A stretch of 62,078 bases of DNA, from positions 1-62,078 of the forward strand of contig JAKAZA010000002.1 in NCBI GenBank assembly GCA_021816155.1, read 5' to 3'. Shown in pieces: positions 1-62,078 of this stretch. A program made the translations under genes and the position numbers. Numbering within the stretch: position 1 is the first letter of the stretch; each line of letters opens with the position of its first letter. The notes below the pieces were generated by a model. It did not search any database. It worked only from the letters and a program-made list of their open reading frames with translations, and was not told where the DNA came from. This stretch comes from Pseudomonadota bacterium. Its GTDB lineage: Bacteria; Pseudomonadota; Alphaproteobacteria; Caulobacterales; Caulobacteraceae.

Positions 1-569
1 AGCTGATCACCGGCCAGGAGAAGCCGGACGCCGGGACCATCCGGCTCGGCGAGACGGTGAAGCTCGCCTACGTCGACCAGAGCCGCGACGCGCTCGATCC
101 GAACAAGACCATCTGGCAGGAAATCTCGGGCGGGCTCGACGTGCTGAAGGTCGGCAACCGCGAGATCAACACCCGCGCCTACGTCGGCTCGTTCAACTTC
201 AAGGGCTCGGACCAGCAGAAGAAGGTCGGCATCCTCTCAGGCGGCGAGCGCAACCGCGTGCACCTGGCCAAGACGCTCACCGAGGGCGGCAACCTGATCC
301 TGCTCGACGAACCGACCAACGACCTCGACATCGAGACGCTGCAGAACCTCGAGGAGGCGCTGGAGGACTTCGCCGGCTGCGCGGTGGTGATCAGCCACGA
401 CCGCTGGTTCCTGGACCGGCTCGCGACGCACATCCTCGCCTTCGAGGGCGACAGCCACGTCGAGTGGTTCGAGGGCAACTTCGAGGCCTACGAGGAGGAC
501 AAGAAGCGCCGCCTCGGCGTCGAGAGCCTGATCCCGCACCGCATCAAGTTCCAGAAGTTCGGGCGCTGA
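1..569 (+). CDS. ettA: ABC-F ATPase, energy-dependent translational throttle protein EttA (C-terminal part, truncated by window start)
   Basis: Frame open from base 3; ABC signature [15 protein letters not shown], Walker [13 protein letters not shown]-loop [12 protein letters not shown], EttA-like [18 protein letters not shown]. Confidence 0.92.
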
Positions 570-590
570 CCGCCCCCCGAAAGGGGCGGT
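569..590. terminator. Rho-independent-like bidirectional terminator hairpin
   Basis: Perfect 8-bp stem ACCGCCCC-CCGAAA-GGGGCGGT between convergent genes. Confidence 0.65.
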
Positions 591-596
591 CTCAGG

Positions 597-884
597 CTAG
601 ACCGCGTCGAGGTACTCGATTTCCGGGCGACCGGCCATGCAGGGCCCCATCTTCGGACCGGCGGCGCGGAAGTACTCGGTCTGGCCGTGGTGGCTGAGCG
701 CGTCCTGGTCCTTGTAGAGCTCGAGCACCTTGTAGGTGTTCGGATCCGCGCGGCTCTTGGTCAGCTGATAGAGCAGGCAACCTGGCTCGTTGGCGCGCAC
801 CTTCGCCGAGAGATCGGCGAACACCGCCTCGAATTCCGCGCCCTTGCCGTCCTGGACCTTCAGGGTCGCGACGATGCCGATCAT
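597..884 (-). CDS. Antibiotic biosynthesis monooxygenase (ABM)-domain / putative quinol monooxygenase
   Basis: MIGIVATLKVQDGKGAEFEAVF...ANEPGCLLYQLTKS...YKVLELYKDQDALSHH typical ABM fold motifs. Confidence 0.85.
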   Translation of the reverse strand: MIGIVATLKVQDGKGAEFEAVFADLSAKVRANEPGCLLYQLTKSRADPNTYKVLELYKDQDALSHHGQTEYFRAAGPKMGPCMAGRPEIEYLDAV

Positions 885-964
885 GCAAATCCTCCCATAG
901 GCATTCCCGGCGATCTAGCGGCGCGCGCCGCGTGGCGGCAAGCCTATCGCGAGGGAAGACCGCG

Positions 965-1267
965 CTAGCGGCGACCGTCCCAGCTGTAGGCGACCCAGGA
1001 ATGGCCGCCGATGTTGCGGGCCTCAATGATGTCCGGGTCGGCCGACCTGCGGACGGCGCTGCGACGGGCGCGCATGGCGGCGGCGGCGAGCGTAAGGATC
1101 ACGCCGGCCATGAGCAGGATCACCACCAGGCTCGCGGCGAAGATCAGCGCCAGCACCGCTCCGGTGACCACGGCCGCGATCGAGGCCGCGGCGCCCGCCA
1201 CCCATGCGAGCCCGCGGAAAGCCGATCGTCCTGGTCTCCAAGCTGCGTAGCGCATCACGCCCGGCAT
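965..1267 (-). CDS. Small membrane protein, hypothetical
   Basis: Hydrophobic segment VAGAAASIAAVVTGAVLALIFAASLVVILLMAGVILTLA; start chosen at internal Met. Confidence 0.45.
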   Translation of the reverse strand: MPGVMRYAAWRPGRSAFRGLAWVAGAAASIAAVVTGAVLALIFAASLVVILLMAGVILTLAAAAMRARRSAVRRSADPDIIEARNIGGHSWVAYSWDGRR

Positions 1268-1573
1268 GAACCTTCCGCCCTGACAACTCGCCACTACTGA
1301 CCGCGACGCCCCGCACGTCAACTAAAGATGCGTTGAAGTCGCGGCGGCGCCGATCAGAATGGCGCCGAACGCCGATCTGTTCCTTGACGCCCATCAAGGC
1401 CGCCCATCAAGACTCAAGCCGTACGGGAACCAGAAGCGGCGCTAAGCGGTTGATCGGCGCGCTCGCCGCGCTAAACCAGCCGGCGGGCCGCCACATCTTC
1501 GCCTTGCGGCCAGGCGACGTAGCGAACGGCCCAAGGGGGTCACGCGCTAGACCGCTGGAGTCACCATCCGAGC

Positions 1574-2368
1574 ATGATCCCCGCCCTGATCGCCGCGTTC
1601 GCCCTCATGACCGCAACCGCATCGGACCAGAGCGGCGGCGGCGAGCCGCTCCCGCCTGGCGCGCCGACCGATCCGTACGAGCTTTCGGCCTGGTGCTACG
1701 GAGCGCTGAACGAGTACCTGCTGATCTACGACAAGGTTAAGCCGGACCTGCGCGCGATCGACAATGAGTTCGGCGGCGACAAGGTCGTCGAAAGCGAGCC
1801 CTATGCGTCGGACATGGCCGCGGCGCACGCCGAGCTGAAGATGATCGGCGAAGCGGTGACCGCGGCCGAGCAGGCGAGCCCGAGCCCGATCGCCGACGAA
1901 GGCGCGGACGCGATGCGCGAGGGTCAGTCGATCTGGTCGATCGCCGAGTCGCGTCCCGAGCGCGAACTGGCGCGGGCCTGGATGATGTGGGCGTTGCCCG
2001 ATCGGTGCGACTCCAACGCCCGCGAACTTGCTGCGCGCTCGCTGCTGCTCGGCAAGGCGTTGAAATACAATGCGAGTCAGCACGCCGCGGCGCCGCACGC
2101 GCCCAGCGCGACCGCGCTCTCGGCCGCCGCCACCGCGCTGCCGCAGGCCGCGCCGCCCGCCCCGACGCCGGCCGACGACGCAGCAGCGGGATCCAGCACA
2201 ACGCCGACGGCCGTCGTACCGCAGTCGGACTCGACGATGGGCGACACGGCCGTTCCCACTGACCCGTCCGCCCCGGAGGCGCCGCCGCCGACGCCCGCGG
2301 ACCCCGCCGCCGGCGCGCCGCAGAGCGACGCCCAGCCCCCGCCCGCCACATCGGCGGGCGCGCAATAG
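1574..2368 (+). CDS. Hypothetical secreted protein with Ala/Pro-rich C-terminus
   Basis: N-terminal signal-like MIPALIAAFALMTATASDQ; long Pro/Ala tail; no confident family. Confidence 0.55.
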   Translation: MIPALIAAFALMTATASDQSGGGEPLPPGAPTDPYELSAWCYGALNEYLLIYDKVKPDLRAIDNEFGGDKVVESEPYASDMAAAHAELKMIGEAVTAAEQASPSPIADEGADAMREGQSIWSIAESRPERELARAWMMWALPDRCDSNARELAARSLLLGKALKYNASQHAAAPHAPSATALSAAATALPQAAPPAPTPADDAAAGSSTTPTAVVPQSDSTMGDTAVPTDPSAPEAPPPTPADPAAGAPQSDAQPPPATSAGAQ

Positions 2369-2452
2369 GGCGCGCGGCGCTCCGAACACGTCGGGCGAAG
2401 TCGGCGTCTCGGCCGCCCGTCCGTGAACCTGCGGGGTCGGGCTGAAGCGAGC

Positions 2453-3442
2453 CTACCCGCCGCGCTGCGCCTGAGCCGCCAGGCCTCCGAGCTGCCAGCC
2501 GGTTTCCTGCGCGAGCCTCTGGAAGAAAGCCGGCTCGTAGGCCTGTTCCGGATCGCCGCGGACCAGCCTGTCCATCACGACCGCGTCGTCGCCAACCAGA
2601 ACGCGCCACCGCTCGGCCTTCACCCCGTCGAGGATGACCTTCGCGGCCTGGGCCGCGGTCGTAGGGGCGTTGTCGTGGAACGCCCTCGCCTGCGTGTCGA
2701 TCATGGCCTGGATCTGCGCATCGCTCAGCTGGTCGGCCGCGACGCCCATCTCCTTCATGCGGGCGCGCGCCTGGCTGAGCGCCTCGGCGCTCGGCGCCTC
2801 CTCGCCGGAGAGCACTTTGCGAGAGTTCGCGACGATCTCGGTGCCAATGTGGCCAGGCATCACCACCGAGCACTTGATGTGCGGGGCGTTGAGGCGGAGG
2901 TCGTTGACCAGCGCCTCCGTGAACCCCTTCACCGCGAACTTGGCGGCGCTGTAGGCAGTGTGCGAGGTCTGCGGCCCGAGCGACGCCCAGAAGCCGTTGA
3001 CGCTGGACGTGTTGACGATGTGGCCCTCGTCGGCCTTCAGCAGCATCGGCAGGAAGGCGCGGCATCCGTAGTAGACGCCGCCCCAGCAGACGTTAAACGT
3101 CTTCTCCCACTCCGCGCGGGAGCCGGCCACGAAGCTTCCGCCGCCGCCGATGCCGGCGTTGTTGAACAGAAGATGGATCTTGTCCGTCTGAAGCTGGTCG
3201 CGCACCTCGTCGCGGAACCTGTTCATCTGGTCCTCAATCGACACGTCGGCGACGTGAGTGGTGACACGCGTGCCTTGGGCGCCTTCCTTCGCGCAGAGAC
3301 GCGCGGTCTCGGCCATGTTGGCGCTGGAGACGTCGCACATCGCGACGCTGCAGCCCTCCGCCACGAGCTGGAGCGCGAGTTCGCGGCCCATGCCCGTGCC
3401 GCCGCCGGTGATGACGGCGATCTTGCCGGTGAAGTCCTTCAT
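2453..3442 (-). CDS. SDR family NAD(P)-dependent oxidoreductase
   Basis: ITGGGTGMGRE (TGxxxGxG), NNAGIGGGG, YSAAKFAVKG (YxxxK). Confidence 0.92.
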   Translation of the reverse strand: MKDFTGKIAVITGGGTGMGRELALQLVAEGCSVAMCDVSSANMAETARLCAKEGAQGTRVTTHVADVSIEDQMNRFRDEVRDQLQTDKIHLLFNNAGIGGGGSFVAGSRAEWEKTFNVCWGGVYYGCRAFLPMLLKADEGHIVNTSSVNGFWASLGPQTSHTAYSAAKFAVKGFTEALVNDLRLNAPHIKCSVVMPGHIGTEIVANSRKVLSGEEAPSAEALSQARARMKEMGVAADQLSDAQIQAMIDTQARAFHDNAPTTAAQAAKVILDGVKAERWRVLVGDDAVVMDRLVRGDPEQAYEPAFFQRLAQETGWQLGGLAAQAQRGG

Positions 3443-3477
3443 GTCCTGTGCGTTCTCCCAAGAAGCGGCGTCGTCTC

Positions 3478-4617
3478 TTACGCCGCCAGCGCCTGCCACA
3501 TCGCCCCGATCATACCGAAGGCGCGCTGGTCGCCTACGGTGCCCGAGCCCATCTTGTTCATCGCGTAGGCGAACGTGGTTCGCGCATCCATGTCGATGAT
3601 GATCAGCGATCCGCCATAGCCGCCCCAGAAGAGGCTGTCCTGATGCGGCATCGGGACCATCGGGCCGGGCAGCCCGAAGCCCATGCCGAACTTGGCCGGC
3701 GCCTTGAAGATCAGGTCGACGCCTTCGATCTGCACCTCCAGCGCCTTGCGACAGCCGGCTTCCGACATGAAGCGCTTGCCGTCCATCACGCCGCCGTTGG
3801 CGAGGACGCCGTGGACGCGGGCGATGGAGCGGGCGTTGCCCGTGCCGCCGGCGGCGGGGATCTCGGCGCCCCGCCAGGCGCGCGTCCGGGTCGCGGCCAC
3901 GTCGATGCCGGGGTTGGCGAGCGTGATCTTGCCGATCTCGTCCATCTCCATGTCGCCGACCGCTCCGCCCGGCGGCGGCGGGATCAGCTCGGCGACGCGG
4001 TCGTCCTCGGAGGCCGGCAGGCCGATCCAGAAATCGGCCTTCAGCGGCTCGGCGACCTCCTTTTTGAAGAACGTCCCGATGGTCTGGCCTCTAATGCGTC
4101 GCACCACCTCGCCGATCAGGTAGCCCTGCGTGATCGCGTGATAGCCGCTTTTCGTCCCTGGCTCCCAGAGCGGCGCCTGCGCAGCGAGAAGCGATGTGGC
4201 CTTCTCCCAGTCGTAGAGGTCAGCCCCGGTGATCGGCTCGCGCCACCCCGAGAGGCCGGCCGAGTGCGCCATCAGGTGGCTGACCTTGATCCGCTCCTTT
4301 CCGTTCGCGGCGAACTCCGGCCAGTACCTCGCGACGGGCGCATCGAAGTCGAGCAGGCCGCGGTCGGCCAGCATCAGCGCGCAGAGGAACGTCATCGTCT
4401 TGGTCGTCGAGTAGACGTTGACGATCGTGTCGCGATCCCAGGACTTCGTCCTCGCCGCGTCGGCCCAGCCGCCCCAGAGGTCGACCACGACCTCGCCCTC
4501 GAGCGTGGCGCAGAACGAGGCGCCGAGGTCCGAGCCGTTGGCTAGATTGGCCTCGAACGCGGCTCGCGCCGCCCCGTACTTGTCCTGCACGAACCCTTCG
4601 GCCGTATCGCGCGCCAT
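3478..4617 (-). CDS. Serine hydrolase, beta-lactamase/EstB-type
   Basis: VNVYSTTKTMT (SxxK), class C beta-lactamase-like organisation. Confidence 0.9.
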   Translation of the reverse strand: MARDTAEGFVQDKYGAARAAFEANLANGSDLGASFCATLEGEVVVDLWGGWADAARTKSWDRDTIVNVYSTTKTMTFLCALMLADRGLLDFDAPVARYWPEFAANGKERIKVSHLMAHSAGLSGWREPITGADLYDWEKATSLLAAQAPLWEPGTKSGYHAITQGYLIGEVVRRIRGQTIGTFFKKEVAEPLKADFWIGLPASEDDRVAELIPPPPGGAVGDMEMDEIGKITLANPGIDVAATRTRAWRGAEIPAAGGTGNARSIARVHGVLANGGVMDGKRFMSEAGCRKALEVQIEGVDLIFKAPAKFGMGFGLPGPMVPMPHQDSLFWGGYGGSLIIIDMDARTTFAYAMNKMGSGTVGDQRAFGMIGAMWQALAA

Positions 4618-4695
4618 AGTCCCATCTCCCGGAGGCTTCCGACAGCGTTATGTCGAACCGCCGACCGGGAAGCCAGGGTCACGCGACGGCGCCTG

Positions 4696-7340
<2,645 letters not shown>

Positions 7341-7344
<4 letters not shown>

Positions 7345-8402
7345 GCGAGCTCGAACGCCTCCAGTCCCGCCAGCCTCATGGCCGGCCTGCGTTCCTCGAC
7401 CCGGCGCGGCTTCACGCCGCGCACCGCCTCGGCGACGTGTCGGATGTGGTCGGGCGTGGTCCCGCAGCAGCCGCCGAGGATGTTGACGATGCCGCTCCTG
7501 GCCCACTCCTCGAGCTGGCAAGCGGTCTCGTGCGGGCCCTCGTCGTACTCGCCCATGGCGTTGGGCAGGCCCGCGTTGGGATAGGCGGCGACCAGCGTGT
7601 CGGCGATGCGGGCGAGCTCGGCGATGTGGGGCCGCATCAGCTCGGCGCCGAGCGCGCAGTTGAGCCCCACGGCGAAGGGCCTGGCGTGCCGCACCGAGTT
7701 CCAGAACGCCTCGACGGTCTGGCCCGACAGCGTGCGGCCCGAGCGGTCGGTGATGGTGCCCGAGATCCAGATCGGCAACGGCTCGAGGCCCTCGTCCTCG
7801 AGGTCGAGGATCGCCTTGATCGCCGCCTTGCAGTTCAGCGTGTCGGTGATCGTCTCGATCAGGAAGAGGTCGACCCCGCCTTCGTGCAGCGCCAGGACCT
7901 GCTCGCGGTAGGCGCCGCAGACCTGGTCGAACGTCACCTTGCGGGCGCCCGGGTCGTTCACGTCGGACGACATCGACAGCATCACGTTCAGCGGGCCGAT
8001 CGAGCCGGCGACGAAGCGGGGCTTGTCGGGCTCCTGCGCCGTCCAGCGATCGGCGACTTCGCGGGCGATGCGGGCGCCGGCCAGGTTGATGTCGCGCACC
8101 GCGCCCTGCAGCGCGTAGTCGGCCTGGGCGATCGAGGTTGCGGTGAAGGTGTTCGTCTCGCTGATGTCGGCGCCCGCGGCGAAGTAGGCGTCGTGCAGGT
8201 CGGCGACGATGTCCGGCCGGGTGAGGCAGAGGATGTCGTTGTCGCCCTTCAGCGGCGACGCGTGGTCCCTGAACCGCTCGCCGCGATAGTCGGCTTCGGC
8301 GAGGCCCCGGCGCTGGATCATCACGCCCCACGAGCCGTCGAGGATCAGGATGCGTTCCCTCGCGGCGGCCTTCAGGGCGGCGATGCGCTCGGCTCTGGTC
8401 AT
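7341..8402 (-). CDS. metH: Methionine synthase N-terminal half (homocysteine S-methyltransferase domain)
   Basis: [54 protein letters not shown]; overlaps next ORF by GTGA. Confidence 0.93.
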
Positions 8403-8403
8403 G

Positions 8404-9336
8404 TCAGGCGTCTCCGGCCGCGGCGGGCGCCTCAGCTTTCACGCCCAGCACCCGGCAGATGGCCACCGTTAGTTCGGCGCGGTTCAGGGTGAAGAAGTGG
8501 AAGTCCTCGAAGCCCTCTTCCTGCAGCCTGGCGCACATTTCCGCGGCTATTGAGGCGGCGACCAGCCGGCGGGTGGCCGGATCGTCGTCGAGGCCCTCGA
8601 AGTGGTTGGCGAGCCAGGCCGGCACCGGAACGCGCATCGGCTTCGACATGCGCACCACCCCGGCGAAGTTCGATACCGGCATGATGCCCGGCACCAGCGG
8701 GATCTCGATGCCCGCGCCGCGCACCGCATCGCGGAAGCGCAGAAAGCCGTCGACGTCGAAGAAGTGGTCGCTGAGCGCCCGGGTCGCGCCGGCGTCGACC
8801 TTGGCCTTCAGCACGTCCAGTTCCTGCTGCAGCGTGCCGCTCTCGGGGTGCACCTGCGGATGCACGGCCACCGACACCTCGAACGGCGCGACGCCGCGGA
8901 TGCCGCGGGTAAGCTCGGTGGCGTTGGCGTAGCCGTCTTCGCGCGGGACATAGACGCCGCCGAGCTGGCCGGGGGGGTCGCCCCTCAAGGCGACGATGTG
9001 GCGCACGCCGGCGTCCCAGTAACCGCGGATCACCTCGTCCACCTCGGCGCGGGAGGCGTTGACGCAGGTCAGGTGCGCCGCAGGCGTCAGCGTCGTCTCG
9101 GCCAGGACGCGCGAGACGGTGCGATGGGTGCGGTCGCGGGTCGAGCCGCCGGCGCCGTAGGTCACAGACACGAACTGCGGCCTCAGCGGCTCCAGCCGCC
9201 GGATCGCCTTCCACAGCGCCTCCTCGGCTTCGGGCGTCGCCGGCGGCGCGAATTCGAACGAGACCTTGACTTGCCGCCCTTCGCGGCCGCCGGCGCGCGC
9301 GACCGGACCCAGCGCCGAAGTGGCCTGCAAAGTCAC
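8404..9336 (-). CDS. metF: Methylenetetrahydrofolate reductase
   Basis: [42 protein letters not shown]. Confidence 0.93.
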
Positions 9337-10304
9337 GCCACCCTCCGGATGCGCTCTCTGGAGCGCTGCGCGACCCAGATCTTGACGGTGAGGCCGCCGG
9401 CGCCGGCCGGCGGCAGGGTGATGGCCTCGACCCTGGAAAGCCCGCCGGCGGCGGCCCAGCGCTCGATCTCGTTGTCGAAGAAGCCGAGGCGGCGGTGACG
9501 GTGCTCGGCGCGCAGGAACTCAAGGTCGTGCGGCGCGAAGTCCACGATCAGCAGCCGCCCGCCGGGCGCGACCAGGCGCGCCGCCTCGCCCACGGCCGCA
9601 GCGGGCTCGCCCAGGTAGTGCAGCACCTGGTGCGCGACCACGAGGTCGGCCTCGCCGTCGCCCAAGCCCGCCTCGAGGATGTCGCCGTGGCGCAGCTCGC
9701 ACGCGGCGAGGCCCGCGCCGCCGACGTTGGAGCGGGCGATGTTGAGCATCTGGCGCGAGAGGTCGAGGCCGACGGCGCTCTCCGCGCGAGGCCCCAGCAG
9801 AGTCAGCATGCGGCCGGTGCCGGTGCCGAGGTCGACCAGCCGGCGGAAAGGCCCCTCGCCCGCCGCCTCCAGGATCGCGGCCTCGACCGCCGCCTCGGAG
9901 ACGTAGAGCGAGCGGATCTCGTCCCACTGGCCGGCGTTCTCGGCGAAATAGGCGGCCGCCTGGGCGGCGCGCTCGGCGGCCACGCCCTCCAGCCGCTCGG
10001 CGTCGCGCAGCAGCGTTGCGTCGCCCGGCAGGATCAGGGAAAGCGCCTTGTCGATCAGGTCGCGCGTCGGGCCGGCGCCGGCGAGGCGGTAGAACACCCA
10101 GGCGCCGTCCGGAAACCGCTCGACGAGCCCGGCCTCGGCGAGCACCTTGAGGTGGCGCGAGACGCGCGGCTGGCTCTGGCCCAGGATGCGGGTCAGCTCC
10201 AGCACCGCCAGCTCCTCGCGGGCGAGCAGCGCCAGGATGCGCAGGCGCGTCGCCTCGCCTGCCGCGCGCAGCACCTCCACCGTCTGATCCGACGTGATCG
10301 ACAT
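9333..10304 (-). CDS. ArsR-family HTH regulator fused to SAM-dependent methyltransferase
   Basis: N-term wHTH LGQSQPRVSRHLKVLAEAGLVERFPDG; C-term VDLGTGTGRML...GLDLSRQML. Confidence 0.92.
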   Translation of the reverse strand: MSITSDQTVEVLRAAGEATRLRILALLAREELAVLELTRILGQSQPRVSRHLKVLAEAGLVERFPDGAWVFYRLAGAGPTRDLIDKALSLILPGDATLLRDAERLEGVAAERAAQAAAYFAENAGQWDEIRSLYVSEAAVEAAILEAAGEGPFRRLVDLGTGTGRMLTLLGPRAESAVGLDLSRQMLNIARSNVGGAGLAACELRHGDILEAGLGDGEADLVVAHQVLHYLGEPAAAVGEAARLVAPGGRLLIVDFAPHDLEFLRAEHRHRRLGFFDNEIERWAAAGGLSRVEAITLPPAGAGGLTVKIWVAQRSRERIRRVA

Positions 10305-10308
10305 CTGG

Positions 10309-10328
10309 ATATAAAGATATCTTTATGT
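10309..10328. promoter_or_regulatory. Palindromic operator, core ATAAAGATATCTTTAT, with TTGACA -35-like box on minus strand (10340..10335)
   Basis: 16-bp perfect palindrome 10311..10326 immediately upstream of the ArsR-methyltransferase start. Confidence 0.75.
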
Positions 10329-10602
10329 CCCGGGTGTCAAGGCGCGCTTCACGGGAAGGCGCCGGACGGCGCGATCGCTCGATGCGGTGGACGGAAGGGA
10401 CGGCGCCGCGGCAGGTCCCGCCGGCTGCGCTACCCCATTGATATGGCGACGAAATAGTCGCGTTCAAGAATTGCGGACGCCCACCGCGGCCGGGTACAAG
10501 CCGCGCCGCGCCGACATTTCCATCGAGAACGCCTCCCCTCGCTTCGCTTCGAAGCGGGGCGATGGCGCGTCGGCGCGTCGTCTCAACCGCCCAAGGAACC
10601 TC

Positions 10603-10788
10603 ATGAACGCCAACTGCCGGTCCGATCCCCTCTCGCAACCCTCCAATCTCGTCCGCGAGCCCTCCGACGGGTTCAGGCTCAGCCAGCGCCAGGCGCGGAC
10701 GATCGAAGCCGTGGTCTCGGCCCTGTGCTCGCTGACCCCGCTCGCCGTCGCCCTCGTGCTGGGCGTGAAGTCGGTGGTCGCGGCCTGA
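10603..10788 (+). CDS. Small hypothetical protein (61 aa)
   Basis: ATG ORF MNANCRSDPLSQPSNLVREPSDGFRLSQRQARTIEAVVSALCSLTPLAVALVLGVKSVVAA, followed by a hairpin. Confidence 0.4.
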   Translation: MNANCRSDPLSQPSNLVREPSDGFRLSQRQARTIEAVVSALCSLTPLAVALVLGVKSVVAA

Positions 10789-10797
10789 CGCGACGGT

Positions 10798-10836
10798 GCG
10801 CCGGCGCGGGCGGTCTTGCGCCGACCGCGCCGGCGC
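10798..10836. terminator. GC-rich hairpin between convergent genes
   Basis: GCGCCGGCGCGGgcggtc...gaccGCGCCGGCGC imperfect stem. Confidence 0.4.
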
Positions 10837-10840
10837 GTCC

Positions 10841-11797
10841 CTATTCCGCGTCGTCGGGCGCCTCGGGCTCGAGCACCGGGTTGGCCAGCGGCTCGCCGGC
10901 GAAGAAGCGGCGCAGGTTCTCGCGGGTGAGGTCGAGCATCTTCGGGATCGCGCCCGACGTGGCGCCGCCGGTGTGCGGCGAGAGCACCACGTTGGGGACG
11001 TCGGCCCAGCGTGCGGCGGGCGTCGGCTCGGCGGCGAAGACGTCGAGCGCGGCCATGCCCAGCCGCCCGTCCTTCAGCGAGGCGATCAGCGCGTCCTCGT
11101 CGACCACCTGGCCGCGTGCCACGTTGACGATGAGTCCGTGCGCGCCCACCGCCTCGATGACCGCCGCGTCGATCATCCCGCGGTTGCCTTCGTCGGCGCG
11201 CGCCGACACGATCAGGATGTCGCTGGCCCGGGCCAGCGACATCAGGCTCCCGGCGCGGGCCCAGGGCGCCTCCGGCTTCTCGTTCGGACCCCACCAGGCG
11301 ACATCCAGCCCGAACGCCTCCGCGCGCCGCGCCACCTCCACGCCGATCGCACCGAGGCCGACGATGCCGACGCGCCGGCCGCGCAGCGAGGGCGTGATGC
11401 GCTTCTCGGTCGGACGCCAACGGCCTTCGCGCACGATGGCGTCGCTCTCCACCAGCCCCCGCCAGGCCGCCAGCATGAGCCCCAGCGCGAGGTCAGCCAC
11501 GTCCTCGTGGTTGACGCCTGGCGAGTGGCTGACCTTCAGGCCGCGCTCGGCCGCCCAGACGAGATCGACGCCGTCGTATCCGGCGGTGAAGCAGGCGATC
11601 AGTCCGACGTGAGGCAGGCTCTCGATCAGCGCCTGGTCGATCGGGAACTCGCCGGCGACGACGACTGCGCCGATCGATCGGCTCGCCTCGAGCGGCGGTC
11701 TCTGCCAGAGCCGCCAGACGGTGAAGTCGGCCTCGAGCATGGCCGCGATCGGCGCGAGGTGCGGCTGGGCGACCAGTATCGCGGGCTTGTCGGACAT
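10841..11797 (-). CDS. D-2-hydroxyacid dehydrogenase
   Basis: GRRVGIVGLGAIGVEVARRAEAFG (Rossmann), NVARGQVVDEDALIASL, SPHTGGAT. Confidence 0.92.
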   Translation of the reverse strand: MSDKPAILVAQPHLAPIAAMLEADFTVWRLWQRPPLEASRSIGAVVVAGEFPIDQALIESLPHVGLIACFTAGYDGVDLVWAAERGLKVSHSPGVNHEDVADLALGLMLAAWRGLVESDAIVREGRWRPTEKRITPSLRGRRVGIVGLGAIGVEVARRAEAFGLDVAWWGPNEKPEAPWARAGSLMSLARASDILIVSARADEGNRGMIDAAVIEAVGAHGLIVNVARGQVVDEDALIASLKDGRLGMAALDVFAAEPTPAARWADVPNVVLSPHTGGATSGAIPKMLDLTRENLRRFFAGEPLANPVLEPEAPDDAE

Positions 11798-11923
11798 CGG
11801 GGCCTCGACGCCGACATAACGCCAGCGGCGCCGTGTTGACCAGCGTCCTGACGCCTCGCCGCCGGGCGGGTCCACGCCTCCCGCGGCGCGATCCAGCAAA
11901 TCCGGCTCGCGCCCGAGTTTTTC

Positions 11924-13080
<1,157 letters not shown>

Positions 13081-13084
<4 letters not shown>

Positions 13085-13995
13085 CTCCCGTCGCCCGCCT
13101 TCTCGCCCGCCGACCGCTCGCGCACGCCGAGCGCGTCGGCGAGCCGCATCTTCGCCGAGCCGCGCGGCAGCGGCTTGGGCTGGTCGGGGTGCGGCGCCCA
13201 TCCGGTGAGGGTCACGATCTCGAACGTCGCGACGATGCGCCCGTCCTCGCCGGCGAAGCGCTCGGCGTAGAGCTGGGCGGCCCTGGCGACCACGGCGCGG
13301 GCGAGCGGCCGGCCGGCGCCCTCGACGAGCGCACCGGTCTCGCCCATGGCGCGCAAATCCGCGATCAGTCTCAGCATGTGGTCGTAGCGGACCGTCACCC
13401 TGTCGACGTCCGCCACCGGCAGGGCGAAGCCGGCGCGCTGCAGCAGCCCCGCCGCGTCGAGGGCGTCGGCGAACGGCGAGACGCGCGGACCAGCGCCGCC
13501 GGTCAGCTCAAGCTCCGCTTCGGTCAGCGCCTGCCTCAGTTCGGTGAGTGTCGCGCCGCCGAGCATGGCGCCGAGGAAGAGGCCGTCGGGCCGCAACGCC
13601 TGGCGGATCTGGATCAGAGCGCCCACGAGGTCGTTGGTCCAGTGCAGCGCGAGCGACGAGACGACCAGATCGAGGCTGGCCGGCGCGAATGGCAACCGCT
13701 CCTCGTCGGCGACGAGGCGCGGCCCCCCCCGGCCGGCGAGCATGGCGGCGGAGGCATCGGTCTCGACCAGCAGCCCAACCCTGCCGGCCGCGTCGCTGGC
13801 CGCCAGCGCCCGCGTGAACGCCCTGTCGCGGGCCCCGAGATCGACGGCGAACGGGAAATCCCGGCGCACGGCCTCGAGCCGCGCCACGAGGTCGTCGGCG
13901 GCGCGGCGCTTGAGAAAGCCCTCGTAGCGGCCGGCGGCCCGGTCGAGCCGACGGCGGTGCAGGGCGCGGTCGAAAAGGCGCGGCGGTCCGCTCAT
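13081..13995 (-). CDS. SAM-dependent methyltransferase, NDUFAF5/BioC-like
   Basis: LFDRALHRRRLDRAA...FLKRRAADDLVARL; ALHWTNDLVGALIQIRQALRPDGLFLGAMLGG. Confidence 0.85.
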
Positions 13996-14001
13996 CGCCC
14001 G

Positions 14002-14064
14002 CGACAGCTACCCCAACGGCGCGCGCCATGCCAATCTCCGCGTCATGGCCTGGAGCACGGACGA
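14002..14064 (+). repeat. Direct repeat copy 1 (degenerate comF 5' end)
   Basis: cgacagctaccccaacggcgcgcgccatgccaatctccgcgtcatggcctggagcacggacga, 56/63 identical to 16204..16266. Confidence 0.85.
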
Positions 14065-14112
14065 AGCGGGCGCGGCGCTCGCCCCACCGGTCCGAAGCAG
14101 AGAGATTCCGGA

Positions 14113-14160
14113 GGCTCCAGGAGGTTCCGGGGACAGGGCGACCGACCCCACGGCCCTGGT
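14113..14160 (+). repeat. Second direct-repeat pair, copy A
   Basis: ggctccaggaggttccggggacagggcgaccgaccccacggccctggt, similar to 16125..16171. Confidence 0.65.
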
Positions 14161-14407
14161 TCGGCCGGCGGCTGGGTTCTCGGCTTCGGCCCGGGTCGGC
14201 CTCGGGCGAGCTTGCGGCCGCGGATTCGTTCCAGGCCCGACCGCCGCGTCAGCGCCAGATATTGCTCTATACGCGCGTCATGATGGGGGACGTTGATCTC
14301 AATGTCCAATTCCGGATGAAATGACGCTGAGGGAGTAACATAGGTAATCGCAAGAAGGGACCGTCGGGGCCAACGCAAAACATGATCAGTTGTTGCGGAT
14401 CACCGCC

Positions 14408-14716
14408 TCATGTCACCTTCGCCCTGGCGGCGAGGACAAAAACTTCAGCCCTGTCAGCTCGCCATTGCTGACCCGCGGAGCCTCGCTCGCGCAAGGTCGC
14501 TCGCCGCCGAGCCACCGAATGAAAGGCTCGGCGCATCTGGCAAAACAGCCAGAGCCTGGTGTCGGCGCTCTCTCGCGGGCGCTCTTCACCATCCAGGGCG
14601 GTCTTCATGGTGAACTCGAATAGTTCACGCGCCTCATCCTCGTCTAGGGATAGACAAGTCGCGTAGGTCCGCAGCGGCTCTTGCAGGCCAAGGATTTCGT
14701 CGCGCAGGTCAATCAT
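14408..14716 (-). CDS. Short sigma-70 region-2-like protein (102 aa, no region 4)
   Basis: LQEPLRTYATCLSLDEDEARELFEFTMKTALDGEERPRESADTRLWLFCQMRRAFHSVARRR resembles the ECF/EcfG region 2 pattern. Confidence 0.45.
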   Translation of the reverse strand: MIDLRDEILGLQEPLRTYATCLSLDEDEARELFEFTMKTALDGEERPRESADTRLWLFCQMRRAFHSVARRRATLRERGSAGQQWRADRAEVFVLAARAKVT

Positions 14717-14859
14717 GAACGTGGGCGACCCCTTGAGCCCGGCTGCCTCCAGGCGGACATCTGGGCGAGACGGCGGCGACCGATCCGGCGGACGCCAGCT
14801 ACGCTCTGAAGCTTGCACCCACCTCCGCTCGAACCGGAAGGGCGCAGAAGGCAAGTCAA

Positions 14860-14887
14860 TGGGTGACGGGGGCGGGTTCGAACCGCC
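14860..14887 (-). other. tRNA 3'-end-like fragment (T-arm + acceptor strand + CCA)
   Basis: Minus strand GGCGG-TTCGAAC-CCGCC-CCCGTCA-C-CCA; no 5' acceptor partner seen. Confidence 0.4.
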
Positions 14888-14900
14888 CCGCGTCCAAGCC

Positions 14901-15110
14901 TCAAGCGCTTTGTAGTTGGCTGGCGGACATCTTGCCGCTGCGCTTGTCGCGCTCGAGCTCATAGCCGAGCTTCTGCCCCTCGTGGATCGAGCCGAGGCCC
15001 GACCTTTCCACCGCAGAGATGTGGACGAAGACATCGTTGCCGCCATCGTCGGGTTGGATGAAGCCGAAGCCCTTGGTGGCGTTGAACCACTTCACTGTGC
15101 CAGTCGTCAT
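14901..15110 (-). CDS. Cold-shock domain protein
   Basis: [37 protein letters not shown]. Confidence 0.95.
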
Positions 15111-15388
15111 GTAGATTGCCTTGGGTATACGTTTTCCGGCGCCCCGGCTGAGGCGCAGATCAAATTGTCGAAGAGGAAGGAGTAGCTCGGGGCTCGATCC
15201 GTAGAGCAAGCGTGGAGAGCGACCGAACCAAAACGATATTCGATGGGGAACCATATCGGCTATTTTGGACGCGCGCCAGCTAAATCCTCATTTTCGGCCG
15301 CGGGCCGACAACGACTAAGCCGCAGTTTGAGAGACGCCTCTTTTTACAAACGTGGCGCTCGTCAGGGCGCGCGCCTATGTTCTAGGGT

Positions 15389-15598
15389 ATGGAGACTCAA
15401 GCCGAGATTGTCACCCGCTGGCGCTATTTGCGCGCCTTGCTGATCGAGCAACTCGCGAAATTCGAGAGCGGCGACCTCAAGATCCACGCGGGCGCGGAAG
15501 ATGTGAGTGACGGCGCGATCGAGCGTCTCAAGCGTGAAATCGAGGACTTCGACGGACTCATCGGCGTGAGCGAGAGGCGCGACGCCCAAAGGACCTAG
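15389..15598 (+). CDS. Small hypothetical protein (69 aa)
   Basis: Compositionally protein-like ORF METQAEIVTRWRYLRALLIEQLAKFESGDLKIHAGAEDVSDGAIERLKREIEDFDGLIG. Confidence 0.5.
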   Translation: METQAEIVTRWRYLRALLIEQLAKFESGDLKIHAGAEDVSDGAIERLKREIEDFDGLIGVSERRDAQRT

Positions 15599-16124
15599 CG
15601 GCGCGCCCGGTTATGGGAGGGTGGCCACGACAACGCCTTCCGCGGCAAGCGGCGCCGGATCAGCGGCGTCACCGTGCTCTTTGGGACGGCATGGGTCGAG
15701 ATCGACCGCATAGGTGACCGGTCGCTCGCCGTACACTCCCCAAAGCACGGCTCCTTCGCCGTGCAAAGAGCGGACCAGCCGCAGATGACCGCCGCGCCTA
15801 TTGGGCATCGCATAGTGACTTTGGGGACAATTCGGGACGCACGGCGCGCGGCAGTCCGAATGTAGCCGGCGAACTGGACTAGCACGGTTGCGACGACGAG
15901 TGTGCCCGCTGATTGAAATGTCAGCTCGCCCTCGGTCCATCGCACCGGCCAGATTTCGGCGCGTCAATCAGAACTCGACCTGTTCGGACATCGACGCGTC
16001 CGATCGATGCCGGAGCGCGGGCGCGTGATGAATTCACGAAGCCGCCACCCCCGGCGCCAAGGCATGGAAGCTTGACCGGAAAGTCGAATGTAGCGGCCGG
16101 CCCCAGGAACGGACGGTCGTAGGC

Positions 16125-16171
16125 GGTTCCAGGAGCTCCGGTGACAGGATACCTAACCCCACGGCCCTGGC
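16125..16171 (+). repeat. Second direct-repeat pair, copy B
   Basis: ggttccaggagctccggtgacaggatacctaaccccacggccctggc. Confidence 0.65.
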
Positions 16172-16203
16172 TGCTCACGCCGGAGGCTGCGCCGTTGTCC
16201 CCC

Positions 16204-16266
16204 CGACGCCTACCCCAACGGCGCGCACCGTGCCAATCTCCGCGCCATGGTCTGGAGCCCGGACGA
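16204..16266 (+). repeat. Direct repeat copy 2 (intact comF 5' end)
   Basis: cgacgcctaccccaacggcgcgcaccgtgccaatctccgcgccatggtctggagcccggacga. Confidence 0.85.
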
Positions 16267-17029
16267 GACCCTCGTCGCGATCGCCGATGCGGCTCTGCGC
16301 GGCCGGCGCCTCGCCCGGGCCGCGCTCGACGTGATCATGCCGCCGCTCGCCCTGGACGGGGGGCGACCGGGCGATCCGGTCCAGTCGCGGGGCCTGTCGG
16401 CGGACGCCTGGCGCAAGGTCACTTTCATCGAGGCGCCAGTCTGCGACGGCTGCGGCGCGCCGCAGGCGTACGACACCGGGGCGCCCTGCCCCGCCTGCCA
16501 GGCGCATCGGCGCGCCTTCGACCGCGCCCGCGCCGCCGTGCTCTACGACGACGCCTCGCGCGACCTGATCCTGAAGCTGAAGCGCGCCGACCGCACCGAC
16601 CTCGCCGGCCTTTTTGCGCTGTGGCTGGCGCGCGCCGCCAGCGACCTCATCGCCGAGGCCGACGCCGTGGTTCCGGCGCCGCTGCACCCGATCCGTCTTC
16701 TGACCCGCCGCTTCAACCAGGCGGCGGAGATCGCCCGCCCGCTCGCCCGCCGCGCCGGCGTCTCCTACCTGCCGGACGTGATCGTGCGGCGGCGGCACAC
16801 GCCGACGCAGGGCGGCAAGTCTGGTTCCGGCCGCCGGCGCAACGTCGCCGCGGCGTTCGCCGTGCCCCGCCGCGCCTGGCCGAAGGTGCGCGGCAAGACC
16901 ATCCTGCTCGTCGACGACGTGCTGACCACCGGGGCGACCGCCGAGGCCTGCGCGCGCGTGCTGAAGGCGGCCGGCGCGGCGCGCGTCGATGTCGCGTCGG
17001 TGGCCCGTGTGCAAGAGCACGAGGCTTGA
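16247..17029 (+). CDS. ComF family phosphoribosyltransferase
   Basis: CDGCGAPQAYDTGAPCPACQAHRRAFDRARAAVLYDDASRDLILKLK; PRTase loop ILLVDDVLTTGATAEAC. Confidence 0.94.
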   Translation: MVWSPDETLVAIADAALRGRRLARAALDVIMPPLALDGGRPGDPVQSRGLSADAWRKVTFIEAPVCDGCGAPQAYDTGAPCPACQAHRRAFDRARAAVLYDDASRDLILKLKRADRTDLAGLFALWLARAASDLIAEADAVVPAPLHPIRLLTRRFNQAAEIARPLARRAGVSYLPDVIVRRRHTPTQGGKSGSGRRRNVAAAFAVPRRAWPKVRGKTILLVDDVLTTGATAEACARVLKAAGAARVDVASVARVQEHEA

Positions 17030-17063
17030 CCTATATGACGCGGAAGTTCGAGGACTGGACGAA

Positions 17064-17324
17064 ATGGCCGACGTCGTCATCTACACCCGCCCATTCTGCG
17101 GCTTCTGCGCCCGCGCCGTCGCGTTGCTGGACCAGAAAGGCGTCGCCTACACCGAGATCGAAGCCGGCATGGACCCCGACAAGCGCCGCGAAATGATGGA
17201 GCGCTCGGGCCGCTCGACGTTCCCGCAGATCTTCATCGGCGGCAGGCACATCGGAGGGTGCGACGACATGATGGCGCTGGAGCGCACCGGCGAGCTCGAT
17301 CCTCTGCTGGCGGCGGCCGCCTGA
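17064..17324 (+). CDS. grxC: Glutaredoxin 3
   Basis: MADVVIYTRPFCGFCARAVALLDQKGVAYTEIEA...TFPQIFIGGRHIGGCDD. Confidence 0.95.
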   Translation: MADVVIYTRPFCGFCARAVALLDQKGVAYTEIEAGMDPDKRREMMERSGRSTFPQIFIGGRHIGGCDDMMALERTGELDPLLAAAA

Positions 17325-17327
17325 CCC

Positions 17328-18182
17328 ATGCTGCGCGTTGGCCTGATCCAGATGCGCACGCCGGCGGAGCAGTCCGCCGCTCTGGCGCAAGCCGAGCCGC
17401 TGGTGCGCGAGGCCGCGGCGCACGGCGCACGGCTGATCGCGACGCCCGAGGGGACCAATATCCTGCAGCGCGACAAGCCGAGGCTCTTCGCCGCGATGAC
17501 GCCGGCGGAACGTGACCCGTGCGTCGCCGGTCTGAGCGCGCTGGCGGCGGAACTGGGCGTGTGGATCCTAATCGGCTCGGCGCTGGTGCGACGCGACGAC
17601 GGCCAGTGCGCCAATCGCGCGATCCTCGTGCGCCCTGACGGCCGGGTCGCGGCCACCTACGACAAGCTGCACATGTTCGACGTCGACCTGCCCACAGGCG
17701 AGCACATCCGCGAGTCGGCGAGCTATACGCCGGGCGACCGCGCGGTGGTCGCCGAGGCTGCCGGCGCCACGCTTGGCCTATCGATCTGCTACGACCTGCG
17801 CTTTCCGAAGCTCTACAACGCGCTCGCCCACGCGGGCGCCGAGGTGCTGGCCATTCCCGCGGCGTTCACGCGCCCGACCGGCGCAGCGCACTGGGAGGTG
17901 CTGATGCGGGCCCGCGCCATCGAGACGGGCTCGTTCGTGATCGCGCCGGCGCAAGGCGGGACGCACGAGGACGGCCGCGCCACCTGGGGCCGTTCGATCG
18001 TCGTCGCGCCCTGGGGCGAGGTCGTCGCGCTGGCCGATCACGACGAGCCCTGCGCCCTCGTCGCTGACCTCGACCTCGCCCAAGTACCCAAGGCGCGCGA
18101 CGCCATCCCGGCGCTCGCCAACGAGCGTGCGTTCAGCGGCCCCGCCGGGGCGCGCCAAGCGAGCCTGAGCGCCGCCGAATGA
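17328..18182 (+). CDS. Carbon-nitrogen hydrolase (nitrilase superfamily)
   Basis: TPEGTNIL (Glu), YDKLHMFDVDL (Lys), LGLSICYDLRFPKLY (Cys). Confidence 0.94.
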   Translation: MLRVGLIQMRTPAEQSAALAQAEPLVREAAAHGARLIATPEGTNILQRDKPRLFAAMTPAERDPCVAGLSALAAELGVWILIGSALVRRDDGQCANRAILVRPDGRVAATYDKLHMFDVDLPTGEHIRESASYTPGDRAVVAEAAGATLGLSICYDLRFPKLYNALAHAGAEVLAIPAAFTRPTGAAHWEVLMRARAIETGSFVIAPAQGGTHEDGRATWGRSIVVAPWGEVVALADHDEPCALVADLDLAQVPKARDAIPALANERAFSGPAGARQASLSAAE

Positions 18183-18616
18183 TCAAGTACGCACTGGCGT
18201 GTGACCAGGACCACGAGTTCGAGGGCTGGTTCGCCGCATCGTCGGACTACGACGACCAGGCCGCCCGCGGTCTCGTCGCGTGCCCCGCGTGCGGCTCGCG
18301 CGACGTGAGGAAGCAGATCATGGCGCCCGCGGTCGCAGGCACGAAGAAGCGCGCGACGGACCAGGATCCATCCGGCGGCGTCAAGCGCGCGATGATGATG
18401 GAGGCGATGGCCCGCCTTCGCGCTCACGTCGAGGAGACGTTCGACTACGTTGGCGACGCCTTCGCCCGCGAGGCCCGCGCCATCCACGAAGGCAAGTCCG
18501 AGGACCGCGGCATCTACGGCGAGGCCACGCCCGCCGAAGTGAAGGGGCTGATGGAGGATGGCGTGCCGGTCGCGGCGCTGCCGCCCACGCCAGCCAAGAA
18601 GAGCGACGTCAACTGA
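18179..18616 (+). CDS. DUF1178 family protein
   Basis: MIKYALACDQDHEFEGWFAASSDYDDQAARGLVACPACGSRDVRKQIMAP. Confidence 0.93.
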   Translation: MIKYALACDQDHEFEGWFAASSDYDDQAARGLVACPACGSRDVRKQIMAPAVAGTKKRATDQDPSGGVKRAMMMEAMARLRAHVEETFDYVGDAFAREARAIHEGKSEDRGIYGEATPAEVKGLMEDGVPVAALPPTPAKKSDVN

Positions 18617-18623
18617 CGTCGCT
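18602..18623. terminator. Palindromic hairpin over the DUF1178 stop codon
   Basis: AGCGACGTCA-ac-TGACGTCGCT, perfect 10-bp arms. Confidence 0.35.
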
Positions 18624-18702
18624 TGACCGGGCGTCGAGCCCTGCAACAAGATCGATGGGCGAGACGGCGCGGAGCGCCGGCCGGAACGGCTCGGGGGACG
18701 GC

Positions 18703-19440
18703 ATGCGAAGCGAGCTTCTCGCGCTGCTGGCGCTCGGGGCCGCCACGTTCGCGCCGGGCGCCGCCGCCGACCCCGCGCTCGAGACGTACCATCTGGCGGG
18801 CGCGATCGGGCCCTACCCGATCCGCGTGTCCCTGACCATCAAAGACGACAAGGCCTTCGACGTCGGTCATTATTTCTACGCCAGCCGGCTGCAGGACATC
18901 CCGCTTACCGGCGCCATCGACGGGCGGTCGGTGACGCTGCAGGCGCCCGGCGGCGAGACATTCCGCCTGACGCTGCAGGGCAATGGCGGTCCGGGAGGCG
19001 AAGGCGCATCGTTCGCAACCTCGGTCGGGCTCGACGGGACGTGGACGAAGGGCGCCGAACAGCTGCCGGTGAAGCTGAGCGGCGACTTCGTTACTGACGG
19101 GCCGCCGAGCCGCCACATGTACGCGGACGTTACGAACGCGAGCGACGCCGCGTTCGAGGCCTTGGTCCGACGGTTCCTCAAAGCGGTGATCGCCGGCGAC
19201 AAGCCGGCTGCAGCGGCGGCCGTGTCCTACCCGCTTCGCGTCAACGGCGCCCGGACGCGCATGATCCGCACGCCCGCGGCGCTGATCGCTCGCTGGAACG
19301 CCGTCTTCACCCCAGCGCTCATGGCGCAGCTCAAGACGGCCGCGCCGCACGAGATGTTCGTGCACAACGGCCAGGCCATGGTGTCGGGCGGCGCGGTCTG
19401 GTTCGCCGCCCGCGGCGCAAGCGCGATCAACGAGCCCTGA
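18703..19440 (+). CDS. Hypothetical secreted protein
   Basis: Signal peptide MRSELLALLALGAATFAPGAAA; no recognised family. Confidence 0.75.
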   Translation: MRSELLALLALGAATFAPGAAADPALETYHLAGAIGPYPIRVSLTIKDDKAFDVGHYFYASRLQDIPLTGAIDGRSVTLQAPGGETFRLTLQGNGGPGGEGASFATSVGLDGTWTKGAEQLPVKLSGDFVTDGPPSRHMYADVTNASDAAFEALVRRFLKAVIAGDKPAAAAAVSYPLRVNGARTRMIRTPAALIARWNAVFTPALMAQLKTAAPHEMFVHNGQAMVSGGAVWFAARGASAINEP

Positions 19441-19444
19441 ATCG

Positions 19445-20368
19445 TCAGAGCCGGAGCGCCTCGCGCACGGTTGCGGGCCATGATCCGATATCGGTCCCGT
19501 GGGTCGCGAACATCGCCACCGCGAGGCGATCCATGCCGAAGGCCACGCAGCCGGTGTGCGCGACCTCGTCGTCCGCCGTCTTCAGGTCCCACGTGGTTCC
19601 GAAGTGGTCCTGGTGGTAGTTGAAGCTCATGCAGGCTGTCGGCGCGTCGGCCGAGCGGACCGGGACCAGCAGCTCGAACTTCAGCGCCTGCTCGATCTGG
19701 GACTGCGCCACGATCTGCCCGCCGCGGCCGAAGAACGGGTCGCTGGCGAGGTCGACGCGATAGTTGAGGCCCAGACCGTCAGCGATGCCCGTCGCGCGCT
19801 CGATCCACTCCTGGCGGAACGCCTGAATCTGGGCCTCGCTGCCGATGCGGACGTACTCGCGCATCCGGAACGACTGAAAGCGGTCGATGTCCGTCGACGG
19901 CTCGCGACGGAAGCAATCGGCGGCGACGTCATACGTGAGGCCGCCAGCGGGCACGGGCCCACGCGCCGCAGCCAGCGGATAGACCGGGTAGCAGGCCGCC
20001 GGCGCCAGCACGAGGTCAGCCGCTTCCAGGGCGTCGGTCCAGGGCTCGCCTCCCTCGACGAAGCGCCCCACCACGCCGCGGATATGCCGCTCGTCGCCGC
20101 AAAGGCAGCTGACAGCGCCCAGGAGGTTCGGGAAGCTCTTCAGGTAGCCGTGCCGCTCGATCTGCGCGCGGCTCATGATCGGCGGAAAGCGCAACACCTC
20201 GGCGTCCCTCGGGCGATGGCTCGAGATCAGCGCCGCCAGCGCCTCGACCACGCTCTCGTAAAGCCCCGTACGCGCATAGACGCCGTCCACCCCGGTCGGG
20301 CGGAACAGCACCTCCTTCAGCGCCTCCATCTCGCTCGCCCGAGGGGCGATCTTGGACATCACGCTCAT
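19445..20368 (-). CDS. Amino acid:[carrier protein] ligase (class II aaRS-like, atypical SerRS homologue without tRNA-binding domain)
   Basis: Class II aaRS core; putative Zn ligands C126 (PAACYP), E171 (RMREYVRIG), C274 (HTGCVAFGMDRL). Confidence 0.9.
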   Translation of the reverse strand: MSVMSKIAPRASEMEALKEVLFRPTGVDGVYARTGLYESVVEALAALISSHRPRDAEVLRFPPIMSRAQIERHGYLKSFPNLLGAVSCLCGDERHIRGVVGRFVEGGEPWTDALEAADLVLAPAACYPVYPLAAARGPVPAGGLTYDVAADCFRREPSTDIDRFQSFRMREYVRIGSEAQIQAFRQEWIERATGIADGLGLNYRVDLASDPFFGRGGQIVAQSQIEQALKFELLVPVRSADAPTACMSFNYHQDHFGTTWDLKTADDEVAHTGCVAFGMDRLAVAMFATHGTDIGSWPATVREALRL

Positions 20369-20376
20369 GGTCCGCC

Positions 20377-21633
20377 TCAGCCCCTGATGGTCGCCGGAAC
20401 CTCGGTCAGCAGCGCGGAGGCCGCCACATTGCCGAGGATGCGGTCGTTGTTGATCATGATCGGCGACGAGAGCACGTCGCGCAGGTGCCGTCCGATGCTG
20501 ACGTCGCTGTCGTTGCGATAGCTGGACAAGCCGCCGCAGCGCAGCGCGCTCATCACCGCCGCGACCGCGAGCTCGGAGGCGTCCACCTTGAGCAGCGCGA
20601 TCTCGGTCTGGAAACCCGCCGCGCTGAGCGCGTCCGGATCGTCCTTGACCTCCTCATACCGATCGAGCGCCGTCGCGATCAGCGCGCGCAGGGCTCGCAA
20701 GCTGGCGTTGGCGCGCGTGAAGTAAGGCGCGCTCGGCGGCGCGGCGCCCGTCCGAGCGGACTTCCTCAGGTATTTGCGCGCCTTCTCCACCGCCGCGGCG
20801 GCGACTCCCGCCCAGGCGCTGGACCACAGGATATGCGCGGCGGGCACCATGCTCTGGGCGTGGATGACCCCGTAAGCAACCGGCAGCAGCTGGGCGCCGT
20901 CACCCGAAGCGCGCAGCGTGAACCCTGCGCTGCAGGTGCCGCGCATGCCAAGCGTGTCCCAGCCAAGCGTGCGCTCGAGCGAATAGTCCGACTTCAGGAA
21001 CACGGCCAGCACCTGGTCGGAGGCGGCCGCGTTCGCCTCGCGACGGGCGGTGGTGACCACGGCGTCCGCCTCGACGCCGTAGGAAATGACGCTGGCCGCG
21101 CGGGTCAGGCGGATCCGGCCGCCCTCGTACTCGATGGGGGCCTCGCTGGAGCGGACGTCGCCGCCCCCCGAGCCTTCGGTCGTCGACGAAGCGACAAGCA
21201 GCTGGTCGCGCGTCAGCCGCCGAATGAAGCCTTCCCGCCAAGGGTCGCCGAGACCGTGACGGACCACGCACGCCACCTTCACCTGGTGCATCGCGTAGAT
21301 CATCGCCGTGGAGGCGCAGGCGCGGCCGAGCGTGTAACAGACGTCCGCGATTTCGCCGAGGCCGGCGTCCTCGCCGCCCAGACGGCGCGGGGCCATGACG
21401 CCCATGAGGCCGAGTTCCTTGGCCGTGCTGATCGCCTCCAGCGGGAAGCGGCCATCGCGGTCGACCGAGTCGGCATGCCGCGCCGCCACTGCCGCGACAC
21501 GGCTCGCGCGTTCAGCCAGATCGCCTGCGCGCGGAGGCGTTTCAAAGAGACGCTCCTTCGCCGCGGATGGCGCCGGTTCCTTCAGTCGCCTCAGTTCGTG
21601 CACGGTCATGGCCTCGCTCACCTCTCCGTTCAT
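20377..21633 (-). CDS. Acyl-CoA dehydrogenase-like flavoprotein
   Basis: ACAD-like GLMGVMAPRRLGGEDAGLGEIADVCYTLGRACASTAMIYAMH; DVSIGRHLRDVLSSPIMINNDRI C-term; ends 8 bp before the ligase. Confidence 0.9.
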   Translation of the reverse strand: MNGEVSEAMTVHELRRLKEPAPSAAKERLFETPPRAGDLAERASRVAAVAARHADSVDRDGRFPLEAISTAKELGLMGVMAPRRLGGEDAGLGEIADVCYTLGRACASTAMIYAMHQVKVACVVRHGLGDPWREGFIRRLTRDQLLVASSTTEGSGGGDVRSSEAPIEYEGGRIRLTRAASVISYGVEADAVVTTARREANAAASDQVLAVFLKSDYSLERTLGWDTLGMRGTCSAGFTLRASGDGAQLLPVAYGVIHAQSMVPAAHILWSSAWAGVAAAAVEKARKYLRKSARTGAAPPSAPYFTRANASLRALRALIATALDRYEEVKDDPDALSAAGFQTEIALLKVDASELAVAAVMSALRCGGLSSYRNDSDVSIGRHLRDVLSSPIMINNDRILGNVAASALLTEVPATIRG

Positions 21634-21684
21634 TGATCCGAGGACGCCGTTTGGGCACGGCCCCTTGGATCGTCCCGGTTCCGG

Positions 21685-21703
21685 CAGCAAACCGCATGCC
21701 AAG
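21685..21703 (-). promoter_or_regulatory. Putative sigma-54 promoter (TTGGCAT-GCGG-TTTGCT) for the flavoprotein-ligase operon
   Basis: Minus strand GG-N10-GC spacing: TTGGCATGCGGTTTGCTG. Confidence 0.65.
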
Positions 21704-21829
21704 GCGTGGAATATCCAGATAGTAAACCGCCGACCGAATTCTTTGGTTAATCGCAGTTATCACTCAACCAGTCCGCGGGTATTTTGAGCGCCTACTCGCC
21801 TTTCTAGAAGTAAAATCGGTCACATGCCC

Positions 21830-21847
21830 CTGGCACAGCCCTTGCGA
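21830..21847 (+). promoter_or_regulatory. Putative sigma-54 promoter (CTGGCAC-AGCCC-TTGCGA) for the carrier protein-hydrolase operon
   Basis: TGGCAC-N5-TTGC match with exact GG-N10-GC spacing. Confidence 0.8.
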
Positions 21848-21942
21848 CCTTCCACGCCGTGCGGCGGCCAGAAAGCCGTTCGGTTCAATTTGAGAAGCGC
21901 AGCGTCCCTTCGTGGGTCGACGCGAATGAAGGAGAGGCGACC

Positions 21943-22200
21943 ATGACCCCTGACGAGGCTCGCGCCACCATCACCACCATCGTGCGCCGGCTGCTCGCCA
22001 AGCGCTCCGCCCTAGTCGAGGTGACGCCGGACGAAAGCCTAACCGACGCGGGGCTGACCTCGCTCGACATGGTCAGCCTGATGCTCGCGATCGAGGACGC
22101 CTTCGAGATCGAGATTCCGCAACGTCGCATGACGCCGGCCAACTTCCGCACGATCGCAGCGATCGAGAAGCTGGTCGGCGCGGTGGCGCTCGCAGCCTGA
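21943..22200 (+). CDS. Acyl/aminoacyl carrier protein (85 aa)
   Basis: Phosphopantetheine motif TDAGLTSLDMVSLMLAIEDAFEIEIP (Ser40). Confidence 0.93.
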   Translation: MTPDEARATITTIVRRLLAKRSALVEVTPDESLTDAGLTSLDMVSLMLAIEDAFEIEIPQRRMTPANFRTIAAIEKLVGAVALAA

Positions 22201-22210
22201 TCGAGCGCAG

Positions 22211-23128
22211 ATGCCCCTCGACCGCCGCGCACGGCGACTGCTGGATATGCTCGCGGCGTCCGGAGGCACGGCGCCTGAGACACCGGCCGCGCGCCGCACC
22301 GCGCTCGAAGCTCTAGCGCAGATGGCGGATGAAGCCGACGTTGACGGCGTCTCGTCGCGGGATGTGGTCTTCGAAGCGGGCCAGGCCGCGATTGCGTTTC
22401 GCATCCATTCTCCAGACAGCGCCGCCGGCGCCCTTCCCGCGCTGATCTACTTTCATGGGGGCGGGTGGGTCGCAGGCGGTCTCGACACCCACGCCGGCGT
22501 CAGCGCCCGCCTGGCGGCTGCGAGCGGTGTACGGATCATCTCCATCGACTACCGTCTCGCTCCGGAACACCCGTTCCCGACTGGCTTGGAGGACTGTCTG
22601 GCGGCCGCGCGCGCCGTCATCTCGGACGCCGCGCGCTTCGGCGTCGACGCCGCGCGCATCGCGGTCGGCGGCGACTCGGCGGGCGGCGGCCTTGCGGCGG
22701 CCGTCGCCCGCGAGCTTGGCGCTGGGACCGTGGCGCTGCAGCTGCTGATCTGCCCGATCCTCGATGTGGCTCGCACGGGCGGTTCACGCGCGACGTTCGG
22801 CGAGGACCACTTCATCAGCCGCGCCGCCTTCGCCCGCGATCTCGCGGACTACCTCGGGTCCGGCGACCCGGGCGATCCACGCGTCTCGCCGCTGAAGGCC
22901 CGCAGCTTCGACGGCCTCCCGCCCGCGATCATCCACACCGCCGAGTTCGACCCCTTCCTGGACGAGGGCGAGGCGTACGCCCGGGCGTTGCGCAGCGCGG
23001 GAGTCGACTGCGAGACAACGCGCCATGCCGGCATGATCCACTACTTCTACGCCCTGGCCCGCGCGATCCCTTACGCCCGCGACGCGGCTACGCTGATCGG
23101 CGGTCAGCTGCGCCGGGCGCTGAGCTAG
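22211..23128 (+). CDS. Alpha/beta hydrolase (HSL/family IV type)
   Basis: YFHGGGWVAGGLDTH oxyanion motif, VGGDSAGGGLAAAV nucleophile elbow. Confidence 0.93.
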   Translation: MPLDRRARRLLDMLAASGGTAPETPAARRTALEALAQMADEADVDGVSSRDVVFEAGQAAIAFRIHSPDSAAGALPALIYFHGGGWVAGGLDTHAGVSARLAAASGVRIISIDYRLAPEHPFPTGLEDCLAAARAVISDAARFGVDAARIAVGGDSAGGGLAAAVARELGAGTVALQLLICPILDVARTGGSRATFGEDHFISRAAFARDLADYLGSGDPGDPRVSPLKARSFDGLPPAIIHTAEFDPFLDEGEAYARALRSAGVDCETTRHAGMIHYFYALARAIPYARDAATLIGGQLRRALS

Positions 23129-24933
23129 AGCCGCTGCTCGCCCAGACGGATGCGATCCGCCATGCCGGCGTCCAGGGCGACATAGCCGCCAGTCGTGCGG
23201 TCGTCCACGAACAGCGGATCGGAGAGCGAGCCGGGATCCCAGCCCTCGGCCGCGAGAGCCTGCCGCTTCTGCTTGAACGTCTCGGTGACGTCGAGCCGCT
23301 CGACGATGCGCAGGAAGACAGGGCGCGCGTAATCCGGGAGTCGCTCGGCGAGATGTCTGCGGAAGGCCGCGAGGTCGAAGCTGGGGCGCACCGTCAGCGC
23401 GGCCATGCCGGCCTTGCCCGGCGCGCCGGGCACGGGCGCGCCATAGACGCAAACGTCCTCGACGGCGGGAAAGGCGCGGATCGCCGCTGCGACCTCTGCT
23501 GTCGCGACGTTCTCGCCCTTCCAGCGGAACGTGTCCCCGACGCGATCGAGGAAATAGTAGAAGCCCTGCTCGTCGGCGTACATCAGGTCGCCCGTGCGGA
23601 CCCACACATCTCCAGCCTCGAAGACGTTGCGCAGCAGTTTGCGCTCGGTGGCCTCCGCCTCGGTGTAGCCCTCGAAGCGCGCAGCGCCTGAAGCCGCGAC
23701 GCGGCCGATCGCCTCGCCAGCCTCGCCGGAGGCGCAGCGGATGCAGAAGCCGTCGGCGCCGCGGGCCGGCGCGCCGGTGTCGGCGTCGAATCTTACGATG
23801 GCGGCCGGAAAGCGGTGCGACAGGAATGGCGGCGTGCGGCCGATCGCGCCTGGCCTTCCCTCGACGTTGTACAGCGAGAAGTTGCCCTCGGTGGCGGCGT
23901 AGAACTCGAGGATGCGTGGGACGGCGAAGCGTTCCTGGAAGGCCGTCCAGACGTCAGCGGCGAGGCCATTGCCGCAGGCAAGGCGCAACGCGTGAGAACG
24001 CTCCTTGGGGTGTGGAGGCGCAGCGACCAGATAGCGGCAGAGCTCGCCGATATACTGGAACAGCGTGCACTCGAAGCGCGCGACGTCGTCCCAGAAGCGG
24101 CTGGCGGAAAACTTCTCGGCGATCGCGGCGGATCCACCGGCGACGAGGGCCGCGCCGATCGCGGCGACGCCGCCGGCGCTGTGGCACATTGGCAGACAGT
24201 CGTAGAGTCTGTCCGTCGGCTGGATATCCATCAGGCCGGCGAACCAATGGCTCCAGCTCATCACCCGGTGATGGCTCACGTTCGCCGCCTTAGGCAGGCC
24301 AGTGGTGCCCGAGGTGTAGATCAGGAGCGCACGGTCGGCGAGCGTAACGGTTCGGCTCTCCGCCCGCGTCAGTGGGCCGTCGCCGCACGTCATCAGCGCA
24401 AGATCGATGCGCGGCCACAGGAAAGGGCTGTCGCCGTGCGCCCAGAGCGTCGGGGCGCCGTCGAGCTCGCCCGTCAGCGCGGCGACGGCGGCGGCGAACT
24501 CGGCGTCCACGATCACGTGGCTCGCTTTAGCCACGGACAAGGCGTGCCGGAGCGAAGGACCGCGAAGCTGCGGGTTGATCAGGGCCGTGGTGACCCCGAC
24601 CCTGCCCAGTCCGAGCCACACGGCCATGTATTCTGGCCGGTTCGGCATCAACAGCGCGACGACGTCTCCCTTGCCGAGACGGTGGCCCGTCGCCCAGCGC
24701 GCGTAGCGCCGGGCGCGTTCGGCCAGGCCGCGGAACGTCAGCTGCTCGCGCTCGGAAATCAGCGCGAGCTTCTCGCCGAACCGTTCGGCGAGTTCCTCGA
24801 TGACCGTTGGAAGCGTGCGGGCTGGCATGTGCTCGAGACGGCCGGTCAGCTCGAGGGCGCGCACCCAATCCTTGGTCGGCGAGCGCCTGGGCGCGACAGG
24901 AGCTTCAGGCGCGGCGACCGGCATCTGCATCAT
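23125..24933 (-). CDS. Long/very-long-chain acyl-CoA synthetase (FATP/FadD6-like)
   Basis: LLIYTSGTTGLPKAANVSHHR, YFLDRVGDTFRWKGENVATAEVA. Confidence 0.93.
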   Translation of the reverse strand: MMQMPVAAPEAPVAPRRSPTKDWVRALELTGRLEHMPARTLPTVIEELAERFGEKLALISEREQLTFRGLAERARRYARWATGHRLGKGDVVALLMPNRPEYMAVWLGLGRVGVTTALINPQLRGPSLRHALSVAKASHVIVDAEFAAAVAALTGELDGAPTLWAHGDSPFLWPRIDLALMTCGDGPLTRAESRTVTLADRALLIYTSGTTGLPKAANVSHHRVMSWSHWFAGLMDIQPTDRLYDCLPMCHSAGGVAAIGAALVAGGSAAIAEKFSASRFWDDVARFECTLFQYIGELCRYLVAAPPHPKERSHALRLACGNGLAADVWTAFQERFAVPRILEFYAATEGNFSLYNVEGRPGAIGRTPPFLSHRFPAAIVRFDADTGAPARGADGFCIRCASGEAGEAIGRVAASGAARFEGYTEAEATERKLLRNVFEAGDVWVRTGDLMYADEQGFYYFLDRVGDTFRWKGENVATAEVAAAIRAFPAVEDVCVYGAPVPGAPGKAGMAALTVRPSFDLAAFRRHLAERLPDYARPVFLRIVERLDVTETFKQKRQALAAEGWDPGSLSDPLFVDDRTTGGYVALDAGMADRIRLGEQRL

Positions 24934-25087
24934 GGCGTCCCAGGGTGGCGCGGCCGATCGCCGCCGAGCCTGGGCGATGCAAGGGCCACGCCATTTTCGC
25001 CCGGCACGCGAGCTGCAACCGACCGCCTGCAGCCGGCCGAAGTGACGCAAAACGGGACTTGCGAGCGGCTCAAGAGGTGAGAGGACC

Positions 25088-26380
25088 ATGCGCCGAGAGA
25101 CCATCGCCATCCACTCGGGCTTCGATTGCGACCCCGCCACCAAGGCGGTCGCCGTGCCGATCTACCAGTCCGTCGCCTACGCTTTCGACTCGGCCGACCA
25201 CGGCGCGGCGCTGTTCAATCTGGAGGAGGACGGCTTCCGGTACAGCCGCATCTCCAACCCCACCAACGCCATCCTCGAGGAGCGCGTCGCCGAGCTGGAG
25301 GGGGGCATCGCGGGAGTGGCGCTGGCGTCGGGTCAGGCCGCGCTGCACTACGCCTTCCTCAACGTCGCCGACCACGGAGGCAACATCGTCGCGGCGCCGC
25401 AGCTCTACGGCACGACGCACACGCTGCTGAACCACGTCCTGCGACGGCAGGGGATCGAGGCGAGGTTCGCCGCCAGCGACTCCGCCGCCGACATCGAGGC
25501 GCTGATCGACGACGAAACCCGCGCTGTCTTCTGCGAGACGGTCGGCAACCCCGCCGGCAACATTTGCGACATCGCAGCGATCTCGGAAGCCGCGCATCGC
25601 CACGGCGTGCCGGTCATCGTCGACAACACCGTGGCCACCCCCATCCTCCTGCGCCCCATCGAGCACGGCGCGGACATCGTCGTGCACTCGCTGACCAAGT
25701 TCATGGGCGGCCACGGGACCGCCATGGGCGGCATGGTGGTGGACTCGGGCCGGTTCGACTGGGCCGGCGAGAAGCGCCGCTTTCCCCAGTTCAACGAGCC
25801 CGACCGCTCGTACCACGGACTGGTCTACGCCGAACGGTTCGGGAAGGCCGCCTTCGCGGCGCGCATGCGCAGCGTCTACCAGCGCACCACCGGGGCGGTG
25901 ATGGCGCCGATGAGCGCGTTCCTGCTGCTGCAAGGCATCGAGACGGTGGCGCTGCGCGTCGAGCGGCACGTGGACAACGCTCGCAGGGTTGCGGACTTCC
26001 TGCGCGCGGACCCGCGCGTCGAGTGGGTGAACTACGCCGGCTTCGAGGATAGCCCCTACTTCGAGCTGGCCGGGAAGTATCTTTGCGGGCGTCCGCCGTC
26101 GCTGCTCACCTTCGGGGTCGTGGGCGGTTACGAGGCCGCCAAGGCGTTCTACGACCGGCTCGCGCTGGTCAAGCGCCTCGTCAATATCGGCGACGTGAAG
26201 TCGCTGGCCTGTCATCCGGCTTCGACGACGCATCGCCAGATGACCGCAGAGGAGGCCGCCGCCGCCGGCGTAACGCCGGAGATGATCCGCCTCTGTGTCG
26301 GCATCGAGCACGCAGACGACATCATCGCCGACCTCGATCAGGCGCTGGCGGCCCGGGCCACTCCCATGCTGGCCGCGTGA
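25088..26380 (+). CDS. PLP-dependent O-acetylhomoserine sulfhydrylase / Cys-Met metabolism enzyme
   Basis: TIAIHSGFDCDPATKAVAVPIYQSVAYAF, HSLTKFMGGHGTAMGG, SLACHPASTTHRQM. Confidence 0.92.
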   Translation: MRRETIAIHSGFDCDPATKAVAVPIYQSVAYAFDSADHGAALFNLEEDGFRYSRISNPTNAILEERVAELEGGIAGVALASGQAALHYAFLNVADHGGNIVAAPQLYGTTHTLLNHVLRRQGIEARFAASDSAADIEALIDDETRAVFCETVGNPAGNICDIAAISEAAHRHGVPVIVDNTVATPILLRPIEHGADIVVHSLTKFMGGHGTAMGGMVVDSGRFDWAGEKRRFPQFNEPDRSYHGLVYAERFGKAAFAARMRSVYQRTTGAVMAPMSAFLLLQGIETVALRVERHVDNARRVADFLRADPRVEWVNYAGFEDSPYFELAGKYLCGRPPSLLTFGVVGGYEAAKAFYDRLALVKRLVNIGDVKSLACHPASTTHRQMTAEEAAAAGVTPEMIRLCVGIEHADDIIADLDQALAARATPMLAA

Positions 26381-26384
26381 CGTG

Positions 26385-27374
26385 ATGACCGTCTCTCCCA
26401 CCGAAAGCCTCGCGAGCCGGCGCGTGGCGGCCCTGTCGCCGGGGCGCCGGCGCCTGAAGATCGGCCTCCTCAACAACATGCCGGACGCGGCGGTCTGTGC
26501 GACCGAGCGCCAGTTCGGGGACCTGCTGCGCGCCGCCGCCGGCGGGGTCAATATCGACCTGGCGCTCATCGCCCTGCCCGGAACTCCGCGCAGTCCGCGG
26601 GCGCTCGCCCGGATGGCCGGGCTCTACGAGGATGCGCGCGCGATCGGCGAGGCGGGACTCCACGGCCTCATCGTGACCGGCGCGGAACCTCGGGCCGAGC
26701 GCCTTGACGGCGAGCCCTACTGGGCCGACCTCGCCGCGGTCGCCGACTGGACGCGCGCGGCTTCGATCCCGACGATCTGGTCGTGCCTCGCAGGCCACGC
26801 CGCAGTGCTGCGCTTCGACGCGATCGAGCGCAGGCCGCTCTCCGTCAAGCTGAGCGGCGTGTTCCGCAGCGGCGCAGTCAGCGACGATCCGCTGGTCGCC
26901 GGCGCGCCGTATCATTTCGCCACTCCGCATTCGCGGCTGAACGGCCTCGATCCGGACGACCTCGCGCGTCACGGCTACCAGATCCTCACGCTGTCTCCGG
27001 TGGCGGGTGTCGACGCGTTCGTCCGCCGCGATTTCGGCGCGCTACACCTCTTCCTCCAGGGCCACCCCGAATACGACGCGGACACGTTGAAGCGGGAGTA
27101 TGCGCGCGACGTCAGCCGGTTCCTGCGCGGCGAGCGGGCGACGCATCCTCGCACGCCGTCGAACTACTTCGACCCGGCGACGGAGGCCCGACTCGGCGAG
27201 CTGGCGGACCGCGCGCGGCGCGATCCTCGCCCGGTGCGGATGGCCGGCTACGAGGCGGCGCGTGCCTAGGCCAGCACCCACCGCACCTGGCGCGGCTCGG
27301 CGCTGCGCCTCTACCGCAACTGGCTCGCCGAGGTCGCATCGGCGGCGGCCGCCTCGCAGCTGGCGGCGTCGTAA
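26385..27374 (+). pseudogene. MetA-like homoserine O-acyltransferase interrupted by in-frame TAG at 27267-27269 (uninterrupted part 26385..27269)
   Basis: LKIGLLNNMPDAAVCATERQF, IWSCLAGHAAVL, QGHPEYDADTLKREY; in-frame continuation after TAG: ASTHRTWRGSALRLYRNWLAEVASAAAASQLAAS*. Confidence 0.75.
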
Positions 27375-27424
27375 CGTTCGGCGTTCCGCCCGCACGCAGC
27401 CGTGCAGGGAGGCCGTCCGACGCG

Positions 27425-28255
27425 TCACGCCGCCGCCGCTTGCGAGCCCTCGCCGATGAAGGCGACGAGATCGGCCATGATGCGGCCGACCTCGCTGAGG
27501 ATCAGCGTGTGGTTGGCGCCGGCGTACACCTGAAGGCGGCAGTTCAGCATCAGGGACGGCAACCGGGCGCCCGTGGCCTCGAGCGGGCAAGACTGGTCGG
27601 CGTCGCCGTGGATGACGAGCGTCGGCGTCTCGAGCCGGCGCAGCTCCGGCCGGAAGTCGGTCTCGGTTATCGCGAGGTTGAGCTCGATCGCCGCCTGCAG
27701 GCTGCAGCCCAGCATGATGCGCGTGGTCTGGCGCACCCGCTCCGCCGGCGCGCCCGCCCCGAACGCGCCGGCCACCGCCCCACCGATCCAGTCGGCGTAG
27801 TCGGTGACCCACTGTGCGCGCCAGGCCGCGGCGACTTCCGGATCGGTCGAGCCGGCGGGATTGTCGGCGCTCTTGAGGTTGTACGGCAGCGCCGGGGCCA
27901 GCATGGCGACGCGCGCCACGCGCCCGGAGCCATGGCGCGCCAGGTAGCGGACGATCTCGCCGGCCCCCATCGAGTGGCCGACCATCGTCGCGCCCTGCAC
28001 GTCGAACGCCGTCATGACCGCGGCGAGATCGTCTGCCAGCGTGTCGTAGTCGTAGCCTCGCCCCGGATCATCGGAACGGCCGTGGCCGCGACGATCGTAG
28101 GCGATGGCCGAGAAGCCGGCCAGGCGCGCGGCCATCATCAGCGGCTGCCACGCCTCCGAGCCCAGCGCCCAGGCGTGGCAGAACACGATCGGCGGGCCAT
28201 CGCCCCAGCGACGGGCGAAGAGGGCGGTTCCGTCATGAGTGGTGACGAAGGGCAT
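27425..28255 (-). CDS. Alpha/beta fold hydrolase
   Basis: FVTTHDGTALFARRWGDGPPIVFCHAW, MVGHSMGAGEIVRYL. Confidence 0.93.
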   Translation of the reverse strand: MPFVTTHDGTALFARRWGDGPPIVFCHAWALGSEAWQPLMMAARLAGFSAIAYDRRGHGRSDDPGRGYDYDTLADDLAAVMTAFDVQGATMVGHSMGAGEIVRYLARHGSGRVARVAMLAPALPYNLKSADNPAGSTDPEVAAAWRAQWVTDYADWIGGAVAGAFGAGAPAERVRQTTRIMLGCSLQAAIELNLAITETDFRPELRRLETPTLVIHGDADQSCPLEATGARLPSLMLNCRLQVYAGANHTLILSEVGRIMADLVAFIGEGSQAAAA

Positions 28256-28320
28256 CGAGGGGTTCCTTCCGCTTGGCGTGGATGACGCCTGAAGGATGCC
28301 CGCCCTCCGCAGGGCCGACG

Positions 28321-28337
28321 ATTACTTCAGAGGTAAC
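28321..28337. promoter_or_regulatory. Operator-like dyad copy 1
   Basis: ATTACTTCAGAGGTAAC; 13/17 identical to 29162..29178. Confidence 0.6.
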
Positions 28338-29128
28338 GTCTCGAGGCTGCGAACGAGCGCCGCCGTGGCCGCGTCGGCTGGGAAGAACGATTCCAGAGCC
28401 AGCTCGGAGAGCGTCACCTCCACTGGCGTGCCGAACACCATGGTGGTCGAGAAGAACGATGCGATCTCGTCGCCGATCCGGATGCGGAACGGGATCACCA
28501 TCTCGGCGGAGGCGGCGAGGCGGCGCGCCGGCGCCGCACAGGGCGGATGCGGCCAGCTTTCGGCCTCGGCGAGCAGGTCCGCGAGACCGGCGTCGGCGGT
28601 GAGCTCGATCTGGCGACGCAGGCGGGCGAACAGATGCGCGCGCCATTCCGCGTGGTTGACGATGCGCGGCGCAAGGCCGGCCGGGTGCAAGCTGAGCCGG
28701 ATCGCGTTGACCGGCGGCGCCATCAGCGCGGGGTCGACGCCGGCGTAGAGCGACGGCAGCGCACGGTTGGACGCGACCACGTTCCAGCGCCGGTCGAGCG
28801 CATACGCCGGATAGGGCTTGTGGCTCTCAAGCAGCACATCGATGGCGGCGCGGGCCTGCGCAAGTTCGGGAGCCGCCAAGTCGCGCTCCGGGAACATCGG
28901 CGCGAACCCGCCGGCCACCAGGAGAAGGTTGCACTCCCGGATCGGCACGTCGAGCTGTTCTGCGAGGCGCAGGATCATCTCGCGGCTGGGCGACGCGCGA
29001 CCCGTCTCGAGGAAGCTCAGATGGCGGGTCGAGATCTCCGCCTCGGTGGCGAGATCGAGCTGACTCATTCGCCGGCGACGGCGCCACTCGCGCAACTGGT
29101 CGCCGACCGGCAGGGCCACGACGGTCAT
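28322..29128 (-). CDS. XRE-family regulator with MmyB-like C-terminal domain
   Basis: LREWRRRRRMSQLDLATEAEISTRHLSFLETGRASPSREMILRLAEQLDVPIRE; MmyB-like C-term. Confidence 0.92.
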   Translation of the reverse strand: MTVVALPVGDQLREWRRRRRMSQLDLATEAEISTRHLSFLETGRASPSREMILRLAEQLDVPIRECNLLLVAGGFAPMFPERDLAAPELAQARAAIDVLLESHKPYPAYALDRRWNVVASNRALPSLYAGVDPALMAPPVNAIRLSLHPAGLAPRIVNHAEWRAHLFARLRRQIELTADAGLADLLAEAESWPHPPCAAPARRLAASAEMVIPFRIRIGDEIASFFSTTMVFGTPVEVTLSELALESFFPADAATAALVRSLETLPLK

Positions 29129-29161
29129 GGGCCTAGTTAGCGCGACGGTCGCCGGCGTCCA

Positions 29162-29178
29162 ATGACGTCGGAGGTAAT
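29162..29178. promoter_or_regulatory. Operator-like dyad copy 2
   Basis: ATGACGTCGGAGGTAAT 34 bp upstream of the regulator start. Confidence 0.6.
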
Positions 29179-29186
29179 GGCGGCGC

Positions 29187-29702
29187 TCAACGCTGCGCCG
29201 TGCCGACGATCGTCGCGTGGGCGATCGACGTGCTCTGCAACATCGAGACGACCTCGTTGGCCGGAGCGTTGTCGCCGATCGAAACCGCCCGGCTCGGCAT
29301 CGCCCAGATGGTGAAGCGGTAGTGGTGGACGCCGGAGCCGACGGGGGGGCACGGACCGTCGTACCAGGCGTCGCCGAAATTGCCGACAACGGCGTGCGCC
29401 CCGGCGGGCGGCTGGCCGCCTCTGGCGATCGCGCCCGCGGCGGGCGGCAGGCCGACCACGATCCAGTGCGACCAGAACGAAGGCTTGGCGTCGATGTCGA
29501 TCACGGTGAGCACGAGGCTCTGGGCGCCGGCCGGCGGCGCGGTCCAGGCCAGCGCCGGCGACAGGTTCTGGCCGCCGCATTTCTGGTAGACGTGGACGGC
29601 GGGGATCGGCGCCCCCGGCTTCAGGTCGGGGCTGGTGATGTCCATCGCCCAGGCGCGGCCGGATACGGCGCAGACGGCCACGGCGAGAGCGGCGACGCGC
29701 AT
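29187..29702 (-). CDS. YbhB/YbcL family Raf kinase inhibitor-like (PEBP) protein, secreted
   Basis: Signal peptide; GQNLSPALAWTAPPAGAQSLVLTVIDIDA, YDGPCPPVGSGVHHYRFTIWAM. Confidence 0.94.
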   Translation of the reverse strand: MRVAALAVAVCAVSGRAWAMDITSPDLKPGAPIPAVHVYQKCGGQNLSPALAWTAPPAGAQSLVLTVIDIDAKPSFWSHWIVVGLPPAAGAIARGGQPPAGAHAVVGNFGDAWYDGPCPPVGSGVHHYRFTIWAMPSRAVSIGDNAPANEVVSMLQSTSIAHATIVGTAQR

Positions 29703-29746
29703 GAGAGGGCTCCCTCGCTGACTCCGGGACGACGTTCTAGCACGCC

Positions 29747-30316
29747 TCAGGCGCCAGTTGGCGCTCCGGACGCGGCGCCAAGATAGGCGAAGAGGTCGGC
29801 GATCAGATCCTGCGGATCCGCCCGGCCCTTGCCCTTCACCGACAGGTGACCGGCAAGGGCCAGATCCGCGGCGCCGTGCGCCAGCGCCAGCAGCAGCGAG
29901 GCGAGCCGCTCCGGATCGCCCTTGGGAAGCTGGCCGCGGCGTTGGGCGGCCGCGACCGCCGCCACCAGCGCCCGGCGTGCGCCCCCGGCGGCTTCGCCGA
30001 GCGTCTCGTCGTCGCGTTCCCAACGCCCGAAGGTCAGGCGAAAGCGCTCCGGATAGCGCATCGCCCAGCGCACGTAGCCCTGCAGCAGGGCGACAACGTC
30101 CGCCCCGCCGCCGACGGCCAGGTTAGCGCCCTGGCGAGCCAGCTCGCGCGCCGCGACTGCGGCCAGCAGGGCGTCCTTGTCTGCGAAATGCCGGTAGGGG
30201 GCGTTGTGCGACACGCCGGCCGCCTTGCCGACCTCGCGCAAGGTGACCGCCGCCGGGCCGCCGCGATCCAGCAGCTTCGCGGCGGCGTCGACGAGGCGCT
30301 CGCGCGTCGATTCCAT
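29747..30316 (-). CDS. TetR/AcrR family regulator
   Basis: RERLVDAAAKLLDRGGPAAVTLREVGKAAGVSHNAPYRHFADKDALLAAV. Confidence 0.92.
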   Translation of the reverse strand: MESTRERLVDAAAKLLDRGGPAAVTLREVGKAAGVSHNAPYRHFADKDALLAAVAARELARQGANLAVGGGADVVALLQGYVRWAMRYPERFRLTFGRWERDDETLGEAAGGARRALVAAVAAAQRRGQLPKGDPERLASLLLALAHGAADLALAGHLSVKGKGRADPQDLIADLFAYLGAASGAPTGA

Positions 30317-30335
30317 GCGCGATGCTTGCGCCGCG

Positions 30336-30387
30336 ATGTTGACAGCGTCAACTCGAACCGCCATGTTGACAGCGTCAACTCGAACCG
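30336..30387. promoter_or_regulatory. Tandem TetR-type operators (25-bp unit repeated with 27-bp period)
   Basis: Two copies of atGTTGACagcGTCAACtcgaaccg between divergent tetR and SDR genes. Confidence 0.75.
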
Positions 30388-30396
30388 GAGCCGCCG

Positions 30397-31203
30397 ATGA
30401 CCGCCGCCGTCACGTACAACCATCCGCCCAGGCTGGCCGCCACATTCCGGCGGCTTGAAGACAAGGTCGTGCTCGTCACCGGCGCATCGAGCGGGATCGG
30501 CGCGGCGGCTGCTCGGCTCTTTGCGGCCGAAGGGGCCAAGGTGGCGCTGGCGGCGCGGCGGCTGGATCGCATCGATGCGATCGCCCGCGAGCTCGCCGGC
30601 GCCGGCCACGCGGCGATCGCGCTCGCCTGCGACGTGACCGACGAGGCGCAGGTCGCGGGCGCGGTCGCCCGGACCGTCGACGCCTACGGCCGGCTCGACG
30701 GCGCGTTCAACAACGCCGGGCATGGCGGCCTGCGCGGCCCGATCCACACGCTCGACGTCGCCGACTTCGACCGCGTCAACGCCGTGAACCTGCGCGGCGT
30801 CTTCCTTTGCCTGAAGCATGAGGCGGCGGTGATGACCGGCCAAGGCCGCGGCGGCTCGATCGTCAACACCTCGTCGATCGGAGGACTCGTCGGCGGCGCC
30901 GGCAACAGCATCTACGCCGCCAGCAAGTGGGGCCTTGCTGGCCTCACCAAATGCGCTGCGCTCGACTACGCCGCAGAAGGCATCCGCGTGAACGCCATCG
31001 CGCCCGGCCCGACACGCTCGGAGATGTTCGACCGCTGGATGCCCACTGACGAGCACCGCGCGCGCATGGCCGCCATGTTCCCGATGAACTACATCGCCGA
31101 CCCCGACGACATGGCGAGAGCCGCGCTCTTCCTGCTCTCCGACGACGCGCGCTGGACGACCGGCGCGATCCTGCCCTGCGAGGGCGGCATGAGCGCGAAG
31201 TAG
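30397..31203 (+). CDS. SDR family oxidoreductase
   Basis: VLVTGASSGIGAAAARLFAAEGAKV, NNAGHGG, YAASKWGLAGL. Confidence 0.93.
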   Translation: MTAAVTYNHPPRLAATFRRLEDKVVLVTGASSGIGAAAARLFAAEGAKVALAARRLDRIDAIARELAGAGHAAIALACDVTDEAQVAGAVARTVDAYGRLDGAFNNAGHGGLRGPIHTLDVADFDRVNAVNLRGVFLCLKHEAAVMTGQGRGGSIVNTSSIGGLVGGAGNSIYAASKWGLAGLTKCAALDYAAEGIRVNAIAPGPTRSEMFDRWMPTDEHRARMAAMFPMNYIADPDDMARAALFLLSDDARWTTGAILPCEGGMSAK

Positions 31204-31214
31204 CGGACGCCCGG

Positions 31215-32720
31215 CTAACGGGACTCGTCGTTGCGCCCCAGCACCATGTCAGGGTCGAACGGGTAGAGCGGCCGGCGGATGCGCTTGTAGTCGAAGAGGG
31301 CGAGGTCGGACGCGGTGCAGCCTTCGCCGTCGCACATGACGATGTGGCGGGCGATCGGCTCGAAACCGGCGCGGAAATGCTGGCGCGACTTGATCAGCAC
31401 GTAGCGCTTGCGGGTCGGGTCGATGCCGCAGTGGGTGAAGACGCCGAGGTCGAACGGCTCGGCGCGCAGCTCGCTGACCACGATCTCCATCCGGCCGGTG
31501 TCGAGCACGGCCGTCCGGCCCATGCGGATGACCTGGCCGGTGGCCATGGGGCCCGTGACGACGAACTCGCCGTCGGTGATCCGGCGCACGCGGCCGCGCA
31601 CCTCGAGCGGCCTGGCTTTCAGCCCCATCGCCGGCATGTCGACCTTGCCGCCAAGCGCGAGCGTCACCTCGGCGCCGACGCCCGCTTCGATCATCCGCGC
31701 CACCGCGGCCGGATCGCAGATCGGCCCGGCGCAGGCGTTGTCCAGCCCCTGCCGCATCGCCTCCTCGATGACGCTCATCACATCCTGGGTGCCGCCCGAG
31801 GCGGTATTGTCGCCGTGGTCGGCGAGGACGATCGGACCGCCCTCCAGCGTCCGCGCGCGGGCCACCTGTTCGGCCAGCGGCTCGGGGTGGAAGAGAAAGC
31901 CCTGGCGACGCTCCCAGGCCTGGTCGAGAACGCGCGCCAGCAGGAGCTCGCCCTCCGCGGTCTGGCCGTCGCAGACGGCCACCGCCGAGAGCGCCAGGTG
32001 CGGGATGTCGGCCTGCGGAAAACCGCCGAACACGGAGGCGTTCAGCACGCGCCCGCTGTCCTCCGCTTCGGCCGCCATCGCCATCAGGCTCTTCATCGGC
32101 TCGCGCGAGGGCGTGTGGACCAGCGTGGAGCTCATGATCGGGCGGGAGTCCCAGACAGCGCGCGGACGCACCTCGCCGGCCAGCGTCCGCAGCAGCGTGC
32201 GGCCGGCGCGGCGCGAGGTCTCCGCCATGTCGATGTGCGGATAGGTCCGGTAGCCGGTGATGATCGTGGCGCCCCTCACCATGGCGTCGGTCATCTGGGC
32301 ATGGAAATCGAGCGCGACGGCGATCGGCACGTCAGGCGCGACGGCGCGGATGCGCGACAGAAGCTCGCCCTCGCCGTCGTCGTAGGTCTCGGTGACCATG
32401 GCGCCGTGCAGGGCGAGCATCACGCCGTCGCACCCGGACGCGACGGCGGCGACGATCTCGCCGGTCATCTCATCGAACGCCGCATTGGTTACGAGGCCGG
32501 ACGGATTGGCGTTGCCGGCGATCGGCACGACGAACTCGCAACCCGCCTCGCGCGCCAGGTCGACGAAGCCGCCGAGCGGCGTGTTGGTGCCGGCCGCGTC
32601 GGCGATGGCCGCCTCGCCGCGCAGGGCCCCGCGCCGCGCGAAGCTCTCGATCGGCGTCGGCAGCGGCGAGAACGTGTTGGTCTCGTGCATCATCATGGCA
32701 ATGACGAGCTTGGCGGTCAT
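31215..32720 (-). CDS. M81 family metallopeptidase (MlrC-like)
   Basis: KLVIAMMMHETNTFSPLPTPIESF, LHGAMVTETYDDGEGELL, DHGDNTASGGTQD. Confidence 0.92.
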   Translation of the reverse strand: MTAKLVIAMMMHETNTFSPLPTPIESFARRGALRGEAAIADAAGTNTPLGGFVDLAREAGCEFVVPIAGNANPSGLVTNAAFDEMTGEIVAAVASGCDGVMLALHGAMVTETYDDGEGELLSRIRAVAPDVPIAVALDFHAQMTDAMVRGATIITGYRTYPHIDMAETSRRAGRTLLRTLAGEVRPRAVWDSRPIMSSTLVHTPSREPMKSLMAMAAEAEDSGRVLNASVFGGFPQADIPHLALSAVAVCDGQTAEGELLLARVLDQAWERRQGFLFHPEPLAEQVARARTLEGGPIVLADHGDNTASGGTQDVMSVIEEAMRQGLDNACAGPICDPAAVARMIEAGVGAEVTLALGGKVDMPAMGLKARPLEVRGRVRRITDGEFVVTGPMATGQVIRMGRTAVLDTGRMEIVVSELRAEPFDLGVFTHCGIDPTRKRYVLIKSRQHFRAGFEPIARHIVMCDGEGCTASDLALFDYKRIRRPLYPFDPDMVLGRNDESR

Positions 32721-32731
32721 CGGGCGTTCCT

Positions 32732-33562
32732 TCAGGGTCGGCGCGGCGTGAACTTGAAGATCTCGTCCTCGCCCTGGCCGATCACGGCGTAGGACATATC
32801 CGGAACCGCTCGCCACGCGCCGGCGAGACCCCCGAAGGGTTCCGAGACCACCAGGCGGGATTCGTCCGAAAGGTCATGCAGGATCGGGTTCTCCGGATAC
32901 TGAGCCTTCAGCGCCCCGACCTCGACTGTATGATAGAGCGAGGCCGAGTGGCCGTTGCTCGAATAGCGAAAAGCCCAGACCTTGTGGCCGTTGCTCATCG
33001 CGACCGTCATCCGGATCGGATGCTCGACGCCCTTCCTGCGACCCACGTCCTCGATGAAGCCCACCGCGCGCTCCACCGCCTGGGCGGGATCGCGCGTGAG
33101 GCCGAAGGTGATGGCGAGATAGAAGAACGCCTCGGAGTCGGTCGAGCCGGCGATCTCCGGATAAAGACCGGGCTCGATCGCCAGCATCAGCTCGCGCTTG
33201 ACCTTGTGGTACTGGTCGATCTGGCCGTTATGCATCCAAAGCCAGTGCTTGTGGCGGAACGGGTGGCAGTTGGTCTGCTGCACGGCCGCTCCAGTCGAGG
33301 CGCGAACGTGCGCCAGGAAGGCGCGCGCCCGGATCTGGCCCGCGATCTCGCGCAGGTTCAGGTCGCTCCAGGCGGGTTCGATGCTGCGGTAGAGACCGGG
33401 CGCCAGATGCTCGCCGTACCAGCCGACGCCCACTCCGTCCCCGTTCGTGGTGGTGGCGCCGAGCTGGGCGTGCAGGCTCTGGTCGATCAGCGAGTGCGTC
33501 GGCTTGTAGAGCAGCTCCTCGAGGAGCAGCGGCGTTCCGACGTAGGCGAGCCAGCGGCACAT
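32732..33562 (-). CDS. Class II glutamine amidotransferase
   Basis: N-terminal MCRWLAYVGTPLLLEELL; NCHPFRHKHWLWMHNGQI. Confidence 0.92.
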   Translation of the reverse strand: MCRWLAYVGTPLLLEELLYKPTHSLIDQSLHAQLGATTTNGDGVGVGWYGEHLAPGLYRSIEPAWSDLNLREIAGQIRARAFLAHVRASTGAAVQQTNCHPFRHKHWLWMHNGQIDQYHKVKRELMLAIEPGLYPEIAGSTDSEAFFYLAITFGLTRDPAQAVERAVGFIEDVGRRKGVEHPIRMTVAMSNGHKVWAFRYSSNGHSASLYHTVEVGALKAQYPENPILHDLSDESRLVVSEPFGGLAGAWRAVPDMSYAVIGQGEDEIFKFTPRRP

Positions 33563-33575
33563 CGCTCGGTGTTTA

Positions 33576-33601
33576 GCGTGGCCGCGCCCCGGCGGCCACG
33601 C
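33576..33601. terminator. Strong hairpin downstream of sulfatase gene
   Basis: GCGTGGCCGC-gccccg-GCGGCCACGC perfect 10-bp stem. Confidence 0.55.
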
Positions 33602-33603
33602 GC

Positions 33604-35496
33604 TTAGGGCTCGATGATCTCGAACCAGAAGTCGAAGCGGTCGAGCCAGGTCAGGAACTCGGCGAGCGACGCCGGGTCGCCCTCGACCGCGAGGCTGCCG
33701 TCCGCCACGGCCACGTCCACGGTCTTGGCGCCCGTGACCAGCGCGACCAGCGTCGGCCGGTCGAGAGACGCCTTTGGCGCCCCGGCCGGCGGCGCCCCGG
33801 CGTAGTGCCGAAGCACCGCGTTCTCGACCTCGAGGCGGAACGCTTCGCCGGTGTCGGTGAAGGTGACCCCGAGCTGCAGCGAGCGATCTCCGACCCTCGG
33901 GCCGTTCAGCCGGACGCTCAGCGAGTCGAGCAGCATGGCGCCCGGCAGGCGTGGCAGCTGCGCAAGCGCGGCCTGGCGAGGCTGCTCGGCTGGCGGCCGG
34001 CGGAACCTCAGCTCCTGCGCGCCGGTCAGGTAGAACGCGCGCCAGGGCCCGCTCTCAGCCTGGTAGCCCAGTTGCTCCAGCGTGTCGGCCTGCAGGTTCC
34101 GCGCCGCCTCGTTGGACGGATCGGCGAACACCAGGTGGTTCACCAGCTCGGCGACCCAGCGGTAGTCGCCCGCGTCGAACGCCGCGCGCGCCTTCGCGAT
34201 CAAGGCGTCCGGCCCGCCGGCGAGATCGACGTAGCGTTTGCCGGCTTCCACCGGAGGGTGGGGATGGAGGTTGGCGGGATTGCCGTCGAACCAGCCGATG
34301 TAGCGCTGGTACACCGCCTTGGCGTTGTGGTTCAGCGTGCCGTAATAGTCGCGCACGTGCCACTCGCGGGCCAGCGACGGAGGCAGCGCAAGCTCCTCGG
34401 CGATCTCCTTCGGCGTCAGGCCGTGGTTGGCGAGGCGCAGCGTCTGGTCGTGCAAGTACTTGTAGAGGTCGCGCTGGGTCCTGAGGAATCGCTCGGCGTC
34501 CTCGCGTCCCCAGCGTGGCCAGTGGTGGCTGGCGAAGAGCACTTCGCTGCCCTCGGCGAACAGCTCCAGCGCCTCGTCGATGTAGTAGCTCCACGCCTTG
34601 GCGTCGCGCACCTGGGCGCCTCGTGGCGTGTAGAGATTGTGCAGGTTGCAGGTGCAGTTCTCGGCCATGCAGAGCGCACGGAGCTTCGGAAAGAAGAAGT
34701 TCATCTCCGCCGGCGCCTCAGTCCCGGGTGTCACCTGGAAGACGGCTTCGACGCCGTCGATGGTGAGCCGCGTGCCGGTCTTCGAGATGCTCTCTGTCGG
34801 CGCGACCAGCGCCGGTTGGCCGAGCGAGACCGCCTTCCCGAGGCCTGCATCGACGTGGCCCTTCGGCCCGCGCGGCAGAAGGGCGCCGTACATGTAGGTG
34901 GCGCGCCGGTTCATCACGTTGCCCAGCAGCACGTTCTCGCTGACCGCCTCGATCAGGAAACCCTCGGGCGCGATGATGCGGGCGCCGGCGGCGATGTCGG
35001 CTTCGCTCAGCACGCCCATCACGCCTCCGTAATGGTCGACATGGCTGTGCGTGTAGATCACCGCCGTCACCGGCCTGTCGCCGCGATGCTCGCGCATCAG
35101 GCGCAGCGCCGCCGCGGCCGGCTCCGCCGTGGTCAGCGGATCGATGACCACGTACCCGGTGTCGCCCTCGATGAAGGTGACGTTCGACAAGTCGAAGCCG
35201 CGCACCTGGTAGACGCCATCGGTCACCTTGTAGAGGCCGTGGCTCATGTTGAGCCGGCCCTGGCGCCAGAGGCTCGGGTTGACCGTCGGCGGCGCTTCGC
35301 CCTCGTTCAGAAAGGCGAACGGCGAAAGGTCCCACACCGTCCCGCGCTCCGGATTCTCGATCTTCGCGTCGGGCAGCGTGGCGATGAACCCGCGTTCGGC
35401 CCGCGCGAAATCGGCGCCGTCGTCGGCCGGCAACCGTGTGCGCACCGCGGCCTGCGCGGCGATCGTGGCCGCTGTCGCTTCCTTGGGACCTTCCAT
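33604..35496 (-). CDS. Alkyl sulfatase, metallo-beta-lactamase type (SdsA1/BDS1-like)
   Basis: VIYTHSHVDHYGGVMGV; MAENCTCNLHNLYTPRGAQVRDAKAWSYYIDEAL; C-terminal SCP2-like domain. Confidence 0.94.
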   Translation of the reverse strand: MEGPKEATAATIAAQAAVRTRLPADDGADFARAERGFIATLPDAKIENPERGTVWDLSPFAFLNEGEAPPTVNPSLWRQGRLNMSHGLYKVTDGVYQVRGFDLSNVTFIEGDTGYVVIDPLTTAEPAAAALRLMREHRGDRPVTAVIYTHSHVDHYGGVMGVLSEADIAAGARIIAPEGFLIEAVSENVLLGNVMNRRATYMYGALLPRGPKGHVDAGLGKAVSLGQPALVAPTESISKTGTRLTIDGVEAVFQVTPGTEAPAEMNFFFPKLRALCMAENCTCNLHNLYTPRGAQVRDAKAWSYYIDEALELFAEGSEVLFASHHWPRWGREDAERFLRTQRDLYKYLHDQTLRLANHGLTPKEIAEELALPPSLAREWHVRDYYGTLNHNAKAVYQRYIGWFDGNPANLHPHPPVEAGKRYVDLAGGPDALIAKARAAFDAGDYRWVAELVNHLVFADPSNEAARNLQADTLEQLGYQAESGPWRAFYLTGAQELRFRRPPAEQPRQAALAQLPRLPGAMLLDSLSVRLNGPRVGDRSLQLGVTFTDTGEAFRLEVENAVLRHYAGAPPAGAPKASLDRPTLVALVTGAKTVDVAVADGSLAVEGDPASLAEFLTWLDRFDFWFEIIEP

Positions 35497-35562
35497 GCTT
35501 CCCTCCCGTTGAACGCGCTATCTTGGGCCGGCGGAAGCGGCCGCGCGTCAAGAGGAGGCAAG

Positions 35563-36090
35563 GTGAACGCCAATAGTTTCGCCGTCGGCGCGGAGATCGA
35601 AGTGAACGATCGGATGCAGCGGGGCTACCGCTACACCCTGAGCGCGCCGGTCGGGCGCGACTTCGACCCTGGCTTCGAGCCGGACCTGACACCTGAGGAG
35701 ATGCTGGCCCTCGGCGTGTTCGGCGGCCGCTACCTGACCGACTGTCGCGCCGAATTCCCCGCGAGCTGGTTCGAGCGCGCCAAGCTGTCGCCGGCCCGCG
35801 CCGACCCGCGCGTGAACTTCTTTGGCGTCCTGGCCAGCCAGCCGCTCTCGGCATGGCGCGCCAAGGGTTGGATCCACGAAGACGACCCGCGCGGGTGGTT
35901 CCAGTGGTTCTGCCGCTATTACCTCGGCCGACGGCTACCATGGGAGGACGCGCGCCAGATCAAACGATGGAAGGCGATGCGCCGCCACGTGGCGCAGCTG
36001 ACGCGCGCCTGCGACTGCGGCGACCTCGCCTGCCGGCCCAGGCAGCGGCAGGCGCTGCTGCAATGGGCCTACGACTCACGTCGGATTTGA
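35563..36090 (+). CDS. Conserved hypothetical protein
   Basis: GTG start preceded by GAGGAGG; PEEMLALGVFGGRYLTDCRAEFPASWFERAKL...VNFFGVLASQPLSAWRAKGWIHEDDPRGWFQWFCRYYLGRR. Confidence 0.8.
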   Translation: MNANSFAVGAEIEVNDRMQRGYRYTLSAPVGRDFDPGFEPDLTPEEMLALGVFGGRYLTDCRAEFPASWFERAKLSPARADPRVNFFGVLASQPLSAWRAKGWIHEDDPRGWFQWFCRYYLGRRLPWEDARQIKRWKAMRRHVAQLTRACDCGDLACRPRQRQALLQWAYDSRRI

Positions 36091-36126
36091 CTAACCCGGC
36101 GTGACGCCGCGTATCGTTCGGCCGCC

Positions 36127-37665
36127 ATGTACATAGCCGACCACGCTCGCGCGAACCCGGACAAACCCGCGATGATCATCGCCGAGACGGGCGCGACCCT
36201 CACCTACGGCGAGCTGAACGACCGCTCCAACCAGTTCTCGCAATACCTGCACGCGCAGGGCCTCCGGCGCGGCGACCACATCGCCGTTCTGATGGAGAAC
36301 AACATCCGCTTCGTGGAGGCGGTCTGGGCCGCTTTCCGCTCCGGGCTGTATGTGACGGCCGTGAACCGCTACTTGCCGGCGGAAGACGCAGCCTACATCG
36401 TGAACGACTGCCAGGCGAAGGCCATCGTCACCTCGCTCGACCGGCGCGAGACGGCGGCCGGCCTCGCCCCGCTGATCCCCGACTGCCCGATCCGGCTGAT
36501 GGTCGACGGGACCGTCGACGGCTGGGAAAGCTACGAGGCGGCGATCGCTCCTTGCCCGAAGACGGCGCTCGCCACCGAGTGGATGGGCGACGTGATGCTG
36601 TATTCCTCCGGCACCACGGGCCGCCCGAAAGGCATTCTCCGGCCGCTGCCCGACGTGACGGTGACGCAGGGCTTCGAGCTGCGTCAGGCGGTCAACCGCT
36701 ACGGCTTCTCGCCGGATACGGTGTACCTGTCGCCCGCACCGCTCTACCACGCCGCGCCCCTCGGCTATGTGACCCAGGTCCTGGGCTATGGCGGCACGGT
36801 CGCGATGATGCAGCATTTCGACCCGGAGAACGCGCTGCGCTTCATCGAGAAGCACCACGTCACCCACAGCCAATGGGTGCCAACCATGTTCGTCCGCATG
36901 CTGAAGCTGCCCGATGACGTGCGCGCCCATTACGATCTTTCGAGTCACAGGTGCGCGATCCACGCCGCGGCGCCCTGCCCGGTCGACGTGAAGCGCCAGA
37001 TGATCGAATGGTGGGGCCCGATCATCCAGGAATACTACGCCGGGACCGAAGGCACCGGGGCGACCATCATCGACAGCCGCGAGTGGCTGAAGCACCCCGG
37101 CTCCGTGGGCCGCGCCTCGCTTGGCGTCCTGCACATCTGCGACGAGGAGGGCGCCGAACTGCCCACGGGCGAGTCCGGCCTCATCTACTTCGAGCGCGAG
37201 CAGATGACCTTCGCCTACCACAACGATCCGGCGAAGACGCGCGCCGCCCAGCACCCGGCCCACGACAACTGGATGAGCCTCGGCGACGTCGGGTACGTCG
37301 ACGAAGAGGGCTACCTCTACCTCACCGACCGCAAGGCCTTCATGATCATCTCCGGCGGCGTGAACATCTACCCCCAGGCGATCGAGGACGCGCTGATCCT
37401 GCATCCGAAGGTGGGCGACGTTGCGGTGTTCGGCGTGCCGCACGAGGAGATGGGCGAGGAGGTGAAGGCGGTGGTCGAACCGGCGCCCGGCGTCGAACCC
37501 TCCAGCGAGCTCGCGGCCGAGCTCCTGGCGTTCGCCCGCGAGCGGCTCGCCCACTACATGGCGCCCCGCTCGGTGGACTTCATCGAGGAGATGCCGCGCC
37601 TTCCCACCGGCAAGCTCTACAAGCGTATCCTGAAGGACCGCTACTGGACCGGCCGCGCCATCTGA
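36127..37665 (+). CDS. Acyl-CoA synthetase (AMP-forming ligase)
   Basis: MLYSSGTTGRPKGILRP, YYAGTEGTGATIIDS, LYLTDRKAFMIISGGVNIYPQAIED, GKLYKR. Confidence 0.94.
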   Translation: MYIADHARANPDKPAMIIAETGATLTYGELNDRSNQFSQYLHAQGLRRGDHIAVLMENNIRFVEAVWAAFRSGLYVTAVNRYLPAEDAAYIVNDCQAKAIVTSLDRRETAAGLAPLIPDCPIRLMVDGTVDGWESYEAAIAPCPKTALATEWMGDVMLYSSGTTGRPKGILRPLPDVTVTQGFELRQAVNRYGFSPDTVYLSPAPLYHAAPLGYVTQVLGYGGTVAMMQHFDPENALRFIEKHHVTHSQWVPTMFVRMLKLPDDVRAHYDLSSHRCAIHAAAPCPVDVKRQMIEWWGPIIQEYYAGTEGTGATIIDSREWLKHPGSVGRASLGVLHICDEEGAELPTGESGLIYFEREQMTFAYHNDPAKTRAAQHPAHDNWMSLGDVGYVDEEGYLYLTDRKAFMIISGGVNIYPQAIEDALILHPKVGDVAVFGVPHEEMGEEVKAVVEPAPGVEPSSELAAELLAFARERLAHYMAPRSVDFIEEMPRLPTGKLYKRILKDRYWTGRAI

Positions 37666-37672
37666 GGATCAC

Positions 37673-38041
37673 ATGACCCATTCCGACATCGTCCGCAGCC
37701 TGATCGCCGCATGGGAGCGGCGCTCCGTCGACGACTTCCTGGCCCTGATGACGCCGGATGTGCGCTACCTCAACGTCGGCATGCCCGAGATGGTCGGGCA
37801 CGACCAGATCCGCGCGGCGATCGGACCGTTCCTCGCCGGCGCCTCGCAGGTGCGCTGGACCGTGCATCACATCGCCGAGACCTCCGCCGGGGCCGTCCTC
37901 ACCGAGCGCACCGACGTGTTCCAGATGGGCCCGAAAACCGTGACCCTGGAGGTGATGGGGGTGTTCGAGTTCGAGGGCGACAAGATCAGCGCCTGGCGCG
38001 ACTACTTCGACGTGCCCGCGTTCCAGAAGCAGATGGCGTAG
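37673..38041 (+). CDS. SnoaL-like / limonene-1,2-epoxide hydrolase-like nuclear transport factor 2 fold protein
   Basis: LIAAWERRSVDDFLALMTPDVRYLNVGMPEMVGHDQIRAAI...DKISAWRDYFD. Confidence 0.9.
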   Translation: MTHSDIVRSLIAAWERRSVDDFLALMTPDVRYLNVGMPEMVGHDQIRAAIGPFLAGASQVRWTVHHIAETSAGAVLTERTDVFQMGPKTVTLEVMGVFEFEGDKISAWRDYFDVPAFQKQMA

Positions 38042-38100
38042 GCTCTCGTCGCTCCGGGCGAGACTGGACATTTCGACACACTCCGTGCCATTTGTCGGCC

Positions 38101-38928
38101 ATGGACATCATCCTGCTCGGCACCGGCTCGCCCATCCCCGATCCGCGGCGCGCGGGGCCGGCGACGCTGGTGCGCGCCGGCGGCGCCAACATCCTCTTCG
38201 ACTGCGGACGTGGCGTCGTCATGCGGCTCGCCGGCGCAGGCGTCCTGCCGCAGCAGGTGACGGCGGTGGTGATCACCCACATGCATTCCGACCACGTGTG
38301 CGACCTCAACGACGTCATCACCAGCCACTGGGTGATGAGCCCACGGCCGCAGCCGCTCGCTGTCTACGGTCCAGTCGGAACCGCCGAACTGGTGCAGGCG
38401 ACGCTGCGCATGCTGGCGCCCGACGTGGGCTACCGGCTCGAGCACCATGACGACCTCGACGCCGGACCGGACGTCGTGGTGACCGAGCTCGCCCCGGGCG
38501 ACGCCGCCCGCATCGGCGCCTGCCAACTGGCCGCCTACCCCACCGAGCACGCGCCCGTGCGCCCGACGCTCGGCTTTCGCATCACGCACGGCGCGGCCAT
38601 CGCCGCCATCGCGGGCGACACGATCCCGTGCGAGGGCCTGGACGCCCTGTGCACGGGCGCGGGCGTCTACGTGCAGACGGTGATCCGCCAGGACCTCGTG
38701 CGCCGTGTCCCCTCGCGCCGCTTCCAGGACATCCTGGACTATCATTCCACCGTCGAGCAGGCCGGCCAGACCGCCGCGAGGGCGGGCGTCGGAACGCTGA
38801 TGCTCACCCACTACGTTCCGCCGCTGCAGCCTGGCGCGGAAGATGAGTGGCGCGCGCTCGCCGCCGCCCATTTCAGCGGCGAGATCGTGCTAGGCGACGA
38901 CCTGACGCAGGTGACCCTCGCGGACTGA
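38101..38928 (+). CDS. MBL-fold metallohydrolase (RNase Z-like)
   Basis: MDIILLGTGSPIPDPRRAGPATLVRAGGANILFDCGRG, VVITHMHSDHVCDLND. Confidence 0.93.
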   Translation: MDIILLGTGSPIPDPRRAGPATLVRAGGANILFDCGRGVVMRLAGAGVLPQQVTAVVITHMHSDHVCDLNDVITSHWVMSPRPQPLAVYGPVGTAELVQATLRMLAPDVGYRLEHHDDLDAGPDVVVTELAPGDAARIGACQLAAYPTEHAPVRPTLGFRITHGAAIAAIAGDTIPCEGLDALCTGAGVYVQTVIRQDLVRRVPSRRFQDILDYHSTVEQAGQTAARAGVGTLMLTHYVPPLQPGAEDEWRALAAAHFSGEIVLGDDLTQVTLAD

Positions 38929-38936
38929 CGGCGCGG

Positions 38937-39722
38937 TCAGCGCACCTTCAGGAACGACGGGTCGCGGAACGGGTCGCCGCGCTTCATGCGCGAATGGAAG
39001 CCGGAGATGCTGGGCCCCGCGCGGTTGTCGCGTGGGTCGTAGAGCGCGTTCTCGCCGAAGAAGCGCAGCGTCAGGGTGCGGCGGCGCGTTCCAGGGTGGG
39101 TGGGCGCCCCGCCGTGCAGCATGGCGGGGTGGAACAGCACCACGTCGCCGGGCTCGGTGGCGAAGGAGACGATGTCCCAGTCGGCGCGCGTCCCCTCGAT
39201 GTCCGGAAGGCGCGGCAGCACGGAGTTCGCATTGATCGGAAGCGTCTCGTCGTCGAGGTCGAAGCGCGAGGTGTTGTAGAGCGGGCCCAGGTGCGAGCCG
39301 CGGACGAACTCGAGCGAATCCCCGGCCGTCGTCGCGTCGAACGTGATCCAGGCGACGGCGAGGTGCTTGCCGGCGACCGCCAGGTAGGACGAATCCTGAT
39401 GCCACGGCGTGCGCCGCGTCTCGCCGCCTTCCTTCAGGAAGACCTGTTCGTAGAAGAACCAGACGTCGCCCGCGCCCCAGATGTCGGCGATCAGCGCCGG
39501 CAGCGGCGAGGCCAGCAACATCTCGCGATAGCCCTCCAGGCATCGCGGATTGAAGAGGTCGTTGAGGAACACGCCCTCGCGCTGCGGCAGGCGCGAGGCG
39601 CCGGGCCCGGGATTTGCGAGGCTCCATTCCCAGGCGGAGAACGCCGCGGCGAGCGAGGCGGCATCCAGGGCGCCCTTCAGCAGCACAACGCCATCGTGTT
39701 CGTACTGGCGCTTCAGCGACAT
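38937..39722 (-). CDS. Phytanoyl-CoA dioxygenase family protein
   Basis: TPWHQDSSYLA, GDVVLFHPAMLHGGAPTHPGTRRRTLTLRFFGE. Confidence 0.93.
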   Translation of the reverse strand: MSLKRQYEHDGVVLLKGALDAASLAAAFSAWEWSLANPGPGASRLPQREGVFLNDLFNPRCLEGYREMLLASPLPALIADIWGAGDVWFFYEQVFLKEGGETRRTPWHQDSSYLAVAGKHLAVAWITFDATTAGDSLEFVRGSHLGPLYNTSRFDLDDETLPINANSVLPRLPDIEGTRADWDIVSFATEPGDVVLFHPAMLHGGAPTHPGTRRRTLTLRFFGENALYDPRDNRAGPSISGFHSRMKRGDPFRDPSFLKVR

Positions 39723-39767
39723 CGCGGGCGATAGTCGCGGCGTTCACGGTTGGGAAGGCAAGCAGGA

Positions 39768-40832
39768 ATGGCGGGAGTGCAATCCAAGGCGCCGGGCGGC
39801 GACCAGGACTGGGAGCTCCTTGTTCCGCTCGACCGCCTGAACGACTGGATGGACGCGGCGGGCCTTCCGCGTGGCCAGATCGAGCGGCCGCGACTCCTGC
39901 CGGGCGGCACCCAGAACATCCTGCTGCGCTTCTCGCGCGCCGGTCGCGACTACGTGCTGCGCCGTCCGCCGAAGCATTTGCGCGCCAACTCCAACGAGAC
40001 CATGCGGCGCGAGGCTCGGGTGCTGGGCGCACTGGCCGGCACGGACGTGCGCCATCCGGCCCTGATCGCCGCCTGCCCCGCCGAGGATGTGATCGGCGCC
40101 TCGTTCTACCTGATGGCGCCCGTGGACGGCTTCCTGCCGCGCGACGAGATGCCGGCGCTGCATGCCAGCGACCCCGCGATCCGCCACCGGATGGGGCTGG
40201 AAATGGCCGATGCGATCGCGGCGCTAGGGCGCGTGGACTACGCCGCCAAGGGTCTCGCCGACCTCGGCAAGGTCGACGGCTTCCTCGAGCGCCAGGTCCC
40301 GCGCTGGCGCGCCCAGCTGGAAAGCTACGCCGAGCACGACGGCTGGCCCGGCATGGCCGGTCTGCCGGGCGTCGATGCGATCGGAGCGTGGCTCGACGCG
40401 AACCGGCCGCCGGACTTCGAGCCCGGCCTCATCCACGGCGACTTCCACTTCGGCAACGTGCTCTTCCGCCGCGACGGCCCCGAGCTCGCGGCCATCGTCG
40501 ACTGGGAGCTGACCACGCTGGGCGACCCCATGGTGGATCTGGGCGGGCTGCTCTCCGGCTGGCCGCCGGATGACGCGGACTCCGGCCCGGTGACGCCCTG
40601 GCGGGGTTTCCCGAGGCGCCAGGAAATCGTCGACCGCTATGCGCAGCGGAGCGGCCGCGACGTCGCTCACGTGGACTGGTACGAGGTGCTGGCCTGCTAC
40701 AAGATCGGCGCGATCCTCGAGGGCACCTACGCCCGCGCCTGCGCCGGCAAGGCCCCGAAGGTCACCGGAGACTACCTGCACGCCAACACGCTCGGGCTCT
40801 TCGCACGCGCGCTGGCGAAGATCGGCGCCTAG
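39768..40832 (+). CDS. Phosphotransferase family protein (APH-like, ACAD10/11-type)
   Basis: PGGTQNILLRFSRAGRDYVLRRPP, GLIHGDFHFGNVLFRRDGPELAAIVDWELTTLGDPMVDLGGLLSGW. Confidence 0.93.
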   Translation: MAGVQSKAPGGDQDWELLVPLDRLNDWMDAAGLPRGQIERPRLLPGGTQNILLRFSRAGRDYVLRRPPKHLRANSNETMRREARVLGALAGTDVRHPALIAACPAEDVIGASFYLMAPVDGFLPRDEMPALHASDPAIRHRMGLEMADAIAALGRVDYAAKGLADLGKVDGFLERQVPRWRAQLESYAEHDGWPGMAGLPGVDAIGAWLDANRPPDFEPGLIHGDFHFGNVLFRRDGPELAAIVDWELTTLGDPMVDLGGLLSGWPPDDADSGPVTPWRGFPRRQEIVDRYAQRSGRDVAHVDWYEVLACYKIGAILEGTYARACAGKAPKVTGDYLHANTLGLFARALAKIGA

Positions 40833-40836
40833 CGGC

Positions 40837-41994
40837 TCACTGCATCCGGAAGAGATCGAGCGCGGTCTTGCCGAGGATCTTCTGCGCGTTCTCGACCGTG
40901 GTCGCGTCGAACACCGCCTGGATGGCGCTTCGCGTATAGCCGAAGGTCGATTCCTGGTGCGGATAGTCACTTGACCACATCACCCGCTCGGGACCGATGC
41001 GATGCAGAAGCTCCAGACCCGCGGGGTCTGTCATGAACGTGGCGTAGCAGTGGTTGAACCAGTACCAGCTCGGCGGATGGGCGAGCTTGGGGTTCATCAC
41101 GGTCGGGAACGAGTTGTAGATCATGTCCGCGTCGTGGAGCATCGAGGCGACCCAGCAGATGCCGCCCTCCACGAACACCACCCGCAGCTTCGGGAAGCGG
41201 TCGAAGACGCCGCCGAAGGTGAGCTGTCCCCAGATGTGGCGGAAGCCCTGCATCTGGGTCAGCACGAACGTGCCGGCCGCGCCCGGCGCCGCCGTCGGGA
41301 TCGCCTCGCCGATGTGGAAGCAGAGCGGCACGCCGCTTTCGCTGACCGCGTCCCACAGCGGATCAAGCTTGGGGTCGGAATACTGGATCGGCTCGCCCGC
41401 GTCGTCCTCACCCGGCTTGATCGGGACCATCAGGCAGCGCGCGCCGAGCTCGGCGCAGCGCGTCACTGAAGCGCCGGCCTGGCTCATGTCCCAGTAGTTG
41501 GGCACCATCACTGGAAACAGCCGCCCACCGCCCTCGGCGCAAGCCTCGGCGATGTGCTCGTTGTAGGCGCCGAACGTCTCGGCGCGGTTCATCATCTTGC
41601 CGAACATGTAGAGGCCGAACAGGCGCTGCGGGAAGATGAGCTCCTTCTCGACGCCCTCGATGTCGAGGTCGCGCAGCCGCGCCGCGACGTCGGTGAAGCC
41701 GGGCGTGCATTCCAGCGACGTGCAGAGCGCCGCGGCGACTGGCGACGGCGTCATCTGCTTGCCGTTCACCGTGAGCTGGTAGCCGCCGTCCCGGAATTCC
41801 ATCCTGGGCGCTTGCGCCTTCAGGTGTTCGGGAAAGCGGTCCACCCAGAGGTCGGTCTCCAGCATGTGGCTGTCGGCGGAGACGATGACCGTGCCGTCGG
41901 GCCACGCGTTCGTCGCGGCCTGCGGCCTGCGGTTGGGCGACAGGGCGATCCCGACCATCTCGGGTATCTCGAGCACGAAGCCATCGTCCGCCAT
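40837..41994 (-). CDS. Amidohydrolase family protein (ACMSD-like)
   Basis: VIVSADSHMLETDLWVDRFPEHLK, LPKLRVVFVEGGICWVASML, VMWSSDYPHQEST. Confidence 0.93.
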   Translation of the reverse strand: MADDGFVLEIPEMVGIALSPNRRPQAATNAWPDGTVIVSADSHMLETDLWVDRFPEHLKAQAPRMEFRDGGYQLTVNGKQMTPSPVAAALCTSLECTPGFTDVAARLRDLDIEGVEKELIFPQRLFGLYMFGKMMNRAETFGAYNEHIAEACAEGGGRLFPVMVPNYWDMSQAGASVTRCAELGARCLMVPIKPGEDDAGEPIQYSDPKLDPLWDAVSESGVPLCFHIGEAIPTAAPGAAGTFVLTQMQGFRHIWGQLTFGGVFDRFPKLRVVFVEGGICWVASMLHDADMIYNSFPTVMNPKLAHPPSWYWFNHCYATFMTDPAGLELLHRIGPERVMWSSDYPHQESTFGYTRSAIQAVFDATTVENAQKILGKTALDLFRMQ

Positions 41995-42027
41995 CTTGCT
42001 TCCTCCTGGCCGCGGACGGCGCGGCCC

Positions 42028-43692
42028 TCAGTTCAACGGGCAGATCACCCCCGACTTGGCGTCGGTGTAGCGTCCGCCTTCCCAGGCCACCTCGCCGTTC
42101 ACCACCACCGTCTCGACGCCCGACGAGTCGCGGACATAACGCATCCCGTCGCCCGGCATGTCGAACTCGGGCCGCTCCTCTCCGCGAGCGATCGTGTCAG
42201 GGTCGAACACGACGACATCGGCCGCGAACCCCGGCTTCAGCTCGCCGCGGCCCTTCAGCCCCCAGATCCTGGCCGTGTCGGAAGTGATCTTGCGCACGGC
42301 CTGTTCCAGGCTCAGGGCCCCAGAGCCGCGGACGAACTCGCTGAACAGGTAGCCCGTGTCGCCGTAGGTGGCGAACGAGGCGAGGTGGGCGCCGCCGTCG
42401 CTGGCGCCGATGTGGACGAAGGGACTGGCCAGCATCGGGCCGATGCGGCTGGTGTCGTCGTGACCGCGGCTGGCGGCGACGAACGCGACATCGAGACCGT
42501 GCTCGAGCGAGACGTCGATCAGCGCCCGCGCCGGGCTCTGCCCCCGCTCGGCCGCGATCTCGGCGAGCGTGCGTCCGACCAGATGTTCGGGCGCCTCGCC
42601 AGCGCGCACCACGAGCTCGCCGAACGCGGCCATGCCGCCGTCGGGCCCGGCGTCCTCGATCATCTTGTCGGCGATCTCCGCGTTCTTCAGCGCCGCGATC
42701 CGCTCCGGCAGTGGCAGGCGCAGCACCCGCACCCAGCGCGGGAAGCGGGCGAAGAACAGACTCGGACGCAGCAGCGAGAAGCTAATGTCGATCGGCCGGG
42801 TCTGCATCTGCGGCCAAACCTGCGCGCCCCGGGCGAACTGCTCTTCGACCCTGGTCAGCACCCGGCTGACGTTCTCGGGCGCGAGGCGGTTGTCGAACAG
42901 CGGCGAGAAGGTGGTCGGAATGCCGTGCTTCAGCGAAAGCTCGGCCAGCTGGTCGACGCGGGCGATCGTGATATCGGTGGCGTAGAACTCGGGCACGATC
43001 TGCAGCATGCGCCGTTGCTCGCCCAGAACCGCCGAGAGCGCGTCCAGCTCGGAGAAGTCGGCGAACCGCGACGGCACGGGCCGCCCGTTCTCGTCGACGT
43101 CGACGAAGCTCGTCGACAGGCCGACCGCGCCGGCGTCCAGCGACTGGCGCAGCAGATCCTGCATCGCGGCGACCTCGTCCGGCGTCGCGGCGCGCTGGTT
43201 CGCCGCCTCACCCATCACCCAGAGCCGGATCACGCTGTGGCCGACGAGCGGCGCCACGTTGATCGAAAGGCCCGGCTCGATGGCCTCGCGGTAGCCGGCG
43301 AAATCCTCCCACGTCCACTCGAACGCCTCGCTGAAGGCCTCGGGCGGCATCTCCTCGATCTGCTGGAACATGCCGACCAGCGCCCGGCGGTCCTTCGCCC
43401 GGAGCGGCGCCAGCGAGAGCGAGCAATTGCCGGGGACGACGGCGGTGATCCCATGCGCCAGCGCCGGCCTGGCCGCGCCGTCCCAAAGGAGCTGGACGTC
43501 GAAGTGAGTATGCGGGTCGATGAAGCCTGGGGCGACGACGCGGCCCGTTGCATCGATCGTGCGGCGGGCATCGCCGTCGAGGCGCTCGCCAACGGCGGCG
43601 ATGCGGCCGTCCTTCACGGCCACGTCGCCGATGAAGCCCTTGGCGCCCGTGCCGTCGACGACGGTGCCGCCCGCGATGATGAGGTCGAACAT
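42028..43692 (-). CDS. N-acyl-D-amino-acid deacylase family amidohydrolase
   Basis: DLIIAGGTVVDGTGAKGFIGDVAVKDGRI, VAPGFIDPHTHFDVQLLWD, IGASDGGAHLASF. Confidence 0.94.
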   Translation of the reverse strand: MFDLIIAGGTVVDGTGAKGFIGDVAVKDGRIAAVGERLDGDARRTIDATGRVVAPGFIDPHTHFDVQLLWDGAARPALAHGITAVVPGNCSLSLAPLRAKDRRALVGMFQQIEEMPPEAFSEAFEWTWEDFAGYREAIEPGLSINVAPLVGHSVIRLWVMGEAANQRAATPDEVAAMQDLLRQSLDAGAVGLSTSFVDVDENGRPVPSRFADFSELDALSAVLGEQRRMLQIVPEFYATDITIARVDQLAELSLKHGIPTTFSPLFDNRLAPENVSRVLTRVEEQFARGAQVWPQMQTRPIDISFSLLRPSLFFARFPRWVRVLRLPLPERIAALKNAEIADKMIEDAGPDGGMAAFGELVVRAGEAPEHLVGRTLAEIAAERGQSPARALIDVSLEHGLDVAFVAASRGHDDTSRIGPMLASPFVHIGASDGGAHLASFATYGDTGYLFSEFVRGSGALSLEQAVRKITSDTARIWGLKGRGELKPGFAADVVVFDPDTIARGEERPEFDMPGDGMRYVRDSSGVETVVVNGEVAWEGGRYTDAKSGVICPLN

Positions 43693-43693
43693 G

Positions 43694-43942
43694 TCAGAGA
43701 TCCCTGATAATCTGACGCCACGGCCGGCCGGCGAGCGCCGCTAGGTTGTCTGCGCCGGCGGCGCGGAGAAGGTCGAACCCGGCGGCCGGGTCCAGGGTGA
43801 CGAAGCTGCTCGCGCCGTTGCCGTGCCTGAGCCGCACCATCAGCTCGGCGGCGCCGTCGTGCCCGGCGACGACCTCGGCGGCCTCGACGACCGCATCATC
43901 GAGGCCGGTCGGGGAACAGCTCAGCGCGGCTGCGGCGCTCAT
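43694..43942 (-). CDS. Small hypothetical protein in deacylase operon
   Basis: MSAAAALSCSPTGLDDAVVEAAEVVAGHDGAAELMVRLRHGNG...; ATGA overlap with upstream ORF. Confidence 0.6.
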   Translation of the reverse strand: MSAAAALSCSPTGLDDAVVEAAEVVAGHDGAAELMVRLRHGNGASSFVTLDPAAGFDLLRAAGADNLAALAGRPWRQIIRDL

Positions 43943-44181
43943 GTGAGCGGTGGCTCCACGAACACCACATCGCTGCCGAGCATCAGTCCGCGCGGCTTGC
44001 GCATGGCGAAGATGTGCAGGTTCCACGCCCGTATCTGGTCTACGGCGTCGGCGAGCGGCGCGTCCGGCAGGGCGCGGGCCGCGAGCGCCTCGAGCGTCTC
44101 GTCTGGATGCGGGGTGACGAAGCGGCGCTGGCGGGCGAGGGTCATGCGCTTGATGCTGGCGCCAATCAAACGCGCGTTCAA
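43939..44181 (-). CDS. Small hypothetical protein in deacylase operon, possibly LysM-like
   Basis: PHPDETLEALAARALPDAPLADAVDQIRAWNLHIFAMRKPRGLMLGSDVVFVEPP. Confidence 0.6.
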   Translation of the reverse strand: MNARLIGASIKRMTLARQRRFVTPHPDETLEALAARALPDAPLADAVDQIRAWNLHIFAMRKPRGLMLGSDVVFVEPPLT

Positions 44182-44210
44182 CGCCGACGCGAGGGAACTT
44201 CAGGCGCCTT

Positions 44211-45338
44211 TTATCGCGTCCCGATCGCCTTCAGCAGGTCGACCTGCTGCGCGGGGATGGTGCCGTCCGCCATCGGCCCGACGTTGATCAGCAGGTTGCC
44301 GCCGTGAGCGGTGACATCGCGGTACAGGGAGATCAGGCCCTCCGCCGTCAGGTAGTCCTCCGGACGCTCGTTGCGGTTGTAGCCGAACGCCAGCCCCAGA
44401 CCGCGCGTGGATTCCCATTTCTTGCCGCCGAAGCCCGCGCTCTCGCTGTACTCGGCGGTTCGGAAGTCGCAGTGCGGCGGAGGCGGCGCGTGCTGCTCGC
44501 CGCCGGCCAGGACAGCCGCCTTGACCTGCGCGTCGAACGCCGCGAGCGCCGCCGGGTCGGCGAGGGCGTCGAAGAGCGCTCGTTCGGCCATCCAGCGGTC
44601 GTTGACCACGCCATCCGGCACGGCGGCGTAGTAATCGGCGAAGAGGCCGGGCAGCCGTTCCTTGTCCGGCCAGGCGATGTCGTTCCAGAGCACCGACGGG
44701 CGGTAGCGGGCGATCAGCTCGCGCACCTGGGCCTCGGCGTAGTCGGCGTAGTCGGCGCTGGTCGGGACGCAGGCCAGCATGTCGCCGAAGCTCCGGATCG
44801 GGCGATGCTTGAACGTCCAGTCGAGGCCGCCGGAATAATACAGCCCGAAGCGCATGCCTCGCGCGCGAACCGCCTCGGCCAACTCGCCGATGAAGTCGCG
44901 GCTCGATCGCCAGCCGGGACGATGCGGGTTCTCCACGCTGGTCGGCCAGAGGCAGTAACCGTCGTGGTGCTTGGTCACGGGCACGACGTAGCTCGCGCCG
45001 GCCTCCGCGAAGAGAGCGGCCCAGGCCGCGGCGTCGAACGCGGCCGCGGCGGCTTCGAAAGCAGGCCGAAAGCCCTCGTAAGGCTGATCCCCGTAGGTCT
45101 CGGCGTGCTGGCGAGCCGTCGCGCTGCCCGGGATGCGCATCGCGTTGGCGTACCACTCGGCGTAGGGCGCGAGCGCGAACACATCATCGTAGCGCCGCCG
45201 GGTGAGCTCGGTGATCGATTCCCCGCGCGGCGCCCAGGCCGGTACCGAGAATACGCCCCAGTGGATGAACACGCCGAGTTGGGGCGTCGCGTACCAGTCC
45301 GGGCAGGGCCGCCCGGCCAGCGCGCTGAAGTCAGCCAT
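44211..45338 (-). CDS. Alpha-L-fucosidase (GH29)
   Basis: WYATPQLGVFIHWGVFSVPAW, VPVTKHHDGYCLWPTSVENP, VLWNDIAWPDK, NLLINVGPMADGTI. Confidence 0.95.
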   Translation of the reverse strand: MADFSALAGRPCPDWYATPQLGVFIHWGVFSVPAWAPRGESITELTRRRYDDVFALAPYAEWYANAMRIPGSATARQHAETYGDQPYEGFRPAFEAAAAAFDAAAWAALFAEAGASYVVPVTKHHDGYCLWPTSVENPHRPGWRSSRDFIGELAEAVRARGMRFGLYYSGGLDWTFKHRPIRSFGDMLACVPTSADYADYAEAQVRELIARYRPSVLWNDIAWPDKERLPGLFADYYAAVPDGVVNDRWMAERALFDALADPAALAAFDAQVKAAVLAGGEQHAPPPPHCDFRTAEYSESAGFGGKKWESTRGLGLAFGYNRNERPEDYLTAEGLISLYRDVTAHGGNLLINVGPMADGTIPAQQVDLLKAIGTR

Positions 45339-45464
45339 CGCACACCCTCCGAGCGCGCCGGAATGGCGCGGACCCGATACAGCGCATCCGGCGCCGCGCC
45401 GGATGGGCGCGGGCCGGTTTGCGCTAACTCGCCCCGGACCGGATGTCCGGCGCCGGTGGCGTCG

Positions 45465-46610
45465 CTAGTTCACCTTCTCGAGCACGTGGATGGCGCAGGC
45501 CGAGCCCATGCCCACCACATGGGTCAGGCCGAGGCGCGCACCCTTCACCTGGCGCGCCCCCGCCTCGCCGCGCAGGTGCGTGGTGATCTCATAGATGTTG
45601 GCGATGCCGGTGGCCCCAAGCGGGTGTCCCTTGGAGAGCAGCCCACCGGATACGTTCACCGGGATGCGGCCGCCAAGCGCCGTCTCGCCGCTGTCGATCA
45701 GCCGGCCGGCCTCGCCGTCGGCGCAGAGGCCGAGATTCTCGTAGTGGACGATCTCCGCGGTGGCGAAGCAGTCGTGCAACTCGACGAGGTTGATGTCCTC
45801 CGGGCCGACGCCGGCCTGCTCGTAGGCCTCCTTGGCCGCCAGCCGCGTCACCGCGTTGAAGTCCGGCATGACGAGGTTGCGCGGGGTGTAGGGGTCGGAG
45901 GTCATGGCCGCGGCGCGGACGCGCACGGCGCGGCTCATCAGACCCTTCTCCTTCACCTTCTTCTCGCTCATCAGCACCGCGGCGGCCGAACCGTCGACGT
46001 TCACCGAGCACATCAGCTTGGTGTTGGGGTAGGAGATCATCTCCGCGCCCATCACCTCCTGCAGCGGCGTCTCGATCTGGTACATCGCCTTCGGGTTCAG
46101 CGTGGAGTGGTGATGGTTCTTCACCGAAACCTTGGCGAACTGCTCGAACGTCGTCCCGTACTTGCGGGAGTGCTCCATACCGACATGGGCGAAAACTGAC
46201 GGCATCGTGCCCGAGCCGAGGAGCCCCTCGGTCGGTATGCCGGAGGCGCCGCCGCCGCCGCCCAGGAGACCCTTGCCCATCTGCTCGACGCCGACCGCAA
46301 GCACGGTATCGTACTGGCCGGCCCTGATCGCCATGTAGCCTTCGCGGAAGGCGGTCGCGCCGGTGGCGCAGGCGTTGGCGCAGTTGACCACCGGGATGCC
46401 GGTCTGGCCGATCTCCTGCAGCACGCGCTGGCCGACCATCGCGCTGGCCTGGCCGAGGTTGCCGCAATAGAGCGCCTGCATGTCCTGGATGGTGAGTCCG
46501 CAGTCGTCGAGGGCCATCAAGGCCGCCTCGGCGCCAAGGCTCGGCACCGTCCGGTCCGGAAAACGGCCGAATTTAATCATGTCGACGCCGACAACGTAGA
46601 CTTCGGTCAT
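45465..46610 (-). CDS. Thiolase family protein
   Basis: VYVVGVDMIKFGRFPDRTV, VVNCANACATGATAFREGYMAI, NVSGGLLSKGHPLGATGIANIYE. Confidence 0.94.
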   Translation of the reverse strand: MTEVYVVGVDMIKFGRFPDRTVPSLGAEAALMALDDCGLTIQDMQALYCGNLGQASAMVGQRVLQEIGQTGIPVVNCANACATGATAFREGYMAIRAGQYDTVLAVGVEQMGKGLLGGGGGASGIPTEGLLGSGTMPSVFAHVGMEHSRKYGTTFEQFAKVSVKNHHHSTLNPKAMYQIETPLQEVMGAEMISYPNTKLMCSVNVDGSAAAVLMSEKKVKEKGLMSRAVRVRAAAMTSDPYTPRNLVMPDFNAVTRLAAKEAYEQAGVGPEDINLVELHDCFATAEIVHYENLGLCADGEAGRLIDSGETALGGRIPVNVSGGLLSKGHPLGATGIANIYEITTHLRGEAGARQVKGARLGLTHVVGMGSACAIHVLEKVN

Positions 46611-46623
46611 TGGCGCAGCTCCT

Positions 46624-47058
46624 CTAGTTGGCTGGCGTGAAGAAGTAGGACAGGTACGAGTTCCCTTCCCTGTCCTTCCGCCCGGCGTCGCGGAAGACGA
46701 CGTTGACGGGCATGTCGAATTTGATCGCCTCGGCGTTCGGGACCATGTCCACGAGGTTGCCCTTCAAGCAGCCACCACCTTCGAGGTCGACGATGGCCGA
46801 GATGAAGGGCACCGGGACGCCCGGGAAGTTCCGATGCACGACCGTGAAGTTGTAAAGCTTGCCCTTATTGGAAAGCCGGACCGGCTGCATCTGGCCGCGT
46901 GTCCCGCAAGCGGCGCAGACCATCCGCTGGCCGAGGAAGACCTCGCCGCAGTGGCCGCACTTGTGGCCCTCGAGGTAGGGCTCGCCGCTTTCTGGGATCT
47001 TCAGGAACGGGACCACCGGCAACGGCTTGGCGGCGGTCTTGGTCTCGGCTTCCGGCAT
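46624..47058 (-). CDS. Zn-ribbon domain OB-fold protein (DUF35/ChsH2-like)
   Basis: GHKCGHCGEVFLGQRMVCAACGTRGQMQPVRLSNKGKLYNFTVVHRNFPGVPVPFISAIVDLEGGGCLKGNLVD. Confidence 0.94.
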   Translation of the reverse strand: MPEAETKTAAKPLPVVPFLKIPESGEPYLEGHKCGHCGEVFLGQRMVCAACGTRGQMQPVRLSNKGKLYNFTVVHRNFPGVPVPFISAIVDLEGGGCLKGNLVDMVPNAEAIKFDMPVNVVFRDAGRKDREGNSYLSYFFTPAN

Positions 47059-47290
47059 GGCTTCCTCGCAAACGACTGGCGCGGGAGTATTTCGGCGCGC
47101 GACCCTATACCTCGCGGCCCGATTGACAACGCCGACGTGGCGTCAAGCGTGCGTGAGCGATGGACGGTGCGCGCCAACCTTGCCGAAAAGTCATCCTGAT
47201 TCCGCCACTTCAGCCTTGCCCTCCCGCCGCGGATCGTCGCTGAATAGATGACGCCGGCGTCACGAGAATGCCGCCTTTGGAGGAGCGCCT

Positions 47291-48712
47291 TTGAGTATCG
47301 CCGCCGAGGCCAGGCCGCGCACCCCGCTTTCGACGATCTTCGCCTTCGGCGCCGGCTCGCTCCCGCTCGCGGCGCTGAACATCTCAATGGCGATCTCGGT
47401 TCAGCCCTACTTCGCACAGAACCTGGGCATGAGCCTGGTCACGATCGCCAGCGCGTTCTTCACCGTCCGGATGCTGGACCTCGGCGTCGACGTCGTCCTC
47501 GCGATCCTGATGGACCGCACGCGGACGCCGATCGGCCGCTACCGGGGCTGGACCATCCTGGGCGCGCCGATCCTGATGCTCGGGGTCTACCAGCTGTTCA
47601 TGGCGCCCAAGGGGATCGGCGGGAACTACCTCGTGCTCTGGCTGCTCGTCTACGCGCTGGGGTCCTCGATCGTCGGGCTCTCGCGTTCGTCCTGGAGCGC
47701 CACTGTCGTCACACGCTACGACCAGCGCGCGCGCTTCTACGGCTACCTGACCGCCATCGGCGTGCTCGGAACCCTGACCGCTCTGGCGACGCCCATCATT
47801 TCAGGCGCGATCGTTAAGGGGCCGCACAACAACGTGCAGATCATGGGCTGGACCATCCTGGCCCTGACGCCGCTCGGCATCGGCGTCACCGCGCTCTTCG
47901 TGCCGGAGAAGGTGAGCGTCGACACCCACGCCCGCCGCGCGCCGCTGGCGGACTACTTGGACCTTGTTCGGCGGCCGGAGGTTCTGCGCCTCTTCTTCTC
48001 CAGCTTCGCGCTCGCGCTCGGGCCCGGCTGGATGGCCAATCTCTATCTCTTCTTCTTCAAGGACGCCCGCGGCTTCAGTGAAGCCGGGGCGTACGGGCTG
48101 CTGATCGTCTACGTCCTCGCCGGCGTCGCGGGCGCCCCGCTGATCGGGTGGATCGGCGGCCGCTTCGGCAAGCACCGCACCATGATCGGGGCCGCCATCT
48201 GCTACTCCCTCGGCCTGTGCATGGTGAACGTCGTGCCGAAGGCGAATTTCGTCGCCGGCATGCCGATCATGGTCTGGTGCGGCTTCTGGGCCATCGCGTT
48301 CGACCTGATGACCAGCGCGATGATGGCCGATGTCGGCGACCAGGTTCGGCTGGAACAGGGCAAGGAGCGGATGGCGCTGTTGTTCGCGCTCACGGGACTG
48401 GCAGGCAAGCTGGCCGCCGCCGGCGCGGTGATCATCTCCTATCCCTTGCTGCAGGCGGTCGGCTACCTGCCGAAACTCGGCGCGCACAACACGCCGGCCG
48501 CTATCAACGGCCTGACGCTGGTGTTCATCATCGGCCCGATCTTCTGGGTGATGCTTGGCGGCGTTTGCTTCCTTGGCTGGAAACTCGACCATCGCAGGCA
48601 TACGGAGATTCGCGAGGCGCTCGACGCGCGCGACAGTCTTCTGATCCACGAAACGCAAGCGGCGAGCGACGGCGCCCTGCCCGGTCGCCTGGTCGGCGAC
48701 GGGATCGGCTGA
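47291..48712 (+). CDS. MFS transporter (GPH/sugar:cation symporter-like)
   Basis: Multiple TM segments; DVVLAILMDRTRTPIGRYRGWTILGAPILML. Confidence 0.92.
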   Translation: MSIAAEARPRTPLSTIFAFGAGSLPLAALNISMAISVQPYFAQNLGMSLVTIASAFFTVRMLDLGVDVVLAILMDRTRTPIGRYRGWTILGAPILMLGVYQLFMAPKGIGGNYLVLWLLVYALGSSIVGLSRSSWSATVVTRYDQRARFYGYLTAIGVLGTLTALATPIISGAIVKGPHNNVQIMGWTILALTPLGIGVTALFVPEKVSVDTHARRAPLADYLDLVRRPEVLRLFFSSFALALGPGWMANLYLFFFKDARGFSEAGAYGLLIVYVLAGVAGAPLIGWIGGRFGKHRTMIGAAICYSLGLCMVNVVPKANFVAGMPIMVWCGFWAIAFDLMTSAMMADVGDQVRLEQGKERMALLFALTGLAGKLAAAGAVIISYPLLQAVGYLPKLGAHNTPAAINGLTLVFIIGPIFWVMLGGVCFLGWKLDHRRHTEIREALDARDSLLIHETQAASDGALPGRLVGDGIG

Positions 48713-48809
48713 GGCCCCGATCGCCCCGCAACCCACGGCGTGTTGACCCTGGTCCGGCCGCATGGCCATGTTACGCGACCAATAGCGTGACGGTCGGGGG
48801 ACGTTGGCG

Positions 48810-50063
48810 ATGCGATTGGTGACGCGTGCGGCCGTATTGGCGGCCATGTGCCTTTTCTTGGCTGGATGCATCACGTTCGGCTCGATCGGCGATCGGGGCA
48901 CTGCGCTCAACGAGGGCGTCGGCGGGTGGCAGAACCGCGGGATCTTGCTCAACATCGTGCGCGCCAGCCGCCACGAGCCGCTCTACTTCCTGTCGCTGAA
49001 CAACGCGATCGGCACCGGCGTCTCGGACTTCAAGTTCGGCTTGCCGCCGTTCACGGTAGGGCCGCGCCTCAGTCTGGCGCAAAAGCAGTACACGTTCGGC
49101 GCCAACGCCTCGACATCCCTGGACAACTCGACCACCACCCAGTTCCAGGTGAACGTCTTCTCGAACCAGGCCTTCTACATGGGCATCATGCAGCCGCTTG
49201 GCCTGGACGAGGTCAGCCTGCTGCTGGACCAAGGCTTCCCGCGCGAGCTGATCTTCTATCTTGTGATCGACAAGGCGAAGCTGACGCCGACCAACGGCCA
49301 GCCCGCGTTCTTCGTCTACAACGACCCGTCGAACTCGAAATACTGGATGTTCGTCCAGGCGATCCAGTCAGCGATGATCCACGGCCTCGTCGTCGAGACG
49401 CCGAACCCGGAACTCGAGGCCACCGTGACGCACCCCGCCGAACCGGGCGCGACGTCCGACGCCGCGGACCCGGCCCAGGCCGCCGAGGCGGGCGCGAATG
49501 CGCCGCCCGACGCCGGCGAGGCCGGCCCTCGCCCGAGGCCCGACGCCAACGTGAGCGAGCACCCGACGCGCGCCGACCGTTCGCTCGCGCCCCAGCTCTG
49601 CTTCGAGCGGGCGATGGCCACGGACGCAGCCAAGAAGGAATTCGCCGAACTGATCGCGGAAGGACGCAAGCCGAATTTCTGCGGCCACCCGCTCGCCCAC
49701 CCGCATCTGACCGTCCGGCTCTTCGGCCAGGACTACGAGGTCGAGATCTTCACCCGCTCGGTGAGCGGGATTTTCCGCTACCTCGGCGGGGTGCTGGCCG
49801 ATCCGGCCAAAGCGCCGGTGCTGGTCGACTACGGCGTGCCGGGTGAAACGACGCCCACGGGCCCGCTGCTCGACGTGCGCTCGCAAGGCGGCATCACCGG
49901 TTTCGGGTGTTTCGCCCACGTCTATTACGCCGAGCGTCCGTGGTGCGTGCCCGAACAGGGCCGACAGACCACACGCGACATCTTCAACGTGCTTACGATG
50001 CTCGTGGCGCTCAAGCAGAAGCCCAGCGACCTCCCCGCATCCTCGATCCTGCTCGGCGGGTGA
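48810..50063 (+). CDS. Hypothetical lipoprotein
   Basis: Lipobox CLFLAGC; Ala/Pro/Glu linker around residues 215-255. Confidence 0.85.
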   Translation: MRLVTRAAVLAAMCLFLAGCITFGSIGDRGTALNEGVGGWQNRGILLNIVRASRHEPLYFLSLNNAIGTGVSDFKFGLPPFTVGPRLSLAQKQYTFGANASTSLDNSTTTQFQVNVFSNQAFYMGIMQPLGLDEVSLLLDQGFPRELIFYLVIDKAKLTPTNGQPAFFVYNDPSNSKYWMFVQAIQSAMIHGLVVETPNPELEATVTHPAEPGATSDAADPAQAAEAGANAPPDAGEAGPRPRPDANVSEHPTRADRSLAPQLCFERAMATDAAKKEFAELIAEGRKPNFCGHPLAHPHLTVRLFGQDYEVEIFTRSVSGIFRYLGGVLADPAKAPVLVDYGVPGETTPTGPLLDVRSQGGITGFGCFAHVYYAERPWCVPEQGRQTTRDIFNVLTMLVALKQKPSDLPASSILLGG

Positions 50064-50103
50064 CGGATCGCGCATGGACGCCCGCACAGGCCTAACCTAA
50101 ACC

Positions 50104-51306
50104 TTGACGGAGGGTCGTTCTTCGTTGCTACCTTGTTTCGAGCCAGGATCGGGACCGAAGCGGATCTTGGCCGTGGACGGCGGCGGCGTGCGCGGGGCGC
50201 TCGCCGTCGGCATCATCGCGCGGATCGAGCAGACGCTGCGTGAAAAGTACGGCCGCCCCGACCTCGTCCTTTCCGACTACTTCGACCTGATCGGCGGCAC
50301 TTCGACCGGCGCCATCATCGCTGCCGGCCTTGCGCTCGGCCGCAGCGCCGACAGCCTCGCCGACCTCTACCGTCGCCTGGGCCCCAGGGTGTTCCGCGGC
50401 GGCGGCCCGCGCGTGCCGCTGGTTCAACCGCGGTTCGACCCGCGCCGGCTGGAGACGGTGATCAAGGAGGAACTGGGCGCGGCGACGCTGGGCGGCGCGG
50501 CGTGGAAGACCGGTTTCGCCGCCATCGCCAAACGCGTCGACACGGGCTCCAGCTGGGTGCTGACCAACTGCCCTCGCGCCAGGTACTGGGAAGGCGACCC
50601 CGAGGAGAACGCCCGCGAGCCCGATCCCGCCAGGCGGCTCACCCTGCCCAACCGCGACTATCCTCTAGCCACCGTCGTCCAGGCGAGCGCAGCCGCCCCG
50701 TTCTACTTCGACATCGTGCGTCTCGAAGTGACCCACAATGACAGCGGCGCCTTCTTCGACGGCGCGGTCACGCCGCACGGCAATCCGGCGATGCAGCTCG
50801 CAATGGTGGCCCTGGCGCCGCCTTTCGGCTTCGGCTGGCAGTCAGGGGATGACAAGCTGCTGATCGTCTCGGTCGGCACCGGCCAGGCGCGGCCCATGCG
50901 GCCGGAATGGGCGTCGCGGCCGGCAAGGTTGGCGATCTGGAAGGCGATCCACGCCTTGACCTCGCTCAGCTACGACACGAGCCAGCTCGCGATTTCGATG
51001 CTGCAGTGGCTCGGAACCTCGCCGCAGCCGTGGATCGTCAACAGCGAGGTCGGCGACTTCTCGGGCATGAACCCCGGCCCGCCGCTCTGGACGTTCGTAC
51101 GCTACGACGCCCCGCTTGAAGCGCGCTGGCTGGCGGCGCATCTCGACAACCCGCCAGATCCGTCGCTGCTACCCAGGCTGTCACGCCTGGACGATGACCG
51201 GCAGGTCCCGGCCCTCTATGACATCGGACTGCGCGCCGGCGAGCGTCTGGTGAAGCGGGAGCATTTCGCGGACTGCTTCGATCCGGGCCCGACCTCGCCC
51301 GCGTAG
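50104..51306 (+). CDS. Patatin-like phospholipase
   Basis: DGGGVRGAL, GGTSTGAIIAAG, FFDGAVT: oxyanion, Ser and Asp motifs intact. Confidence 0.94.
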   Translation: MTEGRSSLLPCFEPGSGPKRILAVDGGGVRGALAVGIIARIEQTLREKYGRPDLVLSDYFDLIGGTSTGAIIAAGLALGRSADSLADLYRRLGPRVFRGGGPRVPLVQPRFDPRRLETVIKEELGAATLGGAAWKTGFAAIAKRVDTGSSWVLTNCPRARYWEGDPEENAREPDPARRLTLPNRDYPLATVVQASAAAPFYFDIVRLEVTHNDSGAFFDGAVTPHGNPAMQLAMVALAPPFGFGWQSGDDKLLIVSVGTGQARPMRPEWASRPARLAIWKAIHALTSLSYDTSQLAISMLQWLGTSPQPWIVNSEVGDFSGMNPGPPLWTFVRYDAPLEARWLAAHLDNPPDPSLLPRLSRLDDDRQVPALYDIGLRAGERLVKREHFADCFDPGPTSPA

Positions 51307-51336
51307 CCGCCCGCACCCACCCCAGACTCGGACCGG

Positions 51337-53316
51337 ATGAACGACGTGACACGCCCTTCGGCGGATTCCGCAGCCGTCGACATCGAAGCGGTCGGCGATG
51401 TCGCGGACCAGCTGCCGCTGGTCGTGACCGTAGGCTTCACCGGTCACCGCGCGGTCGGGGACCCGGACGAGGCGCGGCGCCTGGTCCGGGCGGCGCTGGC
51501 CATTGTCGGCGAAGCTTTTGACCTTCTCATCGCATCGCCGCTGGCCGAAGCCTACGACGGAGCGGCGCGGCTGCGCCTGGTGGTCGGCCAGGCGCCGGGC
51601 GCCGACCGCGTCGCGGCGGAGGTCTGGCGCGAGGAGGGACTCGGCGAGGTTCACGCCGTCTACCCGTTCAAGGCGCCGACCGGCGAGGCGGCCTACACAG
51701 ACCGGCCCGAAAGCGGCGACCCCGACACGCGGGTCGAGCCGACGCCGGAGTTCGCCCCGTGGACCGGGTTCGACGCCTACGGCCTCGGCCTCGAGAGCGA
51801 TCAGGCGCACGCGGAGGTGGGACGGTGGCTCGTGCGGCACGCGGACCTTCTGATCGGCTGGTGGAACGGCGAGCCCGGCAAGGGCCCCGGCGGCGTCGCC
51901 GACACGATGATCCGGGCGCTCGACCGGGGCCTGCCGGTGATCTGGCTGCAGCCCGGAGACGGGCGCGTCCGGCTGATCGCCCCCGGCGCCTCGCGCCGCC
52001 ACGCGGACGCGGCCGAGGCGATCAAGGGAGTGGGCGATCTGGCCGGACCGCTTTCATCGCAGGCGTTGGCCGAGCTGCTGCGTCCGGCGCTCTCCCCGCC
52101 AGGCGACCCTGAGTCGAACCCGCATGATCCCGAGGTGGTCGCGCGGCTCGATTATGTGGCGGTCGACCCGCTGCGGGTCCGCCCAGGCCTCTATGGACTG
52201 GGGCAACGCTTCCTGAATCGCACGCTTTGGCGTTCCTACCGACTGTTCGAGAGCCTCGCCGGGCGCGAGCCGCCGATCGAGGCGAGCGCACCGCCGATCC
52301 CGCCGGGCCTCTCCGGCGAGCCCGGTTTCGCAAGGCTGCAAGCGGCCTCCGCCGAGGCCGGCGCGCGAGCCGACGAGCTGTCGGCCATCCATCGTTCGCA
52401 GCAGCTGTTGCTGATTGTGCTGGCGATCGCCGCCGTGCTCGTAGGCGCCCTGCCTCCGCTCCTGACCGCCGGATTGGACAATCCGCCCCGAGCCCAGGCC
52501 GGGGCCACGTTCGCTCGCGCCGAGGCGCTCAACAAGGCGGCGGCGGACGCAGCGCGGGCGGCCGCCTCGGTGCACGCAGGGGCCGCCGGGGTGGAATTCT
52601 GCCTTGGCCTGCTCGCCGCGGGCGTCGCGTTCACGGCCCGGCGGGCGCACCGCCACAGACGCTGGAGCGACGCGCGCCGCCTCGCCGAGCGTCTGCGCGG
52701 CGCCATCGCCACCTGGCCGCTCGGGTTCGACGTCGCCGACGGGCGCCTGTCGCCGCCGCAGACCTGGACCGAGTGGCGGGTGCGGGCGGTGCTGCGCGCC
52801 GCAGGCCCCCGGCGCGGCTGGCTCACCCGCGAACGCTTCGCCAGGACCGCCGATTGGGCGGCCGGCCAGCTGATCGACAGCCAGATCGCCTACCACGACC
52901 GCCAGCGCCGCGTGGCGCACCGGATCGAGCGGGTGGTGCGGGGGATAGAAGGCGGCTCGTTCGCTGTCCTGATGCTGACCCTCGCCGGCTACGTCGCCCT
53001 CGTCGTGGGTCTCCGGCTCGCGCAGGCGCCGCCCCCTCCGCCGACCATCAGCGCGCTGGTCACGCTGCTGAGCGCCGTGTCGCCCGCCATCGGCGCCGGA
53101 TGCCTGGCGCTCGACGCCACCAACGGCTTCGGCGAGATCGCGCTGCACTCCGAGCGGCTGAAGTCGGAGTTCGAACACCGCAGGCGCGAGCTTGGCGGGG
53201 GCGTTGACGAGTACCACCACGTTCAAGCCGTGATCCGGAGCGCTGCACAGCTGCTGCGGGACGAGAACGACGCATGGCGCGACAGCCTGCTCAGGCGCCG
53301 GATCGTCCGCGCCTGA
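51337..53316 (+). CDS. SLOG-like N-terminal domain fused to a multi-TM, SLATT-like C-terminal region
   Basis: VTVGFTGHRAVGDPDEARR, VVGQAPGADRVAAEVWREEGL, ADLLIGWWNGEPGKGPGGVADTMIRALDRGLPVIWLQ; four predicted TM helices; RRWSDARRLAERLRGAIATWPLGF. Confidence 0.8.
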   Translation: MNDVTRPSADSAAVDIEAVGDVADQLPLVVTVGFTGHRAVGDPDEARRLVRAALAIVGEAFDLLIASPLAEAYDGAARLRLVVGQAPGADRVAAEVWREEGLGEVHAVYPFKAPTGEAAYTDRPESGDPDTRVEPTPEFAPWTGFDAYGLGLESDQAHAEVGRWLVRHADLLIGWWNGEPGKGPGGVADTMIRALDRGLPVIWLQPGDGRVRLIAPGASRRHADAAEAIKGVGDLAGPLSSQALAELLRPALSPPGDPESNPHDPEVVARLDYVAVDPLRVRPGLYGLGQRFLNRTLWRSYRLFESLAGREPPIEASAPPIPPGLSGEPGFARLQAASAEAGARADELSAIHRSQQLLLIVLAIAAVLVGALPPLLTAGLDNPPRAQAGATFARAEALNKAAADAARAAASVHAGAAGVEFCLGLLAAGVAFTARRAHRHRRWSDARRLAERLRGAIATWPLGFDVADGRLSPPQTWTEWRVRAVLRAAGPRRGWLTRERFARTADWAAGQLIDSQIAYHDRQRRVAHRIERVVRGIEGGSFAVLMLTLAGYVALVVGLRLAQAPPPPPTISALVTLLSAVSPAIGAGCLALDATNGFGEIALHSERLKSEFEHRRRELGGGVDEYHHVQAVIRSAAQLLRDENDAWRDSLLRRRIVRA

Positions 53317-53456
53317 AGCGGCGGCGCATATCCTTTCCAGCGCTAGGCGCACCGCGCGACGCGAGTCGCCAATAATCGCAGAAGAGATCGCCTGGCCCCT
53401 CGTGCACGAAGAGGAGCGCATCGCCATCGGCGGCTCTGGGCGCTAATACTCGCGAG

Positions 53457-54089
53457 ATGAGCGATGCAGGCCTGTCGAACTGGGACCGCCGATTCGCCGA
53501 CGAGGGTTACCTCTTCGGCGAGCGTCCGAACGCCTTCCTCGAGCGCCAGCGCGAGCGGTTGCCTGCGAGCGGACGTGCGCTCGCCGTGGCGGACGGCGAG
53601 GGCCGCAACGGCGTCTGGCTCGCCCAGCAGGGATTGCGGGTTCTCGCCGTCGACGCCTCGGCGGTAGGCCAGGAGAAGGCGCGAAAGCTGGCGAAGGCGC
53701 GGGGCGTGAAGCTCGAGTTCGAGCTGGCCGACCTCGCTGGCTGGACCTGGCCCTCGGCGGCGTTCGACGTGGTGGCGGCGATCTTCGTCCAGTTCGCGGG
53801 GCCCGACCTGCGCGCGGCGATGTTCCGCGGCATGAAGGAGGCCCTCAAGCCGGGCGGGCTTTTGCTGCTCGAAGGCTATCGCCCCGAGCAGCTCGGCTAC
53901 CGCACCGGCGGCCCGCCGATCGAGGAAAACCTCTACACCGAGGCGCTCCTGCGCGAAGCGTTCGCCGACATGGAGGTGCTCGAACTCAGGGCCTACGACG
54001 CCGCTATCGAGGAAGGCCGCGGCCACAACGGCATGTCGGCGCTGATCGACCTGGTGGCGCGCAAACCGGCCCAGACGTTCGCCCGCTAG
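53457..54089 (+). CDS. Class I SAM-dependent methyltransferase (TehB/tellurite-type)
   Basis: NWDRRFADEGYLFGERPNAFLERQRERLPASGRALAVADGEGRNGVWLAQQGLRVLAVDAS. Confidence 0.93.
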   Translation: MSDAGLSNWDRRFADEGYLFGERPNAFLERQRERLPASGRALAVADGEGRNGVWLAQQGLRVLAVDASAVGQEKARKLAKARGVKLEFELADLAGWTWPSAAFDVVAAIFVQFAGPDLRAAMFRGMKEALKPGGLLLLEGYRPEQLGYRTGGPPIEENLYTEALLREAFADMEVLELRAYDAAIEEGRGHNGMSALIDLVARKPAQTFAR

Positions 54090-55522
54090 CGCTTGATCGA
54101 AGCGTCCAGGAACTTGCGCATGCCGGCGCCGTAAGGCGGACGCAGCTGCTTCAGCGGGCCGACGTCGTTCCTGAGCTGCGTGTAGACCGACTTCCTGTGG
54201 CTGAATTCCTTGAAGCCGTCGTGGCCGTGGTAGCTCCCCATCCCCGAGGGTCCGATGCCGCCGAACGGCAACTCTTCCTGGGCGATATGGAAAATCACGT
54301 CGCCGACGGTCACGCCGCCCGAGGTCGTCCCGTCCAGCACCTTCTGGCGCTCGGCTGGGTCGTCGCCGAAGTAATAGAGGCCCAGCGGCCTGTCGTGGGC
54401 GTTGACGTAGTCGAGCGCCTCGTCGATCGCGGAGTAGCTCTTCACAGGCAGCACCGGGCCGAAGATCTCCTCCTGCATGACCTTCATGTCGTCGGTGGGG
54501 TCTATGATGAGGGTGGGAGCGATCTTGCGGTAGGGCTGCTGCGTCAGGTCCTCGTCCGCCGGGTTGATCTGGACGACGCGGGCGCCCTTGGCCCGGGCGT
54601 CCTCGATGTAGCCCATGATCCGGTCATAGTGCCGCTGAGCGATGATCGCGGTGTAATCGGGGTTGTCCTTGATGGTCGGGAACATCCGCCTCACCGCGGT
54701 CGTCGCCTCGGCGACGAAGCCGTCGACGCTCTCCTTCGGCGCCAGCACGTAGTCGGGGGCGAGACAGATCTGGCCGGCGTTCAGTGTCTTGCCGTTCATG
54801 ATGCGCGCGGCCGCCACGGGCAGGTTGGCGCTCCGCCCGATGACGACCGGGCTCTTGCCGCCCAGTTCCAGCGTGAGCGGGGTGAGGTTGTCGGCTGCCG
54901 CCCGCATCACATGCCGGGCGATCGCGGTCCCGCCGGTGAAGATCAGGTGGTCGAACGCCAGGCGCGCGAACGCCTCGCCCAGTTCGGGGCCGCCCGTGAC
55001 GACCGCGATCTCCTCGTCGGAGAACGCGCCGCCGATCATGGTGGCCATCAGCTCTGAAGTCGCGGGCGTGTATTCCGACGGCTTGATCATGGCCCGGTTG
55101 CCGGCTGCGAGCACTCCGGCCAGCGGCGCGAAGGTGAGGTTCACCGGGAAGTTCCACGGGCTGATGATCCCCACCACCCCCTTGGGCTGGAAGCGTATCT
55201 CGGCCTTGGCGCCCAGGAGGCCCAGCAAGGCGGGGCTCAGGGGCCGCTTCTCCGGCTTCATCCAGCGGCGCAGGTTCGCCTTGGCGTGCTTCAGCGGTCC
55301 GATCGACGAGCCGATGTCGGTGAAGGCGCTGGCCTCGGGCGAACGCGAGCCGAAATCGGCGTTCAACGCTTCGACGATCTCCTTGCGGTGGTCGACCAGC
55401 AGGGCGATCGCGCGGTCGATGCGCTCGATACGCTTGGCCTCGCTGGGCGGGCCGTCGCGCAGGTGCGCCGCTTTCTGCCGCGCCAGCAGAGCCTGCATGG
55501 AGGCTGAGTCATATGCCGCCAT
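54086..55522 (-). CDS. Coniferyl-aldehyde dehydrogenase-like aldehyde dehydrogenase
   Basis: GIISPWNFPVNLTFAPLAGVLAAGNRAMIKPSEYTP, LELGGKSPVVIG, LNAGQICLAPDYVL. Confidence 0.94.
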   Translation of the reverse strand: MAAYDSASMQALLARQKAAHLRDGPPSEAKRIERIDRAIALLVDHRKEIVEALNADFGSRSPEASAFTDIGSSIGPLKHAKANLRRWMKPEKRPLSPALLGLLGAKAEIRFQPKGVVGIISPWNFPVNLTFAPLAGVLAAGNRAMIKPSEYTPATSELMATMIGGAFSDEEIAVVTGGPELGEAFARLAFDHLIFTGGTAIARHVMRAAADNLTPLTLELGGKSPVVIGRSANLPVAAARIMNGKTLNAGQICLAPDYVLAPKESVDGFVAEATTAVRRMFPTIKDNPDYTAIIAQRHYDRIMGYIEDARAKGARVVQINPADEDLTQQPYRKIAPTLIIDPTDDMKVMQEEIFGPVLPVKSYSAIDEALDYVNAHDRPLGLYYFGDDPAERQKVLDGTTSGGVTVGDVIFHIAQEELPFGGIGPSGMGSYHGHDGFKEFSHRKSVYTQLRNDVGPLKQLRPPYGAGMRKFLDASIKR

Positions 55523-55656
55523 CGCCGGTGCTCCTGTCGTCCGCGAGGTTGCCTCGATCACAAGAGCGGCCGACCGCGCGGCTTCTGTCAAGCCTGCGCG
55601 GTAGGCTCGTCTGCTCCGGTGCAATCGCGGTGAAGCTCGTATAAGACCGCCGCCGC

Positions 55657-56037
55657 ATGGGGATGCAGTGGATGGATCGCGTCTGGCGCGGGAGCGGCTT
55701 GCTGCTCGTCGCGCTGGCGCTCGCGCTGCGTCTCGCCGCTCCCGACGGCTGGATGGTGGCCGGCGGCGCGGACGGGCCGAAGCTCGTCATCTGCACCGGG
55801 CACATGCCGGCGTCGCCGGACCATCCCGACGGCCATGGGGGCAGCGGCCACAGCGACCATCCTTGTGTCTTCGCCGGCGCCCATATCTCGCCCGCGCCTC
55901 CCCTGCTCGCCGCGACGCTTGCGCCGACCATGGCCTCGTACGCCGCGCCGGTCCCCTCGCCGCTGACCGATCAGCGCCCCGGCCGCGGCCTCGCTGCGCC
56001 GCCGCCGCCCTCGCACGGCCCCCCGCACCTCGCCTGA
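55657..56037 (+). CDS. DUF2946-like small His/Cys-containing protein
   Basis: LVICTGHMPASPDHPDGHGGSGHSDHPCVFAGAHISPAPP, N-term hydrophobic segment. Confidence 0.7.
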   Translation: MGMQWMDRVWRGSGLLLVALALALRLAAPDGWMVAGGADGPKLVICTGHMPASPDHPDGHGGSGHSDHPCVFAGAHISPAPPLLAATLAPTMASYAAPVPSPLTDQRPGRGLAAPPPPSHGPPHLA

Positions 56038-56050
56038 CAGGCTTGCCACC

Positions 56051-56077
56051 GCCGCGCGCCAGGAGCTGGCGCGCGGC
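56051..56077. promoter_or_regulatory. Strong intercistronic hairpin
   Basis: GCCGCGCGCCAG-gag-CTGGCGCGCGGC perfect 12-bp stem; second weaker hairpin at 56092..56107. Confidence 0.75.
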
Positions 56078-56127
56078 TTCTTAGCCATGCGCCGGGGTCC
56101 CCCCCGGGCGTCAGGGATCATCAACTC

Positions 56128-57120
56128 ATGTATCGACTTCTTGCGATCGCGGCCGCCGCGGCGCTCGCCGCCGCGCCGTCCGCGGCCCTCGCTTGCGCCT
56201 GCGGGTGTGGCATTTTCGACGTCGGCCAAGGCTCCTTCATGCCTAACAACGCCAACTCCGGGCTCGAGGTCTGGTACCGGTTGGCCTACATGGACCAGAA
56301 CCAGAACTGGGAGGGCGACCATAAGGCGCCCGCGACCGACAATACTGACAAGCAGATCAACACGACGTTTCACTTCTTCGGCGGCCAGTACGTGGTCAAC
56401 CGGAAGTGGTCAGTGATGGTCGAGATGCCATTGTTCGACCGTACGTTCGTCTCCACTGACGATGGCTCGGTGTTCGGACCGGCGGGAACCATCTACCGGG
56501 CGCACGACTTCGCGCTCGGCGATCTCGAGATTATGGGCATGTACACCGGCTTCTCCGACGATCTGTCGACCGGCCTTGGCGTGGGCGTGAAAGCGCCGAC
56601 GGGCGATTGGCATGGACCGACCGGTCCGCTCGGCGGCCCGGAAATAGACCGGGACACGTTGCCGGGGACCGGCAGCACCGACCTGCTCGTCGAAGGCTAC
56701 CACGCGGGTTCGCTGAACAGGAGCAACACGCTCGGCTACTTTGTCCAGGCCAAGTTCGACGCCGCCGTGGCCACGCAAGGCCAATATCGGCCGGGCGACG
56801 AGTTGGACGCTGCGGCCGGCGTCGCCTACGATCTCGGCTCCTTCGGTCCCATCACGCAGATCACGCCGGTGCTGCAGTTGCTGAACAGCTATCGCCTCCA
56901 CGACACCGGGGCGAATGCCGACCCGCTGAACTCGGGCTACGAGCGCGTGCTGATCGATCCTGGTCTGTCGGTGCGCATAAGGAACGTGCGCCTCGACGCC
57001 GACATCGCCATCCCGCTCTATCAGCACGTCAACGCCGCCGCGAGCCCGGCCATCGAAGGCGCGGCCGGGCAGCTGGTGGCGGGAACGCTTCTGAGCTTCC
57101 AGGCGGCCTACGACTTCTGA
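56128..57120 (+). CDS. Outer-membrane beta-barrel-like protein with N-terminal CACGCGIF Cys motif
   Basis: Signal peptide then CACGCGIFDVGQGSFMP; C-terminal LLSFQAAYDF typical of OM proteins. Confidence 0.8.
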   Translation: MYRLLAIAAAAALAAAPSAALACACGCGIFDVGQGSFMPNNANSGLEVWYRLAYMDQNQNWEGDHKAPATDNTDKQINTTFHFFGGQYVVNRKWSVMVEMPLFDRTFVSTDDGSVFGPAGTIYRAHDFALGDLEIMGMYTGFSDDLSTGLGVGVKAPTGDWHGPTGPLGGPEIDRDTLPGTGSTDLLVEGYHAGSLNRSNTLGYFVQAKFDAAVATQGQYRPGDELDAAAGVAYDLGSFGPITQITPVLQLLNSYRLHDTGANADPLNSGYERVLIDPGLSVRIRNVRLDADIAIPLYQHVNAAASPAIEGAAGQLVAGTLLSFQAAYDF

Positions 57121-57129
57121 AGGAGTGAC

Positions 57130-57627
57130 ATGAGATCCATCGTTCTGGCCGCGCTGGCCATCGCCGCGTTGCTGGGTCCTGCGGCGGCGCATGCGGACGG
57201 CTACCGCGTCGGCGCTCCGGCGCCGGAGGTGGTCGTGAAGGGCCTGCAAGGCCAGTCGATCGATCTCGACAAGCTGAAGGGTCACGTGGTGGTGGCCAAC
57301 GTGTGGGCCACCTGGTGCGGCCCGTGCCGGGCGGAGATGCCGATGCTCGACGCCTTCTACCGCGCCCATCGCGGTCAGGGCGTGGAGCTGATCGGCCTCT
57401 CCGCCGACCGCACCCGCGACCTGTCCGCCGTGCGTCGCGTCATGTCCGGGTTCAGCTATCCCGCCGGACTCCTGGCCCAGGCGCGCGTCGACCGCCTCGG
57501 CGAGGTGCGCGTGCTGCCGGTGACGCTGGTGATCGACCGCGCCGGCGTGGTCCGTGACGTGTTCGGCGCGAACGGGACGCCGCTCACCGAGGCGCGGCTC
57601 GAAGCGGCGGTGAAGCCGCTGCTCTGA
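57130..57627 (+). CDS. TlpA-family thiol-disulfide reductase
   Basis: VVVANVWATWCGPCRAEMPMLDAFYRAH. Confidence 0.95.
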   Translation: MRSIVLAALAIAALLGPAAAHADGYRVGAPAPEVVVKGLQGQSIDLDKLKGHVVVANVWATWCGPCRAEMPMLDAFYRAHRGQGVELIGLSADRTRDLSAVRRVMSGFSYPAGLLAQARVDRLGEVRVLPVTLVIDRAGVVRDVFGANGTPLTEARLEAAVKPLL

Positions 57628-57634
57628 CGGGCGG

Positions 57635-58864
57635 TCAGAACCGGAGCGCCCCTATCCGTCCGATCCAGCGCAAGAAACCGGCCACATAGCCGACCTGGCG
57701 CTTGCAGAAGGCGCGGCACCAGTCCGCTGCTTCGCCTGGCGAGGTGGTGAAGGCCGCGCCGACTGTGTCGGCCATGGTCGCGCCGCGCTCACCCATCTGC
57801 CTTGGCGGCCCGACTGTCGTATCGATCGCGGTCTGGTGCTCGATCTCGGCGTTCAGCTCGGCGCCGACCAGCACCACCATCGCGGTCATCCAGACCCAGA
57901 GCATGTAGGCGATGAGCGCGCCGAGCGAGCCATAGGTGACGCCGAAGTCGGCGATATTGTTGACGTAATAGGAGAACGTCAGCGAGACGCCGAGCCAGGC
58001 CGCGGCCGCCAGAACGGCCCCGAACACGACCCATCGCCACTGCGCGTGTCGGCGGCTCGGTCCGTAGCGATAGAAGAGCGAGAAGAAGACCGCGGCGATC
58101 ACGAACACCGTCAGCCATCGCACCGGTCCCCACCAGTCCGCCAAGCGGTGAAGGCCGATATCGCGGAAGAAGACCGGTGCGGCGATCAGCACGCTGACCA
58201 CGAGACCGAGGAACACCAGCGCAGCCAGTGTCGCAGCGTAGGTGACGAGGCTTCGACGCAGGTAGTCGCGTTTCTCGGTTTCGTCGAAAGTGATGTTGAG
58301 TCCGTCGAAGAGCGCCTTCATGCCGGCGTTAGCGCTCCATACCGACAGCAGCGTCGAGACGACGAACGCGATCGACAGGGTCGCATGCCTCTGGCCCGCG
58401 AGCCGCACCATCTGGTCGCCGATCAGCTTCACCGCATCTGCCGGGAGGATGCGCGCGATGTGCGGCAGTTCGCGCTCGACCGTGGCGACGTTGGAGAAGA
58501 GGCCGTACAGCGAGACGAACGCGGCGATCGCCGGAAACGTCGCGAGCAGGACGTAGAAGGTGACCCCGCCGGCCAGCGCCGGCAGCCGGTCGCGACCCAT
58601 CTCGCGGTAGGTGCGCCAGAGGATGTCCTTCCAGCCGAGCGGCGGGATGGCGAGCGGCGAGCCGGCGCAGCGACCGCGTCGCGGCTCGGCTGCGTCGAGT
58701 TCGGCGGGTGTAAGCCGGCGCGGTTCTGCCGCGACGACCTTGCGCCGGCGCGGCCATACGGCGGCGACAGCCATCGCAGCCATGGCGAGCCACGGCGCGG
58801 CGAGGCGCAAGGGCGCCCTGCCGCGCGTTCGGCCCTCGCGGGGGCGCGCGCTCCGATCGCTCAT
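57635..58864 (-). CDS. YihY/virulence factor BrkB family membrane protein
   Basis: ILWRTYREMGRDRLPALAGGVTFYVLLATFPAIAAFVSLYGLF, VTYGSLGALIAYMLWVWMTAMVVLVGAELNAEIE. Confidence 0.95.
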   Translation of the reverse strand: MSDRSARPREGRTRGRAPLRLAAPWLAMAAMAVAAVWPRRRKVVAAEPRRLTPAELDAAEPRRGRCAGSPLAIPPLGWKDILWRTYREMGRDRLPALAGGVTFYVLLATFPAIAAFVSLYGLFSNVATVERELPHIARILPADAVKLIGDQMVRLAGQRHATLSIAFVVSTLLSVWSANAGMKALFDGLNITFDETEKRDYLRRSLVTYAATLAALVFLGLVVSVLIAAPVFFRDIGLHRLADWWGPVRWLTVFVIAAVFFSLFYRYGPSRRHAQWRWVVFGAVLAAAAWLGVSLTFSYYVNNIADFGVTYGSLGALIAYMLWVWMTAMVVLVGAELNAEIEHQTAIDTTVGPPRQMGERGATMADTVGAAFTTSPGEAADWCRAFCKRQVGYVAGFLRWIGRIGALRF

Positions 58865-58912
58865 GCCAACGCTCACCTTGCGTTTGCCTGGCCGGCGCGG
58901 CAGGGGAGCACC

Positions 58913-59677
58913 ATGACGACCGCCCGTATCGCCGCACTTTTCAGGCATCCTATCAAGGGGTTCACGCCGGAAAAGGTGAGATCGGCCACGCTTGAGCCGG
59001 GCAAGCCGTTTCCGGGCGACCGACTCTATGCGCTCGAGGACGGCCCGAGCGGCTTCGATCCCGCCCGTCCGAGCTTCATCCCCAAGCAGCGCTTCGCGGT
59101 GCTCGCCAAGATCGCCGAGGTGGCGAAAGCCAAGACACGCCTTGACGACACGACGGGCGCATTCCACGCCCGCGCCGAAGGCATGGCCGACTTCAGCGGA
59201 GACCTTCGGGAGCCTGCCGGGCGCGCCGCGTTCGAAGCGTGGACGACGGAGTTGCTCGGCGACGCCGCGGGCGGTCCCTTGCGCCTTCTCGACGGCGTCG
59301 GCCACCGCTTCCTCGACCACCCGCTGGGCCATGTCTCGATCATCAACCTCGCCAGCGTGCGCGACCTGGAAACACGGCTCGGAAAGGCCCTCGACCCGCT
59401 GCGGTTCCGGGCCAACCTCTACATCGACGGCTGGCCGGCCTGGGCCGAGAACGGCTGGGAGGGCCTCCGCCTGACCCTGGGCGAGGCGGAGGCCGAAGTG
59501 TTCAAGCCGATCGTCCGCTGCGCCGCGCCGGGCGTCGATCCCGAAACCGCGTTGCGCGACCTCGACATCCCCGCCGAGATGCATCGTCTCTACGGGCACA
59601 TGCTTTGCGGGATCTACGTGCACGTGAAGACGGCCGGGGTGGTGCGCGAAGGCGACACGGCGCACCCGCCGCCTTGA
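58913..59677 (+). CDS. MOSC domain protein
   Basis: IAALFRHPIKGFTPEKVRSATLEPGKPFPGDRLYAL, FRANLYIDGWPAWAENGWEG, RCAAPGVDPET. Confidence 0.92.
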   Translation: MTTARIAALFRHPIKGFTPEKVRSATLEPGKPFPGDRLYALEDGPSGFDPARPSFIPKQRFAVLAKIAEVAKAKTRLDDTTGAFHARAEGMADFSGDLREPAGRAAFEAWTTELLGDAAGGPLRLLDGVGHRFLDHPLGHVSIINLASVRDLETRLGKALDPLRFRANLYIDGWPAWAENGWEGLRLTLGEAEAEVFKPIVRCAAPGVDPETALRDLDIPAEMHRLYGHMLCGIYVHVKTAGVVREGDTAHPPP

Positions 59678-59680
59678 TCC

Positions 59681-61387
59681 TCAAGGCGCCGTGACGTGCG
59701 CCTCGATCAGATCCAGCGTCTCGCGCAGGCCGAAGATCGCCGCGAACGAGCCGAAGCGCGGGCCCTGGCTCTGGCCGAGCAGCACCTCGTAGAGCGCCTG
59801 GAACCAGGCGCGCAGCGGCTCGAAGCCCGCGGCCTTGCCCGCCTCGTAGATCTCGTTTTGGATCAGCTCCGCGTCCTGGCAGCCGGCCGGCAACGCCCTA
59901 AGGCGCGCCGCGAGGTCGGCGAAGGCGGCGCGTTCCTTCGCCGTGGGCGCGCGGAAGCGCTTCGCCGGCAGCACGAAGTCTTCGTAGTAGTGGATCGCGT
60001 AACCAGCGAGGCGGTCGAGCATCGGCTCGCTCTGCGGCGTCGCCCCCGGCAGGTAGCGCGAGAGGAAGCCCCAGAGGATGGCCTTGTCCGATGCGTTCGC
60101 GGCCGAAACGAGGTTGAGGAGCAGCGAGAACGACACCGGCGAGCCCTTGGCGGGCGGCGCGCCGGCGTTGACGCTCCAGGCCGGGTTGTCGAGCGGATTC
60201 GGTGCGGGCCTATCATTGGCGGGGCGGTGAAACGTCTCAAGATGCTGCGATCCTCGGTTGTACGCATCGAGGTGCTGCAGGTACTCGTCCGTCGCCTTCG
60301 GGATCACGTCGAAATAGAGCCGCTTCGCCGACTTCGGCGAGGCGAACATGTAGTAGGTGAGGCTCTCGGGCGCGCCGTAGCGCAGCCACTCCTCCATGGT
60401 CAGGCCGTTGCCCTTCGACTTCGAGATCTTCTGGTTATGTTCGTCCATGAAGAGCTCGAACGTGAAGGTCTCGGGCGGCTCGCCGCCCAGCACCTTGCAG
60501 ATGCGGCTGGAGACGCGAATCGAATCGACGAGATCCTTGCCCGACATCTCGTAATCGACGTCGAGCGCGGTCCACCGGGCCGCCCAGTCGGTCCGCCACT
60601 GCAGCTTCACGTAGCCGCCTGTGACCGGCGCCTCCGTCAGTGTTCCGTCCTCGTCGGGGAACACGATCGTGCCGCGGTCGGGATGGCGTTCCACCGTCGG
60701 CGCCTGCAGCACGCGCCCGCTCTTCGGGCTGATCGGCAGGAAAGGCGAGAACGTGGCGCGGCGCTCGTCGCCCAACGTCGGGAGCATGATCGCCTGCACC
60801 TGATCGAAGAGCGCCAGCACCCGGCGCAGCACGTCGTCATAGCGGCCCGAGCGATAGTTCTCCGTCGCCGACATGAATTCGTATTCGAAGCCGAATGAGT
60901 CCAGGAACGCGCGCAGGCGGGCGTTGTTGTGCGCGCCAAAGCTCGGGTGCTCGCCGAACGGGTCGCGCACGCTGGTGACCGGCTTGTCGCGATCCTCCTC
61001 CAGCATCGCGCGATTGGGGACGTTGTCCGGAATCTTGCGCAGGCCGTCCATGTCGTCCGAGACGACGAGAAGGCGGGTGGGGATCGCGTCGTCGGTCAGC
61101 GCGCGGAAAGCGGCGCGCACCATGGTGGGGCGAGTGACCTCGCCGAAGGTGCCCAGGTGCGGCAGGCCTGACGCTCCGTAGCCGCACTCGAAAACCACGG
61201 GTCGCGCGAACTGCGGGAAGGTCTCCACCAGCTCCCCAATGCGGCCCTCCGCGATCAGCGTGCCGGCCAAGTCACGCTCGGCGTCCGTGTCGAGACGGAC
61301 CCGCATCAGCCGGGCGACGATGTTGCGCGCCTCGCCAAAGGTCCAGGCCCGCGCCTCGCGCGCCAGAGGGGTCAGCCCTTGCAGCAT
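59681..61387 (-). CDS. lysK: Lysyl-tRNA synthetase, class I
   Basis: GYGASGLPHLGTFGEVTRPTMV (HIGH-like), NQKISKSKGNGLTMEEWL (KMSKS-like). Confidence 0.94.
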   Translation of the reverse strand: MLQGLTPLAREARAWTFGEARNIVARLMRVRLDTDAERDLAGTLIAEGRIGELVETFPQFARPVVFECGYGASGLPHLGTFGEVTRPTMVRAAFRALTDDAIPTRLLVVSDDMDGLRKIPDNVPNRAMLEEDRDKPVTSVRDPFGEHPSFGAHNNARLRAFLDSFGFEYEFMSATENYRSGRYDDVLRRVLALFDQVQAIMLPTLGDERRATFSPFLPISPKSGRVLQAPTVERHPDRGTIVFPDEDGTLTEAPVTGGYVKLQWRTDWAARWTALDVDYEMSGKDLVDSIRVSSRICKVLGGEPPETFTFELFMDEHNQKISKSKGNGLTMEEWLRYGAPESLTYYMFASPKSAKRLYFDVIPKATDEYLQHLDAYNRGSQHLETFHRPANDRPAPNPLDNPAWSVNAGAPPAKGSPVSFSLLLNLVSAANASDKAILWGFLSRYLPGATPQSEPMLDRLAGYAIHYYEDFVLPAKRFRAPTAKERAAFADLAARLRALPAGCQDAELIQNEIYEAGKAAGFEPLRAWFQALYEVLLGQSQGPRFGSFAAIFGLRETLDLIEAHVTAP

Positions 61388-61476
61388 AGGGCGAGCCGGG
61401 TAATGGGTGGGCCGGTCAGGGTCAATGCCGCCGTCTTCCGGACTTGCAGACGGCGGCGTCTTGGAGGGCGAGCTTG

Positions 61477-62078
61477 GTGGAAACCCGACCCTACGGCTCA
61501 TGGGCCTCGCCGATCACCGCCGCCAGCATGGCCGAAGGGATGATCGGCGTAGGCGACGTCCGGGTTGCCGACGGTAAGCTCTACTGGCTCGAGAACCGGC
61601 CCTCCGAAGGCGGACGAATGGTGGTGATGACCCGCGAGGGCGGCGAGGCGCGCCAGCTGACGCCTGACGGGTTCAACGTGCGCACCCGCGTCCACGAGTA
61701 TGGCGGCGCGCCTTACGCGATGACGCCGCAGGGCCTCTTCTTCAGTCACTTCCGCGACCAGAGGCTCTATCGCCAGCGCGCCGGCGGCCCGCCTGACGCG
61801 GTGACGCCGGAGGGCTACCGCTACGCCGACGCCGTCGCCGCGCCGGGCGGCGGGCTGTTCGCGGTGCGCGAAGACCACACCGACCCGGCCCACGTGAGGA
61901 ACTCGATCGTGCGGCTCTCGGGCGAGGTCGGCGATGCCGGCGCCCCGCTCTTCGAGGGGAGCGACTTCGCCGCCTATCCGCGGGTGAGCCCTGGCGGCAC
62001 GCGGCTCGCCTGGATCGCCTGGGACTTCCCGGCCATGCCGTGGGACGCAACCCGTCTCTATGTCGGCGAACTCACGAT
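61477..62078 (+). CDS. S9 family peptidase (prolyl oligopeptidase-like), N-terminal part, truncated by window end
   Basis: GTG start METRPYGSWASPITAASMAEGMIGVGDVRVADGKLYWLENRPSEGGRMVVM..., GGAGG upstream, frame open to window end. Confidence 0.85.
   Translation, partial: METRPYGSWASPITAASMAEGMIGVGDVRVADGKLYWLENRPSEGGRMVVMTREGGEARQLTPDGFNVRTRVHEYGGAPYAMTPQGLFFSHFRDQRLYRQRAGGPPDAVTPEGYRYADAVAAPGGGLFAVREDHTDPAHVRNSIVRLSGEVGDAGAPLFEGSDFAAYPRVSPGGTRLAWIAWDFPAMPWDATRLYVGELT

Follow-up and report, generated by a model that had tools for sequence, protein, structure and literature searches.

Our analysis supports a carrier protein (CP), an aminoacyl:carrier protein (aa:CP) ligase (LIG) and a flavoprotein of the acyl-CoA dehydrogenase (ACAD) fold (FLV) as one functional unit for aminoacyl-CP oxidation, whose task is very probably to charge a small amino acid and to oxidise the loaded group. 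The genes lie in the 62,078-nucleotide stretch of a Caulobacteraceae genome analyzed here, hereafter the window. We propose that they make up a thiotemplated amino-acid oxidation unit in which FLV most likely oxygenates the amine, a reading to which we assign a probability of about one half.

The gene coordinates confirmed the two tight divergent pairs that an earlier note on this DNA had described for four genes. LIG (19445-20368, minus strand) is separated by 8 bp from the stop of FLV (20377-21609, minus strand), and CP (21943-22200, plus strand) is followed after 10 bp by an HSL-type alpha/beta hydrolase (HYD; 22211-23128, plus strand); both pairs diverge from an intergenic region of ~333 bp (21610-21942) that likely contains the promoters. 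The frame of FLV opens at TTG 21702, while a start at ATG 21609 (410 aa) fits the lengths of the homologues (390-412 aa) and a GGAGAGG site; for CP the start fits ATG 21943 (85 aa).

The identification of LIG as an aa:CP ligase was borne out by a score of 458.8 bits against NF005479/PRK07080 (curated cut-off 357) and by the end to end alignment of its residues 11-306 with Bll0957 (PDB 3mey/4h2w; E 1e-130). Profiles of archaeal-type SerRS matched LIG (307 aa) only in their catalytic half (profile residues 305-504), in agreement with the class II core lacking a tRNA-binding arm that had been proposed. The suggested Zn ligands C126/E171/C274 also found support, being invariant in 100 homologues and aligning with C131/E176/C279 of Bll0957, which we take to bind Zn. 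A glycine ligase that has been characterised is ~60% identical to LIG, whose most likely substrate is therefore glycine. Ligases of this kind from Bradyrhizobium and Agrobacterium, including Bll0957, were reportedly described by Mocibob et al. in 2010 and 2013, and LIG resembles them in its NF005479 family, Zn ligands, size and adjoining carrier protein. As FLV adjoins LIG, an acyl-CoA dehydrogenase gene, bll0958, adjoins bll0957, and both proteins are up threefold in a phaR mutant of B. diazoefficiens (PMC10888616). In the literature searched on bll0957-type ligases, DUF1839, glycyl-CP clusters and CP-bound N-hydroxyglycine, which did not cover Mocibob 2010, we found neither a description of the module nor an account of a flavoprotein role or a larger cluster for Bll0957-type ligases.

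CP matched PF00550 with 40.5 bits and the aminoacyl carrier protein family NF005480/PRK07081 with 57.7 bits, the latter below the curated cut-off of 72; its phosphopantetheine site, Ser40 (codon 22060-22062, motif GLTS), was invariant in 18 homologues. HYD, the candidate release enzyme, scored 218.7 bits against Abhydrolase_3 (PF07859), and its HGGG (H82 G83 G84) and GDSAG motifs and the triad S156/D247/H277 were invariant in 13 homologues.

Of 399 genomes of the phylum, 28 encode LIG. FLV is encoded in these same genomes and invariably next to LIG, with 7-143 bp separating the two matches (hypergeometric p ~3e-42), and both genes were present in 80 of 80 other loci; moreover, the LIG and FLV trees divide alike into two clades that differ in gene context. 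A 29th genome with FLV (G207) has no aaRS-like ligase and carries DltA-like (358 bits) and DltC-like genes instead. The obligate pairing, together with this replacement of LIG by DltA/DltC-like proteins, strongly supports an aminoacyl-S-CP as the substrate of FLV, and agrees with the earlier proposals that CP, ligase and flavoprotein work together and that the flavoprotein acts on the aminoacyl thioester. D-alanine activation by DltA/DltC likewise puts an amino acid on a small CP; the window differs in having an aaRS-like loader and an obligate flavoprotein. All four genes had been expected to co-occur across genomes, which holds for LIG and FLV but not for HYD, a protein confined to one of the two clades and absent from the other (clade 1, in which the core lies alongside DUF1839 and a GH2 protein) and from Bradyrhizobium-type loci; HYD is therefore outside the core unit.

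The same distribution bears on whether FLV could be an ordinary acyl-CoA or acyl-CP dehydrogenase serving the neighbouring long-chain acyl-CoA synthetase (ACS; 23125-24936, minus strand, in an open frame reaching 25143), with its adjacency to LIG being incidental. This PRK08279-type synthetase adjoins the module and recurs in relatives; however, FLV keeps LIG in the loci where the synthetase is absent (clade 1 and Bradyrhizobium-type), is paired with DltA/DltC in G207 and lacks the catalytic Glu, so that we consider such a role very improbable. Activity of FLV on fatty acyl-CoA was rejected, as the pairing with LIG persists without an acyl-CoA synthetase.

FLV scored above the cut-offs for PF02771 and PF00441. 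A Foldseek search with its structure model (pLDDT 88.6) returned TdsC and DszC on top, then ACADs, with nitrososynthases inside the top 30, and the best profile match was a SCAD (82 bits, versus 67 bits for the nitrososynthase DnmZ); fold and profile scores fail to separate an oxygenase from a dehydrogenase. In the alignment, A258 occupies the position of the IVD catalytic Glu and I386 that of the SCAD/MCAD catalytic Glu, and across 100 homologues these positions are A/S/C/T and I/V respectively, never acidic. S176, near the flavin N5, is invariant in 100 homologues, the aligned residue being Ser in DnmZ and Thr in ACADs. Three positions past the MCAD-Glu site, D/E389 is conserved and could serve as base if the loop shifted. 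A linked flavin reductase gene (PF01613) was found in 4 of 33 clade-2 loci (L016, L019, L144 and L145) and in 0 of 68 clade-1 loci, and the window genome has one such gene, unlinked to the module. The small number of linked reductases, the SCAD as best profile match and the conserved D/E389 count against an oxygenase.

The earlier note had compared FLV with PltE-type dehydrogenases. This is not supported, because the catalytic Glu that pyrrole formation requires is absent, and because glycine, which the nearest characterised ligase uses, does not permit C2-C3 chemistry of the PltE type. The prolyl-CP dehydrogenases PltE, RedW, AnaB and Bmp3 have in common with FLV the ACAD fold and an aminoacyl-S-CP substrate (expected in the case of FLV), whereas FLV and its 100 homologues lack the Glu; AnaB (4irn), which presumably uses the IVD-type Glu position, gave only a partial sequence match to FLV (43 bits). 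A dehydrogenase or oxidase of another kind, working on aminoacyl-CP without oxygen insertion and turning glycine into the imine iminoacetyl-CP and subsequently glyoxylyl-CP, or alanine into a dehydroamino acid, would agree with the ACAD fold, the Pfam domains, the SCAD match and D/E389, and a LIG/CP/FLV unit fits either chemistry. We regard it as doubtful in view of the two canonical Glu positions, the Ser in place of Thr at the N5 site and the flavin reductases in four clusters. Instead, a ChmG-like N-oxygenase is favoured because the Glu is missing, S176 is invariant, the fold neighbours include TdsC, DszC and nitrososynthases, and flavin-reductase genes occur in four relatives.

ChmG of chalkophomycin biosynthesis has Met at the catalytic Glu position (PMC10849742), and FLV, by its ACAD fold and replaced Glu, would resemble the ChmG-type/group D ACAD-fold N-oxygenases. 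The ChmJ-ChmI-ChmG-ChmF set likewise combines a separate amino-acid loader, a stand-alone ACP, an ACAD without catalytic Glu and an alpha/beta hydrolase, in a cluster with a second adenylase, as in the ancestral cluster described below; ChmJ differs in being an adenylating enzyme for proline, whereas LIG is aaRS-like and probably serves a small amino acid, and ChmH, a second, Glu-bearing ACAD, has no counterpart in the module (PMC10849742). In the mechanism we propose, LIG would use ATP to activate a small amino acid, glycine being the likeliest, and load it on the phosphopantetheine of CP, as its ~60% identity to the glycine ligase suggests; FLV would then work on the aminoacyl-S-CP, the step with strong support, and would most likely employ reduced flavin and O2 to oxygenate the amine, as ChmG does, to give an N-hydroxy or more oxidised aminoacyl-CP, from which HYD, like ChmF, would free the product.

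The module had also been called minimal, a description that does not stand: the neighbouring ACS, MetY and MetA genes belong to an ancestral cluster that in clade 2 also encodes a PLP decarboxylase, a second adenylase with its own CP, an SDR and a SnoaL protein, and of which the window retains a part, reaching 27269. ACS scored 731.8 bits against NF006134 (cut-off 625), and its homologues in full-cluster loci are 52-57% identical. The MetY-like, O-acylhomoserine-dependent PLP enzyme (25088-26380, plus strand) scored 589 bits against TIGR01326 (cut-off 495). The MetA/HTS-like homoserine O-acyltransferase (26385-27269, plus strand; PF04204, 179 bits) keeps the triad C136/H229/E231 in the alignment; an in-frame TAG at 27267, either genuine or an assembly error, has homologous sequence beyond it and cuts off the conserved C-terminus. 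No close second adenylase or PLP decarboxylase was found elsewhere in the window genome, which may therefore have a reduced pathway or one that no longer works. An SDR at 30397-31203 first clustered with the SDR of the cluster and was rejected, being only 34% identical.

MetY and MetA could be methionine-biosynthesis genes that are chance neighbours outside the pathway, as both are methionine enzymes by domain assignment, Bradyrhizobium-type genomes carry the two genes far from the ligase, and their perfect co-occurrence is confounded by taxonomic relatedness. We find this rather unlikely: they are again neighbours of the module in MAGs that carry the labels alpha-, beta- and gammaproteobacteria and Gemmatimonadota, the genomes among the 399 that have a MetY of at least 70% identity (70-76%) are exactly the 13 clade-2 ligase genomes, and besides these genes the window genome encodes a MetX and another MetY, the latter 45% identical to that of the cluster. 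In the ancestral cluster the oxidised product would meet a homoserine derivative made by MetA/MetY, the PLP decarboxylase and the branch of second adenylase, CP and SDR. As a long shot, the ancestral cluster might make a small molecule of a new class: CP-bound glycine would be N-oxidised by the LIG/FLV unit, released by HYD and N-O-joined by MetA/MetY to the gamma carbon of homoserine, giving a canaline-related O-N-linked non-protein amino acid that is decarboxylated and reloaded on the second CP, and rhizobia would employ DUF1839 to direct this oxidised aminoacyl-CP to a different acceptor.

The oxidised aminoacyl group might also decorate an exopolysaccharide or other surface glycan, through DUF1839, a GNAT or another transferase, rather than end in a free metabolite. 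BtrH is an acyltransferase to which DUF1839 may be compared. The Bradyrhizobium neighbour, which had no Pfam or NCBIfam match, may have a GNAT fold, its weak model (pLDDT 65.7) matching tandem GNATs. DUF1839, apparently papain-like (PMC10318531), could be an acyltransferase as well. Polysaccharide genes were present in the examined flanks of 12 of 33 clade-2 and 12 of 68 clade-1 loci, counts that are no test because the seeds were taken from the same loci; they lie inside the cluster in two genomes (G151 and G271), and an MBOAT-like gene, named from sequence alone, adjoins FLV-CP-DltA in G207. Since most loci have no such genes in the examined flanks and none was detected by Pfam near the window module, we hold decoration of a glycan to be possible but less likely than not.

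For a ligase family of unexplained purpose, the obligate flavoprotein partner, the absent catalytic Glu and the larger conserved cluster provide a concrete, testable role. In the window genome, the core unit lies within what is left of a larger biosynthetic cluster, itself unstudied. If N-oxygenation by FLV proves true, the unit would be another CP-bound amino-acid oxygenase system besides that of ChmG, with a loader derived from a translation enzyme, and many rhizobial and soil genomes would carry it.

The four genes of the module lie in the window where the earlier note had placed them. On the reverse strand, the gene of LIG, an aminoacyl:carrier protein (aa:CP) ligase (19445-20368), is separated by 8 bp from that of FLV, an ACAD-fold flavoprotein; the latter ends at 20377 and most likely starts at the ATG at 21609, giving a protein of 410 aa. 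On the forward strand, the gene of the carrier protein CP (21943-22200) is followed after 10 bp by that of HYD, an alpha/beta hydrolase (22211-23128). The identities of the module proteins are established. LIG can be aligned from end to end with Bll0957 of Bradyrhizobium diazoefficiens (PDB 3mey, 4h2w). Its previous identification as an aa:CP ligase was borne out by a score of 458.8 bits to NF005479, for which the cut-off is 357. Residues C126, E171 and C274 of LIG, equivalent to C131, E176 and C279 of Bll0957, are invariant across 100 homologues and are presumably the Zn ligands. Further along the window (31215-35496) there are a MlrC/M81 metallopeptidase-family protein and an alkyl sulfatase-like protein, for which no relation to the module was seen.

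LIG and FLV form an obligate pair. Matches to both were found together in 80 of 80 loci of other genomes. Moreover, when 399 genomes of the phylum were searched, strong ligase matches (E <= 1e-125) were present in 28, and strong flavoprotein matches (E <= 1e-141) in the identical 28, always on one contig and with 7-143 bp between the matches (hypergeometric p ~3e-42 over the 399 genomes, uncorrected for relatedness). In the same search, no FLV was detected in the 18 genomes having distant aaRS-like matches only. In a phaR mutant of B. diazoefficiens, Bll0957 and its neighbour Bll0958, an acyl-CoA dehydrogenase, each increase threefold (PMC10888616). In G207, the sole genome with FLV and no ligase, FLV adjoins a DltC-like carrier protein and a DltA-like protein that scores 358 bits with TIGR01734, under the 560-bit cut-off. 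Of all the observations, this substitution of the ligase by DltA/DltC-like proteins points most clearly to an aminoacyl-carrier protein as the substrate of FLV; the action on a CP-tethered aminoacyl thioester that had been proposed for it is strongly indicated.

Some of the relatives' loci depart from the LIG-FLV pairing. L130 is a probable aminoacyl-CP oxidation unit lacking an aaRS-like ligase, in which an FLV homologue (35%) adjoins DltC-like and DltA-like genes (6779-9712), with a MBOAT-like ORF (4511-6094) and two neighbours on the opposite strand. L125-L129 carry distant aaRS-like ligases and no FLV, and may represent further aa:CP ligase systems. Two of them, L125 and L127, have small carrier-protein-like ORFs in the vicinity, accompanied in L125 by a MBOAT-like ORF.

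The predicted model of FLV is good (pLDDT 88.6), and Foldseek placed TdsC and DszC at the top, followed by many ACADs, with nitrososynthases within the top 30. The canonical catalytic Glu is missing from FLV: the Glu of isovaleryl-CoA dehydrogenase aligns with A258, and that of SCAD/MCAD falls on I386, as placed by ungapped extension of the alignment past R377-D378. In 100 homologues these positions are occupied by A/S/C/T and I/V, respectively, making a PltE-type reaction, the comparison drawn in the earlier note, less likely; such a reaction is also impossible on glycine at C2-C3, and glycine is the preferred substrate of Bll0957. FLV S176 is invariant, the aligned residue being Thr in ACADs and Ser in DnmZ. 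We consider N-oxygenation a moderately supported reaction for FLV. A flavin reductase gene was found inside the clusters of L016, L019, L144 and L145. The published precedent is ChmG, a member of the ACAD superfamily with Met replacing Glu, which N-oxygenates prolyl-ACP; its partners are the adenylase ChmJ, the ACP ChmI and ChmF, a hydrolase that releases the product (PMC10849742). The same four roles (ChmJ, ChmI, ChmG and ChmF) would be filled here by LIG, CP, FLV and HYD. Counting against N-oxygenation are the conserved D/E389, three residues past the MCAD Glu site, and the rarity of such linked reductases.

The trees of LIG and FLV both divide into the same two context clades, and the distances of both proteins are correlated (0.90, uncorrected for species history). 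In clade 1, represented by 24 loci in the tree, the arrangement is CP-FLV-LIG-DUF1839-GH2; in rhizobial and related loci (L023-L081, L118-L124) this order is almost constant, DUF1839 being papain-like. Clade 2 comprises 32 loci in the tree, including the window. Its fullest forms (L015, L016 and L017) hold HYD, a PRK08279-type acyl-CoA synthetase (ACS), MetY, MetA and a group II PLP decarboxylase (DEC), and further a second adenylase (AL) with CP2, an SDR and a SnoaL protein; source titles of loci of this type name alpha-, beta- and gammaproteobacteria and Gemmatimonadota, with many metagenome bins. Bradyrhizobium-type loci retain CP, FLV and LIG plus a GNAT-like gene (from fold comparison), the MetY-MetA pair being located elsewhere in those genomes.

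Of the larger cluster, the window retains CP, HYD, ACS, MetY and MetA, and close AL and DEC were not found in its genome (94% complete). All 13 clade-2 genomes, and no others among the 399, have a MetY of 70-76% identity; the closest copies after these reach 62-64%, with a cut picked after the list was seen and relatedness contributing to the match. Since the window's genome also encodes MetX separately, together with another MetY (45% identity), the cluster copies of MetY and MetA are extra. The MetA-like gene carries an in-frame TAG (27267-27269), beyond which the conserved C-terminus (W..ALRLYRNWL) is still encoded, reflecting either real decay or an assembly error. Any role of MetA/MetY in the pathway is speculative, as is the cluster product. 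Polysaccharide genes were present in the flanks examined of 12/33 clade-2 and 12/68 clade-1 loci, and a connection with the module is likewise speculative. L144 and L145 have the full gene set interleaved with polysaccharide genes (Wzz, glycosyltransferases), plus an acetolactate-synthase-like protein and a class IV aminotransferase, with a cupin in L144.

The system is not described in the accessible literature, a scope outside which the founding paper falls; its loader and carrier are of known kinds, and precedent exists for the chemistry of FLV.
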